Shown: positions 1-56,825 of the stretch, one piece after another | Position numbering within the stretch: the stretch's first letter is position 1 | How the letters are laid out: each line of letters opens with the position of its first letter | NCBI GenBank assembly: GCA_020328155.1 | Contig: JAIXMX010000009.1 | Location: forward strand, 741 to 57,565 | Origin: Candidatus Endomicrobiellum agilis | GTDB taxonomy: Bacteria; Elusimicrobiota; Endomicrobiia; Endomicrobiales; Endomicrobiaceae | Direction of reading: 5' to 3' | DNA: 56,825 bases | Position numbers and translations under genes: made by a program | The notes under the pieces: model-generated | The model's database searches: none | What the model was told of the DNA's origin: nothing | Seen by the model: only the letters and a program-made list of their open reading frames with translations

Positions 1-61
1 TCATATATACCACAGCGTAACCCGCACCCTCCAACATCTTGCTCATAATTTTATTTATCAT
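1..61 (-). CDS. Start of an unidentified protein, cut by the window edge
   Basis: Only the first 20 codons are visible (MINKIMSKMLEGAGYAVVYM). A GGTGA ribosome-binding site sits a few bases before the ATG. The frame is the same as that of the decayed gene just upstream, so it could be the next cistron of the same transcript. Too little is visible to name a family. Confidence 0.35.
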   Translation of the reverse strand, partial: MINKIMSKMLEGAGYAVVYM

Positions 62-76
62 TTAAATCACCGCCGT

Positions 77-582
77 TTAAAACCCGTTTGTTCCCGCTTC
101 TACTATCTTCAGATTTTTACTGCCTTTATATTCTTTTGTCAGTATTCCCATTGCCAAAACAACATCGTACGGATTGGCAAACTGCGTCGATAAAAACATA
201 TCCACAAACGAAAACAATTCCGCTCTCTATTCTTCTTTCGCTTCCTCTGCCTGTTTTTTCGCACCTTCTATCGCTTCCTCAAACTCTTTCCTGTTGTCCG
301 CCCCTTCTATTATTTCCTCTTTCATCAGTTCCCGTTCTCTCGCTCTCAATACCTCGCATTCTGCCTCGTGCAGTGTTATCCGCTTTCCCGAGACACCTGT
401 TTATATCTGTCTTCCCAGTCTTCGTTCTCAGCTATCGCTCTTTTTATTATTTCTTTTAGCTCTTTCCGAGTTTCCCGCTCGGGCGCGACCAAAAAAATAA
501 ACGCAACGGAATTACCTGCTGCGTCTATTCTGAAATAATAATAAAAGGTTATTAGCGTAATCTTGTCATATTGTAAGAACAA
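77..582 (-). pseudogene. Decayed coding stretch, unknown product, coiled-coil-like
   Basis: Three open pieces follow each other on the minus strand. The first (582 to 376) is rich in Glu, Lys and Arg and ends at TAA. The second, in another frame, is a charged helix (motif DNRKEFEEAIEGAKKQAEEA) ending at TAG near 227. The third is in the same frame as the second, reads FANPYDVVLAMGILTKEYKG, and ends at TAA at 77-79. Pieces two and three lack convincing start codons. I therefore read this as one gene broken by a frameshift and a nonsense codon. An alternative is a set of tightly packed small phage or plasmid genes. I recognise no family. Confidence 0.4.
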
Positions 583-665
583 GAGTACCTGTCATTATTA
601 TATAAGCATTTACTAAAATTTTGCAACTATTGAGAGGACATGACACAGAGAGCAGTCTTTACGCT

Positions 666-683
666 AGACCAAAGGGTCTTTTT
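666..683 (+). terminator. Short hairpin with T-run
   Basis: AGACC-AAAG-GGTCT followed by a run of T on the plus strand. It resembles a small intrinsic terminator for plus-strand transcription coming from about 550. The preceding block (AATCTTGTC, then TATTGAGAG) resembles the candidate small RNA at 38882-38974. Confidence 0.35.
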
Positions 684-686
684 GCT

Positions 687-1368
687 TTATACTTTTTCGT
701 ATTTGCTGAGTCTATCTTTTAGGGCTTTGATTTCATGCTGAAGGCTGTTATAGAGTCTCTGCTGGTCTGTTATCAGCGCCGCCTGCCTGTTAATCTCACG
801 TTCGTATTGTCCTCTGTCCACGCTATTATCAGGATTTGCCATGCCGCTGGAGTGAGTGCTTAACAGGTTCTGTTTCATTGTGTTAAATTTATTCTGCCAA
901 TCGTCCCCGTGCAATGCAGGCTTGCTGATAGTTGTATTTTGCTTGTTCCAGTTCCCTAGTCAACGCGTCCTTTTCCCCGCCTCCAGAGTTATTTGCTTTA
1001 AGCTGTTGGATTTCTTTGTTGAGGCTATCATTACTTTGTAAGGCTACTTTTTCTCTAGCCTTCGCTCCGATAGCCACTAATGTGGACGACTTTTCGCATT
1101 TGAAAAAATAATAACACAGACCTGACGCAACCACAAAAAGAAAAATGAAAGAGACTAAAGCTATCTTAAGTCCTGTGTTGTTGTTTGGTTGCAATACAGG
1201 GCTTTTTTGTTGCTCTGGGCATATGTCGGCAGGTGCTTTTTGTCGCGGCTCTGGTTGTACCGAATCAGAGACATCTGCAACAACGTCCGACGTGGATAGT
1301 TGACGAGGCGGGACAACACAACCCGATATAAGCAACAGCGCTAAAACAGCTGATATTACTTTCTTCAT
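687..1368 (-). pseudogene. Family A lipoprotein, copy A1, frameshifted
   Basis: The N-terminal part (1368 to 889) has a lipoprotein signal peptide MKKVISAVLALLLISGC (lipobox ISGC, Cys17), a polar linker nearly identical to copies A2 and A3 (ADVSDSVQPEP), and a membrane helix (ALVSFIFLFVVASGLCYYFF). A coiled-coil region follows and ends abruptly at GRLAE. The expected C-terminal coiled coil continues in another frame (914 to 687), ending KALKDRLSKYEKV, which matches the tails of A2 and A3. I therefore infer one frameshift near 900-915 in a gene that would otherwise encode about 220 residues. Two overlapping genes, the second starting at TTG, is the alternative. The leader carries GGATA tandem repeats. 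Confidence 0.7.
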
Positions 1369-1390
1369 ACCTATCCTATCCTATCCTATC
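1369..1390 (-). promoter_or_regulatory. Tandem GGATA Shine-Dalgarno repeat of copy A1
   Basis: Read on the minus strand this is GATA followed by three full GGATA units, then GGT directly before the ATG. AGGA of the last unit is 5 bases from the start codon, so each unit brings an AGGA that can pair with 16S rRNA. Copies A2, A3 and the gene at 38013 have five full units; this one has three. Confidence 0.75.
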
Positions 1391-1453
1391 GGGACAGTCG
1401 GAAGTAATAATAAATTTCTTAATGAGGTCGGAACCGCTTAAATCCTTCTTTGA

Positions 1454-1476
1454 TTATTGGGCTTGGCCACCAATAA
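1454..1476. repeat. Hairpin between B1 and A1
   Basis: Perfect 7 bp inverted repeat TTATTGG/CCAATAA around a 9 base loop. The same element is present at 2645-2667 between B2 and A2. It lies just past the stop codon of neither gene but within the leader of A1, so it could end upstream transcripts or protect them from decay. Confidence 0.5.
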
Positions 1477-1503
1477 GAGGAAAACTGTTTGGAGTCGCTT
1501 TAT

Positions 1504-1872
1504 TTACCCGCTACCAGAAGACTTATCAGAACCCTTTTTACAACAACAACAGCAACCACATTTACAAATTATGCTAAGAACAACCAAAGAAACAAAAACA
1601 ACAGCACCTATACAGATACCAATTTCAGTTTTTGATATACCAAAGCCAGAGGATTCAGGGATTGAGAACTGTTCCTCAGGTAATGGTAACGGCGATGGTA
1701 TTGGTCTGGGCGTTGGTGTTGGTGTAGGTGTAGGCGTTGGGTTTGGCGATGGACTTGGACTAACCTGATTAGCAGTTTTGGTATCAGTTTTGGCAGGTTG
1801 AGATTTGTTAGGCTGTTTGCCACAGCCTGAGACTAAGACTATACATAACAATAACGATATTACTTTTTTCAT
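1504..1872 (-). CDS. Family B lipoprotein B1 with Pro-Thr linker, membrane helix and Cys string
   Basis: About 122 residues. The start is set at MKKVIS because it follows AAAGGATAGGA and begins a lipoprotein signal peptide (MKKVISLLLCIVLVSGC, Cys17). The longer open frame upstream is leader DNA conserved with B2. Order: lipobox; polar linker; Pro-rich stretch with five Thr-Pro units; a segment identical to B2 (EEQFSIPESSGFGISK); a membrane helix (IGICIGAVVFVSLVVLSII); then CKCGCCCCCKKG and a Ser/Gly tail. Seven cysteines in eight residues next to a membrane helix is unusual and could bind metal or be lipidated. It alternates with family A genes in one direction. Function unknown. Confidence 0.75.
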   Translation of the reverse strand: MKKVISLLLCIVLVSGCGKQPNKSQPAKTDTKTANQVSPSPSPNPTPTPTPTPTPRPIPSPLPLPEEQFSIPESSGFGISKTEIGICIGAVVFVSLVVLSIICKCGCCCCCKKGSDKSSGSG

Positions 1873-1932
1873 TCCTATCCTTTGGCAGTAACAACGAAAT
1901 CTAAAATTCTTTCTATACCACACGGGCGGTTT

Positions 1933-2535
1933 TTATTTTTGTTCGAGCAGTACACTGAGGCGGTGAATTTCCGCTTTTAGCCGCTGCATTGCAATATCGT
2001 TCGCATTCAGAGACCTCTTTGCAATCGCGTATTTCAATGCCCATTCGCAGGGTGCCATGTCGGTTCTGTTTTCTACAGTCAGAGACTGAACTACTTTATC
2101 CGTTGCAATATTTTGTAATTCCAGCAATAGTTCTGCTTCCCTGCTTTGCAGTTTTTCAATGTCGCTTTCCAAGTCTGCTATCCGTCTTATATACAGCTGT
2201 TTTTGCTCGGGCTTAAACCAATCTTGTGTCTTTGCGGTATAATCATTTTTGAGCCGCTGTATCTGTTTATATTGTCGGATACCTAAGTACACGGCGGCTA
2301 CAGATATTACAGATAAAACAATTATGGCCGCCCAATATCCTTTTGTGCTTTTTTCTTGCAATACAGGGCTTTTTTGTTGCTCTGGGCATATGTCGGCAGG
2401 TGCTTTTTGTAACGACTCTGGTTGTACCGAATCAGAGACATCTGCAACGGCGTCCGACTTGGACAGTTGACGAAGCGGAGCAACACAACCTGATATAAGC
2501 AACAGCGTTAATACAGCTGATATTAATCTCTTCAT
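1933..2535 (-). CDS. Family A lipoprotein A2, intact
   Basis: 200 residues. Signal peptide MKRLISAVLTLLLISGC (Cys17), then the family A linker (ADVSDSVQPESLQKAPADIC), a membrane helix around residues 68-86 (YWAAIIVLSVISVAAVYLG), and a C-terminal coiled coil with basic and acidic heptads ending AEIHRLSVLLEQK. Linker and C-terminal end match A1 and A3, while the middle differs strongly, suggesting diversification of the tail after duplication. If the lipid anchor and helix both insert in the inner membrane, the coiled coil would be cytoplasmic. Function unknown. Confidence 0.75.
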   Translation of the reverse strand: MKRLISAVLTLLLISGCVAPLRQLSKSDAVADVSDSVQPESLQKAPADICPEQQKSPVLQEKSTKGYWAAIIVLSVISVAAVYLGIRQYKQIQRLKNDYTAKTQDWFKPEQKQLYIRRIADLESDIEKLQSREAELLLELQNIATDKVVQSLTVENRTDMAPCEWALKYAIAKRSLNANDIAMQRLKAEIHRLSVLLEQK

Positions 2536-2567
2536 ACCTATCCTATCCTATCCTATCCTATCCTATC
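2536..2567 (-). promoter_or_regulatory. Tandem GGATA Shine-Dalgarno repeat of copy A2
   Basis: On the minus strand: GATA, five full GGATA units, GGT, then ATG. Immediately upstream is CCGCCTGTCC, shared in related form by A1 and A3; the 38013 leader has CCGCC at the same place. Confidence 0.75.
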
Positions 2568-2644
2568 AGGACAGGCGGAAGTAATAATAAATTTCTTTAC
2601 ATCATTTTTTTAGTGAGGTCGGAACCTCTTAAATCTTTCTTTGA

Positions 2645-2667
2645 TTATTGGGCTTGGCCACCAATAA
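2645..2667. repeat. Hairpin between B2 and A2
   Basis: Perfect 7 bp inverted repeat TTATTGG/CCAATAA, a second copy of the element at 1454-1476. A further GAGGT/ACCTC hairpin lies next to it at about 2614-2627. Confidence 0.5.
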
Positions 2668-2694
2668 GAGGAAAACTGTTTAGAGGTGCTTTAT

Positions 2695-3045
2695 TTAACC
2701 ATGACCGCTACTAGAAGACTTATCAGAACCCTTTTTACAACAGCAACAGCAACCACATTTACAAAATATAACAAGAGCAATAAGAGCAACAACTATACCG
2801 ATACCGATTTGAGTTTTTGATATACCAAAGCCAGAGGATTCAGGGATTGAGAACTGTTCCTCAGGTAATGGTAACGGCGATGGTATTGGTCTGGGCGTTG
2901 GTGTTGGGTTTGGTGATGGCGATGGACTTGGACTAACCTGATTAGCAGTTTTGGTATCAGTTTTGGCAGGTTGAGAATTGTTACGCTGTTTACCACAGCC
3001 TGAGATTAAGACTATACATAACAATAACGATACTAATTTTTTCAT
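2695..3045 (-). CDS. Family B lipoprotein B2 with short Pro-Thr linker and Cys string
   Basis: About 116 residues, closely similar to B1. Signal peptide MKKLVSLLLCIVLISGC (Cys17), preceded by GAAGGATAGAT. The Pro-rich linker has two Thr-Pro units after PNP against five in B1, but one more Pro-Ser pair. The difference is in steps of six bases, so the frame is kept. The membrane helix (IGIGIVVALIALVIF) is followed by the same CKCGCCCCCKKG cysteine string and a Ser-Gly-His tail. The start was chosen at the ATG before the signal peptide, not the upstream GTG of the longer open frame. Function unknown. Confidence 0.75.
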   Translation of the reverse strand: MKKLVSLLLCIVLISGCGKQRNNSQPAKTDTKTANQVSPSPSPSPNPTPTPRPIPSPLPLPEEQFSIPESSGFGISKTQIGIGIVVALIALVIFCKCGCCCCCKKGSDKSSSSGHG

Positions 3046-3105
3046 ATCTATCCTTCGGAAGCAATAACGAAATCTAAAGTTCTTTCTATACCACACAGGA
3101 CTCTT

Positions 3106-3657
3106 TTATTTTGCTTCAAGTAATCCGTTTAATCTACTTATTTCTCTCTGCATTGCGTCAATCGTTTGCCTGTTGTTAACCATCTCCGTAGCCCACCACT
3201 GTGGCACGCCTTCGGAAGGATTGGCTAGTTGGTTAAGGATTTTTTGCTCATTCCTTTTCCATGCTTCTATTACATCTCTTAATCGTTTTATTTCTTTGTT
3301 TATACTTGCTTTTTCGTCTTTGCATTTTTCGCTACAACCTACTGATTGTTGCATTTGCTGCAGTTGATTAACAAAATTATCGTGCATTTTAAAATGATGA
3401 TAAGTGATGTAAACGCTGTAAGCTATGGCAAGCAGAGCAACGCTCCATCCTGCAAATGCCCACCAGTTGGTCTTTGGTTGCAATACAGGGCATTCTTTCT
3501 GCTCTGGGCATATGTCGGCAGGTGCTTTTTGTAACGGCTCTGGTTGTACCGAATCAGAGACATCTGCAACAGCGTCCGACGTGACTAGTTGACGAGGCGG
3601 AGCAACACAACCCGATATAAGCAACAGCGTTAAAACAGCTGATATTACTTTCTTCAT
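3106..3657 (-). CDS. Family A lipoprotein A3, intact
   Basis: 183 residues. Signal peptide MKKVISAVLTLLLISGC, family A linker, membrane helix near residues 66-86 (WAFAGWSVALLAIAYSVYI), then a coiled coil with two close cysteines (SVGCSEKCKD) and the conserved C-terminal pattern REISRLNGLLEAK. It is the most upstream gene of the array, so its promoter probably lies in 3690-3800. Function unknown. Confidence 0.75.
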   Translation of the reverse strand: MKKVISAVLTLLLISGCVAPPRQLVTSDAVADVSDSVQPEPLQKAPADICPEQKECPVLQPKTNWWAFAGWSVALLAIAYSVYITYHHFKMHDNFVNQLQQMQQSVGCSEKCKDEKASINKEIKRLRDVIEAWKRNEQKILNQLANPSEGVPQWWATEMVNNRQTIDAMQREISRLNGLLEAK

Positions 3658-3688
3658 ACCTATCCTATCCTATCCTATCCTATCCTAT
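3658..3688 (-). promoter_or_regulatory. Tandem GGATA Shine-Dalgarno repeat of copy A3
   Basis: Five full GGATA units followed by GGT and the ATG. The unit next to the upstream unique sequence has a G to C change on the minus strand (CATA instead of GATA), as expected for the eroding edge of a microsatellite. Confidence 0.75.
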
Positions 3689-3997
3689 GCGGACAGGCGG
3701 GAGATTATACCATATTGCTTTTTTCTAGCCTCACGCTCGGCTGAGACCATGATAATTAATTATTCAAAAACCGAAGGTCGCCTTTTTTTCCAAAACCTGA
3801 GACCGCTTTACATGGTAATTATAGTTTAGCCGAAAAGCTGCAAAAAAGTCAAATTTTGGTTTGTGCGTGCAAAAAAAAGGAGTAAAAAAAAGCGCGTGAT
3901 TTGCGGTGCCTCTAAGGCGAATTAGAGGCAATCAATTCAAAAACGCACCCCTTTTTTTGCCTCTTGCCAACACGCACCAGCGATATCCTTGTTATAC
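3689..3997. other. Intergenic region with hairpin
   Basis: No gene seen. It contains a perfect 8 bp inverted repeat TGCCTCTA/TAGAGGCA at 3907-3930 and several poly-A/poly-T runs. It should hold the promoter for the minus-strand lipoprotein array and the end of the ATPase remnant. Confidence 0.4.
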
Positions 3998-4743
3998 CTA
4001 TTGTGTAGGAATGTAATCCAACCCTTTTTTTACCCAATCGGAATTATTCAATTTCTTTATCAATTCAGAAATTGCGCTATTTTCATCTCCCGCAATGGCT
4101 TTTTGAAAAAGTTTATTTGATTCAATATCGTTTATAGACATATTTATTACAGGCAATTCTGTACACTTAGTTCCCTCGTCTTTTTGAAGTATTTCAGCTT
4201 CTTTTTTAAGTTGATTAATTGATTCGGCGGGTTGCGTTGGCGGTTTGGCAATTTTTAATAAATGAGACAATAATTGTTTTTTATTTAAGTCTTTAAAACA
4301 ATGTTTTAATGCTGTAATGCATATTCAGTCTTAATTTTCCATACTTCGTCTCTCTTTGTCTGTAATTTCTTATTAAGTGAGTTTAGTTTATCTTTTTCAT
4401 TATTAAGTTCTTTTATCTCTTGTTCAATTTTTCGAATCGTTGTTTCAGCTTCTTTATTTTCTTTTGATAATGTGAAAATTCCTTTTAGAGCGCCGGATTC
4501 ATAAAAATAGTCTTTTATAAAATTTTGATTATAAATAAGTACATTTTCGTCTGATAATCCTTTGATTTCACAATGCCGATATTTCTCTTTTGATTCCTCT
4601 GACTTATAATGGTATAAATAGTCTGAAATTATACTTTTTCCTGTTCCGTTTAAGCCGTAGATAAAATTAACTCTTTTGTCCGTTGACAATGTAACGGACT
4701 TTTTGCAACAGGCTGCTTTATCCATTATAATTTCTGTTATCAT
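3998..4743 (-). pseudogene. Remnant of an AAA_13 ATPase (RloC-like)
   Basis: The N-terminal part has a Walker A motif (FIYGLNGTGKSIISDY) followed by the family pattern for a second strand and coiled coil (VLIYNQNFIKDYFYE, then a long Glu/Lys helix). It stops at TEYALQH. The helix continues in another frame (CFKDLNKKQLLSHLLKIAKP), giving one frameshift near 4310-4325. That frame ends at DWVKKGLDYIPTQ, about where AAA_13 proteins continue into a CPFC-type motif, and the rest is missing. AAA_13 proteins include the anticodon nuclease RloC and other anti-phage ATPases. What remains is about a third of the normal length and cannot function. The nuclease part is absent, so the exact system cannot be named. 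Confidence 0.6.
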
Positions 4744-4840
4744 AATTCCATCTCCGTATTATTTCTATTTTATTATCAAATTATCCAACAATTCTTTTTT
4801 GCATAATTTTTTCACTGCAGTAAATGGTTTTTGGTCTTAT

Positions 4841-4930
4841 TTGTTATTCTGAAAAAGCGAAGCCTTTGGAAAGTCCAGAAAAAATAAGAAACTGAATCTT
4901 TTGGGGAGTTTGCTCTCTCGGCATGACAAA
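4841..4930. repeat. Possible small dispersed repeat with inverted ends
   Basis: The block starts TTGTTATTCTG and ends CGGCATGACAA, imperfect inverted ends typical of short intergenic palindromic repeats. A similar GTCATTCTCGGCGAAGG string occurs at about 53400. No reading frame is convincing. Whether it is genome-wide repetitive cannot be judged from this window. Confidence 0.3.
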
Positions 4931-5069
4931 CAAAAGTTAAAGTTTTTCATTATCACTATCTTTTTTATGCGCTCGTTATCTTCTTGCTCGGTAACAATGA
5001 TTTCAATTGTTTAGGTATTTGTCAGATAAAACGCTTAGCTAAACGACTTATGCGCTCTTGAACAGTTAA

Positions 5070-5930
5070 TTACTGAGCTTTTATATATTCGATACTAGAC
5101 TGAGCTTTAAACCAAGTATTCTGTCGTTTGGCATAGTGTCTCGTATCTTTTGAGAACTCCAAAACTAAATCGTCTCTTGGAATCTTTTTATCTAGGTATT
5201 GTACTATATGTCTGTAGCCTATGCCGCTTAATGCGGGGCAATTCTTATCAAACCCCATGTCTAAAACTTTTTGTGTTTCTTCAATCATACCACTGTCTAT
5301 CATTTGTTTACATCTTTCGTTAATTCTTTTATACAAGATTTTACTCTCAACAGAAATACTGTAATGTTTAAAATTGTATCTCGGACTTTTAAGCTTAAAA
5401 TGTTCTTTAAGAGTTTTTCCTGAAAGAATATTTACTTCGAGCGATCTAAGCAGTCTTTGCGGATTTTTTTTATTCTTTTCAGCAGCTTCCGGATCTAACT
5501 TTAAAAGTTTATTGTAAAGTTCTTCGTTAGATTGAGCTTTTAGTTCTTTTCTCAAAAATTCGTCTGCTTTAGGCATGTCGTCAAGTCCGTAAAGCAAAGC
5601 TTTAATATATAATCCCGTTCCACCTGTTATAACGGGGACTTTGTTTTTTTTTAAAATTTCTGCAATTTTTAAATCGGCAGCGTGTACAAATGCTGCGGCG
5701 TTGTATGTTTGGTCAAGATTTATAATATCAGTTAAGTGCTGCAAAACTCCGTCAATTTTGCGGAGTCCGTTTTGCAAAAGATATCCCTCTTTATTTGTAC
5801 CGATATCTAAGTATTTGTAAACCTGTCTCGAATCACAAGAAATTATCTCGCCGTTTTTTGCTTTACAAAACTCAACAGCCTTTTTTGTCTTTCCGCTTGC
5901 AGTTGGTCCTGAAATAACAATAATATCCAT
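5070..5930 (-). CDS. miaA: tRNA dimethylallyltransferase
   Basis: Transfers a dimethylallyl group from DMAPP to A37 of tRNAs reading UNN codons, the step before MiaB, which is also encoded here. The P-loop GPTASGKT is at the extreme N terminus (residues 8-15), followed by SCDSRQVYKYLDIGTNK and GGTGLYIKALLYGLD, and the C-terminal pattern TRHYAKRQNTWF is typical. I start at MDIIVISGP, giving 286 residues, rather than at the open frame 30 codons longer, because the P-loop belongs near the start. It is downstream of mutL, as in many bacteria. Confidence 0.93.
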   Translation of the reverse strand: MDIIVISGPTASGKTKKAVEFCKAKNGEIISCDSRQVYKYLDIGTNKEGYLLQNGLRKIDGVLQHLTDIINLDQTYNAAAFVHAADLKIAEILKKNKVPVITGGTGLYIKALLYGLDDMPKADEFLRKELKAQSNEELYNKLLKLDPEAAEKNKKNPQRLLRSLEVNILSGKTLKEHFKLKSPRYNFKHYSISVESKILYKRINERCKQMIDSGMIEETQKVLDMGFDKNCPALSGIGYRHIVQYLDKKIPRDDLVLEFSKDTRHYAKRQNTWFKAQSSIEYIKAQ

Positions 5931-6088
5931 AGTTTTTGCGCCGTCATCCGTCATACTGAAAGATGAATTTTTTGAAGTGTCTAAAATAAATAAACTATAC
6001 CTGTGCAAAGTAAACAACATCTATTTTTTATTCTGTGAGTTCTTCAAATTTTTTTCTTTTAAGGTGGCGATAATTATCTTCTGTCAAC

Positions 6089-7957
6089 TTATTTGCGTTT
6101 AAAAAATTTTTCTAATTCGCTTAATGAGATTCTATATGCTGTAGGTCTGCCATGAGGACATGTAAAAGGGCATTCGCATTTAAAGAGATCGTTTATCAAT
6201 TTTTTGGCTTCAATAAATGAAACATTATCGCCTGCTTTTATACTTGCGCGGCAGGCTGAGCGAATAATTTTATCTCTTTTTTGTTCTATTTCCACATGTT
6301 TATCATCTTCAATATCTGAAATTATTGCCTTAACTATTTGTTCCATCGACATATTTCCAAGCAGCGCCGGATACGCTGTGATTCTAAAAGAATTTTGCCC
6401 GAATTCTTCAATGCTTATTCCCAAATCATTAAAAAGATTTAGATTTGCCTTAAGAAGCTCCGAAACACTTGGAGAAAGGTCAAAATTTTCAGGCATAAGC
6501 ATTTGCTGTATTTTGACAGTCTGATTTTTCATCTGTAAAAGATAGAGTTCGTATCTCACTCTTTCTGCAGCAGCGTGCTGGTCAAAGATATATAAACTGC
6601 CTTTATTTTCAGCAATAATGTATGTGCCGAAAACCTGTCCGAGAATTTTTATGTTATTGTCAAAGTTTTCAGGCGTAAGTTCCTCCTGTTTTACAAGAAC
6701 GTCAGCGTATCTGTCTATATTATGATTTTGTTTTGAAGGGACATAGTTGTGCTTTGGTTTGGGTTCTCTAACGTAAATAGCAGATTGCGGTATTTTAGAA
6801 ATAGAGTAAGCATTGCGATCTTTACTCTTTTGCTTTGTAAATTCTAACAAGTTGAAATTTTCGGTTTTGCTTGTCATCTGAATGCTCGCGTCTCGAAGTT
6901 GTGTCTCTGATTTATCACGCGGCGGCTCCGCAAAAGACGAAGGATAAGCTATTTTAATTTCCGGGTAAGCGCACGATATAAGAGCATTTCTTAGCGCTTT
7001 ATAAATAATGTCATACATGCCGTTTTCAGTCGCAAATTTTACTTCTCTTTTTGCAGGATGTATGTTTACGTCAATATCTGATGGGTCAATGGTAATATAA
7101 ATTAACAGTCCCGCGTGTCTGTCGCGAGGGATTGATTCTTTGTAAGCCTGATAGACGCAATGCGTAAGCCATTTTGGATAATTTACAGGTCTTGAATTTA
7201 CAAAAAGGTACTGGTATTTTCTGTTAGACAAAGAATCACCTCTGCCTGTAAAATAGATATCTGATGAAGCTTTAGGATGATCTACTTTTATATTTTTAAG
7301 CTTCTTTGCAAAATCTTTGCCTAAAATATCCGCAATCCTGTCTAACTTGCTGTCTGTCTGAGATGTAGAAAAAATAGTTTTATTTTCAGAAATCATTTTA
7401 AAGGCTATATCGTTATTTGTAAGAGCTGTTTCCTCAAGAGAACTTATAATTCTTGAGCGTTCGGTGGAGTCGCTTTTTAAAAATTTTTGCCGCGCCGGAG
7501 TATTAAAAAATAAATTTTTAATTTCCGTTATTGTTCCTTCCGCGCCTGCCCAAGGAATTATTTTAACATCTTTACCGCCGTCAGCTGAAAGTTTCCATCC
7601 GGAAGCTTCGCCTTTTTTTCTTGTTTTCATTTCAAAGTTTGAAATAGCTACTATGGAGGCAAGAGCCTCGCCTCTGAATCCTAAAGAATGAATATGTGAT
7701 AAGTCGTTAAAATCGTCTATTTTACTTGTTGCATGTCTTAATATAGAGAGTTCCAAATCTTTTCTGTCCATAGCAAAGCCGTTGTCGGAAACTCTTATAA
7801 GCTTTTTGCCTGCTTCTTCTATTTCAACGGTTATGGAAGACGCGAAAGCGTCTAAAGAATTTTCTACAAGTTCTTTAACGGCGTTTGACGGGCGTTCTAC
7901 AACTTCGCCGGCAGCTATTTTATTGATTGTTTCTTGCGGCAAAATATTTATCGGCAT
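6089..7957 (-). CDS. mutL: DNA mismatch repair protein MutL
   Basis: About 622 residues. The N-terminal GHKL ATPase has VKELVENSLDA, RVSDNGFAMD, HATSKI and GFRGEALAS. The C-terminal domain carries the endonuclease motif DQHAAAERVRYE plus ACRASIKAGD and CPHGRPTAY. These define the nicking class of MutL found in bacteria without MutH. The start is MPINILPQETI, which has AAGGAAATAAAT before it; the ATG eight codons upstream lacks a site. It is intact, together with mutS, so mismatch repair seems to be kept despite surrounding gene decay. Confidence 0.95.
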   Translation of the reverse strand: MPINILPQETINKIAAGEVVERPSNAVKELVENSLDAFASSITVEIEEAGKKLIRVSDNGFAMDRKDLELSILRHATSKIDDFNDLSHIHSLGFRGEALASIVAISNFEMKTRKKGEASGWKLSADGGKDVKIIPWAGAEGTITEIKNLFFNTPARQKFLKSDSTERSRIISSLEETALTNNDIAFKMISENKTIFSTSQTDSKLDRIADILGKDFAKKLKNIKVDHPKASSDIYFTGRGDSLSNRKYQYLFVNSRPVNYPKWLTHCVYQAYKESIPRDRHAGLLIYITIDPSDIDVNIHPAKREVKFATENGMYDIIYKALRNALISCAYPEIKIAYPSSFAEPPRDKSETQLRDASIQMTSKTENFNLLEFTKQKSKDRNAYSISKIPQSAIYVREPKPKHNYVPSKQNHNIDRYADVLVKQEELTPENFDNNIKILGQVFGTYIIAENKGSLYIFDQHAAAERVRYELYLLQMKNQTVKIQQMLMPENFDLSPSVSELLKANLNLFNDLGISIEEFGQNSFRITAYPALLGNMSMEQIVKAIISDIEDDKHVEIEQKRDKIIRSACRASIKAGDNVSFIEAKKLINDLFKCECPFTCPHGRPTAYRISLSELEKFFKRK

Positions 7958-8116
7958 ATTTATTTCCTTGCGCCTGTTCATTACATAATAAATTACGTAT
8001 TATTTTTTTTATTTTATTAACAATTTGTTGATATAAATTTTCTTTCGATATTAGTAAAAACAAACACTTGCCATTGCTTTTTTCCTGCTAAGGAAGACAC
8101 CGGTATATTCCCGGCT

Positions 8117-8248
8117 TTAGAAACTGCTTATGCCGACTTGTTCTCCATCTATAACTTTTTTAAGTCTTGGCGCAACATGTGTTATTGCATGTTCGCCCAT
8201 TTCTGTGTCTATGTAATGCCTGCCTATAATATGTACCTTTAATTCCAT
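8117..8248 (-). CDS. Small unidentified ORF (43 residues)
   Basis: Starts MELKVHIIGRHYIDTEMG and ends VIDGEQVGISSF. An AAGGATG ribosome-binding site lies 6-7 bases before the ATG and overlaps the end of the neighbouring small ORF, which suggests coupled translation. It has no recognisable family. It could be an intact small gene or the last piece of a decayed one. Confidence 0.35.
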   Translation of the reverse strand: MELKVHIIGRHYIDTEMGEHAITHVAPRLKKVIDGEQVGISSF

Positions 8249-8260
8249 CACTTACATCCT

Positions 8261-8392
8261 TTAGCCATGCAAGTAATCTAAAAAAATTTCCTCATAAAAC
8301 TGTTCATAAAGTTTTCCCTTATTTCTTCCGCTGCGTGGAATATACGCTATCAAATATATATTACTGAAATTGAGATAAAAATAAGCCTGCAT
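8261..8392 (-). CDS. Small unidentified ORF between mutS and mutL
   Basis: A 43-residue reading frame (MQAYFYLNFSNIYLIAYIP, then RSGRNKGKLYEQFYEEIF). The frame stays open upstream to the mutS stop, without a start codon, and codes for an aromatic-rich stretch (LNWTLHHLWLGSIFGDD). This looks like the tail of a larger gene that lost its beginning. No family recognised. Confidence 0.3.
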   Translation of the reverse strand: MQAYFYLNFSNIYLIAYIPRSGRNKGKLYEQFYEEIFLDYLHG

Positions 8393-8490
8393 ATCGTCGC
8401 CAAAAATGGAGCCAAGCCATAAGTGATGTAAAGTCCAATTAAGTACATAAGTTGCCGCATAGCAAAGTACGAAATTAAAATATGATGCGC

Positions 8491-11031
8491 TTATTTATAT
8501 TTATCTTTCCAATCGCGTAATATATTAAATGCTTCTATGGGGCTTAAAGAATTTATATCAATATTTTTTAATTCTAATAAAATCTGGGGTTCTTGAGGTT
8601 TGTATTTGCTGAAAAATTCAATCTGCGGATTTTCATTGCGTTTTGGCAACTTAATGGTATTTGCTTCTAGTTTATTTAAGATTTTATAGGCTCTTTCTAT
8701 AACCTGATGAGGTATTCCTGCAACTTTTGCAACGTGTATTCCGTAAGATTTATCAGCGCTGCCCTCAACTATTTTATGTAAAGGTATGACGTCGCCGTTC
8801 CATTCTTTAACATCGACGCTATAATTTGCCACGCCTTTAAGTGTTTTTGAAAGCCCTGTGAGTTCGAAATAATGCGTTGCAAAAAGTATTTTTGCGCCTG
8901 CATTTGCTTTTCTTTTTTCATCTGCAAAAAATTCTATTACTGCCCAAGCTATGGACATTCCGTCGTAAGTTGACGTTCCCCTGCCCACTTCGTCGAGAAT
9001 TATAAGGCTCCTTTGTGTGTATTGGTTTAGAATGTTTGCGGTTTCCAACATTTCAACCATAAACGTTGATTCTCCGCCCGCGAGATTATCTCCAGCTCCG
9101 ATTCTTGTAAATATTCTATCGATAAGCCCTATTTCTGCACTGTGAGCCGGAATAAAAGATCCGGTTTGAGCCATTATCACAATAAGTGCCGTTTGTCTTA
9201 AATAAGTGGATTTTCCCGACATATTTGGTCCGGTGAGAATCATTATTTTTGAGTTTTCATCAAAAGTAATATCGTTTGCCGTAAATTCGCCGTTTTTTAA
9301 TATCTTTTCCACAACAGGATGTCTGCCGTCCTTTATAGAAAGCTCTTTACCGTCTGAAATTTTAGGGCAGACGTAATTATATTCCGCTGCATTTGCGGCA
9401 AATCCGCAGAAAATATCAATTTCTGAAATGGTCTGCGAAGTCTTTAGAATATTTGTAGTAAAAAGAGATATTTCTCGTATTAAAGTATTAAAGATGTTGC
9501 TTTCAAGTCTTAAAGTTTTTTCCTGCGCGGACAATATTTTTTCTTCAAAGATTTTCAATTCTTCGGTTATATATCTTTCGCCAGATGCAACAGTCTGCTT
9601 ACGCACATAATGTCTTGGCGCCGATACAATGTTTGATTTGCTGATTTCTATATAATAGCCAAATACTGAAGTGTAACCTATTTTTAGATTATTTATTCCG
9701 GACGCAGCTCTCTCTTTAGCTTCTAGATTGGATATGTAAATTTTTGCATCAGACGACATTTGTCTTAATTCGTCAAGCTCTGCGTTGACGCCTTTTTTAA
9801 TTACGTTGCCGTCTTTCAAAGATATAGGCGGTTCATCAAATAAATATAACGAAATTTTATCTATTGCTTGGGTGTTATCAGGAATGTCAAAATCCAATCC
9901 GTCTGTGGACTTTATAATTTTTAGAATGTTATTTATTATCTTTAATGAGTTTTTTAATGCCGCTAAATCTTTAGGTGTTGCGTTGCCTGAAGAAATTCTT
10001 GCAATTATTCTTTCAATATCGGAAACAGTTTTCAATTTTTCAACAATTTCTTTCCGTATATTTGAGTTCTCTATAAAGAATTTCACAGCGTTTTGTCGGG
10101 TTTCAATTTTTGGAATATCTAAAAGCGGTTTTATAAGCCACTGTCGTATAGTCCTTGCGCCCATGGGCGTTTTTGTCGAGTCCATAATTGAAAGCAGCGA
10201 ATTCTCAGTTTTTCCAGTTGCCATAGAGTTGAGAAGTTCAAGATTTTTTATTGCTACGGTGTCTAGATGCATAAAGTCTGAATTTCTTGTGTATTTTATA
10301 TCTGAAAAGATATCGACGCTTTGCGGCTGCATTTCCTTTATATAAGCGAGCAGTGCTCCGCAAGCGCAGAGTATTTCTTTTTTATTAAGCCCAAACTTTT
10401 TTACAGCGGTGGCATCAAAAAGCTCCGCTATTATCTTTTTAGCTTTTTCAATATCAAAAAAAGAATTGTTTATATCCGAAACAGGTAGTTTGAGTTTTGT
10501 CATGAAATCCGATATATATTTGTTTTGCATATTGCCGGCGGATATAATAAGTTCGCCAGGATTATATTTTGATACTTCCGTTTCAATAGATTTTAATGTT
10601 GCCTCAGAAGTGAAAAATTCGCCTGTCGATATGTCGGCTGCCGCAAATGCTGCACACATTGTAATTTCATCAAAAGTAACTGACATTAAAAAATTATTTT
10701 CTTTTGATTCCAAAAGAGTATCTTCTAAAATTGTTCCGGGAGTTATAACTTTTGTAACTCCGCGTTTTACAATGCCTTTTGCAGCTCCTGGTTCTTCAAG
10801 CTGTTCACAAATGGCGACTTTGAAACCTTTTGTTATAAGTTTTCTTATGTAAGAATTTATCGAATGGTAAGGAACTCCGCACATCGGCGTTCCCGCTCTT
10901 TGCGTAAGCACAACCTCAAGAATGGGAGCTGCTTTTATTGCGTCGCCGCCAAACATTTCATAAAAATCTCCTAAACGAAAAAACAGCACCATACCTGAAT
11001 ATTTGGCTTTAATATCCCAGTATTGTTTCAT
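8491..11031 (-). CDS. mutS: DNA mismatch repair protein MutS
   Basis: 846 residues from the first ATG. Domain I has the mismatch wedge GDFYEMFGG near residue 22. The C-terminal ATPase has Walker A GPNMSGKSTYLRQTALI, ILDEVGRGTSTYDGMSIAW and FATHYFELTGL. It recognises mispairs and recruits MutL. The usual N-terminal TPMM sequence is present as TPL before the annotated Met, reading back to an ATT codon (IKKFSENLTPLM) inside the 3' end of the lytic transglycosylase gene. The real start may therefore be a rare ATT or a mutated ATG about 16 codons upstream. Confidence 0.95.
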   Translation of the reverse strand: MKQYWDIKAKYSGMVLFFRLGDFYEMFGGDAIKAAPILEVVLTQRAGTPMCGVPYHSINSYIRKLITKGFKVAICEQLEEPGAAKGIVKRGVTKVITPGTILEDTLLESKENNFLMSVTFDEITMCAAFAAADISTGEFFTSEATLKSIETEVSKYNPGELIISAGNMQNKYISDFMTKLKLPVSDINNSFFDIEKAKKIIAELFDATAVKKFGLNKKEILCACGALLAYIKEMQPQSVDIFSDIKYTRNSDFMHLDTVAIKNLELLNSMATGKTENSLLSIMDSTKTPMGARTIRQWLIKPLLDIPKIETRQNAVKFFIENSNIRKEIVEKLKTVSDIERIIARISSGNATPKDLAALKNSLKIINNILKIIKSTDGLDFDIPDNTQAIDKISLYLFDEPPISLKDGNVIKKGVNAELDELRQMSSDAKIYISNLEAKERAASGINNLKIGYTSVFGYYIEISKSNIVSAPRHYVRKQTVASGERYITEELKIFEEKILSAQEKTLRLESNIFNTLIREISLFTTNILKTSQTISEIDIFCGFAANAAEYNYVCPKISDGKELSIKDGRHPVVEKILKNGEFTANDITFDENSKIMILTGPNMSGKSTYLRQTALIVIMAQTGSFIPAHSAEIGLIDRIFTRIGAGDNLAGGESTFMVEMLETANILNQYTQRSLIILDEVGRGTSTYDGMSIAWAVIEFFADEKRKANAGAKILFATHYFELTGLSKTLKGVANYSVDVKEWNGDVIPLHKIVEGSADKSYGIHVAKVAGIPHQVIERAYKILNKLEANTIKLPKRNENPQIEFFSKYKPQEPQILLELKNIDINSLSPIEAFNILRDWKDKYK

Positions 11032-11039
11032 TAACGGCG

Positions 11040-11597
11040 TTAGATTTTCAGAAAATTTTTTAATTTTTCTACTCCCTGATATATCTTATAAGTAAATATT
11101 ATAGACAGGACATAATATCTTGTTTCTTTAAAGGGTATTTTACATATTTTGTGACCTATTTCAGGATTTTTGTTGTACCAGCTTTCAACATTTCCTATTC
11201 CTGCATTGTACGCTGCTAAAGCCAAAATCAGATTGTTGTTATAATAATTTAAAAGCTTTCGCAAATAATATGTCCCAAACATTATATTTATTTCAGTTTC
11301 TTTAAGGCTTTTATCGGAATAATCCTTAATATTTAACTGATTTGCAATTTCCAATGCGGTTTTAGGCATTATCTGCATAAGGCCGACAGCGCCTCTATTT
11401 GAAACGGCGTTGGGATTTAAATTTGACTCTTTTTTCATAACAGCTTTTACAAGCAGAGAATCTACGATAAAACGTTTAGAATATTTAATTACGTAAATTT
11501 CATACGGATTTTTATCAAATAATCCAATTTTTTTTTCAAGATTGAAGAGAAGACATATTGTTAAAGCTAAAAGAGTATATCCGATAATTCTTTTCAT
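11040..11597 (-). CDS. Membrane-anchored lytic transglycosylase (SLT/GH23)
   Basis: 185 residues. An N-terminal hydrophobic segment (IIGYTLLALTICLLF) acts as signal anchor. The catalytic region has the GH23 pattern with Glu in MKKESNLNPNAVSNRG, followed by AVGLMQIMPKTA and ALAAYNAGIGNVESW. It cleaves peptidoglycan glycan strands to 1,6-anhydro ends in the periplasm. Its start overlaps the end of miaB by four bases (ATGA), so translation is probably coupled, and mutS follows closely. Confidence 0.88.
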   Translation of the reverse strand: MKRIIGYTLLALTICLLFNLEKKIGLFDKNPYEIYVIKYSKRFIVDSLLVKAVMKKESNLNPNAVSNRGAVGLMQIMPKTALEIANQLNIKDYSDKSLKETEINIMFGTYYLRKLLNYYNNNLILALAAYNAGIGNVESWYNKNPEIGHKICKIPFKETRYYVLSIIFTYKIYQGVEKLKNFLKI

Positions 11598-12853
11598 ATA
11601 ATGTTGCCAAATAACGAATTTACCTTTGCTTCTTTTATATTAACATTAATATGTTTGCCAAGATACTCCTCTTTGTCGCCTTTTGCGAAAACCTTACGCC
11701 CGCCTCTTGTTCTCGCTTTTATAATGCCATTTTTAATTTTTTCGACTAAGACCTGCTGAGTACTTCCTATTATCTCCGAAACAATTTCAATAGAAATTTT
11801 ATTTGCCTCTTCAAGTATAACCGCATGACGTCTTTTTTTTTCTTGTAAAGGCACATCGTCGATCATTCCAGATGCTTTTGTGTTCGGACGAGGAGAATAT
11901 TTGAAAACATATAGTCCGTCAAATTTTATTGTCTTTACCGCTTCTAAAGTATCTTCAAAATCCTCGTCGGTTTCTCCGGGAAAACCTACGATAATATCAG
12001 TTGTTACACTTATGGCGGGTATGGCGGCTCTTAATTTTTTGATTAATTTCAGATAATGTTCGTGAGAGTATTTTCTGTTCATTGCTTTAAGGATTTTATC
12101 GGATGCAGATTGCATAGGAAGATGAATGTGGGAACATACTTTTGGTTCTGTCGCCATAATTTTTATCAAGTCGTCGCTTAAATCTTTAGGATGGTTTGTC
12201 ATAAATCTTATTCTTTTAAGATTCTCTATTGTCGCAACTTTTTTAATTAACGCCGCAAAATTTACGTCTTCATATTTATACGAGTTTACATTTTGGCCTA
12301 AAAGCGTTATTTCTCTTGCACCGTTTTTTACCATTGAGGAACATTTATTTACTATTTTCTCAAAGTTTACACTTATTTCCTTTCCTCTTACAAAAGGCAC
12401 TGTACAATATGAACAGTAGTTGTCGCAGCCTTTCATAATAGTAACGTATCTTGTGACTTCAGATTTTATTTCAGAATTTACTTTTTTTGCAAAGTCGCTC
12501 ATATGGAACAAATCCATAATTCTTAAAGCGGCATTGTCAATATCTTTTGCGCCTATAATTAAGTCGACGCTGTTAAAACGTTTTTTAATCTTAGAACCAA
12601 GTCTTTCTGCCATACAGCCGATAACGACTACTTTTATATCGGGGTTTTTCTGTTTAAACTCTTTTATTCTGCCGAGGTAGGAGAAAGCTTTTTGTTCTGC
12701 CTGTGCTCTTACGGAACAGGTGTTTAATATAGCTACGTCTGCATCTGATAAGCTGCTTACTTTTGACGCTCCGTAGGCTGAAAAAACAGAACTAAGCACG
12801 TCAGATTCGCACATGTTCATCTGGCAGCCTATTGTTTCGATTAAATAGTTCAA
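11594..12853 (-). CDS. miaB: tRNA-2-methylthio-N6-dimethylallyladenosine synthase
   Basis: 419 residues. The N-terminal UPF0004 domain has cysteines in IETIGCQMNMCESDV and LNTCSVRAQAEQK for the auxiliary iron-sulfur cluster. The radical SAM motif is KGCDNYCSYCTVPFVRG. A TRAM domain (VLVEKIKNGIIKARTRGGRK) is C-terminal. It adds a methylthio group to i6A37 made by MiaA, encoded 6 kb away on the same strand. First gene of a miaB-transglycosylase-mutS unit. Confidence 0.93.
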   Translation of the reverse strand: MNYLIETIGCQMNMCESDVLSSVFSAYGASKVSSLSDADVAILNTCSVRAQAEQKAFSYLGRIKEFKQKNPDIKVVVIGCMAERLGSKIKKRFNSVDLIIGAKDIDNAALRIMDLFHMSDFAKKVNSEIKSEVTRYVTIMKGCDNYCSYCTVPFVRGKEISVNFEKIVNKCSSMVKNGAREITLLGQNVNSYKYEDVNFAALIKKVATIENLKRIRFMTNHPKDLSDDLIKIMATEPKVCSHIHLPMQSASDKILKAMNRKYSHEHYLKLIKKLRAAIPAISVTTDIIVGFPGETDEDFEDTLEAVKTIKFDGLYVFKYSPRPNTKASGMIDDVPLQEKKRRHAVILEEANKISIEIVSEIIGSTQQVLVEKIKNGIIKARTRGGRKVFAKGDKEEYLGKHINVNIKEAKVNSLFGNII

Positions 12854-13109
12854 TAATTTATCCTGTATAATTTAGTCATATTATACAAAATTATATTGCA
12901 TGGCAGAGCCGTCTGCAGTTTTTTTGGGTTTTGTATTTGTGTTAACTTTGATTTTTTTTTGCAAGTCTGCCGATTGGAATAAAAAAATCTCAATTTCAAA
13001 ATAAAAAGCTGAAAACACCAAAAGGCAAGTAGTGCGGGTCAACCGCCAAAAGTTAAAATATTTTCGTGATATGAGACAAAAACATTCTATGTCCCGTTGA
13101 CCGATGACC

Positions 13110-13778
13110 TTACATAGCTATAATTTTATTTAGCCAATGCATTTCCCATATGAAAAACGTATTGAGAAATGACGACGGCTGCGGAAAAAATATAGTTATG
13201 AAAGACGCTGCCGACAAAAACGGACCGAACGGAATATATCCTTTTTTTTCGATTTTCTTTGCAGCCAGAAGTATTAAGCCTGCTATACTTCCCGTAATAG
13301 CCGCAAGAAAAATTGCAAAAAGCGCTTTTTCCCAGCCGATAAAAGCGCCAACGCCTGCCATAAGTTTAACATCCCCGCCGCCCATAACTTCTTTTTTATA
13401 AATTAGTTGCCCTAAAAATCCAGCGATGAGCAAAACGCCTCCGCCGGTAAGAATACCTAAAATAGAATTAGCAAATCTTGGTAGATATGTTCCGCCTAGA
13501 ACTGAATTCATAAAACTAAATATAACGCCTGTAATAATTAAAAGGATTGGAAATATTACGGGTATTATTCTATGGAAGTAATCTACTACTGAAACGAAAA
13601 TCAGCGAGAATGTAAAAAAAGCAAATAAAATGAATTGAAATGAAAAAGAAAATTTATAAAAAAGAAATGCCAAAGAAAATGCCGAAAGAAATTTGACAAA
13701 AGATGTTTTATATATGGCATTTCCGATTTTAAATCCTATATAAAAAACTAAAAGTAATCCCAAATAAAAAAATATCAT
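13110..13778 (-). CDS. Prepilin leader peptidase (A24), short form
   Basis: 222 residues with about six membrane helices. Both catalytic aspartates of the A24 family are visible: VSVVDYFHRIIP and EVMGGGDVKLMAG. Full-length bacterial enzymes begin with a cytoplasmic cysteine-rich methylase region; here the protein starts directly in membrane helices and has no Cys pairs, so it should cleave prepilin leaders but probably not methylate them. No pilin genes are in the window. A remnant-like frame lies upstream. Confidence 0.8.
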   Translation of the reverse strand: MIFFYLGLLLVFYIGFKIGNAIYKTSFVKFLSAFSLAFLFYKFSFSFQFILFAFFTFSLIFVSVVDYFHRIIPVIFPILLIITGVIFSFMNSVLGGTYLPRFANSILGILTGGGVLLIAGFLGQLIYKKEVMGGGDVKLMAGVGAFIGWEKALFAIFLAAITGSIAGLILLAAKKIEKKGYIPFGPFLSAASFITIFFPQPSSFLNTFFIWEMHWLNKIIAM

Positions 13779-13848
13779 TGTTTACAATTTACTCAGTTTA
13801 TCATAAAAATAGTTTATCCGAATTTGTTATTTTATTCTGTCTGCAGAG

Positions 13849-14085
13849 TCAGGACGTATCGCCAGCTTTATGCTTTGCCGCCTCTAAGCTGTCGGTATTG
13901 TTTTCATTATCGCGCGTAAATTGATATTGAATTTGATTTTTTACAGTGGACAATAAACATACGAATTTCCTATATGCAGTCTTTTGCAACAATAAACCGT
14001 AGTATTTTTCAGCATTGTCTCCATAGTAAATATTACGTTTTTCAAATAAGTAAGATCTGTTTTTATAGCTGTTTTTTCAGATTTT
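13849..14085 (-). other. Possible gene remnant in the prepilin peptidase-coaD gap
   Basis: The 409-base gap holds an open frame without start codon (YKNRSYLFEKRNIYYGDNAE onward) ending at TGA at 13849. Composition is protein-like (few stops, Tyr/Lys/Asn) but no family is recognised. Nothing else is seen in the gap. Confidence 0.2.
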
Positions 14086-14187
14086 TTTTAAATGTCTGAG
14101 AATTTTAGGGCGGCAAAAAGGTAGAAAATTCGTTTATAACAGCAATTATTAACATTTTTATTCTATTTTACTGAAATCGTCCATTAC

Positions 14188-14691
14188 TCAATTGCTTTTT
14201 GACAAATTGGCAACGCGTTTTTTTAATTCTTTTTCCACGCATTCTGGCACGAAATTTTTAATATTCCCCCCCAGCATTGCAATTTCTTTTACCATGCTAG
14301 AAGAAAGAAATGTATAAGACTGATCCGTCATTAAAAATATTGTTTCAATTTTTTTATTTAGCTTTCTGTTCATCAATGCCATTTGAAATTCATATTCAAA
14401 ATCAGAAAGAACTCTCAATCCTCTTATTAAAACAAAAGAGTTGATATTCTCGAGGTAATTTGCCAGAAGTCCCGAAAAAGATGATATTTTTACATTTTTC
14501 AGCTTTTCTGTGATTTTTTGCAACAGATCAATTCTTTCTTGCAAAGAAAAGATGTGTTTTTTATTTATATTTTTTGTCACTGCAATTATTATTTTCGGAA
14601 ATAAATGTGAAGCTCTGATTATGATATCTAAATGTCCTTTTGTAGGCGGATCAAAACTTCCTGGATAAACTGCCAAAATTTTTTTTGTCAT
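14188..14691 (-). CDS. coaD: Phosphopantetheine adenylyltransferase
   Basis: Makes dephospho-CoA from 4'-phosphopantetheine and ATP, the fourth step of CoA synthesis. The N-terminal AVYPGSFDPPTKGHL contains the nucleotidyltransferase HxGH-type motif (here TKGH). It is followed by FVLIRGLRVLSDFEYE and the adenylate-binding YTFLSSSMVKEIA. About 167 residues, normal for the family. The ATG at 14691 is preferred to the TTG two codons upstream. Confidence 0.93.
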   Translation of the reverse strand: MTKKILAVYPGSFDPPTKGHLDIIIRASHLFPKIIIAVTKNINKKHIFSLQERIDLLQKITEKLKNVKISSFSGLLANYLENINSFVLIRGLRVLSDFEYEFQMALMNRKLNKKIETIFLMTDQSYTFLSSSMVKEIAMLGGNIKNFVPECVEKELKKRVANLSKSN

Positions 14692-14875
14692 AATCAAAAT
14701 TTATATCAATTTTCAAATTGTTTTGTCAACGCGAAAGATGATTTCAGAAGTTTCTAACGAAACCCAAAATTGAGTTTATTACAATTTTATATTATACTGT
14801 TAAAATAGAAATTGAAAGTTGTTTTTGTGAAGTTTTGCAGGTAATGTGTTAAATCTCGTTTACTTAGGTGGGAAA

Positions 14876-15703
14876 ATGAAGAAAATTTTTTATTTTTATG
14901 CCGCCTTATATTTGTGTTATATGATGTTGTGTTGTAACGCTTATGCTGAGGGAACGGAACTGACTGCCAGCGGAAACAAGGAGTTAGTTAGTTGGAATAA
15001 GGAGCTGGCTACTGAGAATGAAAATCTGATTGACGGTAATAGTAAGTTGGTTTGCGAAAATAAAAAGTTATATAACGAGAACGATAAGTTGGTTGCCGAG
15101 TGCGAAAGGTTAAGTGTTGAATGCTATAAATTGGTTAATGAGACTAGGAAATTGACTGGCAAAAACGATAAACAGATTAGCGAGAACATAAGGAGATATA
15201 CCGAGAACGTAAAGCAGGCTAATAAGAGCGTTCAGCAGGTTAATGAGAACGCGGAGCTAACTGTCGAAAATAAGAAGCGTATTGCAGAGACAAAAAAACT
15301 GCTTGCCGAGTATGAGAAGCTCAAAAATGAAAATAAGAAGTTGAGGGTTGATAACGAAAAACTAGCTGACAAAAACGATAAACAGATTGTCAAGAACTTA
15401 AAACAGTACGCCGAGAATGTAAAAGTGTTTGATGAGAAGATAAAACGGTGTAAAAGTAATGCCGAGCTGATTAAGGCGAATGCGGAACGGTTTAATGTGA
15501 ATAGAAAACAGTTTAAAGAGAACATTAAGCTGATTAATGAGAATTTAGAAGCTGCCGATTATGAGAGATTTATTTTTCGCGATAAGAAGTTGCTTAACGA
15601 ACATGAGAGACTGACTGGCGAAAGCGAAGAACTGCGTGCCAAAAATAATAAGTTAGTTGAAAAATTAAATAATCTGTATATAAGAAAGTTGGTCGACATT
15701 TAG
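14876..15703 (+). CDS. Exported heptad-repeat coiled-coil protein
   Basis: 275 residues. It starts at MKKIFYFYAALYLCYMML, preceded by AGGTGGG, with a signal peptide ending AYA-EG (residue 24). From residue 34 to about 229 it is built of 28 uninterrupted heptads of the type N-x-K-L-x-x-E (for example NKKLYNE NDKLVAE). After a one-residue phase slip about five more follow. A longer internal duplication is visible: NDKQISENIRRYTENVKQ against NDKQIVKNLKQYAENVK. Asn at position a and Leu at d predict a long parallel coiled coil, a periplasmic or surface spacer resembling Lpp or Omp-alpha in principle. It is a lone plus-strand gene between minus-strand neighbours. Function unknown. Confidence 0.75.
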   Translation: MKKIFYFYAALYLCYMMLCCNAYAEGTELTASGNKELVSWNKELATENENLIDGNSKLVCENKKLYNENDKLVAECERLSVECYKLVNETRKLTGKNDKQISENIRRYTENVKQANKSVQQVNENAELTVENKKRIAETKKLLAEYEKLKNENKKLRVDNEKLADKNDKQIVKNLKQYAENVKVFDEKIKRCKSNAELIKANAERFNVNRKQFKENIKLINENLEAADYERFIFRDKKLLNEHERLTGESEELRAKNNKLVEKLNNLYIRKLVDI

Positions 15704-16243
15704 TGCAACTGAGAAAAGTAAAAGGATGCACGACGCGAGTTTTAACCTCTATCATCGTCTGAAAAAATAGAAAAGAATTAAATACCTCTTTTGATGTATG
15801 AAAATGGAAATATATAAAAAAAGAGAGTATAAAGTTTTCTAGTTGTTCCGTTTCTATAAGAACAGAAATTTATATTGTCATTATTTGCCATTGTAAATAA
15901 AGCAAAGAATCCAGCTGTTTGTTATAGCTGCTAAAGCTGATTATAAAAAACTTATAGCATTCCCGGTGAAAGATGGAACTTATTTTAGTGTTAAGTAACC
16001 TTGAAAAAGGTAAACGTCAAGAATTCATATACTAAACTTTAAACCAAATAGATATCCATTTTTTTGTGCCTGACATGCTTTTTCAATTCAATCTTCTAAA
16101 TATTATCAAGACTATCAAACTAGTTTTTAAATATTCCATATAGATATTACTTTCCAACTTGAGTCTTGAATTATGCTCATATCAATATAAAAAGGTTTGC
16201 AAGTGGTTCTATTCTTTTAGGCTAACAGCGAATGATATAAAAA
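15704..16243. other. Intergenic region, no gene seen
   Basis: 540 bases of AT-rich sequence with no supported reading frame on either strand and no convincing hairpin terminator. Confidence 0.4.
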
Positions 16244-16331
16244 CGGAGAGGGAGGGATTCGAACCCTCGATACGGTTTCCCGTATATCAGTTTTCGAGAC
16301 TGACGCCTTAAACCAACTCGGCCACCTCTCC
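16244..16331 (-). tRNA. tRNA-Ser (anticodon CGA)
   Basis: 88 bases. Acceptor stem GGAGAGG/CCTCTCC with discriminator G, D-arm GGCCGAGTTGGTTTAAGGC, anticodon stem TCAGT/ACTGA with loop CTCGAAA (anticodon CGA, codon UCG), a long variable arm ACGG-GAAA-CCGT, and T-arm GGGTTCGAATCCC. The long variable arm and G discriminator fit serine. CCA is not encoded. Confidence 0.95.
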
Positions 16332-16533
16332 AATTATTCGGCTAGATATCAAGCTTAATAAAATATGACAAACTATATAGACCTAACCATAACTATGTTC
16401 CGTGATTGCTCATAATTTCGCGCTTACCTCTAAACTTGTTTGCCTTGCCTTATTTGGCAATAGCAATACGGTTCAATTTTCTCCGGAATCTTTGAATTAT
16501 AAAGAATACTTTCAGAATTTCGTAAAGGATTAT

Positions 16534-18684
16534 CTATTGCCATGGGTGAAAAATTTCGTCATTATCAGGATTCCATGTTGCTTTTTTGTCGGAAGACGTA
16601 CTTGTTTTTGCGTTGAGTTTAAGAGAGAATTCGCTTTCTTTGTCCGCTTGTTTTTTCCACGTTATACTGAAATTATAGCAATGCAAATCTCTGTAAAGCC
16701 TAAATTCATATTCATTTATTTTACTGTTCGATATAGAGTCAAATGGGATTGTTGTTTTTACATTGAAATCTAATTTCCATTTGGGAGTGAACCATATTCC
16801 AACTCCTAAAATATTATCAATTTCGCGGTTTCTGTAAAGATTCAAGAATTTATCATATCTTTGATAAAAAGTGCCAAAATTTAAATATACTTTCTCTAGG
16901 TTGCCGATTATTAAATCTAGCTTGAGAGAATTGAATTTAAACGTATCTAGAAATTGTTTTTGTCTTATGAATTGTTCTTGTCTTATGAATACAGTCATAT
17001 CAGAATTGAGAGTCCACATTATTTCTGTGACAAAAGGCAATGGCAAATATTTGTTTAAATTATACGCAAAAAAGTTTTGAACTGCAACGCTCTCTCCGAA
17101 ATACATGTTATTATTGAAAGACAGAGAGTTTTTTTTATTTCTCAGAGTTTTAGTGCCTAAGAATTTCGTTTTCGTTATTGCATTTGTTATTGCATAATTG
17201 ACATTCCAGTCCATCCAGTCTGTAACTCTAAATCTCGCATTTGAAGAATATGTGTATTTTATGAAAAAACCGCCGTATTTTTCTTCTCCAAAATCATCTT
17301 TATTGAAATGTTGTACCGTTATTTTTAGAGCAGGAACTAATGTAAACTGGTTTCCAAATTTAAAATCTCTCATCAGTTTGTAATAGAAAAAACTGTCATT
17401 TTTACAAAAGGGCTCCTTATTTTTAGAAAGAGTTCTGTAAACGTTTTGGTACATAAAATAGAAATTGTGTATTACTCCTAAAAAAATTTTTCTAGAATAA
17501 GACGCTAACTCCGCTTTGGGAAGAGCTGCATTTAATTTTTTCGTAGGTTTATCAGTGCTGCGATACATGAAACTTATATTTAAATTTGTATCAGATCCTT
17601 GTCTTGTCACAGAGGCATAATGATTGTGATTATAAAAAGGATAATTCCCCTGCAAAAACGATGAATCTATACACTTATCATAATTACGATCATAAGGAGG
17701 ATGATTCTCCTCCAAAACCGATAAATCTATAAGCTTATCGTTACGCTTCTGCTTATTAAGCTTATCGTTACGCTTCTGCTTATTAAACTTATCGTTACGC
17801 TTCTGGTTATCAAGTTCTATATCTATATTGTTCTTAAACCGTGCCATCCATCGCATGCTCCACGTACTGTTTACTACATGTAAGTAATCAGACGTTACTT
17901 CACACTTTTTAAAATTGTTAGTTTCATTAATATTGATATCTCCATTTGCATTTTCCGCTAAGTAATCAATTTTTATTCCGTAAGAATTTTTTTGTTTTCT
18001 AAAAAAATCAGCAAAGACTTTTCCTTTTAAAGATTTGCTTAACGCGCATGAGATTACCGTATTTAAATACATACTTTTATTTTCAAATTTTGGATTAAAC
18101 TCAATTTTTAAATCTGATCCGAAAGATTTATCATCTTTGAGAGATTTTGTAAATATTGGAAGATAAAATACGGGAACTTTTCCGATATAAAAAACGGCAT
18201 TGTAAACGGTTAATCTTTTATTTAGTTCAAGTCTTCCGTGCTTTGCCCTGAAATGAGTGTGAGGGTTGTCTAAATCACATTTTGAAAACTTTATAGCTTT
18301 TATTACATATATATCTTTGTTCTGCATTTCTATAGATTTTGCTTGAATAAATGTAGAAGAAGAATATCCAAAAGTTTCGTCTATATGTCCGGTTTCTTCG
18401 TCGTAATTATATGTAGCGCTCTCTGCATAAATTATAGTTCCAGACTCTTCAACCTTAACATTCCCGAAAGCTTTCACAGTTTTTTTGTCAAATTCTATAT
18501 AATCGGCAGATACTTTTCTATTCTCCCAGTTAAAAACAGCATTGCCCTTTGCGAAAAGCTTCCCGACTTGTTCATCATATTCGAGATTATCTGCAAATAT
18601 ATCAATCTCACAAGCGAAAGCACTCAGAGCCGATAATAATATGACTGTAAAAACTATGATTCCCTTAAATAAAAATTTTTTCAT
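16534..18684 (-). CDS. lptD: LPS assembly outer-membrane protein LptD (OstA)
   Basis: 716 residues. Signal peptide MKKFLFKGIIVFTVILLSAL ends near SAFA. The N-terminal OstA/LptA-like jelly roll (about residues 25-160) has repeats such as FADNLEYDEQVGKLFAKGNA and ADYIEFDKKTVKAFGNVKVE. The rest is a beta-barrel that inserts LPS in the outer leaflet. This supports a true outer membrane with LPS. The barrel contains an unusual repetitive insertion (see 17633-17813). The C terminus NDEIFHPWQ is aromatic as in many barrels. Confidence 0.88.
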   Translation of the reverse strand: MKKFLFKGIIVFTVILLSALSAFACEIDIFADNLEYDEQVGKLFAKGNAVFNWENRKVSADYIEFDKKTVKAFGNVKVEESGTIIYAESATYNYDEETGHIDETFGYSSSTFIQAKSIEMQNKDIYVIKAIKFSKCDLDNPHTHFRAKHGRLELNKRLTVYNAVFYIGKVPVFYLPIFTKSLKDDKSFGSDLKIEFNPKFENKSMYLNTVISCALSKSLKGKVFADFFRKQKNSYGIKIDYLAENANGDININETNNFKKCEVTSDYLHVVNSTWSMRWMARFKNNIDIELDNQKRNDKFNKQKRNDKLNKQKRNDKLIDLSVLEENHPPYDRNYDKCIDSSFLQGNYPFYNHNHYASVTRQGSDTNLNISFMYRSTDKPTKKLNAALPKAELASYSRKIFLGVIHNFYFMYQNVYRTLSKNKEPFCKNDSFFYYKLMRDFKFGNQFTLVPALKITVQHFNKDDFGEEKYGGFFIKYTYSSNARFRVTDWMDWNVNYAITNAITKTKFLGTKTLRNKKNSLSFNNNMYFGESVAVQNFFAYNLNKYLPLPFVTEIMWTLNSDMTVFIRQEQFIRQKQFLDTFKFNSLKLDLIIGNLEKVYLNFGTFYQRYDKFLNLYRNREIDNILGVGIWFTPKWKLDFNVKTTIPFDSISNSKINEYEFRLYRDLHCYNFSITWKKQADKESEFSLKLNAKTSTSSDKKATWNPDNDEIFHPWQ
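17633..17813 (-). repeat. Nested tandem repeats inside lptD
   Basis: A 27 bp unit coding for KQKRNDKLN or a variant is present three times. It is followed by a roughly 65 bp unit present twice, coding for NDKLIDLSVLEENHPPYDRN and YDKCIDSSFLQGNYPFYNHN. All units keep the frame. The region lies in the barrel part, most likely an extracellular loop. Confidence 0.75.
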
Positions 18685-18796
18685 TGAGAAAATTACTGCT
18701 TATGAAGCATTGCAGCGACTGTAACTCCAAGTTTACGCGTATATTTTGAGGTTATAATTTTACAAATTTTTACCGACAATTTAAATGCCGTTTTTC

Positions 18797-19153
18797 TTAA
18801 TTCCATTTGATGCGAAATCCATAAAGTATTTGCCTATTTAATCTGCTCCGCATATCTTTTGCAGTTTTATCTCTGTCTATGGTGGCTTTAAATAGTAATT
18901 GAGACGTTGTTAGCGGATAATTTTTGCCCATAGATTTGTCAATTATAGGTGAATTGTTTTTTTTCAAATACTCAAGCCAGCGTATTCTAACAGATATTTC
19001 GCGTCTATGAATGTCTCCGCTCGCCTATTGTTTCCATATTTACAGATTCAAACCAGCAATCATAACTCCGCTGCAGGTATTTTTTTCTTTTAATTCCTCT
19101 CTTATTTGTCTTTTAAATAAAGCATATGAAATGCTATAGTCAAATCTTAACAT
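18797..19153 (-). pseudogene. Remnant of a barrel-like outer-membrane or exported protein
   Basis: Reading down the minus strand: MLRFDYSISYALFKRQIREE, then two stop codons, then an uninterrupted 69-residue tail (RREISVRIRWLEYLKKNNSP, later QILYGFRIKWN) ending at TAA at 18797. The aromatic YGFRIKWN end and alternating pattern resemble the last strand of a beta-barrel. The internal TAA and TAG make it non-functional. It sits upstream of lptD on the same strand. Family not identified. Confidence 0.55.
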
Positions 19154-19434
19154 CTTTCTCGCTTATTTTCGCATACCTTTTGTTTTCATAATATAATAGA
19201 AATACAAATAGTGGTTAAACCTCAGATAAGGAGAGTCCAACTTTATTTGGACTAATATATCTAGTGTGATTGGTAACATCGCAACTTTCAGCTGATTATT
19301 GAAAAGTATTTGCTGAGTGCAAAACAGCAAGTTCATCAAGAAATTAGAGCGTTCTCTCGTCGCTCCTTTTTCAATTTATATTATAATAAAGCAACAGTAT
19401 TAAGTCTTTAATTTTTTGTATATTATATTTTTAC

Positions 19435-19468
19435 GGAGCAGCTTTAAACGCGAGCCGCTCCATTTTTA
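19435..19468 (+). terminator. Terminator-like hairpin
   Basis: GGAGC and GCTCC separated by 17 bases, followed by ATTTTTATTTT. The stem is short and the loop large, so it is only a weak candidate. Confidence 0.3.
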
Positions 19469-19520
19469 TTTTAAAAAGAAACTGAAGTTTCCTATAAAAA
19501 AGGCAAAGGCATAACGCGAC

Positions 19521-19984
19521 TTAATAAGCAATATAACAATATGTCAGAACGCTGTAAACAAGGCTCAAGAGAATGCGCGAGTTCAATGTTGGGAGGCAGA
19601 CGCCTTCACGTTCTTTTACACAAATACTTGTAATATTTAAAATACTTAAAATAAGAATAAACAAAAACAGTCGTAGCCACCGAAGTCCGACTAAGAACAT
19701 GCGTACACCGATAAGAATGAAAACACGACAAAAAAGCGAGTAGATAAAAAGAGATAAAAAAAAGCGCCAGTTATTTTTTAAAAGATAAAAATTGTAAGGG
19801 AAAAGACCCAAGACATCATAAGAAGCGCGACGATAAACGAAATAAGAAACCATATCCAATACTCTTTTAGGGACGTTATCGGAAGCAATATAGGGAAGAA
19901 CGCTTCTCTAGAAGGTTCAGCACGCGGCAAAAAAATAAGGAAAGCAAGAAGAAAAACAGAAACACAAAATAATAAAAATAACAA
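19521..19984 (-). other. Overlapping hydrophobic frames, probably a decayed membrane protein
   Basis: Two minus-strand frames overlap: one (19984 to 19778) reads as two membrane helices (LFLLFCVSVFLLAFLIFLP), the other (19859 to 19521) as several more (RWLRLFLFILILSILNITSI). Both are hydrophobic, consistent with a single polytopic protein split by a frameshift. Phe/Leu-rich translation of T-rich DNA by chance is the alternative. No family recognised. Confidence 0.25.
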
Positions 19985-20128
19985 AAACTTTATTTGTTAC
20001 TTTCTTACTCTCTAACTTTTGGCGGATTTAATGCCAAAAAGAATAACTCTACATCTCAGAAACGAACATAACAGAAAGAAAAGAGAAAAAAACAGCATTT
20101 TAATAGTATTTTAAATTTAAAAAAACAG

Positions 20129-20576
20129 TTATACTTTAACAACATCATTCGCTGTAAGAAGGTCATTTCTTACTTGAGCTTTTTCTCCCAGAAGCTTGAT
20201 ATTCATTGCCATCGTGGAGTCAGGTTTAATATTTTCCTTAAGCTGTTTGTTTTTGTTTGTAAGACTTTCAACCTGCTTCTTCAACTACAGTTTCTCGTTC
20301 TCTGCTTGCCCTTTCTCCTTTGCGTCCTCAACTATAAACTAGAACATAGTGAGCGTTCCATTGTTGTATATTCTGTGATGTTTTTATTAGTTTGTCGCTC
20401 ATTGTCTTTTTTGTTCTTTAATTTAATTTTGGAAGCATTACAATATTTCCCCAAAAAGGCGATCGCAGTCTAGCTTGTTCCTTTATTTCTTGGAGTAACT
20501 TTTTCCTCATTTCTGAGAAAAGTTAATTGTTGTTTTAATACTATTATTCTCCTGCTTGATTGCGAAGATTTTTCAT
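20129..20576 (-). pseudogene. Decayed coiled-coil protein gene
   Basis: The frame ending at 20129 reads VEDAKEKGQAENEKL, a TAG, then KKQVESLTNKNKQLKENIK and TANDVVKV. Upstream segments in two other frames (for example MSDKLIKTSQNIQQW and QQLTFLRNEEKVTPRNKG) continue the same charged, helical character. At least two stops and one or two frameshifts are required to join them. It could be a dead relative of the heptad protein at 14876, but similarity is only in style. Confidence 0.5.
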
Positions 20577-20647
20577 ATGTTTCTATCTTTTAATCTTTTT
20601 CATTTATTTTTCTCATACACGCTTTATCTAAAGAGTACAAAGTATGC

Positions 20648-21226
20648 TTAAAAATTATCGGTTAATTCTTCCATGTATGCTTTAGGATGAAGGCAAGCCG
20701 GACATTTTTCTAAAGCCTCCTTACTTTCATATACGTAACCGCAGTTGCGGCATCTCCATTTGACAGTTATATTTTTTTTGAAAACTTTGCCGCTTTCAAG
20801 ATTACTGAGAAGTTTCAAATACCTTGTTTCATGATGTTTTTCAGCAATAGAAATTCTTCTGAAGCATTCAGCTATTTCAGGAAAACCTTCTTCGTCGGCA
20901 ATTTTTGCCGCTTCCGGGTAAATTTTTGAATGTTCTTCATTTTCGCCCGCAGCGGAGAGTCTTAAGTTTTCAACGGTGTTATTTATAATTCCGGCAGGGA
21001 AAGTCCCTGTAATTTCGAGATTGCCGCCTTCCAAGAATTTAAAAAATCTTTTTGCATGTTCTTTTTCATTATCTGCAATTTCCGCAAAAACTGCAGAAAT
21101 CTGTTCAAATCCCTCTTTTTTTGCTTTTGAAGCAAAATAAGCGTATCTCATTCTCGCTTGAGACTCACCTGCAAATGATTCTAACAAACGTTTTTCTGTT
21201 TTTGTTCCTTTAATTGATTTTGCCAT
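20648..21226 (-). CDS. rbr: Rubrerythrin
   Basis: 192 residues. The N-terminal diiron four-helix bundle has ESFAGESQARMRYAYFA, EIADNEKEHAKRFF, AGENEEHSKIYPEAA and IAEKHHETRYLKLL. The C-terminal rubredoxin-like domain has CRNCGYVYES and CPACLHPKAYM. It reduces hydrogen peroxide in the cytoplasm of anaerobes using electrons from rubredoxin, which is encoded at 25497. It belongs to a same-strand oxygen-defence cluster with superoxide reductase and a flavodiiron protein. No PerR-like operator could be recognised by eye. Confidence 0.95.
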   Translation of the reverse strand: MAKSIKGTKTEKRLLESFAGESQARMRYAYFASKAKKEGFEQISAVFAEIADNEKEHAKRFFKFLEGGNLEITGTFPAGIINNTVENLRLSAAGENEEHSKIYPEAAKIADEEGFPEIAECFRRISIAEKHHETRYLKLLSNLESGKVFKKNITVKWRCRNCGYVYESKEALEKCPACLHPKAYMEELTDNF

Positions 21227-21595
21227 AGTTGTTTTATATCCTCCATATAGAATAATAACTACTCACAACAACAAATCACTACTGCCGCCCCCGCTCAAAA
21301 CATTTGAGTAATTGACGATACGGGAAAAGACGTCTATTAATAACGCTATCGAGACAGTCACGATATAATAATCGCATTTTTAAAAGATTTTATCCTTTAA
21401 AATCCCGTATCTATCGTTCTTTTTTTTAAGATTCTTTTCAAAGACTCTGCTTTTTCACAATAAAAAACAAAATCCTGTTTACTGTGGCGGCGATTGTAAG
21501 GGTATGACAACGACAATTTTCCGATTAAACATTCCAGAGGCAATAGATAAAAAAGACTTTATCACCATATCCATATCATACTTTAAAGCTTTACA
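21227..21595. other. Intergenic region, no gene seen
   Basis: 369 bases between superoxide reductase and rubrerythrin. No supported ORF. It should contain the rubrerythrin promoter on the minus strand. Confidence 0.35.
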
Positions 21596-22039
21596 TTATT
21601 CCACTTTTACTTCATTAAACCATTTGCCATGCACATTACAACTTTCTATAACCTGAACCTTGCCTTTTGTACCGTCTTTTAAACGAATAACCGCAGTAGG
21701 ATTAATATCAGATGTAAGCATAATATTTTCAACAAATTTATTATCAATGTAAAAAGCTATTTCCATTATATGATGTTCCGGCAAAGCAGGATGGAGAATT
21801 TCTCCGATTTTTACGCGAACGTCTATATAGTCTGCACCTGGAATTAAACCGCGTTTTCTGACCACCGCAAATGAAGGTATGTGTTTTTTTTCCGTTTCGC
21901 CGGAAATCGCTTTAAAATCCGTCATTTTGTAAGCGTCTTCTTTATCTTCAAATACGTTTTTTGCGCGGCAAACAGGACACTGTTCCCTGTTTCCATCTAA
22001 AGCTATGTAACCGCACACCTTGCAAACCAATCCTTTCAT
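21596..22039 (-). CDS. Superoxide reductase (desulfoferrodoxin type)
   Basis: 147 residues from MKGLVCKVCGY, chosen because AAGGAGG lies just upstream; the longer frame has no site. The N-terminal part has a rubredoxin-like Cys4 site (CKVCGY and CPVCRAKN). The C-terminal SORL domain has the iron ligands EKKHIPSF, HPALPEHHIMEI and ESCNVHGKW. It reduces superoxide to peroxide, which rubrerythrin then removes. The spacing of the Cys4 site resembles rubredoxin/rubrerythrin more than the classical desulforedoxin domain. Confidence 0.9.
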   Translation of the reverse strand: MKGLVCKVCGYIALDGNREQCPVCRAKNVFEDKEDAYKMTDFKAISGETEKKHIPSFAVVRKRGLIPGADYIDVRVKIGEILHPALPEHHIMEIAFYIDNKFVENIMLTSDINPTAVIRLKDGTKGKVQVIESCNVHGKWFNEVKVE

Positions 22040-22214
22040 AATACCTCCTTCAGATATCCTGTTGATTTTTATTTTTGGGGGACTTTTCAAAAGCTTCAAT
22101 CCACCATAGAGCGATAGAAAATAACTTAGCGACATACCTCAGACTACAACATTTTTGAATAATATAATCCAGAAAGAGTATTAGACTATTTATCAAAAAA
22201 CAAACGACTTTCTC

Positions 22215-23411
22215 CTATTTTCTTTTTTCGTTTTTTATTTTTAAAGCAAAAGTTTTCCCAGTCTCAAAACATTTATCAAGCTCGTCGCCAGTCGGATTGA
22301 AAACAACCCGCAAAGACGGTTCAAAAGCGGTCATGCTGGAAACTGTATTTTCTATATCTCCAGCGGCTTCCCCGCTCCAACCGTAAGAGCCAAATGCAAA
22401 AGATTTACGTCCCTTAGCTTTCGATCCTTTAAGAAAATGCAGAAACCCCGCCAGAACAGGAAGCATTTCTCCGTCATGCGTCGACGAACCAAAAATCCAG
22501 CCTTTCGCATCAAGCATATATGAGGCGATATCCGTCCTGTCATTTTTTGTTACATCAAATAAAATGGCTTCAACACCTTCTGAAGTTATGCCTTCAATAA
22601 TTTTTTTTGCCATTTTTTTAGTAGAGTTCCACATCGTTTCATAAACAACTGCAACTCTATTTTGGCAGGAATGAGACGACCAATATAGATATTTCTGCAT
22701 AATTTCAGGTATATGTCTGCGCCATACAAGTCCATGACTGGGAGCAATAAACTCAATCTCAAGATTTAGTTTGCTTATTGCGGAAAGTTTTGCGGCAATA
22801 AGCGTATTGAAAGGCCAAAGTATGTTTGCATAATATTTTTGCGCTTCATCTATTAAAGCGGCAAAATCGACTTCGTCATCAAAAACTTTGTTTGTCGCGT
22901 AGTGTTGACCAAAACCGTCATTTGAAAATAAAATCTTGTCATAAGCGGAATACGTAAACATGCTGTCAGGCCAGTGTATCATCGGCATATCTATAAAGTC
23001 CAAAGTTCTTCTGCCGATATTTAAGCTTTGTCCGGATTTCACGGCAGTCCAGTTGCCGCTTAGTCCGTAATATTTTAAAAGTCCCTGTCTCGCTTTTTCG
23101 GTTCCGTAAATTTTTGCATTTGGACACAATTTTAATATTTCAGGAAACGCTCCGGAATGATCCGGTTCAATATGGTTGATAACTATTATGTCTATTTTGG
23201 AAACATCCACGATTTTCTTTATATTTTCTATCAGTTCTTTTTCAAAACCTTTACGAACCGTATCAATTAAAGTAACTTTCTCATCGACAATTAAATAAGA
23301 ATTATAAGTAACGCCTCTTCTTGTCACATAAGTATGTCCGTGAAAATGCTTTTCATTCCAATCAATTGCACCAACTGCATAAACCCCGTCTTTTATTAAT
23401 CTAGCCGCCAT
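22215..23411 (-). CDS. fprA: Flavodiiron protein (rubredoxin:oxygen oxidoreductase)
   Basis: 398 residues. The N-terminal metallo-beta-lactamase-like diiron domain shows INHIEPDHSGAFPEI (H-x-E-x-D-H), MPMIHWPDSMFTY and APSHGLVWRRH. The C-terminal flavodoxin domain starts near residue 255 with VAVVYETMWNSTKKMAKKI and has WIFGSSTHDGEMLP. It reduces oxygen (or nitric oxide) to water with electrons from rubredoxin. It is upstream of superoxide reductase and rubrerythrin on the same strand. Confidence 0.93.
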   Translation of the reverse strand: MAARLIKDGVYAVGAIDWNEKHFHGHTYVTRRGVTYNSYLIVDEKVTLIDTVRKGFEKELIENIKKIVDVSKIDIIVINHIEPDHSGAFPEILKLCPNAKIYGTEKARQGLLKYYGLSGNWTAVKSGQSLNIGRRTLDFIDMPMIHWPDSMFTYSAYDKILFSNDGFGQHYATNKVFDDEVDFAALIDEAQKYYANILWPFNTLIAAKLSAISKLNLEIEFIAPSHGLVWRRHIPEIMQKYLYWSSHSCQNRVAVVYETMWNSTKKMAKKIIEGITSEGVEAILFDVTKNDRTDIASYMLDAKGWIFGSSTHDGEMLPVLAGFLHFLKGSKAKGRKSFAFGSYGWSGEAAGDIENTVSSMTAFEPSLRVVFNPTGDELDKCFETGKTFALKIKNEKRK

Positions 23412-23672
23412 AAAAAAACTCCTCTTTTATAGTACAGAAAATCGCGCCTGCCGACAAAAACGCTGTAATTACCGTACTTTTTTGCCGTAAAAAGACAGAT
23501 ATCTTTTTGTATATCTAGTCTTGCAAACAGAACATTTTTTAAAATATCTCTTATTCTTTGTTGGCACAGAAAGATTTGCAGAATCTAAAGGAATGGCAAA
23601 GCTATTTCCAATCTTGTTTCACAATGAAAACAGGAAGGATCTTGATATTTAGGCATCTGAAGTTCAAGAATA

Positions 23673-24050
23673 TTATTTTTTCCGTTTAGCATTATAGTTT
23701 TCAACGGCTTTATGCAACGCATCTGCTCCCAAATTGGAACAATGCATTTTATTTGACGGCAATCCGCCTAAAGCTTTTGCGACGTCCGCGTTTGTAAGAT
23801 CCATGACTTCTTCGAGCGTTTTTCCCATAACCATTTCTGAAACCATTGAAGAAACAGCTATTGCCGCGCCACAGCCGAAAGTTTTAAATTTCACATCTTC
23901 AATTTTATTGTCTTTAACTTTTATATAAAAAGTCATCATATCGCCACATACCGGATTTCCCACTTCTCCGACGCCGTCGGCGTCTCTTATTTCTCCGACA
24001 TTTCGCGGATTTGCGAAATGATTCATAACTTTTTCTGAATAAAACGCCAT
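23673..24050 (-). CDS. iscU: Iron-sulfur cluster scaffold IscU/NifU N-terminal type
   Basis: 125 residues. All three scaffold cysteines are present: GNPVCGDMMTFY with the regulatory Asp, FKTFGCGAAIAVSS, and SNKMHCSNLGADAL. The usual LPPVK Hsp70-binding motif is altered to LPSNK. GGAGGATATG is the start context. It lies downstream of the desulfurase-like gene and rubredoxin; together they form a small iron-sulfur operon. Confidence 0.92.
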   Translation of the reverse strand: MAFYSEKVMNHFANPRNVGEIRDADGVGEVGNPVCGDMMTFYIKVKDNKIEDVKFKTFGCGAAIAVSSMVSEMVMGKTLEEVMDLTNADVAKALGGLPSNKMHCSNLGADALHKAVENYNAKRKK

Positions 24051-24242
24051 TCATATCCTCCAGCAATATTCTTTACCGCTTATTTTTATCTCAACAACAA
24101 TATACTGCTCAAATTCGTCAAAAAATTATCTCTTCCGTAGGAGCGTGCGGTGACCCAAATCTTTTTCTCCCTCTCCAAAGCGTAGAGAAGTAAAGAAAGA
24201 TAGTGGTTGCGAGGAGAGTTCATTTTTCATTTCACTCCCGAC

Positions 24243-25490
24243 TTACTTTTCTATATCACAGTGATCATCAAAATCAGCGCCCGGTCCCGCCGATTTTCTG
24301 CTGCCGGTCCGCAGAAAATACGAATACAGAGACGACATATCTCTCAGTCTTTTAACGATATTCGGGAACACCTCTACAACATAATCTATCTCTTCTTCCG
24401 TATTAAATTTTGACAAAGTAAATAGAATTGAACCCTGCCCAACTGCAACGTCAACACCCATAGCATTTAAGACATGCGAAAGTTTAAGATTCTTATTGGC
24501 GCATGCAGAACCGCTTGCCGCCATGATTCCCTTGGCATCCAAAAGCAGAAACAGCGCTTCCCCTTCAACAAATTCTATTGAAAAATTTACATTTCCCGGC
24601 AGGCGGTTTTCACGAGCACCATTTAAATAAATATATTCTATTCTCTTAGGAAGCTCGTCAATAATTTTATCTCTTAATTTCTGGACAGTCTTAGCGTTTT
24701 TTGTAATTTCACCTTTAACTATTTCGCATGCTTTTCCAAAACCGACAATGGCCGGAAGATTTTCAGTTCCGGAACGTCTAGAATTTTCTTGAACTCCGCC
24801 CTCTATTTGAGAACTAATTCTCACGCCTTTTTTAAGATACAGCGCTGCCGCGCCTTTAGGTCCGTACATAGAAGAAGCCGAGAAAGTTAAAGCATCAACC
24901 CCTAAATCTTTAACATCTACGGGAACTGTTCCGCATGCACCGACTGCATCTGTATGAAAAGCAATAAAGTCGCTTGCGCTGCCACTTTGCTTAACTGCAG
25001 AAACTAATTTCTTTACGTCTTGGATTGTGCCTACTTCTGGATTCGCATATTGTATAGACACTAAAATCGTGTCTTTTCGCAACGCTCTTTTCAGTTCAGC
25101 TTCGCTTACATTGCCTTTACTATCAACCGGAATAAAACTTACTTTAAAACCTTCTTTTTCAAGTCTTTTCACAGGATTTAAAACTGAAAAATGTTCGATT
25201 GAAGAGACAATAATATGTCTCCCCTTAGTTTTTAAAGTGGCGACAAGACCTTTTATCGCTAAATTATTTGATTCCGTACCGCAGGATGTAAAAATAACTT
25301 CCTCGCTATCTGCATTGATTAAATCTGCAACTTGCCGTCTTGCTGTTTCAAGAGCGTCTTTGGAAAAAGAACCAAAAGAGTAAATGCTTTGGGGATTTCC
25401 GTAATGCTCAATAAAAAACGGCTTCATAGCGTCAAATACTCTTTCGTCAAGTTTAGTGTTCGACTGGTTATCAAGATATATATATTTCAT
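24243..25490 (-). CDS. Cysteine desulfurase-like protein (NifS/IscS) lacking the PLP lysine
   Basis: 415 residues, class V aminotransferase fold. Conserved: SSIEHFSVLNP (His100), HTDAVGACG (Asp181), the catalytic loop ASGSACANKNLKLSHVL (Cys330) and RRSGTENLP. Altered: where IscS has SGHKIYGPKG, with the Schiff-base lysine, this protein has SASSMYGPKG, so His and Lys are both Ser (206, 207). The Gln that stacks near the cofactor is Gly184, and the Asn-Asn-Glu motif is ANPEVG. The reading frame and flanks are otherwise well kept. Archaeoglobus fulgidus IscS is known to lack this lysine too. It may donate sulfur by a different route or act as an IscU partner. It is seven bases from rubredoxin and upstream of iscU. 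Confidence 0.85.
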   Translation of the reverse strand: MKYIYLDNQSNTKLDERVFDAMKPFFIEHYGNPQSIYSFGSFSKDALETARRQVADLINADSEEVIFTSCGTESNNLAIKGLVATLKTKGRHIIVSSIEHFSVLNPVKRLEKEGFKVSFIPVDSKGNVSEAELKRALRKDTILVSIQYANPEVGTIQDVKKLVSAVKQSGSASDFIAFHTDAVGACGTVPVDVKDLGVDALTFSASSMYGPKGAAALYLKKGVRISSQIEGGVQENSRRSGTENLPAIVGFGKACEIVKGEITKNAKTVQKLRDKIIDELPKRIEYIYLNGARENRLPGNVNFSIEFVEGEALFLLLDAKGIMAASGSACANKNLKLSHVLNAMGVDVAVGQGSILFTLSKFNTEEEIDYVVEVFPNIVKRLRDMSSLYSYFLRTGSRKSAGPGADFDDHCDIEK

Positions 25491-25496
25491 AAGTTG

Positions 25497-25655
25497 CTAC
25501 TCTTTTTCAAAAGCACTTTTAGGAGCGCCGCATACCGGACATATCCAGCTGTCGGGAAGCTGTTCAAAAGGAGTTTCCGGAGCAATACCTTCGTCAGAAA
25601 AACCTGAGTCAGGATTATAAACATAACCGCATACCGAACATTTCCATTTTTCCAT
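25497..25655 (-). CDS. rub: Rubredoxin
   Basis: 52 residues, missed by simple length cut-offs. [18 protein letters not shown] and [16 protein letters not shown] give the two Cys-x-x-Cys pairs that bind one iron. AAGGAGAATATT precedes the ATG. It is a one-electron carrier, the expected donor for the flavodiiron protein, superoxide reductase and rubrerythrin downstream. It is the first gene of the rubredoxin-desulfurase-iscU unit. Confidence 0.95.
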
Positions 25656-25745
25656 AATATTCTCCTTATTTGAATCTGCGACTGATTACTTTGATAATTA
25701 TCTATATTTAATTTATAGCTTTTTTTGCAAATGTTTTCACCTTTC

Positions 25746-27497
25746 TCATTTTTTTAAATTTAGAGTCAGAGTTTTAACATCATTTAATAATGCGTTCGCG
25801 GAATCTTTGTCTAAATTTACAGAAGCAAACTTATAAAAGTCAAACCTCTCCAACATGTTTATTATTTCCGCAATTTTTTCATCATTCGCACCTTTCACCC
25901 GCAAATTATACGCTATCTTGTCTCTCTGTAAATTATCCGATACTACGCTAGTCTCAATATTTATGATTTCAATCAAAGCTTTATAAACTAAATTCATTGC
26001 GGCTTCAAAATTGTTTTCGGAAATTTCAACTTCGGCTTTTTTTATAAGTTTCTGTATTCCAGCAAAATGAGAAACTTTTAATTTTTTTAATGGATTCCTG
26101 GATATTTTATCTACATACATTTTATAACACGCACTCAAAACAAGCAATATAATAAAAGGAGCAAATATTAAATAGAACGCAGGTTTTTCTATAAGATATC
26201 CTTTGTACATTTCAAGAGTTTTTATATGCTTATTGCAGTTTATGTCTTTACGCACCATGTTTATCTTTGATTTATCTTCGACATTCTCTTTAGGATATAC
26301 AGCCATGCCGCTTACGGTAATTTTTTGCGGAGATGTTTTTATGGTTTCATATTGTTTCTTTACGGGATTAAAGAAAGAAAGACTTACCGCAGGTATTTCC
26401 TTTTCGCCCGGCATAAGTGGAATAAATATCGTTTTAAATTTTTTTGAATTACCGGAAGCATTCGCGATTATAGTATCATACTTCTTAAAGCTGTCATAAA
26501 CGCCAAAGTTTATATTGCTTACGCTTTTCATATTTCCGCTGCCGCTTACAATCACGGTCAAAGTTACAGGTTCGTTCGTATTAACGTCCTTTTTATCAAT
26601 AGAAGCTTTAATTTTAAAATCGCCTATAGCCCCTGAAAAATCAGATGGTTTACCTTCCTGAGGTACGGGGATAACTTTTATTTCTATTGCATTGGTTTCT
26701 AAAACTTTAGTTTGTCCGTTTTTCATATCTGCAAAAAAATTGAAAAAATCATCCGCGATGGAAGATGCTGAAAAATCCATAACAGATACTTTCAATTTCG
26801 CAGGTAAAATTGTCTTTATTCCAGTTCCGACAGGGTATAAAACTGTTTCCATTTCATCGACACGATAATTTAAACCGTCCACAACCTCAAAATGACTTTT
26901 AAGTTTTGAACCGTCGTTCCAAAAACCTGAAAAATCCGGCGGATAATATTCAGGGTTTGATGCTAGATCAACATTTGTATAAAAACTGAACTTATAAACC
27001 AGCTTCTCATTTTCATAAGCGGTTTTCTTATCTACAGAAGCTTTTACAAAAGCTTTTCCCGATGTATTTTGCAACGGCTGCTGTTGATTATTGCCGACAG
27101 GAATATTCTGAACGCTTTGAGCCGGGATAACTTCAATTTCTATGCTTTCCGTCAGATATGTTTTACCATTAAACGCTATTTCGGCAGGCTGTATTGTAAA
27201 TTTCCCTGTTCTTTTTGGAGCTAAAGTATAGCTGTGCGTTACGCTAACGCTTGTCTTGCCGTTGATTACAGATATACTCTGCGAAGCAGACTTTCCAAAC
27301 CTATTGAAATCCGGCAAAGCGTCCATTTTATGCTCCGGAAGATTTACGCCCCCTCCATTTACTGTAATCGAATATACAAAAGACTCGTTTAACGACACGG
27401 TTCTCTTATTTACAGACGCCTCAAAATAAACGGCATCGGCATATGCCGTAACAGATGAAAAAAGCAATGCGGCAGGCAACAATATTTTCTTAAACAT
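25746..27497 (-). CDS. batD: Aerotolerance protein BatD
   Basis: 583 residues. Signal peptide MFKKILLPAALLFSSVTAYA. It is followed by repeated beta-sandwich modules with the BatD pattern (ASVNKRTVSLNESFVYSITV, later ASVDKKTAYENEKLVYKFSF and ASIDKKDVNTNEPVTLTVIV). A membrane helix lies near residues 441-460 (FYLIFAPFIILLVLSACYKM), then a helical C-terminal tail. Most of it faces the periplasm. It is the last gene of the moxR-bat operon, two bases after batC. Confidence 0.88.
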   Translation of the reverse strand: MFKKILLPAALLFSSVTAYADAVYFEASVNKRTVSLNESFVYSITVNGGGVNLPEHKMDALPDFNRFGKSASQSISVINGKTSVSVTHSYTLAPKRTGKFTIQPAEIAFNGKTYLTESIEIEVIPAQSVQNIPVGNNQQQPLQNTSGKAFVKASVDKKTAYENEKLVYKFSFYTNVDLASNPEYYPPDFSGFWNDGSKLKSHFEVVDGLNYRVDEMETVLYPVGTGIKTILPAKLKVSVMDFSASSIADDFFNFFADMKNGQTKVLETNAIEIKVIPVPQEGKPSDFSGAIGDFKIKASIDKKDVNTNEPVTLTVIVSGSGNMKSVSNINFGVYDSFKKYDTIIANASGNSKKFKTIFIPLMPGEKEIPAVSLSFFNPVKKQYETIKTSPQKITVSGMAVYPKENVEDKSKINMVRKDINCNKHIKTLEMYKGYLIEKPAFYLIFAPFIILLVLSACYKMYVDKISRNPLKKLKVSHFAGIQKLIKKAEVEISENNFEAAMNLVYKALIEIINIETSVVSDNLQRDKIAYNLRVKGANDEKIAEIINMLERFDFYKFASVNLDKDSANALLNDVKTLTLNLKK

Positions 27498-27498
27498 T

Positions 27499-28515
27499 TT
27501 ACCAATCCTCTTGAGGTTGATTTAATGCTAATTTTTTATTTTTACCTCTTAACTTACCGGCTTTTTTGTCGGCTTCGTCATAGTAATTCAAAAACATTGT
27601 CTCAGACATATTCCTTTTATCTTCCTTTTTCTCTTGCTTTCGCATTTTCAGAGTCCCAATCTGTTTTTCTTTTTGAGATTTATCTTCTCGAGATATATTT
27701 CCATTAGGCGCTTTATCTCCAGTCAGTCCTGCTTTTTTTAATGCTTTTATTTTACCGTTTATTTCCTGCCTTTGTTTGTTAAGTTCCTGCTTTTCTTTCT
27801 CTATGTCTTCCCGTGATTTCTGCTGTTTTTGAATTTCATCTTTGCCTCGAGAATTCTGTCTTCCAGCGCTCTGTCCCTTTTGTTTATCTAATTCTCGCCG
27901 CTTTTTCTCGTTTTCTTTTTGGGATTTATCATTCTGCTCCACTTGTCTCTTCAAATTTTGTTCTTCATTGTTCTGCCGCTGGCCGCTGTCGTTTTGTCCT
28001 TCCTCTCCGCGGCTTTGCTTTTTCCGCCAATCGTCTTTCTGTCTGTTACTCTTACTATTATTTTGTCTGTTGTCTTTTTCATTTAGCTTCAATAGCGCTG
28101 CTTCAAGATTATATTTTGCATCTTTATCGCTGGGGTTTAATTTTAACGATTTTTTATATAAATCAGCGGCTTTCTCAAAATCATTTTTACTGTACTCTAT
28201 ATTTCCTAAGCCGTATAAAGCTGTAAATTTTTTATCATCGCCGGCATCTAAAGAATTTAATACACTGTTGTATTTCATTTGCGCTTCGTCAAATTTACCC
28301 AGTTTATATTCTGCTCCAGCGGCATTGTTTAATATATCGTAATTACTTGGTAATTTTTCAAGTTCTCTGTTAAAATTTTCAGAGGCGGCTTTAAAATTTC
28401 CGTCATTAAAACACTTAACGGCTTTATTGTTCCCTTTTATATCCTTATGCGAAAAAATCAAAAGAAAAATTAGCAAAGCCGTCGATAAAGCTAATAAAAA
28501 TATTTTCAGTTTCAT
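27499..28515 (-). CDS. batC: TPR protein BatC
   Basis: 338 residues. One N-terminal membrane segment (IFLLALSTALLIFLLIF). It is followed by about three tetratricopeptide repeats (NDGNFKAASENFNRELEKLP; SKNDFEKAADLYKKSLKLNP), then a long highly charged Gln/Lys/Arg/Asn-rich tail of low complexity. It overlaps batB by four bases. In Bacteroides-type aerotolerance operons a TPR protein accompanies the vWA proteins and probably assembles the complex. The tail has no assigned role. Confidence 0.82.
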   Translation of the reverse strand: MKLKIFLLALSTALLIFLLIFSHKDIKGNNKAVKCFNDGNFKAASENFNRELEKLPSNYDILNNAAGAEYKLGKFDEAQMKYNSVLNSLDAGDDKKFTALYGLGNIEYSKNDFEKAADLYKKSLKLNPSDKDAKYNLEAALLKLNEKDNRQNNSKSNRQKDDWRKKQSRGEEGQNDSGQRQNNEEQNLKRQVEQNDKSQKENEKKRRELDKQKGQSAGRQNSRGKDEIQKQQKSREDIEKEKQELNKQRQEINGKIKALKKAGLTGDKAPNGNISREDKSQKEKQIGTLKMRKQEKKEDKRNMSETMFLNYYDEADKKAGKLRGKNKKLALNQPQEDW

Positions 28516-29504
28516 ATCTTACGCCTCAGCGGAAAGAAAAGTTCCGCAAACAGCGCGATCAAACCAAGAAGCAAAAATGTTTGAAACCTGTCAATTTTAT
28601 TGTTTCTTTCGCTGACTTCGCTGTTATTTTTATCCAAATTGCGAATAGTTTTTAAAAGCAATGGATAATTGTCTTCATCTGAGACATTAAAATATCTTCC
28701 GCCCGTTTCTTCGGCAACAGTTTTCAATAAAACAGAATCTAATCTACTCATAACTATTTTCCCGCTTTTGTCTTTTACATAATCTCTTGCCGCGCCCGTT
28801 TCGTCCCTAATTGGAATAGGAGCGCCTTCATGTGTTCCTATTCCAACAGAAATAATTTTTAAGCCCGCCTCTTTTGCCGTACACATAGCTTCTTTTATTT
28901 TTGGGTCGCGATTTTCGCCGTCGCTTATCAGAAACATTATCCCGCCACCTGCTGCTCTACTGCTTACCGCTTTTGAAGCAAGCGCAACCGCATCGCTTAT
29001 TCTCGTACCGCCCAAAGGAAGATTGTCTGTTTCAACGTTTTGTAGAAACATTTTTAACGCCTGCAAGTCATAAGTCATAGGACATTGCCACATCGCTGTC
29101 CCAGAAAAAACGATAATACCAATTTTTTCGCCAGGGTTTTTCTCAACAATCTCTAAAATCATCATCTTCGCTTTTTCAAGCCTATTCGGTTTTAAATCTT
29201 CGGCAAGCATACTTCTTGAAATGTCCAAAGCTATAATTATTTCAGAAGATTCTTTAACTACTGTTTCCGCTTTTTTCCCATACTGCGGACGCGCCATCGC
29301 GAGAATAATAAAAAAAAGACCGATAAGAAACAAAACGTGCTTTATCGCATAAGCTTTTAAATTAACGACCGCAAGCGTTGGTATATTTATTCGCGATATC
29401 AAGAGCCTCAATGCAGTTTTTCTTTTTTCAAATGCAATATAAAGGAAAACCGCTAACGCCGGTATTAACAAAAGAAGCAGTAAATAAATTTTATCCGCAA
29501 ACAT
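28512..29504 (-). CDS. batB: vWA-domain membrane protein BatB
   Basis: 330 residues. Two N-terminal membrane helices (LLLLLLIPALAVFLYIAF; HVLFLIGLFFIILAMA) precede a von Willebrand A domain with the metal-site motif IALDISRSMLAEDL and downstream GGTRISDAV and FLISDGENRD. A C-terminal helix closes the protein (FLLLGLIALFAELFF). It is one of two vWA proteins in this operon and likely forms a membrane complex with BatA. Confidence 0.88.
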   Translation of the reverse strand: MFADKIYLLLLLLIPALAVFLYIAFEKRKTALRLLISRINIPTLAVVNLKAYAIKHVLFLIGLFFIILAMARPQYGKKAETVVKESSEIIIALDISRSMLAEDLKPNRLEKAKMMILEIVEKNPGEKIGIIVFSGTAMWQCPMTYDLQALKMFLQNVETDNLPLGGTRISDAVALASKAVSSRAAGGGIMFLISDGENRDPKIKEAMCTAKEAGLKIISVGIGTHEGAPIPIRDETGAARDYVKDKSGKIVMSRLDSVLLKTVAEETGGRYFNVSDEDNYPLLLKTIRNLDKNNSEVSERNNKIDRFQTFLLLGLIALFAELFFPLRRKI

Positions 29505-29660
29505 ATTTCTTTCCTTCCGTTTTTCCCGCCTGTCATTTCTGGACAGATAGAAGCTTCTAAAAATTCCCTATAAGTCCGGATATTTCAAGAACTTCATTCT
29601 CTCAGTATGTCGCTTTCTGATATTTGCCGTTTATTCCGTCGTTAGTTTTCCATTTTGCCA

Positions 29661-30662
29661 TCAAGGAAGTTTCCTCAAATAAGCGTTCTCTAAAATAATT
29701 ATGAGCAGCAGCAAAATAAAAGCTGGAATCAAAAAATATTTATACAGCTCGCTGTAATTAGTAAACTGCACGACTTCAATCTCGTATTTTTCCAGCTTAT
29801 CTATCTGTTTCATTATGTTTTCAAAAGACTTTGCATCTCGCGCCATGAAGTACTCGCCGCCGGTATTACGCGTTATTTCTTTTAAAACATTTTCATTAAT
29901 CGCATCCTGCGTATATCTAACTTTTCTTTTACCAAAAAACGGATCGTCTATCTCATAAATCGCGCCCTCAGGACTTCCCACTCCTACGGCATAAATTTTT
30001 ATATCATAGCTTTGAGCTATTCCTGAAGCGGTTACTGGATCAATTTCGCCCGCATTATTATTGCCGTCGGTAACAAGAATTATAATCTTACTTTTAGCCT
30101 GACTGTCTTTTAATCTATTGACGGAAGTCATTATGGCAGAACCTATCGCCGTACCATCAAGTCCAGTATCTCCGATATTTATATTTTTTATAAATTCGGC
30201 AAGAGAACCTTTGTCGGTCGTAAGCGGACACTGCGTAAAAGCAAGCCCTGAAAAAATTACAAGCCCTATCCTGTCATATTTTCTTTCTTTAACAAAATCC
30301 TGCGTAACTTTTTTTGCGACTTCCATTCTATTTAATGGTCTAAAATCCAGAGAACGCATACTCGTTGAAGTATCGAGCGCTATCATAATATCAATACCTT
30401 GATCGCTTGACTGTTCAAAAGTTTTCCCAACTTGCGGTTTCGCAAGCGCGACGATAATCAAAATCAGCGGAACATATCTTAAAATCTTCAAGATATTCAA
30501 AAGTACTATTTTAAATCCCGTGTCACTATTTTTAAGTAAACTTACACGCGGAAAACTGATATGAGAGTTAAAAGAGTTTTTCTTTGTAATATTAATATAC
30601 GCATACGCAAACACAAGCGTTGGAAAAAATATTAAAAGATATATAGGACTTGCAAATCTCAT
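29661..30662 (-). CDS. batA: vWA-domain membrane protein BatA
   Basis: 333 residues. N-terminal helices (PIYLLIFFPTLVFAYAYI; YVPLILIIVALAKPQVG) lead into a vWA domain with MIALDTSTSMRSLDF, TGLDGTAIGSAIMT and ILVTDGNNNAGEIDP. A C-terminal helix follows (FLIPAFILLLLIIILENAYL). It overlaps the next upstream gene by four bases. Part of the moxR-DUF58-bat operon. Confidence 0.88.
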   Translation of the reverse strand: MRFASPIYLLIFFPTLVFAYAYINITKKNSFNSHISFPRVSLLKNSDTGFKIVLLNILKILRYVPLILIIVALAKPQVGKTFEQSSDQGIDIMIALDTSTSMRSLDFRPLNRMEVAKKVTQDFVKERKYDRIGLVIFSGLAFTQCPLTTDKGSLAEFIKNINIGDTGLDGTAIGSAIMTSVNRLKDSQAKSKIIILVTDGNNNAGEIDPVTASGIAQSYDIKIYAVGVGSPEGAIYEIDDPFFGKRKVRYTQDAINENVLKEITRNTGGEYFMARDAKSFENIMKQIDKLEKYEIEVVQFTNYSELYKYFLIPAFILLLLIIILENAYLRKLP

Positions 30663-31540
30663 AACAACTCCAAAAGTTTTTTTGTAAAATTATAATTGTT
30701 CTCTATTTCAATTTTACTCGGCGTAAAATTGGCATATCTCGCCAAATTAAATATTTTCAAATAATTTTCAAACTCAACATTTATCTCTTCAGGAATAAAA
30801 GTCTTAACTTTGCCGAAAAATTCCGACGTCGTCATTCTCATAGCATTAAAATTGTACCGTTCAGACGCATAAGTCCTTAAAATTTCAGACATTTTATAAT
30901 AGAAAATCCTTGCGCTTACGCCGTTTCTGTTTTTATATAAATTGCTTAAGGCGTCTAATGCTCTGGTTTTAGAGTCAGTTTCAAGCCGTTTTGGCTTCCT
31001 TATGAGTCCTGCAACGGCTTTTGCAACGAATATGGCGCAAATGATAAGCAATACTAACGCAATAATCGTTAAAAAAATATATATGGGTTTAACTTTTAAT
31101 TTTTTTAAAGCTTTTATATCTTTTATATCTTGTACTGTCTCGTTTCCGACAATACTTATAACTTCAATCTGCGCTTCAGGCGTAAAAAACAAATTGTCAG
31201 TTCCGTCAGAATTTATGTAAAAAACCGCCAGTTGATTTAATGTAAGAGTTCCGATTTTATACGCCGCGACATTAAATTTTAATTCGTAACTATTTTCCGC
31301 ATCGGATACGCGATCGATATCTGAGCTTATAATATCAAAGTCGGCAAAATCAAAGTTTTGCGCTGCACTTATCTGGGCATTTTGCGGTAGTTGTACTTTT
31401 ATGGTAAATTTTACTATATCGCCGATAAAAACCTTATTTTTATCTAATGAAACGTTTATTCTTTCCTGCGCGTGCAAGGACACATAAGTACAGAGAATAA
31501 ACAAAACATTAACAATAATATATTTAAAATGTTTACACAT
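30659..31540 (-). CDS. Bat-operon membrane protein with BatD-like N terminus
   Basis: 293 residues. A signal peptide (YIIVNVLFILCTYVSLHA) is followed by an exported beta domain similar in style to a BatD module (RINVSLDKNKVFIGDIVKFT). A membrane helix near residues 154-176 (YIFLTIIALVLLIICAIFVA) and a cytoplasmic helical domain follow. It stands between DUF58 and batA, where such operons usually carry a small membrane protein of the DUF4381 type. Exact family assignment is an inference. Confidence 0.7.
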   Translation of the reverse strand: MCKHFKYIIVNVLFILCTYVSLHAQERINVSLDKNKVFIGDIVKFTIKVQLPQNAQISAAQNFDFADFDIISSDIDRVSDAENSYELKFNVAAYKIGTLTLNQLAVFYINSDGTDNLFFTPEAQIEVISIVGNETVQDIKDIKALKKLKVKPIYIFLTIIALVLLIICAIFVAKAVAGLIRKPKRLETDSKTRALDALSNLYKNRNGVSARIFYYKMSEILRTYASERYNFNAMRMTTSEFFGKVKTFIPEEINVEFENYLKIFNLARYANFTPSKIEIENNYNFTKKLLELL

Positions 31541-31608
31541 TTTTATTATGCCTTTAGTGCATCAAAAAGTTGTATATTGTTACGAAAATCAAAGGTTTTC
31601 CGAAATGA

Positions 31609-32517
31609 CTATATCCGACGTATTCGTCTCTCTCTTTCTTTAAAAAATCTTATAAGCGGTTTTATATAAGTCCCGTCTGTATTCAAATTTATGACACTAA
31701 CTTTCGCTTTTTGAAATATTCTGTCAGTTTTCTTTTTAAAAGATTTGCTTTTCCGTTTAAACGATTCGGACATAGCAGAAGTATCAATTGTTATCATTTC
31801 TTTTATTTCCGGATCTTTCATTTCAACTAAACCCACTGACGGTAAGTCGTTCTCTCTGTCATCTTCTATTCTCACGCATATCAAATCGTGCCTTTTTGCA
31901 GTTATTGCCAAATCTTTCTCATAGTTTTCGTCCTGAAAATCTGAAATGAGGAAAACAACCGCTCTTCTGCGCCATATTTCATTTATTGCTTTCAATGCTG
32001 ACGATATCGAAGTTTTTGTGCCGGATGGATTTGAATCGAGTACTTCATCTATGATTCTCAAAACGTTGTTTCTGCCTTTACGAGGCGTGATAATTTTCTC
32101 AACTTTATCGGTAAAAGAAAGCATTCCGACCCTGTCGTTATTTTTTAAAGAAGCAACCGCCAAGAGAGCCACCACTTCGGCGGCAATTTCAGATTTTAAT
32201 TTGTCTGCGCTGCCAAAACACTGTGATGACGAAATATCTATAAGGAAAATTACGGTAAGTTCTCTTTCTTCCGAAAAAAGTTTTATATAAGGTTTGCCAT
32301 AGCGAGCTGTAACATTATGGTCAATACTTCTAAAATCATCGCCGATTTGATATTCCCTGACTTCGGCAAATTCTATTCCCTGCCCTTTAAAAACACTTTG
32401 ATACTCTCCGGCGAATATTTCACTTACAAGCTTGTTCGACTTTATTTCAAGTCGCCGTACTTGCTTCTTTAATATATCCTTATCCGATACATAACGATCC
32501 AAAACATCTACTGTCAT
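31609..32517 (-). CDS. DUF58 domain protein
   Basis: About 302 residues, starting at MTVDVLDRYVSD (a longer frame exists, but this start aligns with the family). The DUF58 core has GEYQSVFKGQGIEFAEVREY, GDDFRSIDHNVTARYGKPY and a vWA-like motif FLIDISSSQCFGS. It is regularly encoded between a MoxR ATPase and vWA membrane proteins and thought to work in their assembly or in chaperone-like complexes. Confidence 0.88.
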   Translation of the reverse strand: MTVDVLDRYVSDKDILKKQVRRLEIKSNKLVSEIFAGEYQSVFKGQGIEFAEVREYQIGDDFRSIDHNVTARYGKPYIKLFSEERELTVIFLIDISSSQCFGSADKLKSEIAAEVVALLAVASLKNNDRVGMLSFTDKVEKIITPRKGRNNVLRIIDEVLDSNPSGTKTSISSALKAINEIWRRRAVVFLISDFQDENYEKDLAITAKRHDLICVRIEDDRENDLPSVGLVEMKDPEIKEMITIDTSAMSESFKRKSKSFKKKTDRIFQKAKVSVINLNTDGTYIKPLIRFFKERERRIRRI

Positions 32518-32684
32518 TAACACACACCTAAAAATAGTCGAGAACGGAATTAAAAACAACGATACATTGCAGTTTGTAATTAAGCTTACATTAATAAACT
32601 TGTTTTAACTTCATAGCGGACATGATCCGCAATATATTGTTGCCTTCCGTCCCGAAACTATCATTTCAAATTCTAAATTGCCAT

Positions 32685-33671
32685 TCAAGGGACCTCGACA
32701 CCGTCAAATATTTTCTCAACTATATCATCTGAACTGACAGAATCGGCTTCCGCTTCATAGGTAATTAAAATTCTATGCCTCAAGACGTCGCGTCCGATTA
32801 CCTTTATATCTTCCGGTATAACATACCCTCTACCTTGAAGAAAGGCATAAGCTTTTGACGCAAGAGCTAAATTGATAGTAGCTCTGGGAGATGCACCGTA
32901 AGCAATAAGATTTTTTAAATCTTTAAGTCCATATTCTTCAGGATTTCTGGAAGCAAAAACAATATCAACTATATAATTTTTTACTTTATCGTCAACATAG
33001 ATATGTTCTATTAAATTTTTCGCTTTTTGAATATCGCCCAAACTAATTACGGAACTCACTTTCGGCAAGGCACGCGTCATTCTCTCCAAAATAATTTTCT
33101 CGCTGGACTTATCCGGATAAGAAACCTTAAGTTTAAGCATAAATCTGTCAACCTGCGCTTCAGGAAGCGGATACGTTCCCTCCTGTTCTATAGGATTTTG
33201 CGTCGCCATAACTAAAAAGGGCGTTGGAAGCTCGTACGTAGTATCGCCAATTGTAACATGTTTTTCCTGCATGGCTTCGAGCAATGCGCTTTGTACCTTT
33301 GCGGACGCGCGATTGATTTCATCCGCAAGAACTATATTTGCAAAAACAGGACCTTTTTTTACAGCAAAATCACTTTTCTGAGGATTATAAATTAAAGTTC
33401 CGACAATATCGGCAGGTAGCAGGTCGGGAGTAAACTGTATTCTTTTATAGTCCGCTTGTATTGCAGCCGCTAAACTCTTTACAGCAAGCGTTTTTGCAAG
33501 ACCGGGAAGACCTTCTAAGAGAATATGTCCATTTGAAAGAAGACCTATGAGCATTCTTTCTAAAATGTATTTCTGCCCGACAAGAATGTTTGAAATTTCA
33601 CTTAAAAGTTTTGAAACAAAAACACTATCTTGCACTATTTTTTTGTTCAACTCATCTATATTAACTGTCAC
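32685..33671 (-). CDS. moxR: MoxR-type AAA+ ATPase
   Basis: About 328 residues. Walker A GLPGLAKT, Walker B VLADEINRASAKVQ, sensor LVMATQNPIEQEGTYPLPEA and the C-terminal lid. I set the start at the GTG at 33671 because AGGAGG lies 6 bases before it; the upstream ATG would place that site inside the gene. It is the first gene of the bat operon, so its ATPase probably drives insertion of metal or ligand into the vWA proteins. Confidence 0.9.
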   Translation of the reverse strand: MTVNIDELNKKIVQDSVFVSKLLSEISNILVGQKYILERMLIGLLSNGHILLEGLPGLAKTLAVKSLAAAIQADYKRIQFTPDLLPADIVGTLIYNPQKSDFAVKKGPVFANIVLADEINRASAKVQSALLEAMQEKHVTIGDTTYELPTPFLVMATQNPIEQEGTYPLPEAQVDRFMLKLKVSYPDKSSEKIILERMTRALPKVSSVISLGDIQKAKNLIEHIYVDDKVKNYIVDIVFASRNPEEYGLKDLKNLIAYGASPRATINLALASKAYAFLQGRGYVIPEDIKVIGRDVLRHRILITYEAEADSVSSDDIVEKIFDGVEVP

Positions 33672-33689
33672 TTCAAACCTCCTGTCCAA

Positions 33690-34075
33690 TTATAATATCC
33701 GTTATAAATTCGGAAATGAGAAACTCGCCCCGTCTAGGAAAACAATTTGCGACGGTTTCAAACGCCGCCGCTAAAAGTCATATGAACCATCTGCATCCTT
33801 ACGTCTAACGTCGGTCTTATACGATTTGCACATTTACGCGGTGAATAGCAGTCTTGAGAGAAAAGGAATGAGAAAAAGCACCACGCTAAATGGTAATGTA
33901 TTGAAAGGCAATCCGCTGACAGAGTCCGCTCTTTAAACAGTCTTAAACTAAGTTCAGATATGACCGCTTTTTCTTCTCTATCCAGAGTTCATCTCCCGCT
34001 CCGACTTTACTCTTCCGACCTTTGAGGCAGAAAAAAGACAGCGTCGTCATTTTAGATTTTGGCATTTTTATCAAT
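33690..34075. other. Intergenic region, no gene seen
   Basis: 386 bases between obgE and the bat operon. No supported ORF. Its right part should hold the bat operon promoter (minus strand). Confidence 0.35.
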
Positions 34076-35335
34076 TTACTTTTCAAAAGTAAATTCAAAA
34101 CCGCCGATTCTCACGGTATCGCCGGGCTTAGCGCCCATCTTTTCAAGTTCAATTTCTAAACCCATTTTTTTAAGTATGTTTTGGTAACGCCTCAACGCTT
34201 CGTCTTCGCTGAATTTCGTCATTTCCGTAAGCGTTTCAATTTTAGCACCCACAGCCACAAAAACGCCGTCTTCAACACTGACCTTAAACTCAGGTTCGTA
34301 AACATATTTTTTTACAGGCACAGTTTTTATTTCTTCTTCAGGATTAAAAGCAATTGACTTTTCAAGCATTTTTACTATCTCTTTAAGCAATTTGTCAACG
34401 CCGACGCGCGTCGCTGCGGAAATTTCAAACAATTTTTTAGTCTTTAAATGTTTTTTGAATTTTTTTATATGTTTTTGGGAATCTGGTAAATCAATTTTGT
34501 TTAAAACCGTTATGATATGCTTTTTTGCAAGATACTTTGAATATTTCTTTAATTCGTCATTGATTATTTTATAATTTTTGTAGGGGTCGTTGCCGTCAAA
34601 ACCGTTTACGTCTATTATATGTATAAGAACTTTTGTACGCCTTATATGCCTTAAAAACTCAAATCCAAGTCCTCTTCCCTTATGAGCGCCCTCAATTATG
34701 CCGGGAATATCAGCGGCTACAAAATGTTTGCCCTTATAGTTAACAACGCCTAAATTAGGGGACAATGTCGTAAAAGGATAATCTGCAATTTTAGGTTTTG
34801 CAGCAGAAATTTGTGACAAGAGAGTAGATTTTCCCGCATTGGGAAGTCCTAAAAACCCTAAGTCTGCAATTAAACGAAGTTCAAGATTTACCTCTGCGGT
34901 TTCTCCTGGAGCGCCTTTTTCTGCTATTCTGGGAGCCGTATATTTTCCCGTTTTAAAGGAAGCATTTCCTCTGCCGCCCCTGCCGCCTTTAACAATTAAA
35001 ATTCTTTCGCCTGCAGTTTTTAAATCCGCAAAGCATTCTCCGTTTTTAAAAACCAGAGTCCCCAAAGGAATTTTTATTATTAAATCCTCGCCGTATCTGC
35101 CAAACTTCCCGCTTGACAAACCTTTATGTCCATCTTCTGATTTAAATTTTGGTCGGTAGGATAAATCTAAAAGAGTTGCTTTGTGTGGATCACCTTCAAA
35201 GTAGATATCGCCGCCCTTACCGCCGTTACCGCCGTCCGGTCCGCCATAAGGAACATATTTTTCTCTCCTAAAAGAAATACAACCGTCCCCGCCGCGTCCG
35301 GCCGTGAGAGAAACGCTGACTTTATCTATAAACAT
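34076..35335 (-). CDS. obgE: Obg family GTPase
   Basis: 419 residues. The Obg glycine-rich domain (residues 1-157) has AGRGGDGCISFRREKYVPYG and GGNGGKGGDI. The G domain has GLPNAGKSTLLSQ, switch II DIPGIIEGAHKGRGLGFEFL, NKIDLP and a SAA motif. A C-terminal OCT-like domain follows. It is a large-subunit ribosome assembly GTPase. Third gene of the rplU-rpmA-obgE unit, an order conserved across bacteria. Confidence 0.95.
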   Translation of the reverse strand: MFIDKVSVSLTAGRGGDGCISFRREKYVPYGGPDGGNGGKGGDIYFEGDPHKATLLDLSYRPKFKSEDGHKGLSSGKFGRYGEDLIIKIPLGTLVFKNGECFADLKTAGERILIVKGGRGGRGNASFKTGKYTAPRIAEKGAPGETAEVNLELRLIADLGFLGLPNAGKSTLLSQISAAKPKIADYPFTTLSPNLGVVNYKGKHFVAADIPGIIEGAHKGRGLGFEFLRHIRRTKVLIHIIDVNGFDGNDPYKNYKIINDELKKYSKYLAKKHIITVLNKIDLPDSQKHIKKFKKHLKTKKLFEISAATRVGVDKLLKEIVKMLEKSIAFNPEEEIKTVPVKKYVYEPEFKVSVEDGVFVAVGAKIETLTEMTKFSEDEALRRYQNILKKMGLEIELEKMGAKPGDTVRIGGFEFTFEK

Positions 35336-35356
35336 TGACCAATATACTCCTGATTT

Positions 35357-35608
35357 TTACTGTTCAATGTTTATATAACATCTGTTGCTAGACTTTCTAA
35401 TAAACTTAACCGTTCCTGCGACTTTTGCAAAAATGGTGTTGTCTTTTCCCATCCCTACATTTACGCCAGGATGATACTTTGTTCCCCTCTGGCGAACTAT
35501 AATCGCGCCTGCAGAGGCTTTTTGGTCTCCGTATATTTTTACACCTAGTCTTTGACCGTTTGAATCGCGTCCGTTGGTAGATGAACCCTGTGCTTTGACA
35601 TGTGCCAT
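35357..35608 (-). CDS. rpmA: Ribosomal protein L27
   Basis: 83 residues. [20 protein letters not shown] and the [20 protein letters not shown] pattern are diagnostic. The N terminus reaches the peptidyl-transferase centre. It starts directly with MAH, without the cleaved extension known from Firmicutes. Located between rplU and obgE. Confidence 0.96.
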
Positions 35609-35631
35609 TTTACTATCTCCTGATAAATTGC

Positions 35632-35946
35632 CTAAGCATTAATCTCTGTGATTTCCAATTCTGTTACGTACTGACGATGTCCTTGAAGTTTTTTATATCC
35701 CTTTTTCGGTTTTCTTTTAAATACCAGAACCTTAGGAGATCTTTTTTGTGAGATAACTTTCGCTGTTACATTCGCACCTTCAATTACGGGTTTTCCAATT
35801 GTTACTTTTTCGCCTTCAGCAAGCAAAAGAACTTCATTGAGAACGACTTCCTGACCTGTTCCCGCTTCTTTAAGTTTCTCCACTACTAAATTGTCGCCTT
35901 TTTCCACTTTATACTGTTTTCCGCCGGTTTTAATAATTGCATACAT
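35632..35946 (-). CDS. rplU: Ribosomal protein L21
   Basis: 104 residues, standard length. [20 protein letters not shown] and the C-terminal [17 protein letters not shown] are characteristic. GGAGCATGTCAAATG gives the ribosome-binding site. First gene of the rplU-rpmA-obgE operon, divergent from the aminotransferase gene. Confidence 0.96.
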
Positions 35947-36063
35947 TTGACATGCTCCTTAATAATCTATATAATTTATAAAAATCAAAAAAATTTGTCA
36001 AACTAAAGCAGACAACAAATTGCGGCGTAAAGACTGCTTTTTTGCAAATAACGGAGGAGCATA

Positions 36064-37251
36064 ATGTGTATTTCAAAAAGAGTGCTGTCAATTAAGCCGT
36101 CTCCGACACTGGCAATAGACGCAAAGGCAAAAGCCCTTAAACAGCAGGGCGTCGACGTTATAAATTTTGGCGTAGGCGAGCCGGATTTTGATACGCCCGC
36201 AAATATAAAAGAAGCGGCAATTACCGCGATAAACGCCGGTTTTACAAAATACTGTCCCGTCGCTGGAACACCCGAATTAAAAAACGCAATTATAAACAAG
36301 CTTAAAAGAGATAACGGACTCACATATGCCCCTGATGAAATTATAGTTTCAAGCGGCGCAAAACATTCTATTTACAATCTTATCCAATCGGTAATCGACG
36401 ACGGCGACGAAGTCATAATCCCCGCTCCTTACTGGGTTTCTTATACCGATATAGTTATTCTTGCAGGCGGCAAACCTGTAATAATCAATACAAGCGACAA
36501 GACGAATTTCAAAATAATTCCGGAAAATATAGAAAAAGTTTTGACATCGAAGACAAAAGCCATTATAATCAACTCTCCGTCAAATCCTACCGGTGTCACA
36601 TACGCTGTTGACGAACTTAAGGCAATCGCGCAAGTATGCGTAAAAAACAAAATCCTCATAATTTCAGACGACATATATGAAAAACTTGTATATGACAATT
36701 TTAAATTTGCGTCTATTGCAGAAGTTTCTCCTGAAGCAAAAGAATCTACTGTCGTAATAAACGGGGTTTCAAAAGCCTATTCAATGACAGGCTGGAGGAT
36801 AGGTTATGCAGCAGGATCCAAAAACATTATTTCGGCAATGACAAAAACGCAAAGTCAATCAACTTCAAACGCTTCGTCAATTTCAATCAAAGCTGCTGTA
36901 GAAGCGTTAAACGGCACGCAGCAATACGTTGAATTTATGAGAAAAGAATTTGAAAAACGAAGGAATTACATACTTGAAAGACTTAATGCAGTAAAAGGCG
37001 TTGAATGCAGAAAACCTGAAGGCGCATTTTATGTTTTCCCAAACATCAAAGCGTTTTTAGGAAAAAGTTTTAACGGAAAAAACATCAGCACGGATATTGA
37101 ACTTGCGGATTATCTGCTTGATGTAGCTAAAATTGCAGTCGTCCCAGGATCGGCTTTCGGAGCGGACGGATATATAAGACTTTCTTACGCAACTTCCATT
37201 GAGAATATTAAAACCGGCATTGATAGATTAGAGACTGCTTTGAAAGGATAG
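36064..37251 (+). CDS. aspC: Aspartate aminotransferase (class I, Ib type)
   Basis: 395 residues. PLP-binding lysine in NGVSKAYSMTGWRIGYA, Asn in NSPSNPTG, and Asp/Tyr in ISDDIYEKLVYD. It interconverts aspartate and 2-oxoglutarate with oxaloacetate and glutamate; related enzymes also use prephenate or aromatic substrates. GGAGGAGCATA precedes the ATG. The plasmid-like island begins within 40 bases of its stop codon. Confidence 0.92.
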   Translation: MCISKRVLSIKPSPTLAIDAKAKALKQQGVDVINFGVGEPDFDTPANIKEAAITAINAGFTKYCPVAGTPELKNAIINKLKRDNGLTYAPDEIIVSSGAKHSIYNLIQSVIDDGDEVIIPAPYWVSYTDIVILAGGKPVIINTSDKTNFKIIPENIEKVLTSKTKAIIINSPSNPTGVTYAVDELKAIAQVCVKNKILIISDDIYEKLVYDNFKFASIAEVSPEAKESTVVINGVSKAYSMTGWRIGYAAGSKNIISAMTKTQSQSTSNASSISIKAAVEALNGTQQYVEFMRKEFEKRRNYILERLNAVKGVECRKPEGAFYVFPNIKAFLGKSFNGKNISTDIELADYLLDVAKIAVVPGSAFGADGYIRLSYATSIENIKTGIDRLETALKG

Positions 37252-37286
37252 AATTTTATCTGTAATTCGAGAATAATTAAACGTTC

Positions 37287-37770
37287 GTGTTGTGCAGGAA
37301 GTATTTTGCACCGAGTAATTTTGGGTTAGATGTTATTCAACCTGCTGGACGAGTGCCGGCATTCAACCAAGCCGGCAACAGGACAGGGCTTGGATATAGT
37401 TACGCTGTGAAACACGCCGATGAGATTGTCAAGCACGGCGCTTACACAATTTATATTCCGCCTGAGTTGCTTAGTTTAGGTAAAGGCAGGCATTGATAAT
37501 ATTTCGTATCCCGATTATTATCATGAAAAAATATTATCTGAGGAACACTGTAAAAGAAGGAGGAAAGACAGACTTCGTCAGTTTTATAATCTTTATATTA
37601 CTCCTGAAAAATTAAAAACTTTTAAAACGCTGGCTGAACAGGAAGATTATTTAGATAAGCAAATGATTGCAGTTGCCGAGAGTAAAGAAGCTAAAATTAA
37701 AGCAGTTAATAAATTGTTCGGCGATAATAATCATCGTTCAAAAGTTGAGCTTTCTGGTTTGATTGTTTAA
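37287..37770 (+). pseudogene. C-terminal fragment of a microvirus-type replication protein
   Basis: Two frames join here: GRVPAFNQAGNRTGLGYSYA up to SLGKGRH, then after a +1 shift near 37490 NISYPDYYHEKILSEEHCKR and onward to SGLIV. The pattern R-x-G-x-G-x-x-Y, then P-x-Y-Y, then basic helices matches the C-terminal third of Gokushovirinae VP4-like Rep proteins, and parallels the region after the catalytic Tyr in the Rep pseudogene at 40996. The N-terminal HUH part is missing, replaced by chromosomal DNA at the aspC end. Its stop is directly followed by the left direct repeat. Confidence 0.55.
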
Positions 37771-37915
37771 TAAACAAAAGCCAAAATATCCGTTAATTTT
37801 GGCTTAACCAAATGCCGAAGGCGTGCGGTAGTAAAATATTTAGTGATGACTGTTGTTACGCTTATTACACACTGAAACACAAAACACGCGTGCGCGATTA
37901 CGTGCGTGCGTGATA
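37771..37915. repeat. Left copy of a ~147 bp direct repeat
   Basis: About 145 bases nearly identical to 42426-42572. It begins right after a stop codon with TAAACAAAAGCC. It has a hairpin AGCCAAAAT/ATTTTGGCT (37779-37804) of terminator type, then GCCGAAGGCGTGCGGTAG, and ends in an alternating purine-pyrimidine tract (ACACGCGTGCGCG and CGTGCGTGCGTG). Weaker similarity continues for about 40 bases. The copies are 4,655 bp apart. Confidence 0.9.
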
Positions 37916-37984
37916 TAATGTTAAAGTGTAATTATGTCATATGTTGTCACTTATAAAAAAATAAAAAATCTATCCGCCTTTATA

Positions 37985-38012
37985 GGATAGGATAGGATAG
38001 GATAGGATAGGT
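37985..38012 (+). promoter_or_regulatory. Tandem GGATA Shine-Dalgarno repeat of the 38013 gene
   Basis: Five GGATA units followed by GGT and ATG, the same arrangement as in copies A2 and A3 at the other end of the window. CCGCC also precedes it, as in the A leaders. Confidence 0.8.
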
Positions 38013-38825
38013 ATGAAAAAAATAATATGCTTGTTGATTATCTGTTTGCTTGGATTGACTAGTTGTACAAAACAACCGCAGACTGTTGTGCAGGTAGTTG
38101 ACCGCGCACCCGCAGCGTCTGAGAGTATGCCCGCAGTAGTTGAGCAAAAAGCTGATAATTTTAGTATTCCCTATCCGATAATTTGGGGCAAGATGACGGA
38201 CGAGCCGAAGATAAAAGGTTACAGGTTGCCGCGTCCTACGTTCGGATATGGCGTGTATGAAATAAGCCCCGTTAAATTACTGACGATATCGGTGATTATC
38301 GCATTAATAATAAAAGGATCGTGGAACTTTTGGCACAAAGACACTGTTAACGTTATAGGTAATGTCACCGCAACTCCAACCGGAAGTTTTCAAGCAAATG
38401 CGAACGGTGTGTTCCAAGCAAATGCACAAGGTGACTTTAATGCAGTCCCGCAAGGTGTGTTTCAAGCAAATGCGAACGGTGCGTTCCAAGCAAATGCACA
38501 AGGTGACTTTAATGCAATCCCGCAAGGTGACTTTAATGCAGTCCCGCAAGGTGCGTTTCAAGCAAATGCGAACGGTGCGTTCCAAGCAAATGCGAACGGC
38601 GACTTTAATGCAGTCCCGCAAGGTGCGTTTCAAGCAAATGCGAACGGTACGTTCCAAGCAAGTCTCTCGAATAAAAAGTATAATATAAGCCCTAGCTCTA
38701 GCTCGAGCAACGAAGCAAAGAAGAAAAAGATAAAACCTAAAATTTTGATTGATGAAAGCGATAAGAGTTCGGACGTCAAATCACCAGATAAAAGCGATCT
38801 CAACCCAGACCCACCAGCGGAATAA
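38013..38825 (+). CDS. Lipoprotein with membrane helix and octapeptide repeats
   Basis: 270 residues. Signal peptide MKKIICLLIICLLGLTSC (lipobox LTSC, Cys18), a polar linker, a membrane helix near residues 90-107 (VKLLTISVIIALIIKGSW), then a spacer (DTVNVIGNVTATPT). Twelve octapeptides of type G-x-F-Q/N-A-x-x-N/Q (residues 124-219) follow, then a Ser-rich and a Lys/Asp/Ser tail. The regular Phe every eight residues suggests a small beta-solenoid or a flexible display rod. It lies between the direct repeats and shares its GGATA leader with the lipoproteins at 1-3.7 kb. Function unknown. Confidence 0.75.
   Translation: MKKIICLLIICLLGLTSCTKQPQTVVQVVDRAPAASESMPAVVEQKADNFSIPYPIIWGKMTDEPKIKGYRLPRPTFGYGVYEISPVKLLTISVIIALIIKGSWNFWHKDTVNVIGNVTATPTGSFQANANGVFQANAQGDFNAVPQGVFQANANGAFQANAQGDFNAIPQGDFNAVPQGAFQANANGAFQANANGDFNAVPQGAFQANANGTFQASLSNKKYNISPSSSSSNEAKKKKIKPKILIDESDKSSDVKSPDKSDLNPDPPAE
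38382..38669 (+). repeat. Twelve 24 bp in-frame repeats
   Basis: Each 24 bp unit encodes an octapeptide, for example GAFQANAN or GDFNAVPQ. Two subtypes alternate irregularly. High DNA identity between units marks recent expansion and the potential for copy-number change without loss of frame. Confidence 0.85.
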
Positions 38826-38881
38826 GAGGTTGATGTCGGTTAAATAGTTGCAAATTTCGGCAAATCTTATATAATAATAAC

Positions 38882-38974
38882 TAATCTTGTCGTATGCACA
38901 GGATATTAATAGTTAAAATTAGAGTTTGCCTATTGAGAGAAAACACAGCGGTTAATTCCGCTGTGTTTTTTTTT
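38882..38974 (+). ncRNA. Candidate small RNA with own promoter and terminator
   Basis: Promoter TTGCAA (38848-38853), 16 base spacer, TATAAT (38870-38875). About 90 bases downstream is a perfect 10-11 bp hairpin AACACAGCGG/CCGCTGTGTT followed by eight T. No reading frame of note between. It lies between the lipoprotein gene and the replication initiator, where plasmids often encode copy-control RNAs. A partly similar block (AATCTTGTC, TATTGAGAG, then hairpin with T-run) is at about 555-683. Confidence 0.5.
38941..38974 (+). terminator. Strong intrinsic terminator
   Basis: AAACACAGCGG, loop TTAATT, CCGCTGTGTTT, then more T. The best intrinsic terminator in the island. Confidence 0.85.
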
Positions 38975-39037
38975 GTATTGTGGACTTATGTACTTTCATA
39001 GTTATTTTTATCAAAAACGCATTGATTTTTCAACGTT

Positions 39038-39066
39038 TTGACTTCCGTCTAATTATCTAATATACT
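39038..39066 (+). promoter_or_regulatory. Sigma-70-type promoter of the initiator gene
   Basis: TTGACT, 17 base spacer, TATACT. Predicted start near 39073, about 105 bases before the initiator ATG. Confidence 0.65.
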
Positions 39067-39076
39067 AATTATCTAA

Positions 39077-39104
39077 GTCCGACGAGCGTCCGTCGGACGT
39101 TTTT
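39077..39104 (+). terminator. Attenuator-like hairpin in the initiator leader
   Basis: GTCCGACG, loop AGCGTC, CGTCGGAC, then GTTTTT. An 8 bp GC-rich stem and T-run located inside the predicted 5' leader, so it would stop most transcripts before the initiator gene unless refolded or antiterminated. Confidence 0.6.
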
Positions 39105-39179
39105 CCCCAAATTTTTAGAGACTAAAAAACGGCAACGACATGCCTTTAATAATGGAAAAAGAGGATAAAAGAATAAGTA

Positions 39180-40583
39180 ATGCGTAAAAAGATTAAAAAA
39201 GAGCTAAAGGCTAAAAATGCATTAAAAAAGAAAAATGAATTAGGCAAAATTGACCTTTGGAAAGAAATAAAAGCAGAATTTAAGAAGGAGTTTGACGAGA
39301 AGCCTGACGAAGAATATAAATTTGACATGTGGATTAAGCCAATTACGAAAGCTAAGTTTGATAGAAAATGTAGCGAATTAACTCTTGTTGTGCCTAATAG
39401 TTATTATGTAACAAGTATCAGCGATTATTTCTGTGATAGAATGGAAGCTATCGCTAAACAAAAATTTGATATGACTATTTCAATTTTGCTCATCGTTGGT
39501 GATGAGATTGAAGAAGAACCTAAGAGAATAGAAGAAGATAGAACTCTGTTTATAAAAAAAGAAGAACCACAACTTGAAAAAGGTACTTTTAATAAAAGTC
39601 CATATTTCAAAAATCACTCCGATTTTAATAGTTTTATTCGCGATGTCAAAGAGCAAAAAATTCCAGAAAATACGACCGAACTTAATCCAATGCCTTGCAA
39701 ATATGGTATTGATGATGTCGCTACGTTTTCGCTCCTTGACAGTATTTTTTTTACCTATCCAAATGATAAAAGGAAAAAGGCAGAAGTTAATTTCACGCTG
39801 AAACTTGCAGACAGAAGTAGGGTCAAAATGGAGTTAAGACGTGGACAGATTACGCCTGCTGATGAAGGTCGTGGACAGCTGACTACAACGCACGCAAAAA
39901 TTTTCTTAGCTATTGTTCATATGTGGCAGGAACAAGGTAGCAGATACGTTGATGAAAAAGGATATTTTTCTGCTGTTAATGTTCCAATTCGTGAGCTTGC
40001 TAAGCGGTTAGGATATCGTAAATTTGGCGGTAAGATTTTTAGTTATTTAGTGAAAGCTATTGAAAGCCTTGTTTCTTGTCCGTTCTGCCTGTCCAATCAG
40101 GAGCGTTTTTATAGTTTTTCCTTTTTTACAAGTGTTTCGGGTGATGATGATAAAGGTAATTACAATCGCACTGTTTTCAGAATTATGGTTAGTCCATTTA
40201 TCTCGCGACAGTTGTATGATCGCCGAGCTTTTCTGCGAAATTCCGATTGCTATCGGATAAAAAATCCTACTGCTTTCAAGTTTTTATTGTGTTATGACAA
40301 AGAAATAATTAAAGGCAATACTCTTAAAATTGGAATGCATGATATCGCTGAAGATTTAGAGATGAGTTCTAAAATGCTTTTAAACGTTTCTTCCGTTCTT
40401 CGCGCTGCGTTCCGTGAATTGGACGGTTTTGAATTAAATGAAAATTATAAACTAAAAGCAAAGGTAATTAAAGAGGGAAAGCGATATTATGCACTAGCTT
40501 ACCGCGAACCAAAACCGAAAGAGATATCGTCACCAGCTGAGGAGCTGCTTGTCGGACGTCTCGGCTTACAAGCAATTGGCTAA
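39180..40583 (+). CDS. Plasmid-type replication initiator with DnaA domain I-like N terminus
   Basis: 467 residues. Residues about 20-105 follow the DnaA N-terminal pattern: a first helix DLWKEIKAEFKKEF, then FDMWIKPITKAKFD, ELTLVVPNSYYVTSISDYF and a last helix of DRMEAIAKQKFDM. A charged linker (about 105-150) leads to a replication-initiator domain with winged-helix features (TTHAKIFLAIVHMWQEQG; IRELAKRLGYRKFGGKIF; FMISPF-like segment IMVSPFISRQLYD; IKNPTAFKFLLCYDKE). DnaA domain I binds the replicative helicase in chromosomal initiation, so the fusion could recruit DnaB directly. No AAA+ domain of DnaA is present. It is intact, unlike the other replication gene of the island. Confidence 0.75.
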   Translation: MRKKIKKELKAKNALKKKNELGKIDLWKEIKAEFKKEFDEKPDEEYKFDMWIKPITKAKFDRKCSELTLVVPNSYYVTSISDYFCDRMEAIAKQKFDMTISILLIVGDEIEEEPKRIEEDRTLFIKKEEPQLEKGTFNKSPYFKNHSDFNSFIRDVKEQKIPENTTELNPMPCKYGIDDVATFSLLDSIFFTYPNDKRKKAEVNFTLKLADRSRVKMELRRGQITPADEGRGQLTTTHAKIFLAIVHMWQEQGSRYVDEKGYFSAVNVPIRELAKRLGYRKFGGKIFSYLVKAIESLVSCPFCLSNQERFYSFSFFTSVSGDDDKGNYNRTVFRIMVSPFISRQLYDRRAFLRNSDCYRIKNPTAFKFLLCYDKEIIKGNTLKIGMHDIAEDLEMSSKMLLNVSSVLRAAFRELDGFELNENYKLKAKVIKEGKRYYALAYREPKPKEISSPAEELLVGRLGLQAIG

Positions 40584-40642
40584 GCCCTCAGAATGTCCGC
40601 TAATGGCTCAAATTTGCATTTAAACAGAAAAATGATATAATA

Positions 40643-40960
40643 TTGATTTATAGAGGTGTATTGCACGTCCTTGAACGTGTTGCAGATGGCTGGCTCCCGC
40701 CAGCGGGACTGACCGAGTGGAACACTACGAGACAGAAAACATATCAAATAAGCCGTAAGGCTACAAATCAAATAACAAACATTTGCTCAATAAAACGTAT
40801 GTTGCCGAACATACACGCCCAGAATATTGCGATTGCGCACATCAATCGCAATATTCATCTGTGCTGTTTCTAAAAAAACTACAGCACAGGTGGGAGCCTA
40901 TCGTTGATAGGCGACCTGAAAAAATTTAAAAAATAATTGAAAAATCGCTGTGTTTATATT
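40643..40960. other. Structured non-coding region, candidate replication origin
   Basis: Four hairpins in 230 bases: GCTGGC-TCCC-GCCAGC near 40689-40704; GAATATTGCGATTG with 7 base loop and its perfect complement (40822-40856); CTGTGCTGT/ACAGCACAG (40859-40889); GCCTATC-GTT-GATAGGC (40896-40912). It sits between the two replication genes. Such structures are typical of double- or single-strand origins recognised by HUH initiators. No nick site can be assigned. Confidence 0.55.
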
Positions 40961-40995
40961 TTTACATTTTTTAAAAAGCGAAAAAGGAAAAAAAT

Positions 40996-42037
40996 ATGTC
41001 TTGTTTACATCCTATTAACATTAATGGCAATATTGTGCCATGTAGAAAACGTACGAGCCTGCCCTGTATGCAGGCTCGTTCTGCTCAGTGGATTGGTAGA
41101 ATGAAAAATGAGTTGAAGTATTGGAAAGATGAAGCTTGTTTTATCACGCTTACCTATAGCCGTCAAACGCTACCGCATAAGGTTACGATTAACAAATATA
41201 ACAAAAAGATGAGTTTAAAATCTGGTCGTAAAATCTATAACAAAATAACGTATTACAATCCTATTCAGGGCGTGTTTCTTAAGTCCGATTATCAAAATTT
41301 TCTTCATCGCTTGCGGAAGCGTATTGCACCTAAGAAATTTAAGTATCGCGTTTGTGGCGAGTATGGAAAAACAGAGACGAGTACATTATCATCTTATTAT
41401 ATTCGGTTTATCTGTTATGCGAAATGTGTATTATTCCGAAAGTTATCGCAGACATCACCCTGAACTATTTTTTCCGTATTATCCTGAATATAGACCCTGA
41501 AATTAAGGCTTTGATAAAAGATTGCTGGGGCAAAGGTATCGTTCATGTTGCTCAGGTTGTTCCTGAGAGAATTGCGTATTTAGAAAAATATGTTGAGAAA
41601 CGTTACAAAGATGATAAGCCTTTTGGTTACGAGCAAATGCCAACCTTTAGCTTTGGTAGTTTAGGTATGGGCTTGCGATACGCTATTGATAATAAAAATG
41701 AGATTGATAAGTCCAATGGAATTATAGATAAATATTCTAAATATGACCCTCTTGAAAAGTATGTTCGTGGATATCGTCCTGCGACAGTTGAGATACCTGC
41801 GTCTGATTACTATTTGAACAAGATTTTTCCGCCTAGCCGTGTACAAGAAATTAAAGAACTCCGCAGGAGTAAAGTCGTTGAAGAAATGAGAAAAATGGGA
41901 GCGAAAATCCTACTGATGTACAACAAATGTCCGTTGCTCTTGCGTCTCGTAGGCATGCAGAAAGCGAACAAATACGGCAGATGTTTGGTAACTACCGACG
42001 TGAGAATTTAGGTGACTTTGATGATTGGAAGAAGTGA
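40996..42037 (+). pseudogene. Microvirus-type HUH replication initiator (VP4-like), three frameshifts
   Basis: The N terminus has the family pattern: cysteines in CRKRTSLPCMQAR, WIGRMKNELKYW, FITLTYSRQTLP and FHLLRKR-like FLHRLRKRIAPKKFKYRVCG. The frame then shifts near 41372 to RRVHYHLIIFGLSV, which carries the HUH motif (His-Tyr-His), and again near 41490 to KDCWGKGIVHVAQVVPERIA with the catalytic tyrosines in YLEKYVEKRY. A third shift near 41890 gives ENPTDVQQMSVALASRRHAE to the stop. With three breaks inside the catalytic core it cannot be active. Joined, it would be about 345 residues, normal for Gokushovirinae VP4 relatives. Confidence 0.8.
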
Positions 42038-42428
42038 TTATAAAAATATCTGCCACGTTGATTATCCTGAGGATTTTTGTAATCAAAAAACACTTTCAAG
42101 CGAGCGAGTTGATTGCTACGGAAATCAGATTTATTTTGAATTTTATGTGTTTGACTACGATGGAAATTATTACAATCTTACACAAGGAAGAGAATGCTGT
42201 TTGAAAGAGTATTGCGGATTAACTTACACTGCAAAATATCCGTGTGAAAATAATTGTGTGCATGTTAAATTTAGTAGAATTATAAAAAGTACTAACGATA
42301 TACTATTTGCTAAGTCTTGCCCGTATTGTGAAGCTCTTGGATTAAAATACGAGGTTATGCAGATAAAAAAACAATATATTTATATCGGTGAAAAAATTAG
42401 TGTAGAAAAGTATCTTGCCGCTAAGTAA
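42021..42428 (+). CDS. Unidentified cysteine-rich small protein
   Basis: About 135 residues from ATG (a GTG three codons earlier is possible, with AGGTG overlapping it). It starts MIGRSDYKNICHVDYPEDFC and is rich in Cys, Tyr and Asn; pairs such as ECCLKEYCG, YPCENNCVH and KSCPYCEALG suggest metal binding or disulfides. It overlaps the end of the HUH Rep pseudogene. Its stop codon is the first triplet of the right direct repeat. No family recognised. Confidence 0.6.
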   Translation: MIGRSDYKNICHVDYPEDFCNQKTLSSERVDCYGNQIYFEFYVFDYDGNYYNLTQGRECCLKEYCGLTYTAKYPCENNCVHVKFSRIIKSTNDILFAKSCPYCEALGLKYEVMQIKKQYIYIGEKISVEKYLAAK

Positions 42429-42572
42429 ACAAAAGCCAAAATATTCGTTAATTTTGGCTTAACCAAACGCCGAAGGCGTGCGGTAGTAAAATATTTAGTG
42501 ATAACTACTGTTAACGCTTATTACACACTAAAAACACAAAACACGCGTGCGCGATTACGTGCGTGCGTGATA
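42426..42572. repeat. Right copy of a ~147 bp direct repeat
   Basis: Nearly identical to 37771-37915, with a few substitutions and small indels. It contains the same AGCCAAAAT/ATTTTGGCT hairpin and GTGCGTGCGTGA end. Downstream similarity to the 38013 leader fades into a lipoprotein remnant, suggesting the repeat carries a lipoprotein promoter. Confidence 0.9.
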
Positions 42573-42615
42573 AATAAATTATGTCAAATATGCTATCATA
42601 TATTTTTAGCGGCAG

Positions 42616-42894
42616 ATGAAGAAAACATGAGTAGCTCTTGTTCTGCTTATGTAAAGATAACAACAAAGTCTCAAAAAAACCGCATAAGCTATACTTGATA
42701 TGCTTATGCAGGATTCGCACAGCGAATCAAAAAAGTAACATTAGCATGCTCTTGATAAGTGGTGTTTGGTTGGAATAGGGATAGCGGCTACGTTATTTAC
42801 GGCAGTAGCGTGTATATCAACAGTGAGAAAGAACAATATGGACATAAGATTTACAGAAGCACAATTAAAAGCAGTGGGAGGTAGTAAGATATGA
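42616..42894 (+). pseudogene. Lipoprotein remnant L2 with nonsense codon in the signal peptide
   Basis: Starts MKKT-TGA-VALVLLM, a signal peptide interrupted by TGA and soon by TAA. Further on, in another frame, a membrane helix and tail survive (DKWCLVGIGIAATLFTAVAC, then ISTVRKNNMDIRF) ending at TGA at 42892. The order fits the signal-linker-membrane helix plan of the other lipoproteins. It occupies the same position relative to the right repeat as the 38013 gene does to the left one. Confidence 0.5.
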
Positions 42895-43073
42895 CCCAGC
42901 AGCAATGGGAAGCTTGTGAAGCATTAGGGGAAAGCATAATAGAAGAGTATCTTTCCTTAAAAACAGAAATAAAGTCGCTTGCGCAAAAGAGAAGTGACTA
43001 TATTACGCTATACAAAAATATATGTATAGGAAATCGTTATCTACACGATAAAAAAATAATAAGTGAGTTATAA
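42891..43073 (+). CDS. Small helical protein of unknown function
   Basis: 60 residues (MTQQQWEACEALGESIIEEY and onward), probably a short soluble coiled coil. GGGAGGTAG is the ribosome-binding site and its ATG overlaps the preceding TGA (ATGA), implying coupled translation with the L2 remnant. No family recognised. Confidence 0.5.
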   Translation: MTQQQWEACEALGESIIEEYLSLKTEIKSLAQKRSDYITLYKNICIGNRYLHDKKIISEL

Positions 43074-43250
43074 ATAAAAAAACTATTAGTTTTAGTATGA
43101 TGTGTAATGTTATTATCATGTGGCTGCGGGAAGTTTTTACAGTCCGTACCTAAAGAAGAAGGTAAGAAAGAAGTAACGCAGAACAACAATCCGTCGCAGT
43201 CGCCGGCTCCATCATCGTCACCGTCGCCGAAATGCGTAAAAAAGAGAGAA
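43074..43250 (+). pseudogene. Lipoprotein remnant L3 with lost start and nonsense codon
   Basis: The frame reads ATA-KKLLVLV-TGA-CVMLLSCGCGKF, a lipoprotein signal peptide whose ATG has become ATA and which has a TGA inside. A charged and then Pro/Ser-rich linker follows (SQSPAPSSSPSP, as in family B), and the gene runs into the start of L4 without a membrane helix. A shorter product from the internal ATG would lack the positive N terminus. Confidence 0.55.
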
Positions 43251-43256
43251 ATAATT

Positions 43257-43681
43257 ATGAAGAGGGTATTAATAGTATATTATTATGCATAACAATGTTA
43301 GGCTGTGGACAGCAGACGAAGTCCCCAGAAGCGCCGAAGGAAGTCAAGCAGGAAAGCAAACAGTCTGCCTCCGGACTGCAAGAAAAGAAGGACAAGAAGG
43401 AAGAAGCTCCCGAAGAGGTCGGGTACCTGCGTCCAGCGTGGGATTGGACTGTTGCTCATTGGAAACCTATAGCAATAATTACGGCTACTACAATAGCGGT
43501 TTTTATATTTGCCTTGTGCGATTACAAGTACAACCTGCACGGCAGAGCGTGGAACGGGATTAAAGCTTGGAGGGCAAAGCCTGAGCCTGCTAAGTCAACG
43601 CATACTTCAGAGCATGGCTCACAAGACACAGAGAATCATAAAGATGACGACAAAGATAAGAGTGGCGAGGAAAAGATATAA
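43257..43681 (+). pseudogene. Lipoprotein L4, frameshift within the signal peptide
   Basis: The start MKRVLIV is in one frame; the rest of the signal peptide (SILLCITMLGCGQQ, lipobox MLGC) and the mature protein are in the next. One base lost or two gained in an AT-rich run near 43275 would explain it. Downstream the protein is well kept: charged linker, membrane helix (HWKPIAIITATTIAVFIFAL) and a His/Asp/Lys-rich tail. Slippage could in principle restore the frame. Confidence 0.6.
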
Positions 43682-43798
43682 AAGAATACTATTATTCCAA
43701 GATAGATAATACAAAGAGGATAATTATAAGTCAAAAGAAAAGAGGACTACTCTGCTAATTAGGTAAACACGAAATAAATTAAATGAGGAAGAAAATAA

Positions 43799-44176
43799 AT
43801 GAGAAAAACGTTATCATTAGTTTTATTGCTTTTCCTTCTTATAGGTTGTGGAAAGAACGCATTGCTCCCTGTCAAACAAGAAGCTAAGCAAGAAGAGAAG
43901 AAGGAGAAGAAGGAGCAGAAACTAGAGCCAGCGAAGGAAAGCAAGGAACAAGACCCAGTATTAATAGAGTATGTGTATCCGTCAAGATGGACGTTGGGAA
44001 GGATTATGATAACTGCGGTGGCTGTTGTAGAGGCCGCATCAGTGTTGTTCATAACTTATCATGTTAGAGATAGAGTATGTAATTTTGACTTTGATGAAAA
44101 TACTGTGGAGAAAATAATAATGTATATTCTATACGGATTAACCTTTTTTACAGGACTAGGTGCAGTATTAAGGTAA
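43799..44176 (+). CDS. Lipoprotein L5 with two membrane helices
   Basis: 125 residues. Signal peptide MRKTLSLVLLLFLLIGC (lipobox LIGC, Cys17), a Lys/Glu-rich linker (KQEEKKEKKEQKLEPAKESK), a membrane helix (IMITAVAVVEAASVLFITYH), a short acidic loop and a second helix (IIMYILYGLTFFTGLGAVL). GAGGAAG precedes the ATG. Intact. Same general plan as the other island lipoproteins. Function unknown. Confidence 0.7.
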   Translation: MRKTLSLVLLLFLLIGCGKNALLPVKQEAKQEEKKEKKEQKLEPAKESKEQDPVLIEYVYPSRWTLGRIMITAVAVVEAASVLFITYHVRDRVCNFDFDENTVEKIIMYILYGLTFFTGLGAVLR

Positions 44177-44338
44177 GAAGATGACAATTAAAATATCAGC
44201 CTGATTCACTCCGTTAATTGGGTAAACATAAAAGAAAGATACGAAATCAATTCACCACAAAAGGACGAGAAAGAATAAACAACTTTTTAATCCTCAGCAC
44301 CTTTTTTAAATTTGATTTCAACATCGGATATATTATAC

Positions 44339-44792
44339 AAAAAAAAGAAAAAAGTAATCTCGCTGTTCTTAACCGCAGTCCTAATATCTGACTGTAATAG
44401 AACGGCTGACAACGTCAGTTCTGCATCCACAGTCCTTAAATGCTCCCGCTCTTGCACCACAGTCTCAAAATGCTTCCGCTTCTGAACCTCAGCCGACACC
44501 GATACCAGCCCCGACGGCAGAACCAAAAAAGGAGCCACAACAGTCCAGCGTAATAAAGGCGGCTTTCAAAATGTGTTTTCTTGATTTTATCTACACCCCT
44601 CTTAAATGGTCTTTTTGTGCGTTGGTTGTTGTATGCGTGCTGAAAGACGCCCCCAAAATTAAATGGCACCACATCGGACATTATATTCCCGATGTGGTGG
44701 GATACATGTACGATATCGCCGAAACACTAAAACAGATAAAAGACCCTGTTATGACTTTGGTAACGAGGCGCACCATCAGAATATCCCCTTAA
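44339..44792 (+). pseudogene. Lipoprotein remnant L6, no start codon and one frameshift
   Basis: KKKKKVISLFLTAVLISDC is clearly a lipoprotein signal peptide, but no ATG precedes it and the residue before Cys is Asp instead of Gly or Ala. The frame shifts near 44430 into a Pro/Gln/Ala-rich linker (ASASEPQPTPIPAPTAEPKK), a hydrophobic segment (WSFCALVVVCVLKDAP) and a tail ending RRTIRISP. Confidence 0.6.
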
Positions 44793-44872
44793 CGAATGGA
44801 GAGGCTGTACACCATGCCATGAATTGAGTTTGCGTATTGGTGAGTTACTTATCATGGTTTAAAGTATGCAAT

Positions 44873-45478
<606 letters not shown>

Positions 45479-45494
45479 CTAATAGGAGCTTAGA

Positions 45495-45656
45495 ATGCCT
45501 GAAAACGTTGAGAGCGTTACAGAAGACATTTTAAAGGAAACACGCAGTATCTACATTTCCGCACAGTCGTTAATAAGGCGGTTATGAGATAGGTTTGACG
45601 AGCCTCCCAGAGACCTGATTGATATGTGTGAAGACATAATAAGTTCTATAGGTTAG
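45495..45656 (+). pseudogene. Small protein gene with one nonsense codon
   Basis: AGGAGCTTAGA precedes MPENVESVTEDILKETRSIY, which runs to a TGA at 45585. The same frame continues DRFDEPPRDLIDMCEDIISS to TAG. TGG to TGA would explain the stop. Helical, acidic, no family recognised. Last reading frame of the island. Confidence 0.5.
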
Positions 45657-45699
45657 GTTGCAATTGGAAAGGAAACTTCAAGAAAAAGATACTAAAAAA

Positions 45700-45737
45700 A
45701 CGGCGGGAACAAAAAATTGCTCCTGCCGTCTTTTTTT
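45700..45737. terminator. Bidirectional intrinsic terminator
   Basis: ACGGCGGGA and TCCTGCCGT pair with one G-T wobble, with A-run before and T-run after. It separates the plus-strand island from the minus-strand hisS. Confidence 0.8.
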
Positions 45738-45752
45738 ATTCTATTCTATTCC

Positions 45753-46997
45753 TTAAAGCTCGTCTATGAGAACTTCTACTTGAGTTTTGTCTTTCATATT
45801 TTTCACTAAAAATTTACCGTTTTCAAATTCAGTCTTGGCAAAAACTATCGTCTTGACGGCTTTTATCTTATCTGCAAATTTCAGCTGACTTGTTAAACTT
45901 TTACCGTTTACAGGACCGAAAACGGAAATATCTTTACCGCCTTTTAATCCGTTTCTTATCATTTTTACCGCAAAAGAAAAAGCTTCGTTAAAAAGTTCTT
46001 GATCGGCAATAGCTATAAAGATTTTTTCGGATTCTTGAAAACTGTCGAAGAATCCTGTATTTCGAGCAGCAAGCAAAACTCTTTCAGAACCCAAAGCAAA
46101 TCCAACCGCAGGAGTATTTTGTCCTCCAAGCTCTCCGACAAGATTATCGTATCTCCCTCCCGCGACAAGAGCGTCCTGCGAACCGACGGCATCTGAACGG
46201 ATTTCAAAAACAGTTCTCGTATAGTAATCCAATCCTCTCACAAGTTTTTCATCAGCGGTATAATTGCATCCGGCGCTTTCAAGCAGGGACAGCACTAAAT
46301 TAAAACTATCTTTACAATAATCGCATAGATAGTCCGATATACGAGGCACTCCAGTAAACTTATGAGAATCCGTTTTACAGTCAAGAACTCTTAAAGGATT
46401 TTTTTCAAGCCTTCTTACGCAATCTTCGCACAAATCCCGCACAGAACAAAAATATTTAACTAACGCCTCCCTAAAAAGATATCTACATTTTTCACAACCT
46501 AGAGAATTCACACGCACGTCCATTTCTTTTATACCGACAGAAAAAAGCAAATCTTGCGCAAGTATAATAATTTCCGCATCGGCGGCGGGCGATGGATTGC
46601 CTAGAAATTCAGCGCCTATTTGATGAAACTGTCTATATCTTCCCGTCTGAGGTCTCTCATAGCGAAACATTTCTCCTATATAAAAAAATCTGCCCGCAGG
46701 CATTGAAATATCCAACCTGTTCTCGATAAAAGCTCTTACCAAAGAAGCAGTTCCCTCAGGACGCAACGCAAGTTTTCTGCTCTTCCTATCTTCAAAAATG
46801 TACATTTCTTTTTCCACAATATCAGTCGTCTGTCCTATCGAGCGCATAAAAAGAGCGGCGTCTTCAAACAACGGAGTTCTAATCTCTTCAAATCCGTGCT
46901 TTTTAAAAATTACTCTTGCTTGCTGCTCTAGTAAACTCATAGCCAAAGCGTTTGTTCCAAAAATATCGTGCGTCCCGCGCGGGGCTTTATAATTCAT
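45753..46997 (-). CDS. hisS: Histidyl-tRNA synthetase
   Basis: 414 residues, class II. APRGTHDIFG at the N terminus, motif 2 in YERPQTGRYRQFHQIGAEFL, the histidine loops LVRGLDYYTRTVFEI and AGGRYDNLVGELGG, and motif 3 GFALGSERVLL. A C-terminal anticodon-binding domain follows. It overlaps the end of the upstream DUF502 gene by about 11 bases. Confidence 0.95.
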   Translation of the reverse strand: MNYKAPRGTHDIFGTNALAMSLLEQQARVIFKKHGFEEIRTPLFEDAALFMRSIGQTTDIVEKEMYIFEDRKSRKLALRPEGTASLVRAFIENRLDISMPAGRFFYIGEMFRYERPQTGRYRQFHQIGAEFLGNPSPAADAEIIILAQDLLFSVGIKEMDVRVNSLGCEKCRYLFREALVKYFCSVRDLCEDCVRRLEKNPLRVLDCKTDSHKFTGVPRISDYLCDYCKDSFNLVLSLLESAGCNYTADEKLVRGLDYYTRTVFEIRSDAVGSQDALVAGGRYDNLVGELGGQNTPAVGFALGSERVLLAARNTGFFDSFQESEKIFIAIADQELFNEAFSFAVKMIRNGLKGGKDISVFGPVNGKSLTSQLKFADKIKAVKTIVFAKTEFENGKFLVKNMKDKTQVEVLIDEL

Positions 46998-47676
46998 TCT
47001 TAATTCCCTTTATTTCTTCATTGAGTTCTATTTTCTTATCGCTTCTATCCATCTTTATCACTCCGACCGAAATAATAAACTGGAATGCCTGTTCCACCGT
47101 ATAGTCGGTATAGATTATTTCCTTTTCTTCAAATAACAGCAAAAAACCCGACGTGGGATTCGGCGTTGTAGGCATAAAAGCGCAAATATATTTTTTTCCT
47201 TTAACCATCTGTTCACCCGTTAAAAAAGCAACGCTATAAGTCCCTTTATTCGGATAAGGCACAAAAATAATTTTTTTAAACTTTTCGGCGCTATCTTTGC
47301 CGAATATAAAATTTATAAATTGCTTTGCCGCGGAATGAACTGTTCCCAAAATAGGCAGCTTTTTAATAAGATTTTCTATTGAATTTAAAGCAGTCTTTCC
47401 GAAAACCCTGTTTGTGACAAATCCAAGAATAACTATACTTATGATCGAAATAAAAAAACTTGAAATTCTTGCTATAATATGCACCCAATATGCGTCGGCA
47501 ACAAGAGAGTTAACGACGGGAAAAGCAAAACTGCTCGTCCATTTAAAAAGAATTTTTACTATAGTGAATGTTAACCAGAGCGGAATGATAACAATTAAGC
47601 CCGTCATCAAATACGTTTTAATTAAAACGTTGATTCGCTCTTTTAAATTTTTTTTAATCTGTTTTTCATCTTCCAT
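46987..47676 (-). CDS. DUF502 membrane protein
   Basis: 229 residues. Two membrane helices (TGLIVIIPLWLTFTIVKILF; FFISIISIVILGFVTNRVFG) and the DUF502 pattern LPILGTVHSAAKQF, YPNKGTYSVAFLTG and FMPTTPNPTSGFLLLF. It is cotranscribed with hisS and overlaps the broken phosphohexomutase gene. Molecular role unknown in the family. Confidence 0.85.
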   Translation of the reverse strand: MEDEKQIKKNLKERINVLIKTYLMTGLIVIIPLWLTFTIVKILFKWTSSFAFPVVNSLVADAYWVHIIARISSFFISIISIVILGFVTNRVFGKTALNSIENLIKKLPILGTVHSAAKQFINFIFGKDSAEKFKKIIFVPYPNKGTYSVAFLTGEQMVKGKKYICAFMPTTPNPTSGFLLLFEEKEIIYTDYTVEQAFQFIISVGVIKMDRSDKKIELNEEIKGIKNEL

Positions 47677-48464
47677 AAATGAAATCCCTGCCTATTTTTA
47701 AAAGTTTACTGAGTTTTGTCTCTGAATCGGCTTCCGCATGTACTCTTATCGCGGATTCCGTACCCAACAATCTGAAGCCTATCCATGTATTATCGTCTAA
47801 AATAAATTTATATCCGTCAATAGTTATGTTTTTTTGAATTCTCATGCCGGCAATACTTTTCGGAGGTTTTGTTTTTAGAGCATTTCTAAAAATGTCCATA
47901 GTTTTTGGTGGCAAATAAAAATTAAGTCTTGAGGTTAAAGCTTCACCAGTCAGTTTTTTAATGTCTCTAAGCAAACTCGTCACGGATTTTTTGCTTATTG
48001 CAACAGCTTCCGCCGTCAAGAGACACGCCAGAATTCCATCTTTTTCAGGGAACATGCCCTCTTACAGTAAGACCTCCGGATTCTTCGCCACCAATCACAA
48101 AATTATCGCGGTTATTTACCATGGCGTCTCCAATATATTTAAACCCTACCGGAGTTTCCTCAATTTCAACGTCTATTTTTGCGGCAAGTCTGTCCAAAAG
48201 ATGGCTTGTCATAATGCTTCTTACCGCAATCCCCGTCCAACCTCTCGTTCTATTTAAATGATACAGCAAGATAGGTATAACCTGATTTGGAGTTATAAAA
48301 GTTCCGTTAGAATCTATGATTCCAAATCTGTCCGCAGCGACGTCCATAGAAAGTCCAAATCCGCACGATTCCTTGCTTGTGCTAATTTTTTTTATCATAA
48401 GCCCGCAACTACATATAACGATAGGAATGCCATAAAAACTGCAAAAATACACTGATTTTCCCAC
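47666..48464 (-). pseudogene. Phosphomannomutase/phosphoglucomutase, broken
   Basis: The domain 3 region VAADRFGIIDSNGTFITPNQ and the sugar-binding loop IGGEESGGLTVRGHVP are in one frame. It shifts near 48050 to PEKDGILACLLTAEAVAISK and the C-terminal phosphate-binding domain GFRLLGTESAIRVHAEADSE. The N-terminal half with the phosphoserine is absent. At 48375-48464 the sequence is already degenerate. The gene is dead. Confidence 0.8.
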
Positions 48465-49013
48465 GATAACAGACAGACTTCAGCTTGTTTTTCCATTTTA
48501 AATATCCCGACTGCCGCCGTTATTCCTGCCATTTCCTTATTTTTCAGCACATATCCAAGTAATTTTCCGCTGTCAACCTATATCATCAGCTTAAGACCAA
48601 ACCTAGACGAATTACTCGCATATAAAAATTTCCCCAAAACAAAAAATCAACGATTTATGAAGAATTTTACTAAATTTAATATTTAAAAGCAAAAAATAAA
48701 CCATATCGTTAAAAGGCACAAAAAAACAAAAATATATTGTCTATAATCCTATATATCATTAGAAGGAAAAAGACCATATTTGTAAAATCTGTAAACTTTC
48801 AAAAAATATGCTATGCCGTTTCAGGTTTTATCTGTTAAAACAGGAAAAGAAACTCAACAATCTTACTTATAAGAAAAAGATAATATAAATTTAGGAATTA
48901 TTAATCGAGGTTTGGAAAGCTTTAGCTGCCAACCTCGAATTGATTTTAGAGCGATAGCAAAATCTATCTGCAGCAGATTTTATCGATTTTAATCTGTTTT
49001 AAAATATGTTATT
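48465..49013. other. Intergenic region with gene-decay debris
   Basis: About 550 bases; no intact gene. Short protein-like pieces on the minus strand (such as KNKEMAGITAAVGIFKMEK) probably belong to the lost N-terminal half of the phosphohexomutase gene. Confidence 0.35.
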
Positions 49014-49042
49014 TTGACATAGTTTCCATTTTAGAGTACAAT
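49014..49042 (+). promoter_or_regulatory. Sigma-70 promoter of the penicillin-binding protein gene
   Basis: TTGACA, 17 base spacer, TACAAT. The -10 ends 8 bases before the ATG, so the transcript would have almost no 5' leader and no Shine-Dalgarno. Confidence 0.65.
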
Positions 49043-49050
49043 TAACAGTT

Positions 49051-51171
49051 ATGAAACAAAAGAAGCTAAAAAAAAATTCTTTTTTCACTTTTCTTACACT
49101 TGCGGCTACCGCTGCTCTTTTAATAATTGCAGTCGGCAAGATTACGGCAAATTTTATAAATAATCTACCGTCTATAAAACAACTTGAAGACTATACCCCC
49201 AACTTGTCAACTAAAATCTATGACAAAGACAACAATTTGATAGCCGAACTTTTTACCGAAAGACGTATTTTTATACCGATAAACAAAATACCGGTCAATC
49301 TCCAAAATGCTTTTATAGCCATTGAAGACAACAATTTTTTCAAGCATTGGGGAATTTCCGTGAAAGGAATTATGCGCGCTTTCTCAAGAATACTGCTGAA
49401 AATGAAACTTGCAGAAGGCGGTTCGACAATAACGCAGCAGCTTGCAAAAACCATATTCTTAACCTGCGAAAAAACGTTAATCAGAAAAATTAAAGAAGCT
49501 TTTTTAACGATACAGCTTGAAAAAAATTATTCAAAACACGAAATTTTACAATTCTATATAAACCAAATATATTTTGGCAGCGGAGCTTACGGAGTTCAGT
49601 CGGCGGCAAGAATATACTTCAATAAAAACGCACAGGACTTAAATCTCGCCGAATGTGCAACGCTTGCCGCAATCCCAAAATCCCCAAATTATTACAATCC
49701 GTTTAAAAATAAAGAAGCTTCCCTCGCAAGAAGAAATCTTGTTTTATCAAGAATGAGAAAGTTGGGTTATATTACAAAAGAACAGGAAGAAGAAGCGCGC
49801 TTGACCGCACTGCCGGCAAAAGAAAATGCTCTTAAAGAAAACATGGGACATTATTTTTTAGAATTCTTAAGAGTAGCGCTTGAACCAAAATATGGAACAA
49901 ACGCTTTATTTAAAGGCGGACTTTCAATTTATACAACTATTGATATACAAGCGCAAGTAGCTGCCGAAAAGACAATTGGAGAAGCGCTTGCAAACTTTGA
50001 CAAAAACAAATCAGGAGTTTTTGAAAAAGCAAAGCAAGAACCCGTAAAAGTGCAGGGTGCATTAATAGCCATAGATCCGAAAAACGGCGCAATAAGAGCA
50101 ATGGTCGGCGGACGTAATTTTAAAGAATCTCAATTTAATAGAGCAATTCAAGCGAAACGTCAGCCCGGCTCTTCTTTTAAACCCATCGTATATCTTGCAG
50201 CGATTGAAGCAGGATTTACGCCTGCAACAGTTCTCAATGACAAGCCTATGGTTTTTGTCCGCAGAGGAAACTCGTGGGATTTAGTTTCAAGAGACATAAC
50301 GACGCTTGAAACTATCGCAGAAACCGCGTCTGAAAAAGATTTAATCGACACAAATAAAATTTGGGCGCCTATAAATTACAATAAAAAATACAGAGGTCCC
50401 GTAACGCTAAGAACGGCGCTCGCTTTGTCTATCAATATCTGTGCCGTCGAGATAATCATGCATATAACTCCCGCAAAAGTTATACAGGTTGCAAGAAACT
50501 TAGGAATAACAACGCCGCTTGCAAATTCTTTTTCTCTCGCTTTGGGATCAAGCGATGTAACTTTACAGGAAATGGTCTCGGCTTTTGCAACTTTCGCCTC
50601 AGGCGGCATTAAAACCACCCCTTATATTATAACAAAAGTAACTGACCGAAACGGAAAAATTTTAGAGCAGAACATTCCCCAGCAGAAAGAAGTTCTTTCC
50701 CCTCAGGACTGCTTTATTATAACCAATATGCTTAAGGGTGTCGTAGAAAAAGGAAGTGGCGGGTACGCAAAAAACTTGAGAAGACCATGCGCTGGAAAAA
50801 CCGGCACAACAAACGATTCGAGCGATGCATGGTTTATAGGATATACTCCGCAGCTTGCCGCCGGAGTATGGATAGGTTACGATGATCGTTCAATATCGCT
50901 TGGCGAAAAAGCTACAGGAGGAGCAATTGCATGCCCCGTCTGGACGCAGTTCATGAAAGGAGCTCTCGACGGAAAACCGGTATTAGATTTCAGTCAGCCT
51001 GAAAATATCGAATGGGTTTTAATCGATCCGTCCACAGGACTTCTTGCTCTAAGTAAAACATCCGAGGCATTCTTGGAAGCGTTCATAAAAGGAACCGCAC
51101 CGACGCGATACTGCAACCAAGTTGCTCCAGACTATAAAGTACAGGATTTAAGCACAGAAGAAGGATTTTAA
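49051..51171 (+). CDS. mrcA: Class A penicillin-binding protein (PBP1a type)
   Basis: 706 residues. One N-terminal membrane helix (FFTFLTLAATAALLIIAVG). GT51 glycosyltransferase with IEDNNFFKHWGI, EGGSTITQQLAKTIFL and AALAAIPKSPNYYNP-like segment. Transpeptidase with the serine in RQPGSSFKPIVYLAA, SIN triad and CAGKTGTTNDSSDAW. It polymerises and crosslinks peptidoglycan in the periplasm. Its stop codon abuts the stop of rng on the other strand. Confidence 0.94.
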   Translation: MKQKKLKKNSFFTFLTLAATAALLIIAVGKITANFINNLPSIKQLEDYTPNLSTKIYDKDNNLIAELFTERRIFIPINKIPVNLQNAFIAIEDNNFFKHWGISVKGIMRAFSRILLKMKLAEGGSTITQQLAKTIFLTCEKTLIRKIKEAFLTIQLEKNYSKHEILQFYINQIYFGSGAYGVQSAARIYFNKNAQDLNLAECATLAAIPKSPNYYNPFKNKEASLARRNLVLSRMRKLGYITKEQEEEARLTALPAKENALKENMGHYFLEFLRVALEPKYGTNALFKGGLSIYTTIDIQAQVAAEKTIGEALANFDKNKSGVFEKAKQEPVKVQGALIAIDPKNGAIRAMVGGRNFKESQFNRAIQAKRQPGSSFKPIVYLAAIEAGFTPATVLNDKPMVFVRRGNSWDLVSRDITTLETIAETASEKDLIDTNKIWAPINYNKKYRGPVTLRTALALSINICAVEIIMHITPAKVIQVARNLGITTPLANSFSLALGSSDVTLQEMVSAFATFASGGIKTTPYIITKVTDRNGKILEQNIPQQKEVLSPQDCFIITNMLKGVVEKGSGGYAKNLRRPCAGKTGTTNDSSDAWFIGYTPQLAAGVWIGYDDRSISLGEKATGGAIACPVWTQFMKGALDGKPVLDFSQPENIEWVLIDPSTGLLALSKTSEAFLEAFIKGTAPTRYCNQVAPDYKVQDLSTEEGF

Positions 51172-52602
51172 TTATTCAAATACAATAGTATAATCTCCGT
51201 GCAGCATTTCCGCACTTGATATGATATCAAATTCAACATTGAACAATCTTCTAAGTCTCGCTTCTCTTTCCTTAAAATATCCAACTACATTGGGATTCAA
51301 TTTTATTTTTATCTTACCGTCGTAACCATCGATTTTCAATTGTTTTATTTCATAACAGATATTAGTAAAAATAGATTCTTTTGAAAGAATAAGACCAAGC
51401 CCGTGACACACGGGACAAGTATCGCCAAGTAGAGAAAACAACGATTTCCTTTTTCTCTCTCTCGTCATTTCTATAAGACCAAGCTTTGTTATAGGCCATA
51501 TTTTTATTTTAGCCTTATCGCCTTTCGTGGCTTCGCGGAGCGTTTCCAAAACTTTCTGCCGATTTGAAGCTTTTTTCATATCTATAAAATCAATAACGAT
51601 TATACCGCCAATATTTCTAATCCTCAATTGCCTTGCAACTTCTTGCGCGGCTTCAAGATTTGTAAGAACTGCAGTACCTTCCTGAGTAGATTCTGCCATA
51701 AATTTTCCGCTGTTGACATCTATGGCGCAGAGAGATTCTGCTTCTTGTATTATAAGATAACCGCCGGAAGAAAGTTTTACTTTGTTTGAATTAAGTCCTT
51801 TTATTTCCTCTTCGATACCATACGCTTTAAATATCGGAATCTCACCGTTGTAAAGAATAATTCTGTCGAGAAATTCAGGCGATATTACTTCAACAAAATC
51901 TGTAACGTCTTTGAGTGTTTTTTGCGAATCTATATACATAGACATGACATCGCATGAAAAATAATCCCTCACGGTTTGAAAAACTATGTCCAAGTCCTTA
52001 TGTATAAGATTCATTGACTCTGCATCGTTAAATCTCTCCAGTATAGACGCCCAAAGCCTTGTTAAATATATTATTTCATTTTTAATTTCCGTTTTTGTGG
52101 CTTCTTCCGCTTCAGTCCTTACTATTATGCCGCCAGTAATATCTTTTTTGAGTTTTGTAACTATACTTTTTAGTCTGTCGTATTCTTTTTTATCTCCAAT
52201 GTTCCTTGACACGCCTGTGCCATTGCCGAAAGGCATATACACCAAAAGTCTTCCCGGAAGAGAAATATCCATCGTCACTTTAGGACCTTTGTTGTGTATT
52301 GGTTCTTTATAAACCTGAACCATAACGTTCTGTCCAGATTTAATCATCTTTTCAACATTTTTCTCATCATGTTGCGCACTCACTATATCGCCAATATCAA
52401 GATATGCGTTTTTACCAAAACCTATATCTACAAATGCCGAATTCAGCGCAGGTACAACATTTTGCACTTTACCTTTATAAATATTGTTCAATATCTTCTT
52501 AGATTCTCTTCTTTCAATAAATAAATCAAAAAGTCTGCCATCCTCAAGTACGGCAACTTTTGATTCTTCAAACGCCATGTTAACTATTATCTCTTTTTTC
52601 AA
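51172..52602 (-). CDS. rng: Ribonuclease G/E family protein
   Basis: 476 residues. S1 RNA-binding domain near residues 37-100 (NIYKGKVQNVVPALNSAFVD; IGFGKNAYLDIGDI). RNase H-like catalytic part with metal-binding Asp in LCAIDVNSGKFM and GIIVIDFIDMKK. The Zn-link is TCPVCHGLGL. No long C-terminal scaffold, so the RNase G form. It processes rRNA and mRNA. Confidence 0.93.
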   Translation of the reverse strand: MKKEIIVNMAFEESKVAVLEDGRLFDLFIERRESKKILNNIYKGKVQNVVPALNSAFVDIGFGKNAYLDIGDIVSAQHDEKNVEKMIKSGQNVMVQVYKEPIHNKGPKVTMDISLPGRLLVYMPFGNGTGVSRNIGDKKEYDRLKSIVTKLKKDITGGIIVRTEAEEATKTEIKNEIIYLTRLWASILERFNDAESMNLIHKDLDIVFQTVRDYFSCDVMSMYIDSQKTLKDVTDFVEVISPEFLDRIILYNGEIPIFKAYGIEEEIKGLNSNKVKLSSGGYLIIQEAESLCAIDVNSGKFMAESTQEGTAVLTNLEAAQEVARQLRIRNIGGIIVIDFIDMKKASNRQKVLETLREATKGDKAKIKIWPITKLGLIEMTRERKRKSLFSLLGDTCPVCHGLGLILSKESIFTNICYEIKQLKIDGYDGKIKIKLNPNVVGYFKEREARLRRLFNVEFDIISSAEMLHGDYTIVFE

Positions 52603-53082
52603 TGTCTTTTCTTTCTGGTACCGTTGAAATGCGGTTTTAGTATAGGAATTCCACTCTTTGTATTTTTTTATTCCGAGATATTTTATTCATTATAATGATA
52701 TTTTCTTGATTTCCCAATAACCCGGATCCCATTAATTCCCGGTAGGAATCAGTCGTTTAAGGCAAACACACAAATAATGCAATGGGGGCAAATTACACTG
52801 CGACAGACTTCGACTCACAGGAAATAAAGCGGCGATATTTCAGGTTGATAGGGAACTACAACACAAAAATATTAAAAATATATAGAAAAATCCAGAATTA
52901 AAAAGCCCTGTTTTTTCTTTTGATAAAACTTCTTTTAGAAAGTAATTGACAAAAAATTAATAAGACATTTTATATAATTATTATTTTCCTTATCTGTATC
53001 CCTTTTTATCTTTAACATTCAACTTTGTTATACGTCTGGACTAACTATTATCCCGGTTCAAATTCGCTTTTAAACAAAAGAA
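52603..53082. other. Intergenic region, no gene seen
   Basis: 480 AT-rich bases between rng and tRNA-Leu. A TTGACA followed by a TATAAT-like stretch at about 52945-52980 is on the plus strand but with a spacer that is too long. Nothing else found. Confidence 0.35.
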
Positions 53083-53168
53083 TGGGCAGAGAGGGAATCG
53101 AACCCTCACGACTCTTGCGAGTCTCAGGATTTTAAGTCCTGTGCGTCTGCCTGTTCCGCCATCCGCCC
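53083..53168 (-). tRNA. tRNA-Leu (anticodon UAA)
   Basis: 86 bases. Acceptor GGGCGGA/TCTGCCC with discriminator A, anticodon stem CAGGA/TCCTG with loop CTTAAAA (anticodon TAA), a long variable arm with GACTCGC/GAGTC pairing, and T-arm GGGTTCGATTCCC. A class II tRNA reading UUA; such tRNAs are substrates of MiaA and MiaB. CCA is not encoded. Confidence 0.95.
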
Positions 53169-53729
53169 ACCAATAAAATCTGTCTTTTCTCAAAAATTGT
53201 ACTACATTTCCCAAATTCTTTCAACCGAATCGCCGATTCGAAAGCAAGCTCAAAATAATTAAAGACACAAAATGCTTGTCAATATTAAACTGCCACGAGC
53301 TAGGCGAGGACGTTGAAAATAACCGAATAGAGCAGAGGCATTACCTATTCTCTTGGTAAAGACCAATTTACCAAACACTCATTATATAAAAGCGTTGTTG
53401 TCATTCTCGGCGAAGGCGATGTTCCCAGAACTGCTCCGCTATTATATCTTAGAAAAATGTTCGTCGGAGAAGAACCTGAAAATAAAAAAAAGAAGAGAGA
53501 TTATAAAAAGATTTATCAAAACTCTGCCGACTTAGTCTCACAGCTTTCAAAATTATTTTTAAACACATCTATCATATACATTATCTTCTTTCTTGATTAT
53601 CTTCTTTTTTGGTTGGCAGTTTACCGCAAATAATATATATATTCACATATATTTCTTTTTTGTTCTTTTAAATTATTTTAAATGCCAAATATTTCGGTTG
53701 TTTTTACATTTTCTTCTTTCCTTTTTATG
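53169..53729. other. Intergenic region
   Basis: No supported gene. GTCATTCTCGGCGAAGGCGA at about 53399-53418 resembles the ends of the small repeat at 4841-4930. A 60-codon plus-strand frame here looks accidental. Confidence 0.35.
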
Positions 53730-54011
53730 TCAACAGACAATTTGTTTTGCAGCTTCATCGGCATAATTGATTTGCAAATCAGAAATCGTCGAAGTTAATA
53801 TCTCTTCTTCTTTTTTAGTTAAATTGCCTTTAGTCTTATTGCGAAGCATAAGAAGCATATCAATAGTCGCTTGCGCGCCCTGCAAATCTTTTTTTATTTT
53901 ACCGTCAACTGGATTCTGCATTTTGCCGAGCTGGCACCATGCCGAAGAAGCAAACATAGTTATAAGATTAAATAAATGCGGGTTAACATCTAAATTTTCT
54001 TTTTCTAACAT
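53730..54011 (-). CDS. DUF1844 small protein
   Basis: 93 residues. The family pattern is clear: FNLITMFASSAWCQLGKM, DLQGAQATIDMLLMLRNKTK, GNLTKKEEEILTSTISDLQ. TGGAGATAAA precedes the ATG. Function unknown in the family; usually a lone helical protein in anaerobes and spirochaete-like groups. Confidence 0.82.
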   Translation of the reverse strand: MLEKENLDVNPHLFNLITMFASSAWCQLGKMQNPVDGKIKKDLQGAQATIDMLLMLRNKTKGNLTKKEEEILTSTISDLQINYADEAAKQIVC

Positions 54012-54268
54012 TTTATCTCCATAAAAACAAAGCGATTTGTGGAAAGTGAAGTTTTAACTTTATATTTTTATTCAAACTAGATACTATAGATAATGTACCA
54101 TCAGTTTTAAGAAATTTTATATATTTTGTTTTTTCAATATTCTTAGAATCTCAAAGCAAAGAAATTTTACCATGCGTTTAACAATGCTCGCTAGCGCGCC
54201 ATTGTAAATTTTCTTTTTATACGCATATAGTCCACGCGTATCAAAAATTGTCATTAAAACAATCAATA

Positions 54269-55753
54269 TTATTGCTGGAAAAATTTATTTATCGCAGCAT
54301 TTATTCTTCTAACGACTTCCTCTTTTCCCATAACTTCCATCATTTGGAATAAACCAGGTCCTTGTGTTCTCCCTGAGATTGCAACTCTTATGGGGTGAAA
54401 TACCTGTCCGGCTTTAATATTTTTTTCTACAGCTAAATTTCTTGCATAATGTTCCAAAGATTCAGCTGAAAAATCATGTTGATTTGGCAATCTTACCGCA
54501 CTTTCGATTAAAACAAGTTTTGCGCTGTCTTTTGATTTCTCGGAAAGCAATATTTTTCTCACCGCTTCCTCTCTGTAATCTACCTCTTTTGTAAAAAAGA
54601 AATCAACAAGAGATGGAATATCCTTCAATAATTTTATTTTATCGCGTTCTAAAACTAAAGCTTTTTTTAGCAGCTCGACATCCCAGCCTTCTGTCAATTT
54701 TTCATTATCTGTACATTTCAGCCAGTCAATAAACAATTCGTACACCTGCTGCGGCGATTTTGAACGGATTTTTTCGCCGTTAAGCCACAACAGTTTTACC
54801 GGATCAAAAATAGACGGGCTTATTCCGCACCTTTCTATAGAAAATTCTTGTTTTAATTCTTCTATTTTAAAAACTTGCCGACTATCTTCTGTAGACCACC
54901 CTAGTAATGCAAGATAATTTATCAACGCTTCTTGTAAATATCCTTCTTTTCTATATTCCAAAACAGACGTATGTCCGTGCCTTTTTGAGAGTCTTACTCC
55001 ATCAGGACCCAAAATCATAGACATATGCGCAAATTCCGGCACTTTCCAGTCCAAAGCATTATAAATATGTATCTGTCGCGGAGTATTTGAAATATGGTCG
55101 TCGCCTCTTAAAACATGAGTTATTTCCATAAGATAGTCGTCAACGACGCATGCAAAATTATACGTGGGTATACCGCTTGTTTTCATTATCACAAAATCGT
55201 CGAGAAGAGAATTGTCAAATTCAACTCTGCCTTTTATAAGGTCGTTCAAAACAGTGGTTCCCAAGCTGGGCATTTTAAATCTTACAACAGCCTTTTTCCC
55301 CTCACTTTCCTTTTGCTTTCTCTGTTCTGTCGTAAGACGACTACATCTGCCGTCATATTTCGGAGGAAGTTTGTTCGCGCGCGCTTTTTTCCTCATATCG
55401 TCAACTTCTTCCGGAACGCAATAACAAGGATATGCAAGTCCTTTCGCAACGAGTTTGTCTGCGTATTTCTGATATACGCCTTGCTTTTTGCGTTCTATCT
55501 GGCAATACGGAGAATATTTCGGATTTTCGCTGCCCGGTCCCTCGTCCCAGTTAAGTTCAAGCCATTTCATAGCATCTAAAATAATTTTTACGGACTCCTC
55601 AGTCGAGCGGGCTTCGTCCGTATCTTCAATTCTCAAAATAAATTTTCCGCCTTTATTTTTTGCAAAAAGCCAGTTAAACAGAGCTGTACGCACTCCTCCG
55701 ATATGTAAATCGCCGGTTGGAGACGGTGCAAATCTTACTCTTATGTAACCCAT
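54269..55753 (-). CDS. gltX: Glutamyl-tRNA synthetase
   Basis: 494 residues, class I. HIGH-type motif [33 protein letters not shown]-type loop [13 protein letters not shown], and [15 protein letters not shown]. Full length with a C-terminal anticodon domain. Whether it charges only Glu or also tRNA-Gln depends on gatCAB elsewhere. The ribosome-binding site is AAGGTAA. Confidence 0.95.
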
Positions 55754-55846
55754 TTACCTTACCTTTTTAATGATAATAACAAAATGAATTTCCGCGCTGT
55801 TCTTGCGCACAACAAAGCTGAGACATTTGGAAAACAATGCTTCGCA

Positions 55847-56692
55847 TTATTTCTGCGTTTTTAAAATCTCTCTTCTGACTTTCCGCTTATCTTTTAGACT
55901 TTGTTTAAAAATATTAAGTTCCTTTATAAATTCATTTAAGTACTTTTCAACATTTTTGCTATTCGCGGCAAAAATTGGCGCCCACATATCCGCGCTTGAA
56001 ACTGCGACTCTCGTCATGCTTTTAAAAGAACCCGCCGTAAGCACATCAATCTGTGGTTTTTTTTTCTTTATCTTTTTATAAATTTTATTTAATAAAAAAG
56101 CTATAACATGCGGAAAATGACTTGTAAAAGCAACAAGTTCGTCGTGCTTTTTGGCTGGCATATTGACTATATTTGCTCCAGCATCTTTCCACATTTGAGA
56201 TATAAGCGATTCTTCTTTTGCAGATTGTCTCACCGCGCCTGTAATAATAACGTTTGCTCCTTTGAACATATCTGCTTCCGCTGAAAATATTCCGTTTTTT
56301 TCCCGTCCCGCCATGGGGTGAGATCCGACAAAAGGAACACCTTTGCTTTTTTTAAGAAAATCCTTAATTTCTTCTTCAATAGAACATTTTACGCTTCCGG
56401 CATCGGTAATTATTGTACTTTTACGGACTATTTTTGACAATTGTTTATACAAAGGCACTATTGTATCCACCGGCGTGCATATAACAACAATATCGGCATT
56501 TCTTGCCGTCTGCAGAGACAAAGACACTTCGTCTACAGCTTTAATTTTAAGAGCAGCGTCTAAAGTACTTTTCTTTCTCCCTATGCCTGTTATAAGATAG
56601 CGGTTCTTTAAATATCTTGAACTTTTCTTCAAAGCCAAGCCTAAAGAACCGCCTATCTGTCCTAATCCTATTATGCTCACTCTCGTCTTCAA
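55847..56692 (-). CDS. tyrA: Prephenate dehydrogenase
   Basis: 281 residues. N-terminal NAD-binding fold with [30 protein letters not shown] and [13 protein letters not shown], then the substrate loop [14 protein letters not shown]. It converts prephenate to 4-hydroxyphenylpyruvate for tyrosine. It starts at TTG, overlapping the TGA of the upstream DAHP synthase gene (TTGA), so the two are translationally coupled. A nearby aminotransferase (36064) could finish the pathway. Confidence 0.9.
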
Positions 56693-56825
56693 TCTAATAA
56701 TTCCCTTCCCACCGCTTTCGCAATCGGGTCTAACTCTTTCATCAAACTCCTAAACTGTTCAGGCAGCAAACTTTGCGGACCATCTGAAAGCGCTTCCTCC
56801 GGACGCGGATGCACTTCTATTATTA
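56689..56825 (-). CDS. aroF: End of a DAHP synthase gene, cut by the window edge
   Basis: The last 44 codons are visible: [20 protein letters not shown], then the helix ending [10 protein letters not shown]. The EVHP and ALSDGPQSL motifs are those of the type Iβ/KDO8P-like 3-deoxy-7-phosphoheptulonate synthase family, the first shikimate step. Coupled to tyrA. Confidence 0.8.

Follow-up and report, generated by a model that had tools for sequence, protein, structure and literature searches.

A cysteine desulfurase-like protein without the PLP lysine is conserved across a class of Elusimicrobiota and adjoins the only IscU found in an Endomicrobium genome

The window, that is, the whole 56,825-nucleotide stretch of DNA analysed here, comes from Candidatus Endomicrobiellum agilis (genome G000; 1.29 Mb, 99.91% complete). 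It contains a run of genes in the order BatD-type genes, rubredoxin, Lys-less NifS, IscU, flavo-diiron protein, desulfoferrodoxin and rubrerythrin. The Lys-less gene is read from the minus strand; over the same positions the plus strand has no open frame and many stops. The principal features, with those marked "derived" placed from residue numbers, are as follows.

25497-25655, minus strand: rubredoxin, 52 aa, ending 6 bp before the start of the Lys-less gene
24243-25490, minus strand: Lys-less IscS/NifS paralogue, 415 aa, TIGR03402 476 bits
24870-24875, minus strand: TCT TCT (plus-strand letters AGAAGA), Ser206-Ser207 replacing His205-Lys206
24501-24503 (derived), minus strand: Cys330 (E. 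coli Cys328), the persulfide Cys, in the loop GSACANKNLK
24492-24494, minus strand: Lys333, three residues past the loop Cys
24423-24425 (derived), minus strand: Leu356, replacing the substrate-binding Arg354
24246-24335 (derived), minus strand: C-terminal helix and lineage-specific His/acid-rich tail (SSLYSYFLRTGSRKSAGPGADFDDHCDIEK)
23673-24050, minus strand: iscU, 125 aa, motifs NPVCGD, FGCGAA and HCSN, TIGR03419 205 bits
22215-23411, minus strand: flavo-diiron protein FprA
21596-22135, minus strand: desulfoferrodoxin (superoxide reductase) with a rubredoxin-like N-terminus
20648-21226, minus strand: rubrerythrin, NF045767, 282.7 bits, above cut-off

This gene set is the oxygen-defence set of an anaerobe, and in basal relatives it additionally includes a Fur-family regulator, ferritin-like proteins, DsrE (PF13686) and TusA (PF01206). 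Both neighbors named in the original prediction are there: the rubredoxin immediately upstream, and an intact iscU 192 bp downstream whose TIGR03419 score exceeds the cut-off. Just upstream on the same strand, positions 25746-32559 span a VWA operon of BatA/BatB/BatD type that also encodes DUF58 and TPR proteins. Elsewhere in the window, 16534-18684 encodes a 716-aa outer-membrane-like protein, LptD-like by eye, with an imperfect internal NKQKRNDK repeat and no Pfam match.

The Lys-less protein retains the general architecture of a cysteine desulfurase. PF00266 (fold type I, aminotransferase class V) matches over its full length with 243.8 bits, while the equivalog models fall short of their cut-offs (TIGR03402, 476 vs. 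530.75 bits; TIGR02006, 375.7 vs. 643.2 bits). A NIF-system NifS dedicated to nitrogenase is not favored, because the TIGR03402 score is low and the operon concerns oxygen defence and iron. Alignment with E. coli IscS, whose numbering is used for lost and kept sites, places Ser206 and Ser207 of the window protein at His205 and the Schiff-base Lys206, within a SASSMYGPKG motif, and also reveals the replacements Q183 to G184, N155 to P151, M151 to Q147 and, at the residue that binds the substrate carboxylate, R354 to L356. Retained are His104 (H100), Asp180 (D181), the loop cysteine Cys328 (C330), and the phosphate cup made by Thr76 (T72), Ser203 (S204) and Thr243 (T242). The original prediction, made from the sequence alone, had correctly listed the paired serines, the Gly and Pro at the Gln and second Asn, and a full-length protein with its Cys loop, His100 and Asp181 kept; it had missed Arg354 and Met151. 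An AlphaFold2 model built with 25 orthologues (pLDDT 85.4, pTM 0.85) predicts that the fold is intact, and a Foldseek search with this model returned Archaeoglobus fulgidus IscS as the top structural match. That protein, already proposed as the precedent, has lost the same Lys, His, Gln and Arg.

What these losses mean for chemistry is partly known from E. coli IscS, in which the K206A, H104Q and Q183E variants all have zero desulfurase activity, yet K206A still binds some PLP (PMC9978102). Loss of activity is thus to be expected, while loss of PLP is not certain. Judged by its residues, the window protein is expected to be unable to act alone as a cysteine desulfurase. A missing PLP lysine need not mean missing PLP, however, as the phosphate cup is conserved and the A. 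fulgidus IscS structure 4EB5 is drawn with bound PLP.

The absence of the lysine is a property of a lineage rather than of one gene. In searches that covered 76 genomes from the family and 198 from the phylum, Lys-less orthologues of ~52-84% identity occur throughout Endomicrobiaceae, in further families of its class and in a few families beyond that class, and a canonical copy at ~40-50% identity is nearly always found elsewhere in those genomes. A clade sharing the change, which the original prediction had suggested looking for, therefore exists: the lysine is absent in 68/68 Elusimicrobiota orthologues compared, the His-Lys site being mostly Ser-Val in Endomicrobiaceae and Ser-Gln in other families. 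These 68 sequences span several Elusimicrobiota classes and have 102 nearly invariant positions; the loop Cys330 is present in all 68 with data. Loss of K206 coincides exactly with loss of R354, with Arg found in none of 87 Lys-less sequences vs. 109/109 canonical ones. The position of Lys333, which is Gly in 105/142 canonical proteins, is Lys or Arg in every Lys-less sequence with data, both from Elusimicrobiota (68/68) and of the archaeal type (33/33) described below.

The gene is under purifying selection. Its dN/dS in less diverged pairs is about 0.12-0.20, much as for the canonical paralogue when the same pairs of genomes are compared. Across 16 genomes, mean identity is 75.4% for the Lys-less and 74.0% for the canonical protein, and dN is lower for the Lys-less gene in 87 of the 120 non-independent pairs that these genomes form. 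The clade, its invariant positions and its dN/dS together support the earlier impression of a pattern selected rather than decayed.

The genomic context sharpens the question of what such a protein is for. In G000 the iscU at 23673-24050 is the only PF01592 match, and no SufB/D was found in this 99.91% complete genome, which dismisses SUF as an alternative scaffold. A second, canonical NifS, whose presence the original prediction had asked about, exists as one intact copy and is the only canonical cysteine desulfurase of the genome (C1:129094-130257; L155:7083-8273). It has no adjoining iscU, being flanked by yajQ-like and rlmD-like genes, and its C-terminus is shortened to SPVWNQKNA. Four further PF00266 matches are other enzymes judging by their sequences, and look like serine-glyoxylate-type and histidinol-phosphate-type aminotransferases, a glycine dehydrogenase subunit and a basic amino-acid decarboxylase. 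With one PF01592 protein, no SufBD and an orphan canonical NifS, the one scaffold found shares an operon with the dead copy, so that sulfur making and cluster building fall to separate polypeptides. The original prediction had the adjoining iscU right, and missed both its status as sole IscU and the TusA/DsrE link of sister lineages discussed below.

This arrangement recurs. IscU is adjacent to the Lys-less gene in 55/59 loci; class-wide, a single IscU gene lies directly downstream of it, and the canonical nifS of Endomicrobiia stands without an iscU of its own. Families outside the class (G076, G083, G078 and G091) have both a canonical NifS-IscU pair and a Lys-less NifS-IscU pair, while Elusimicrobiaceae-like genomes (f13) lack the Lys-less gene and have a NifU-sized scaffold. 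Within the Endomicrobium family and class, SufBD appears only as isolated hits that are short and weak (rumen genus g13 and G106), full SufBD pairs being limited to other families. The short single SufB/D-like proteins, ~310 aa where complete and with E-values of about 1e-22 to 1e-14, resemble minimal SmsB and are carried by rumen Endomicrobiaceae and two relatives (G064-G070, G072, G106, G087). In rumen genus g13, canonical and Lys-less nifS also stand in tandem (L056-L059 and L172 of G064; G066, G068, G070).

The C-terminus follows the same division. An IscU-docking end, consisting of an SPL[YWF] motif and a helix, occurs in 64/68 Lys-less proteins and 6/6 canonical proteins with their own IscU, vs. 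3/26 orphan canonical ones. The corresponding end of E. coli IscS touches IscU, and deleting it abolishes binding (PMC2854127). Since A. fulgidus IscS ends early (SPLYRR) and yet retains IscU binding, the contrast between tails is no more than suggestive. Beyond this motif, most Lys-less proteins bear a conserved His/acid-rich tail, ..KTGxRxxAGPGTDYEHEHEHEE; its AGPG motif is absent from all canonical proteins compared. In the window, the segment after AGPG (24246-24290) is a lineage-specific, metal-binding-like tail rich in His, Asp and Glu (and Cys); that it binds iron is a guess from its composition.

A candidate source of sulfur emerges from Lys-less loci outside the family. With A. fulgidus IscS as query (its letters agreeing in full with the aligned PDB chain), the best 30 Asgard loci and the Bacillota genome G441 all have Asn-Asp/Glu at the site and have lost Gln183 and Arg354. 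At every one of the 28 such archaeal-type loci with enough flank, a same-strand tusA lies within 1.5 kb, a count that covers Asgard archaea and G441; dsrE is present in 18 of the 28 and iscU in 27, and the order tusA-dsrE-iscS-iscU is seen in G441 and several Asgard operons. By contrast, tusA lies beside none of 109 canonical loci, 17 of which are from Asgard genomes or G441. The Fisher p of 5e-18 for this linkage is uncorrected for relatedness, so that more weight falls on how many lineages are independent, which is two or three. Among Elusimicrobiota outside Endomicrobiaceae, tusA lies within 1.5 kb at 12/22 loci and, with coordinates read jointly, on the same strand within 3 kb in 17/22 genomes. 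No tusA stands beside the Lys-less gene in Endomicrobiaceae, and TusA was not found anywhere in G000; the relay as such therefore cannot apply to the window's own genome. The open-access literature searched yielded no report of a link between TusA/DsrE and dead IscS, and nothing relevant on desulfurases of Endomicrobium or Elusimicrobia or on Asgard TusA and IscS taken together. Sulfur-carrier proteins are, we presume, also annotated near A. fulgidus iscS1, which would be a lead.

Two further observations concern these operons. Acetobacterium bakii (L097:3564-5804) encodes an IscS with His-Thr at the site, His104 changed to Asp and an intact Arg354, its operon reading dsrE-iscS-iscU and accompanied by tusA; it is perhaps a separate or an earlier stage of the same change. 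The IscU beside archaeal-type dead IscS is ~260 aa, twice the usual size, owing to a C-terminal extension (L222, L231 and L243 of Asgard archaea; L255 of G441).

Whether the two Lys-less types share one origin depends on the columns considered. A tree from all columns unites the Lys-less proteins of Elusimicrobiota with those of the archaeal type in a single clade (100/99). Once 21 active-site and lineage-diagnostic columns are masked, two separate starred clades result, and their union is not rejected (p-AU 0.349). The shared set of losses may thus reflect either inheritance or parallel loss.

Taken together, we consider it probable that the dead IscS is a docking, persulfide-receiving and cluster-ligating partner of the sole IscU, with the sulfur made elsewhere. 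It would dock IscU as A. fulgidus IscS does, and Cys330 would receive persulfide or sulfide and serve as the fourth ligand of the nascent [2Fe-2S] cluster. In the archaeal type and most relatives outside Endomicrobiaceae, the likely feeder would be the TusA/DsrE relay encoded alongside. As TusA is lost from G000, the donor there would be either the orphan canonical NifS, acting by heterodimer formation or trans-persulfidation, or free sulfide. IscU docking, cluster ligation and the direction of sulfur flow are what we infer in this scheme. A bolder version, which we advance tentatively and would not be surprised to see fail, makes Lys-less IscS with IscU a distinct Fe-S machine in which TusA (with DsrE) gives persulfide, reversing the usual IscS-to-TusA direction; Endomicrobium would then have dropped TusA, with NifS feeding the pair in trans. 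In E. coli IscS, the sites for TusA and IscU are different but competing (PMC11302665; PMC2854127).

The closest competitor is a special case of the probable partnership just described, in which free sulfide, plentiful in anoxic guts, feeds the dead IscS-IscU pair, the protein provides a cysteine ligand only, and NifS serves tRNA or other thiolation. Such a route has parallels, as H2S rescues E. coli lacking IscS only when IscU is present (PMC13015791) and a methanogen draws its Fe-S sulfur from sulfide (PMC10500019), and it would agree with the absence of TusA from G000. We nonetheless regard it as somewhat unlikely, because Lys-less genes elsewhere are coupled to the persulfide carriers TusA and DsrE, which suggests sulfane sulfur rather than bare sulfide.

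Further removed is a pseudoenzyme regulator that neither carries sulfur nor ligates a cluster, and whose mixed dimers tune NifS or shield IscU under oxygen. IscS works as a dimer, canonical and dead genes stand in tandem in the rumen genus, and the operon of rubredoxin, FprA, desulfoferrodoxin and rubrerythrin, joined in relatives by a Fur-family regulator and ferritin-like proteins, would suit such a task; the orphan canonical NifS may even dock IscU itself, leaving the dead copy with a regulatory role. Invariance of Cys330 and its loop goes beyond the needs of a pure dimer partner, however, and basal relatives and archaea hold complete dead-IscS/IscU pairs beside canonical pairs, which makes pure regulation improbable. 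Still harder to sustain is residual action on an amino acid by way of non-covalently bound PLP, with another lysine, Lys333, swinging in. The fixed Lys or Arg in both Lys-less types, the intact phosphate cup and the PLP drawn in 4EB5 speak for it, but those same sequences have lost both Arg354 and Gln183, and A. fulgidus IscS, which has the equivalent lysine, is stated to lack desulfurase activity in a passage of PMC7585200 that cites Pagnier et al. (2014); we give this reading very little chance. Finally, clade-wide loss, full-length open frames, purifying selection and a conserved operon rule out, to a negligible residual probability, local decay, a recent pseudogene or the sequencing error at 24870-24875 that the original prediction had named as one possible refutation.

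Three points give these findings weight. The annotation "cysteine desulfurase" is wrong for a whole bacterial class and many Asgard archaea. For the sulfur route to IscU in A. fulgidus, the linkage of dead iscS to tusA names a testable donor. And in Endomicrobium, a gut symbiont with a reduced genome, a dead IscS accompanies the one scaffold that was found.

Among known systems, group I IscS/NifS proteins (E. coli IscS, Thermotoga maritima NifS) share the fold, length, persulfide Cys loop and phosphate-binding residues, but possess the Lys, His205, Gln183, Asn155 and Arg354 that the window protein lacks. The nearest solved structure is A. fulgidus IscS2 (PDB 4EB5, 4EB7, 4HVK; D199K mutant 4R5F), a partner of IscU in which Lys is replaced by Asp, His205 by Asn, Gln183 by Ala and Arg354 by Leu, while the loop Cys, the Lys three residues on, His104 and Asp180 are kept; its Cys321 ligates the [2Fe-2S] cluster on IscU (PMC9769115). 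It differs in its SSNDIYGPKG motif, where Elusimicrobiota have Ser followed by Ser, Val or Gln and the window protein has Ser-Ser rather than Asn-Asp/Glu, in keeping Asn155, in lacking the His/acid-rich tail, and in falling into a separate clade when active-site columns are masked. Adjacency to iscU is common to the window locus and the archaeal type, whereas tusA accompanies only the latter; more widely, the genes of the TusA/DsrE relay adjoin Lys-less iscS in Asgard archaea, in one genome of Bacillota and, outside Endomicrobiaceae, in most lineages of Elusimicrobiota. Methanosarcina acetivorans IscS1 (MA0808) is likewise reported to lack the PLP lysine and to adjoin iscU, with a canonical IscS2 alongside (PMC7585200); this IscS1-IscU1 pair differs in its archaeal host and in the presence of further IscS/IscU pairs and SufBC. 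Because these two archaeal proteins were already known, a dead IscS is not categorically new; what is new is a variant from bacteria that is fixed throughout a class and linked to the sole scaffold.

Follow-up and report, generated by a model that had tools for sequence, protein, structure and literature searches.

Among bacterial tandem repeats that lie between a promoter and a start codon, those of uspA1 and uspA2 in Moraxella catarrhalis are the two that have been studied experimentally (PMC4679880); at uspA2, an (AGAT)n tract 132 bp upstream produces a graded change of mRNA level (PMC7302503). In Streptococcus gallolyticus, length changes in the (GCAGA)n repeat of pil1 and pil3 alter the frame of a leader peptide and, through control of a terminator, expression (PMC3894217). 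TAACTGA direct repeats occur in Beggiatoaceae and in some Cyanobacteria and Bacteroidetes (PMC4679880), and an account of ribosome standby sites describes upstream sites that help to recruit the ribosome (PMC3936740). The (GGATA)n arrays described here, from Candidatus Endomicrobiellum agilis, share with the uspA2 tract a variable short repeat upstream of a gene whose reading frame is untouched, uspA2 being a surface protein gene under graded rather than on/off control. They differ in that uspA2 is one gene, whereas here 17 leaders carry the repeat, which is the Shine-Dalgarno (SD) sequence itself and abuts the start codon. With pil1 and pil3, likewise surface genes, they share a pentamer repeat in the 5' leader; however, (GGATA)n contains no ATG, GTG or TTG and, whichever frame is read, runs into TAG within 15 nt, so that a leader peptide running through the repeat is impossible. 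TAACTGA repeats have the same placement as (GGATA)n but lack SD character and accompany varied gene functions in several lineages, whereas here each unit holds an SD core and the arrays belong to one gene type in one species. The study "Fine-tuning gene networks using simple sequence repeats" is said to have engineered synthetic repeats into ribosome-binding sites with the repeat serving as a spacer; a heritable setting of translation initiation by repeat number would be common to both, the reported difference being that here the arrays are natural and the SD is what is repeated. Most contingency loci driven by repeats switch a reading frame or alter promoter spacing, while in these leaders the repeated unit is the ribosome-binding site, and we found no description in the open-access literature of a natural family built in this way.

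The window analyzed, a 56,825-nucleotide stretch of contig JAIXMX010000009.1 (assembly GCA_020328155.1), contains four arrays with n = 3, 5, 5 and 5, all directly 5' of lipoprotein starts. On the forward strand, the sequence reads (GGATA)5 at 37985-38009, in the ribosome-binding position of a lipoprotein gene at 38013-38825 (270 aa, lipobox LTSC); GGT follows at 38010-38012 and ATG at 38013, and 5 nt separate the final AGGA (38004-38007) from the ATG, its predicted duplex with the anti-SD being worth about -4 kcal/mol. The other three lie on the reverse strand: (GGATA)3 at 1372-1386 for gene A1 (889-1368, 159 aa), (GGATA)5 at 2539-2563 for A2 (1933-2535, 200 aa) and (GGATA)5 at 3661-3685 for A3 (3106-3657, 183 aa). 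Two further lipoprotein genes on that strand, B1 (start codon 1872) and B2 (start codon 3045), are preceded by one GGATA unit each, at 1876-1880 and 3049-3053. Both our reading of the sequence and a window search bear out the unit counts given in the preliminary description, including the single units of B1 and B2, and its identification of the repeat as the ribosome-binding site also holds, since the array sits in that position and every unit carries AGGA. Within the four arrays, 14 matches to GGATAGGATA were counted, where shuffled sequence gave 0.04 on average. The only Rfam families detected in the window were two tRNAs, with no curated family matching the leader, and protein-family searches with the lipoproteins returned no Pfam hit and only weak, untrustworthy matches in NCBIfam and PHROGs. 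Many of the proteins (A1-A3, B1, B2, the 38013 product and class II relatives) consist of a lipobox, a Pro/Ser/Thr-rich linker, a single predicted membrane-spanning segment and a C-terminus that varies, a layout that may place the lipid anchor in one membrane or leaflet and the helix in another. The 38013 gene additionally contains a coding minisatellite at 38388-38661, with about 11 copies of a 24-bp unit encoding FQANANG/FNAVPQG repeats.

We searched all 23 contigs of the assembly (1.29 Mb, 99.9% complete) and recovered 17 perfect (GGATA)n arrays with n = 3-9: four each on contigs C2 and C23, three on C10, two on C18 and one each on C6, C7, C11 and C15. The observation in the preliminary description is therefore confirmed and is larger than described, with 13 more arrays beyond the four of the window. 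Allowing 3 mismatches over 17 bases added one decayed array (C10:13556, GGACA-GGATA), which precedes another lipoprotein, and three weak places (two on C1, one on C19), none of them an array of three units. Intact signal-peptide genes stand behind 15 of the 17 arrays, and 14 of these have a lipobox; the array gene on C6 (C6:3253) encodes a YGYDKDGY-repeat protein with a signal peptide and no lipobox cysteine. Behind the remaining two arrays are decayed copies, C18:29925 with a frame-shifted start and C10:4711 without a gene body. In 13 of the 17 cases GG and a single base separate the array from the start codon (ATG or GTG), and at C6, C11 and C18:29925 the start codon lies several bases further away; many sister lipoproteins have one GGATA unit or none. 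The preliminary description had named equal occurrence at non-genic places as evidence against its reading; across the whole genome, the arrays are confined to lipoprotein-type starts. They display a trait of contingency loci, a perfect short repeat array, within a gene or next to it, that exceeds chance expectation by far, and the lipobox proteins behind 14 of the 17 bear on another, an envelope product, without implying surface exposure. Judged by array anatomy, as known from this one assembly, the leaders would be simple-sequence contingency loci of an unreported variant in which the SD itself is repeated.

A different lipoprotein class carries a second repeat system, represented in the window by (TATATG)6 at 44890-44925 (forward strand), in frame within the signal peptide of a class II lipoprotein (CDS 44879-45478). 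Across the genome, (TATATG)n with n = 3-12 is present at 23 loci, each time in frame and 11 bases downstream of the lipoprotein gene start; the genes encode MKK-I/T-(IC)n...GC, with (IC)n forming part of the hydrophobic core of the signal peptide, and the repeat is absent from all other genomes among the 77 of the family. None of 88 candidate lipoproteins has both repeats on one gene. A census of perfect arrays with 4-9 bp units and at least 4 copies, conducted on 486 kb of this genome, placed all 41 arrays in lipoprotein genes or their leaders: 17 of the GGATA type, whose census copies may exceed n by one because the scan was not tied to the GGATA register, 19 of TATATG and 5 of other hexamers, the last with coordinates inside lipoprotein coding stretches. 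Over these 486 kb, pentamers were restricted to leaders and hexamers to coding sequence, and no array can shift a frame. Gain or loss of units thus leaves the reading frame unchanged, as had been proposed. Of the two modes of action that the preliminary description offered, a graded translational rheostat is plausible from RNA folding, while on/off phase variation is not supported: the pentamers lie outside coding sequence, the coding hexamers leave the frame intact, and three units are the minimum among perfect arrays. The frame-safe pattern fits graded tuning as well as a simple purging of frame breakers.

Extending the search to relatives, as had been suggested, we found (GGATA)3GG in none of the 41 other species of the genus (42 genomes searched), against 17 arrays here. 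With a looser pattern of three AGGAN pentamers before ATG, applied to 77 family genomes, repeated matches occurred only in this genome, and three other genomes had one match each, two of them imperfect tandems. The lipoproteins themselves are similarly restricted: searches of the genus's 41 other species found no relative for the A family (query P0002) or for class II (query P0005). Across 84,980 species, a scan for (GGATA)3 near ATGA retrieved 23 scattered single loci, and viral contigs yielded 5 more; these mostly do not precede a comparable gene, and a wider spread of the system was accordingly rejected. Four MAG contigs, three of them titled Gastranaerophilales, carry (GGATA)3-4 outside any long ORF, each time leading into a similar sequence of the GGATGAA.TGCGC type, perhaps a conserved intergenic element. 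GGATA repeats also precede serine hydroxymethyltransferase-like genes on a Methanosarcinales contig (7 units) and at C19:5949 of the present genome (2 units), which in such unrelated organisms is probably a coincidence.

Besides the in-frame hexamers, another feature not previously noted is an upstream element in the leaders that is complementary to one unit. In eight leaders whose upstream regions otherwise differ, most of what they share lies within the 20-25 nt immediately 5' of the array, where an AT-rich -10-like stretch is followed by CT(C)C.GCC(T)GTCC..ATA, and the anti-element is the best conserved portion. In A2 and A3 this element is GCCTGTCC (2569-2576 and 3691-3698, reverse strand), and in the folded RNA GCCUGUCC pairs with GGAUAGGU over 8 bp at about -12 kcal/mol. 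Its counterpart in A1 is CTGTCC (1392-1397, reverse strand), and in the 38013 leader CTATCC (37970-37975, forward strand), a predicted anti-SD arm whose transcript, CUAUCC, pairs perfectly with one GGAUAG at -8.5 kcal/mol; CCGUCC variants pair with a bulge at -5.5 kcal/mol. Hairpin energies across leaders range from -4.7 to -12.4 kcal/mol and are equaled, for individual leaders, by 0.02-7% of random genomic 17-mers; the 38013 leader, among the most divergent, still has the complement (0.55% of random 17-mers are as good). The values for C2:3130 and C2:1679 are underestimates, because the first unit there occupies the loop position of other leaders, and since the leaders are homologous, the 17 cases and their hairpins are non-independent tests. 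Consensus promoter scans at the leaders gave nothing above chance and did not call the -10-like boxes, among them TATAAT at 3704-3709 (reverse strand), which lies 18 nt before the A3 array with no consensus -35; transcription starts at the leaders are presumed from sequence, and the scans neither support nor exclude them.

Folding predictions relate this element to unit number. With n = 1, the predicted summed SD exposure is 0.1-0.3 in most leaders and 0.5-0.8 in three, meaning that the site is mostly covered, and it generally grows with n, reaching 1.1-3.6 with five units and 4-7.5 with ten, the hairpin being predicted to occupy about one unit at higher n. Taken by itself, the last SD shows no monotonic trend in exposure with n, and pairing between array and coding sequence is also predicted in some leaders. 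A single unit binds the anti-SD at about -4 kcal/mol, compared with about -14 kcal/mol for a full SD, so weakly that further sites could make a difference. In the genus, 9 genomes have a canonical anti-SD, and the 3' end of the 16S rRNA is unreadable in this assembly: the 16S gene (C22, near 60.8 kb) stops at about position 902 and is joined to apparent reverse-complement 16S sequence, a probable assembly error.

Judging from paralogous loci within the one assembly, unit number appears to turn over fast. The two most similar leader pairs, each about 94% identical over some 180 flanking bases, are one unit apart, whereas C2:1679 (n = 9) and C23:2112 (n = 3) are six units apart at 91% flank identity; over all leader pairs, the gap in unit number is unrelated to flank identity (Spearman 0.02). 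The arrays total 93 units, or 465 bp, with zero substitutions, against about 6% difference in the flanks of the closest pairs, the decayed array at C10:13556 being the sole exception. Whole-unit differences and substitution-free arrays between diverged flanks fit repeated slippage between copies. A gross repair defect is not evident, since the MutS gene, which lies in the window (846 aa, all five MutS domains), and a MutL-like gene (630 aa, named from its N-terminal sequence) both look full length.

From these sequence comparisons and folding models, we consider the likeliest reading, at about even odds, to be that the array is a natural tandem Shine-Dalgarno region serving as a graded, slippage-based translational dial for a species-specific lipoprotein family. 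Replication slippage would change n; the upstream element (CCUGUCC, CUAUCC or CCGUCC) would tie up about one unit, leaving the site mostly covered at n = 1; each added unit would offer the 30S subunit a free landing or standby site and so raise initiation; and gene copies or cells differing in n would make different amounts of lipoprotein with the frame untouched. The position of all 17 arrays at signal-peptide gene starts or their remnants, with none elsewhere, counts in favor of this dial. Weighing against it are the many sister lipoproteins that get by on a single unit or none, the homology of the leaders, the non-monotonic exposure of the last SD and the pairing of some arrays with coding sequence. 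In-frame hexamers in sister signal peptides might tune export in a similarly graded way. The broader proposal that a large species-specific lipoprotein repertoire is served by two frame-safe dials, SD units titrated by a complementary element acting on translation and the length of the (Ile-Cys)n signal-peptide core acting on export, is tentative and somewhat doubtful. With 17 leaders in one genome and a complementary element, output could depend on unit number, and the leaders offer a natural allelic series (n = 1 to 9, similar sequence) for asking how the effects of tandem SD and standby sites combine. If the dial is real, this small genome would keep dozens of species-specific lipoproteins under mutation-driven graded expression control.

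A neutral origin is the alternative that survives best and retains considerable plausibility, although it falls short of an even chance. A leader with ATAGGATAGG would have been duplicated along with the lipoprotein family, n would drift by slippage with any n of at least 1 sufficient, and repeats would persist only where no reading frame can break. The homology of the leaders, the existence of single-unit leaders alongside arrays and the two arrays persisting ahead of decayed copies are all consistent with this, as is the segregation of pentamers into leaders and hexamers into coding sequence, which purging of frame breakers would yield. Slippage is, however, not simply general, as no long array lies outside lipoprotein genes in 486 kb, and the seemingly intact MutS and MutL genes also speak against such drift; moreover, the maintenance of the anti-element across divergent upstream sequences is left unexplained.

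We regard as unlikely a role for the arrays as recombination joints that shuffle promoters, signal peptides and bodies of the lipoprotein family. Leaders and bodies are indeed mosaic—C15:6248 and C23:2112 are 91% identical upstream although their proteins belong to different families, and C23:2112 matches C2:3130 at 92% downstream but is unrelated to it upstream—but the shared block reaches about 20-25 nt upstream of the array, which places the breaks near the -10-like stretch rather than at the array, and 25-45 bp is short for homologous recombination. That the repeated GGA motifs serve as a platform to which CsrA or another regulator of its kind binds is highly improbable: AUAGGAU does resemble the GGA-centred CsrA site discussed in PMC4679880, but the csrA gene is absent from this 99.9% complete genome, and the same search was positive in three control genomes. 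Just as remote is a two-layer G-quadruplex gating translation, whose minimum, (GGATA)3GG, coincides with the smallest perfect array of exactly three units plus GG, for with quadruplexes allowed in ViennaRNA the minimum-energy fold is unchanged for any n from 0 to 10, and the missing n = 2 is explained equally well by a slippage threshold.

The neighborhood of the 38013 gene also contains a broken phage remnant, in which two adjacent frames (40996-42011) match different parts of phrog_942, a phage replication initiation protein family. Beside it, at 39180-40583, lies a gene for a 467-aa protein in which the DnaA N-terminal domain (PF11638) is the only domain recognized.
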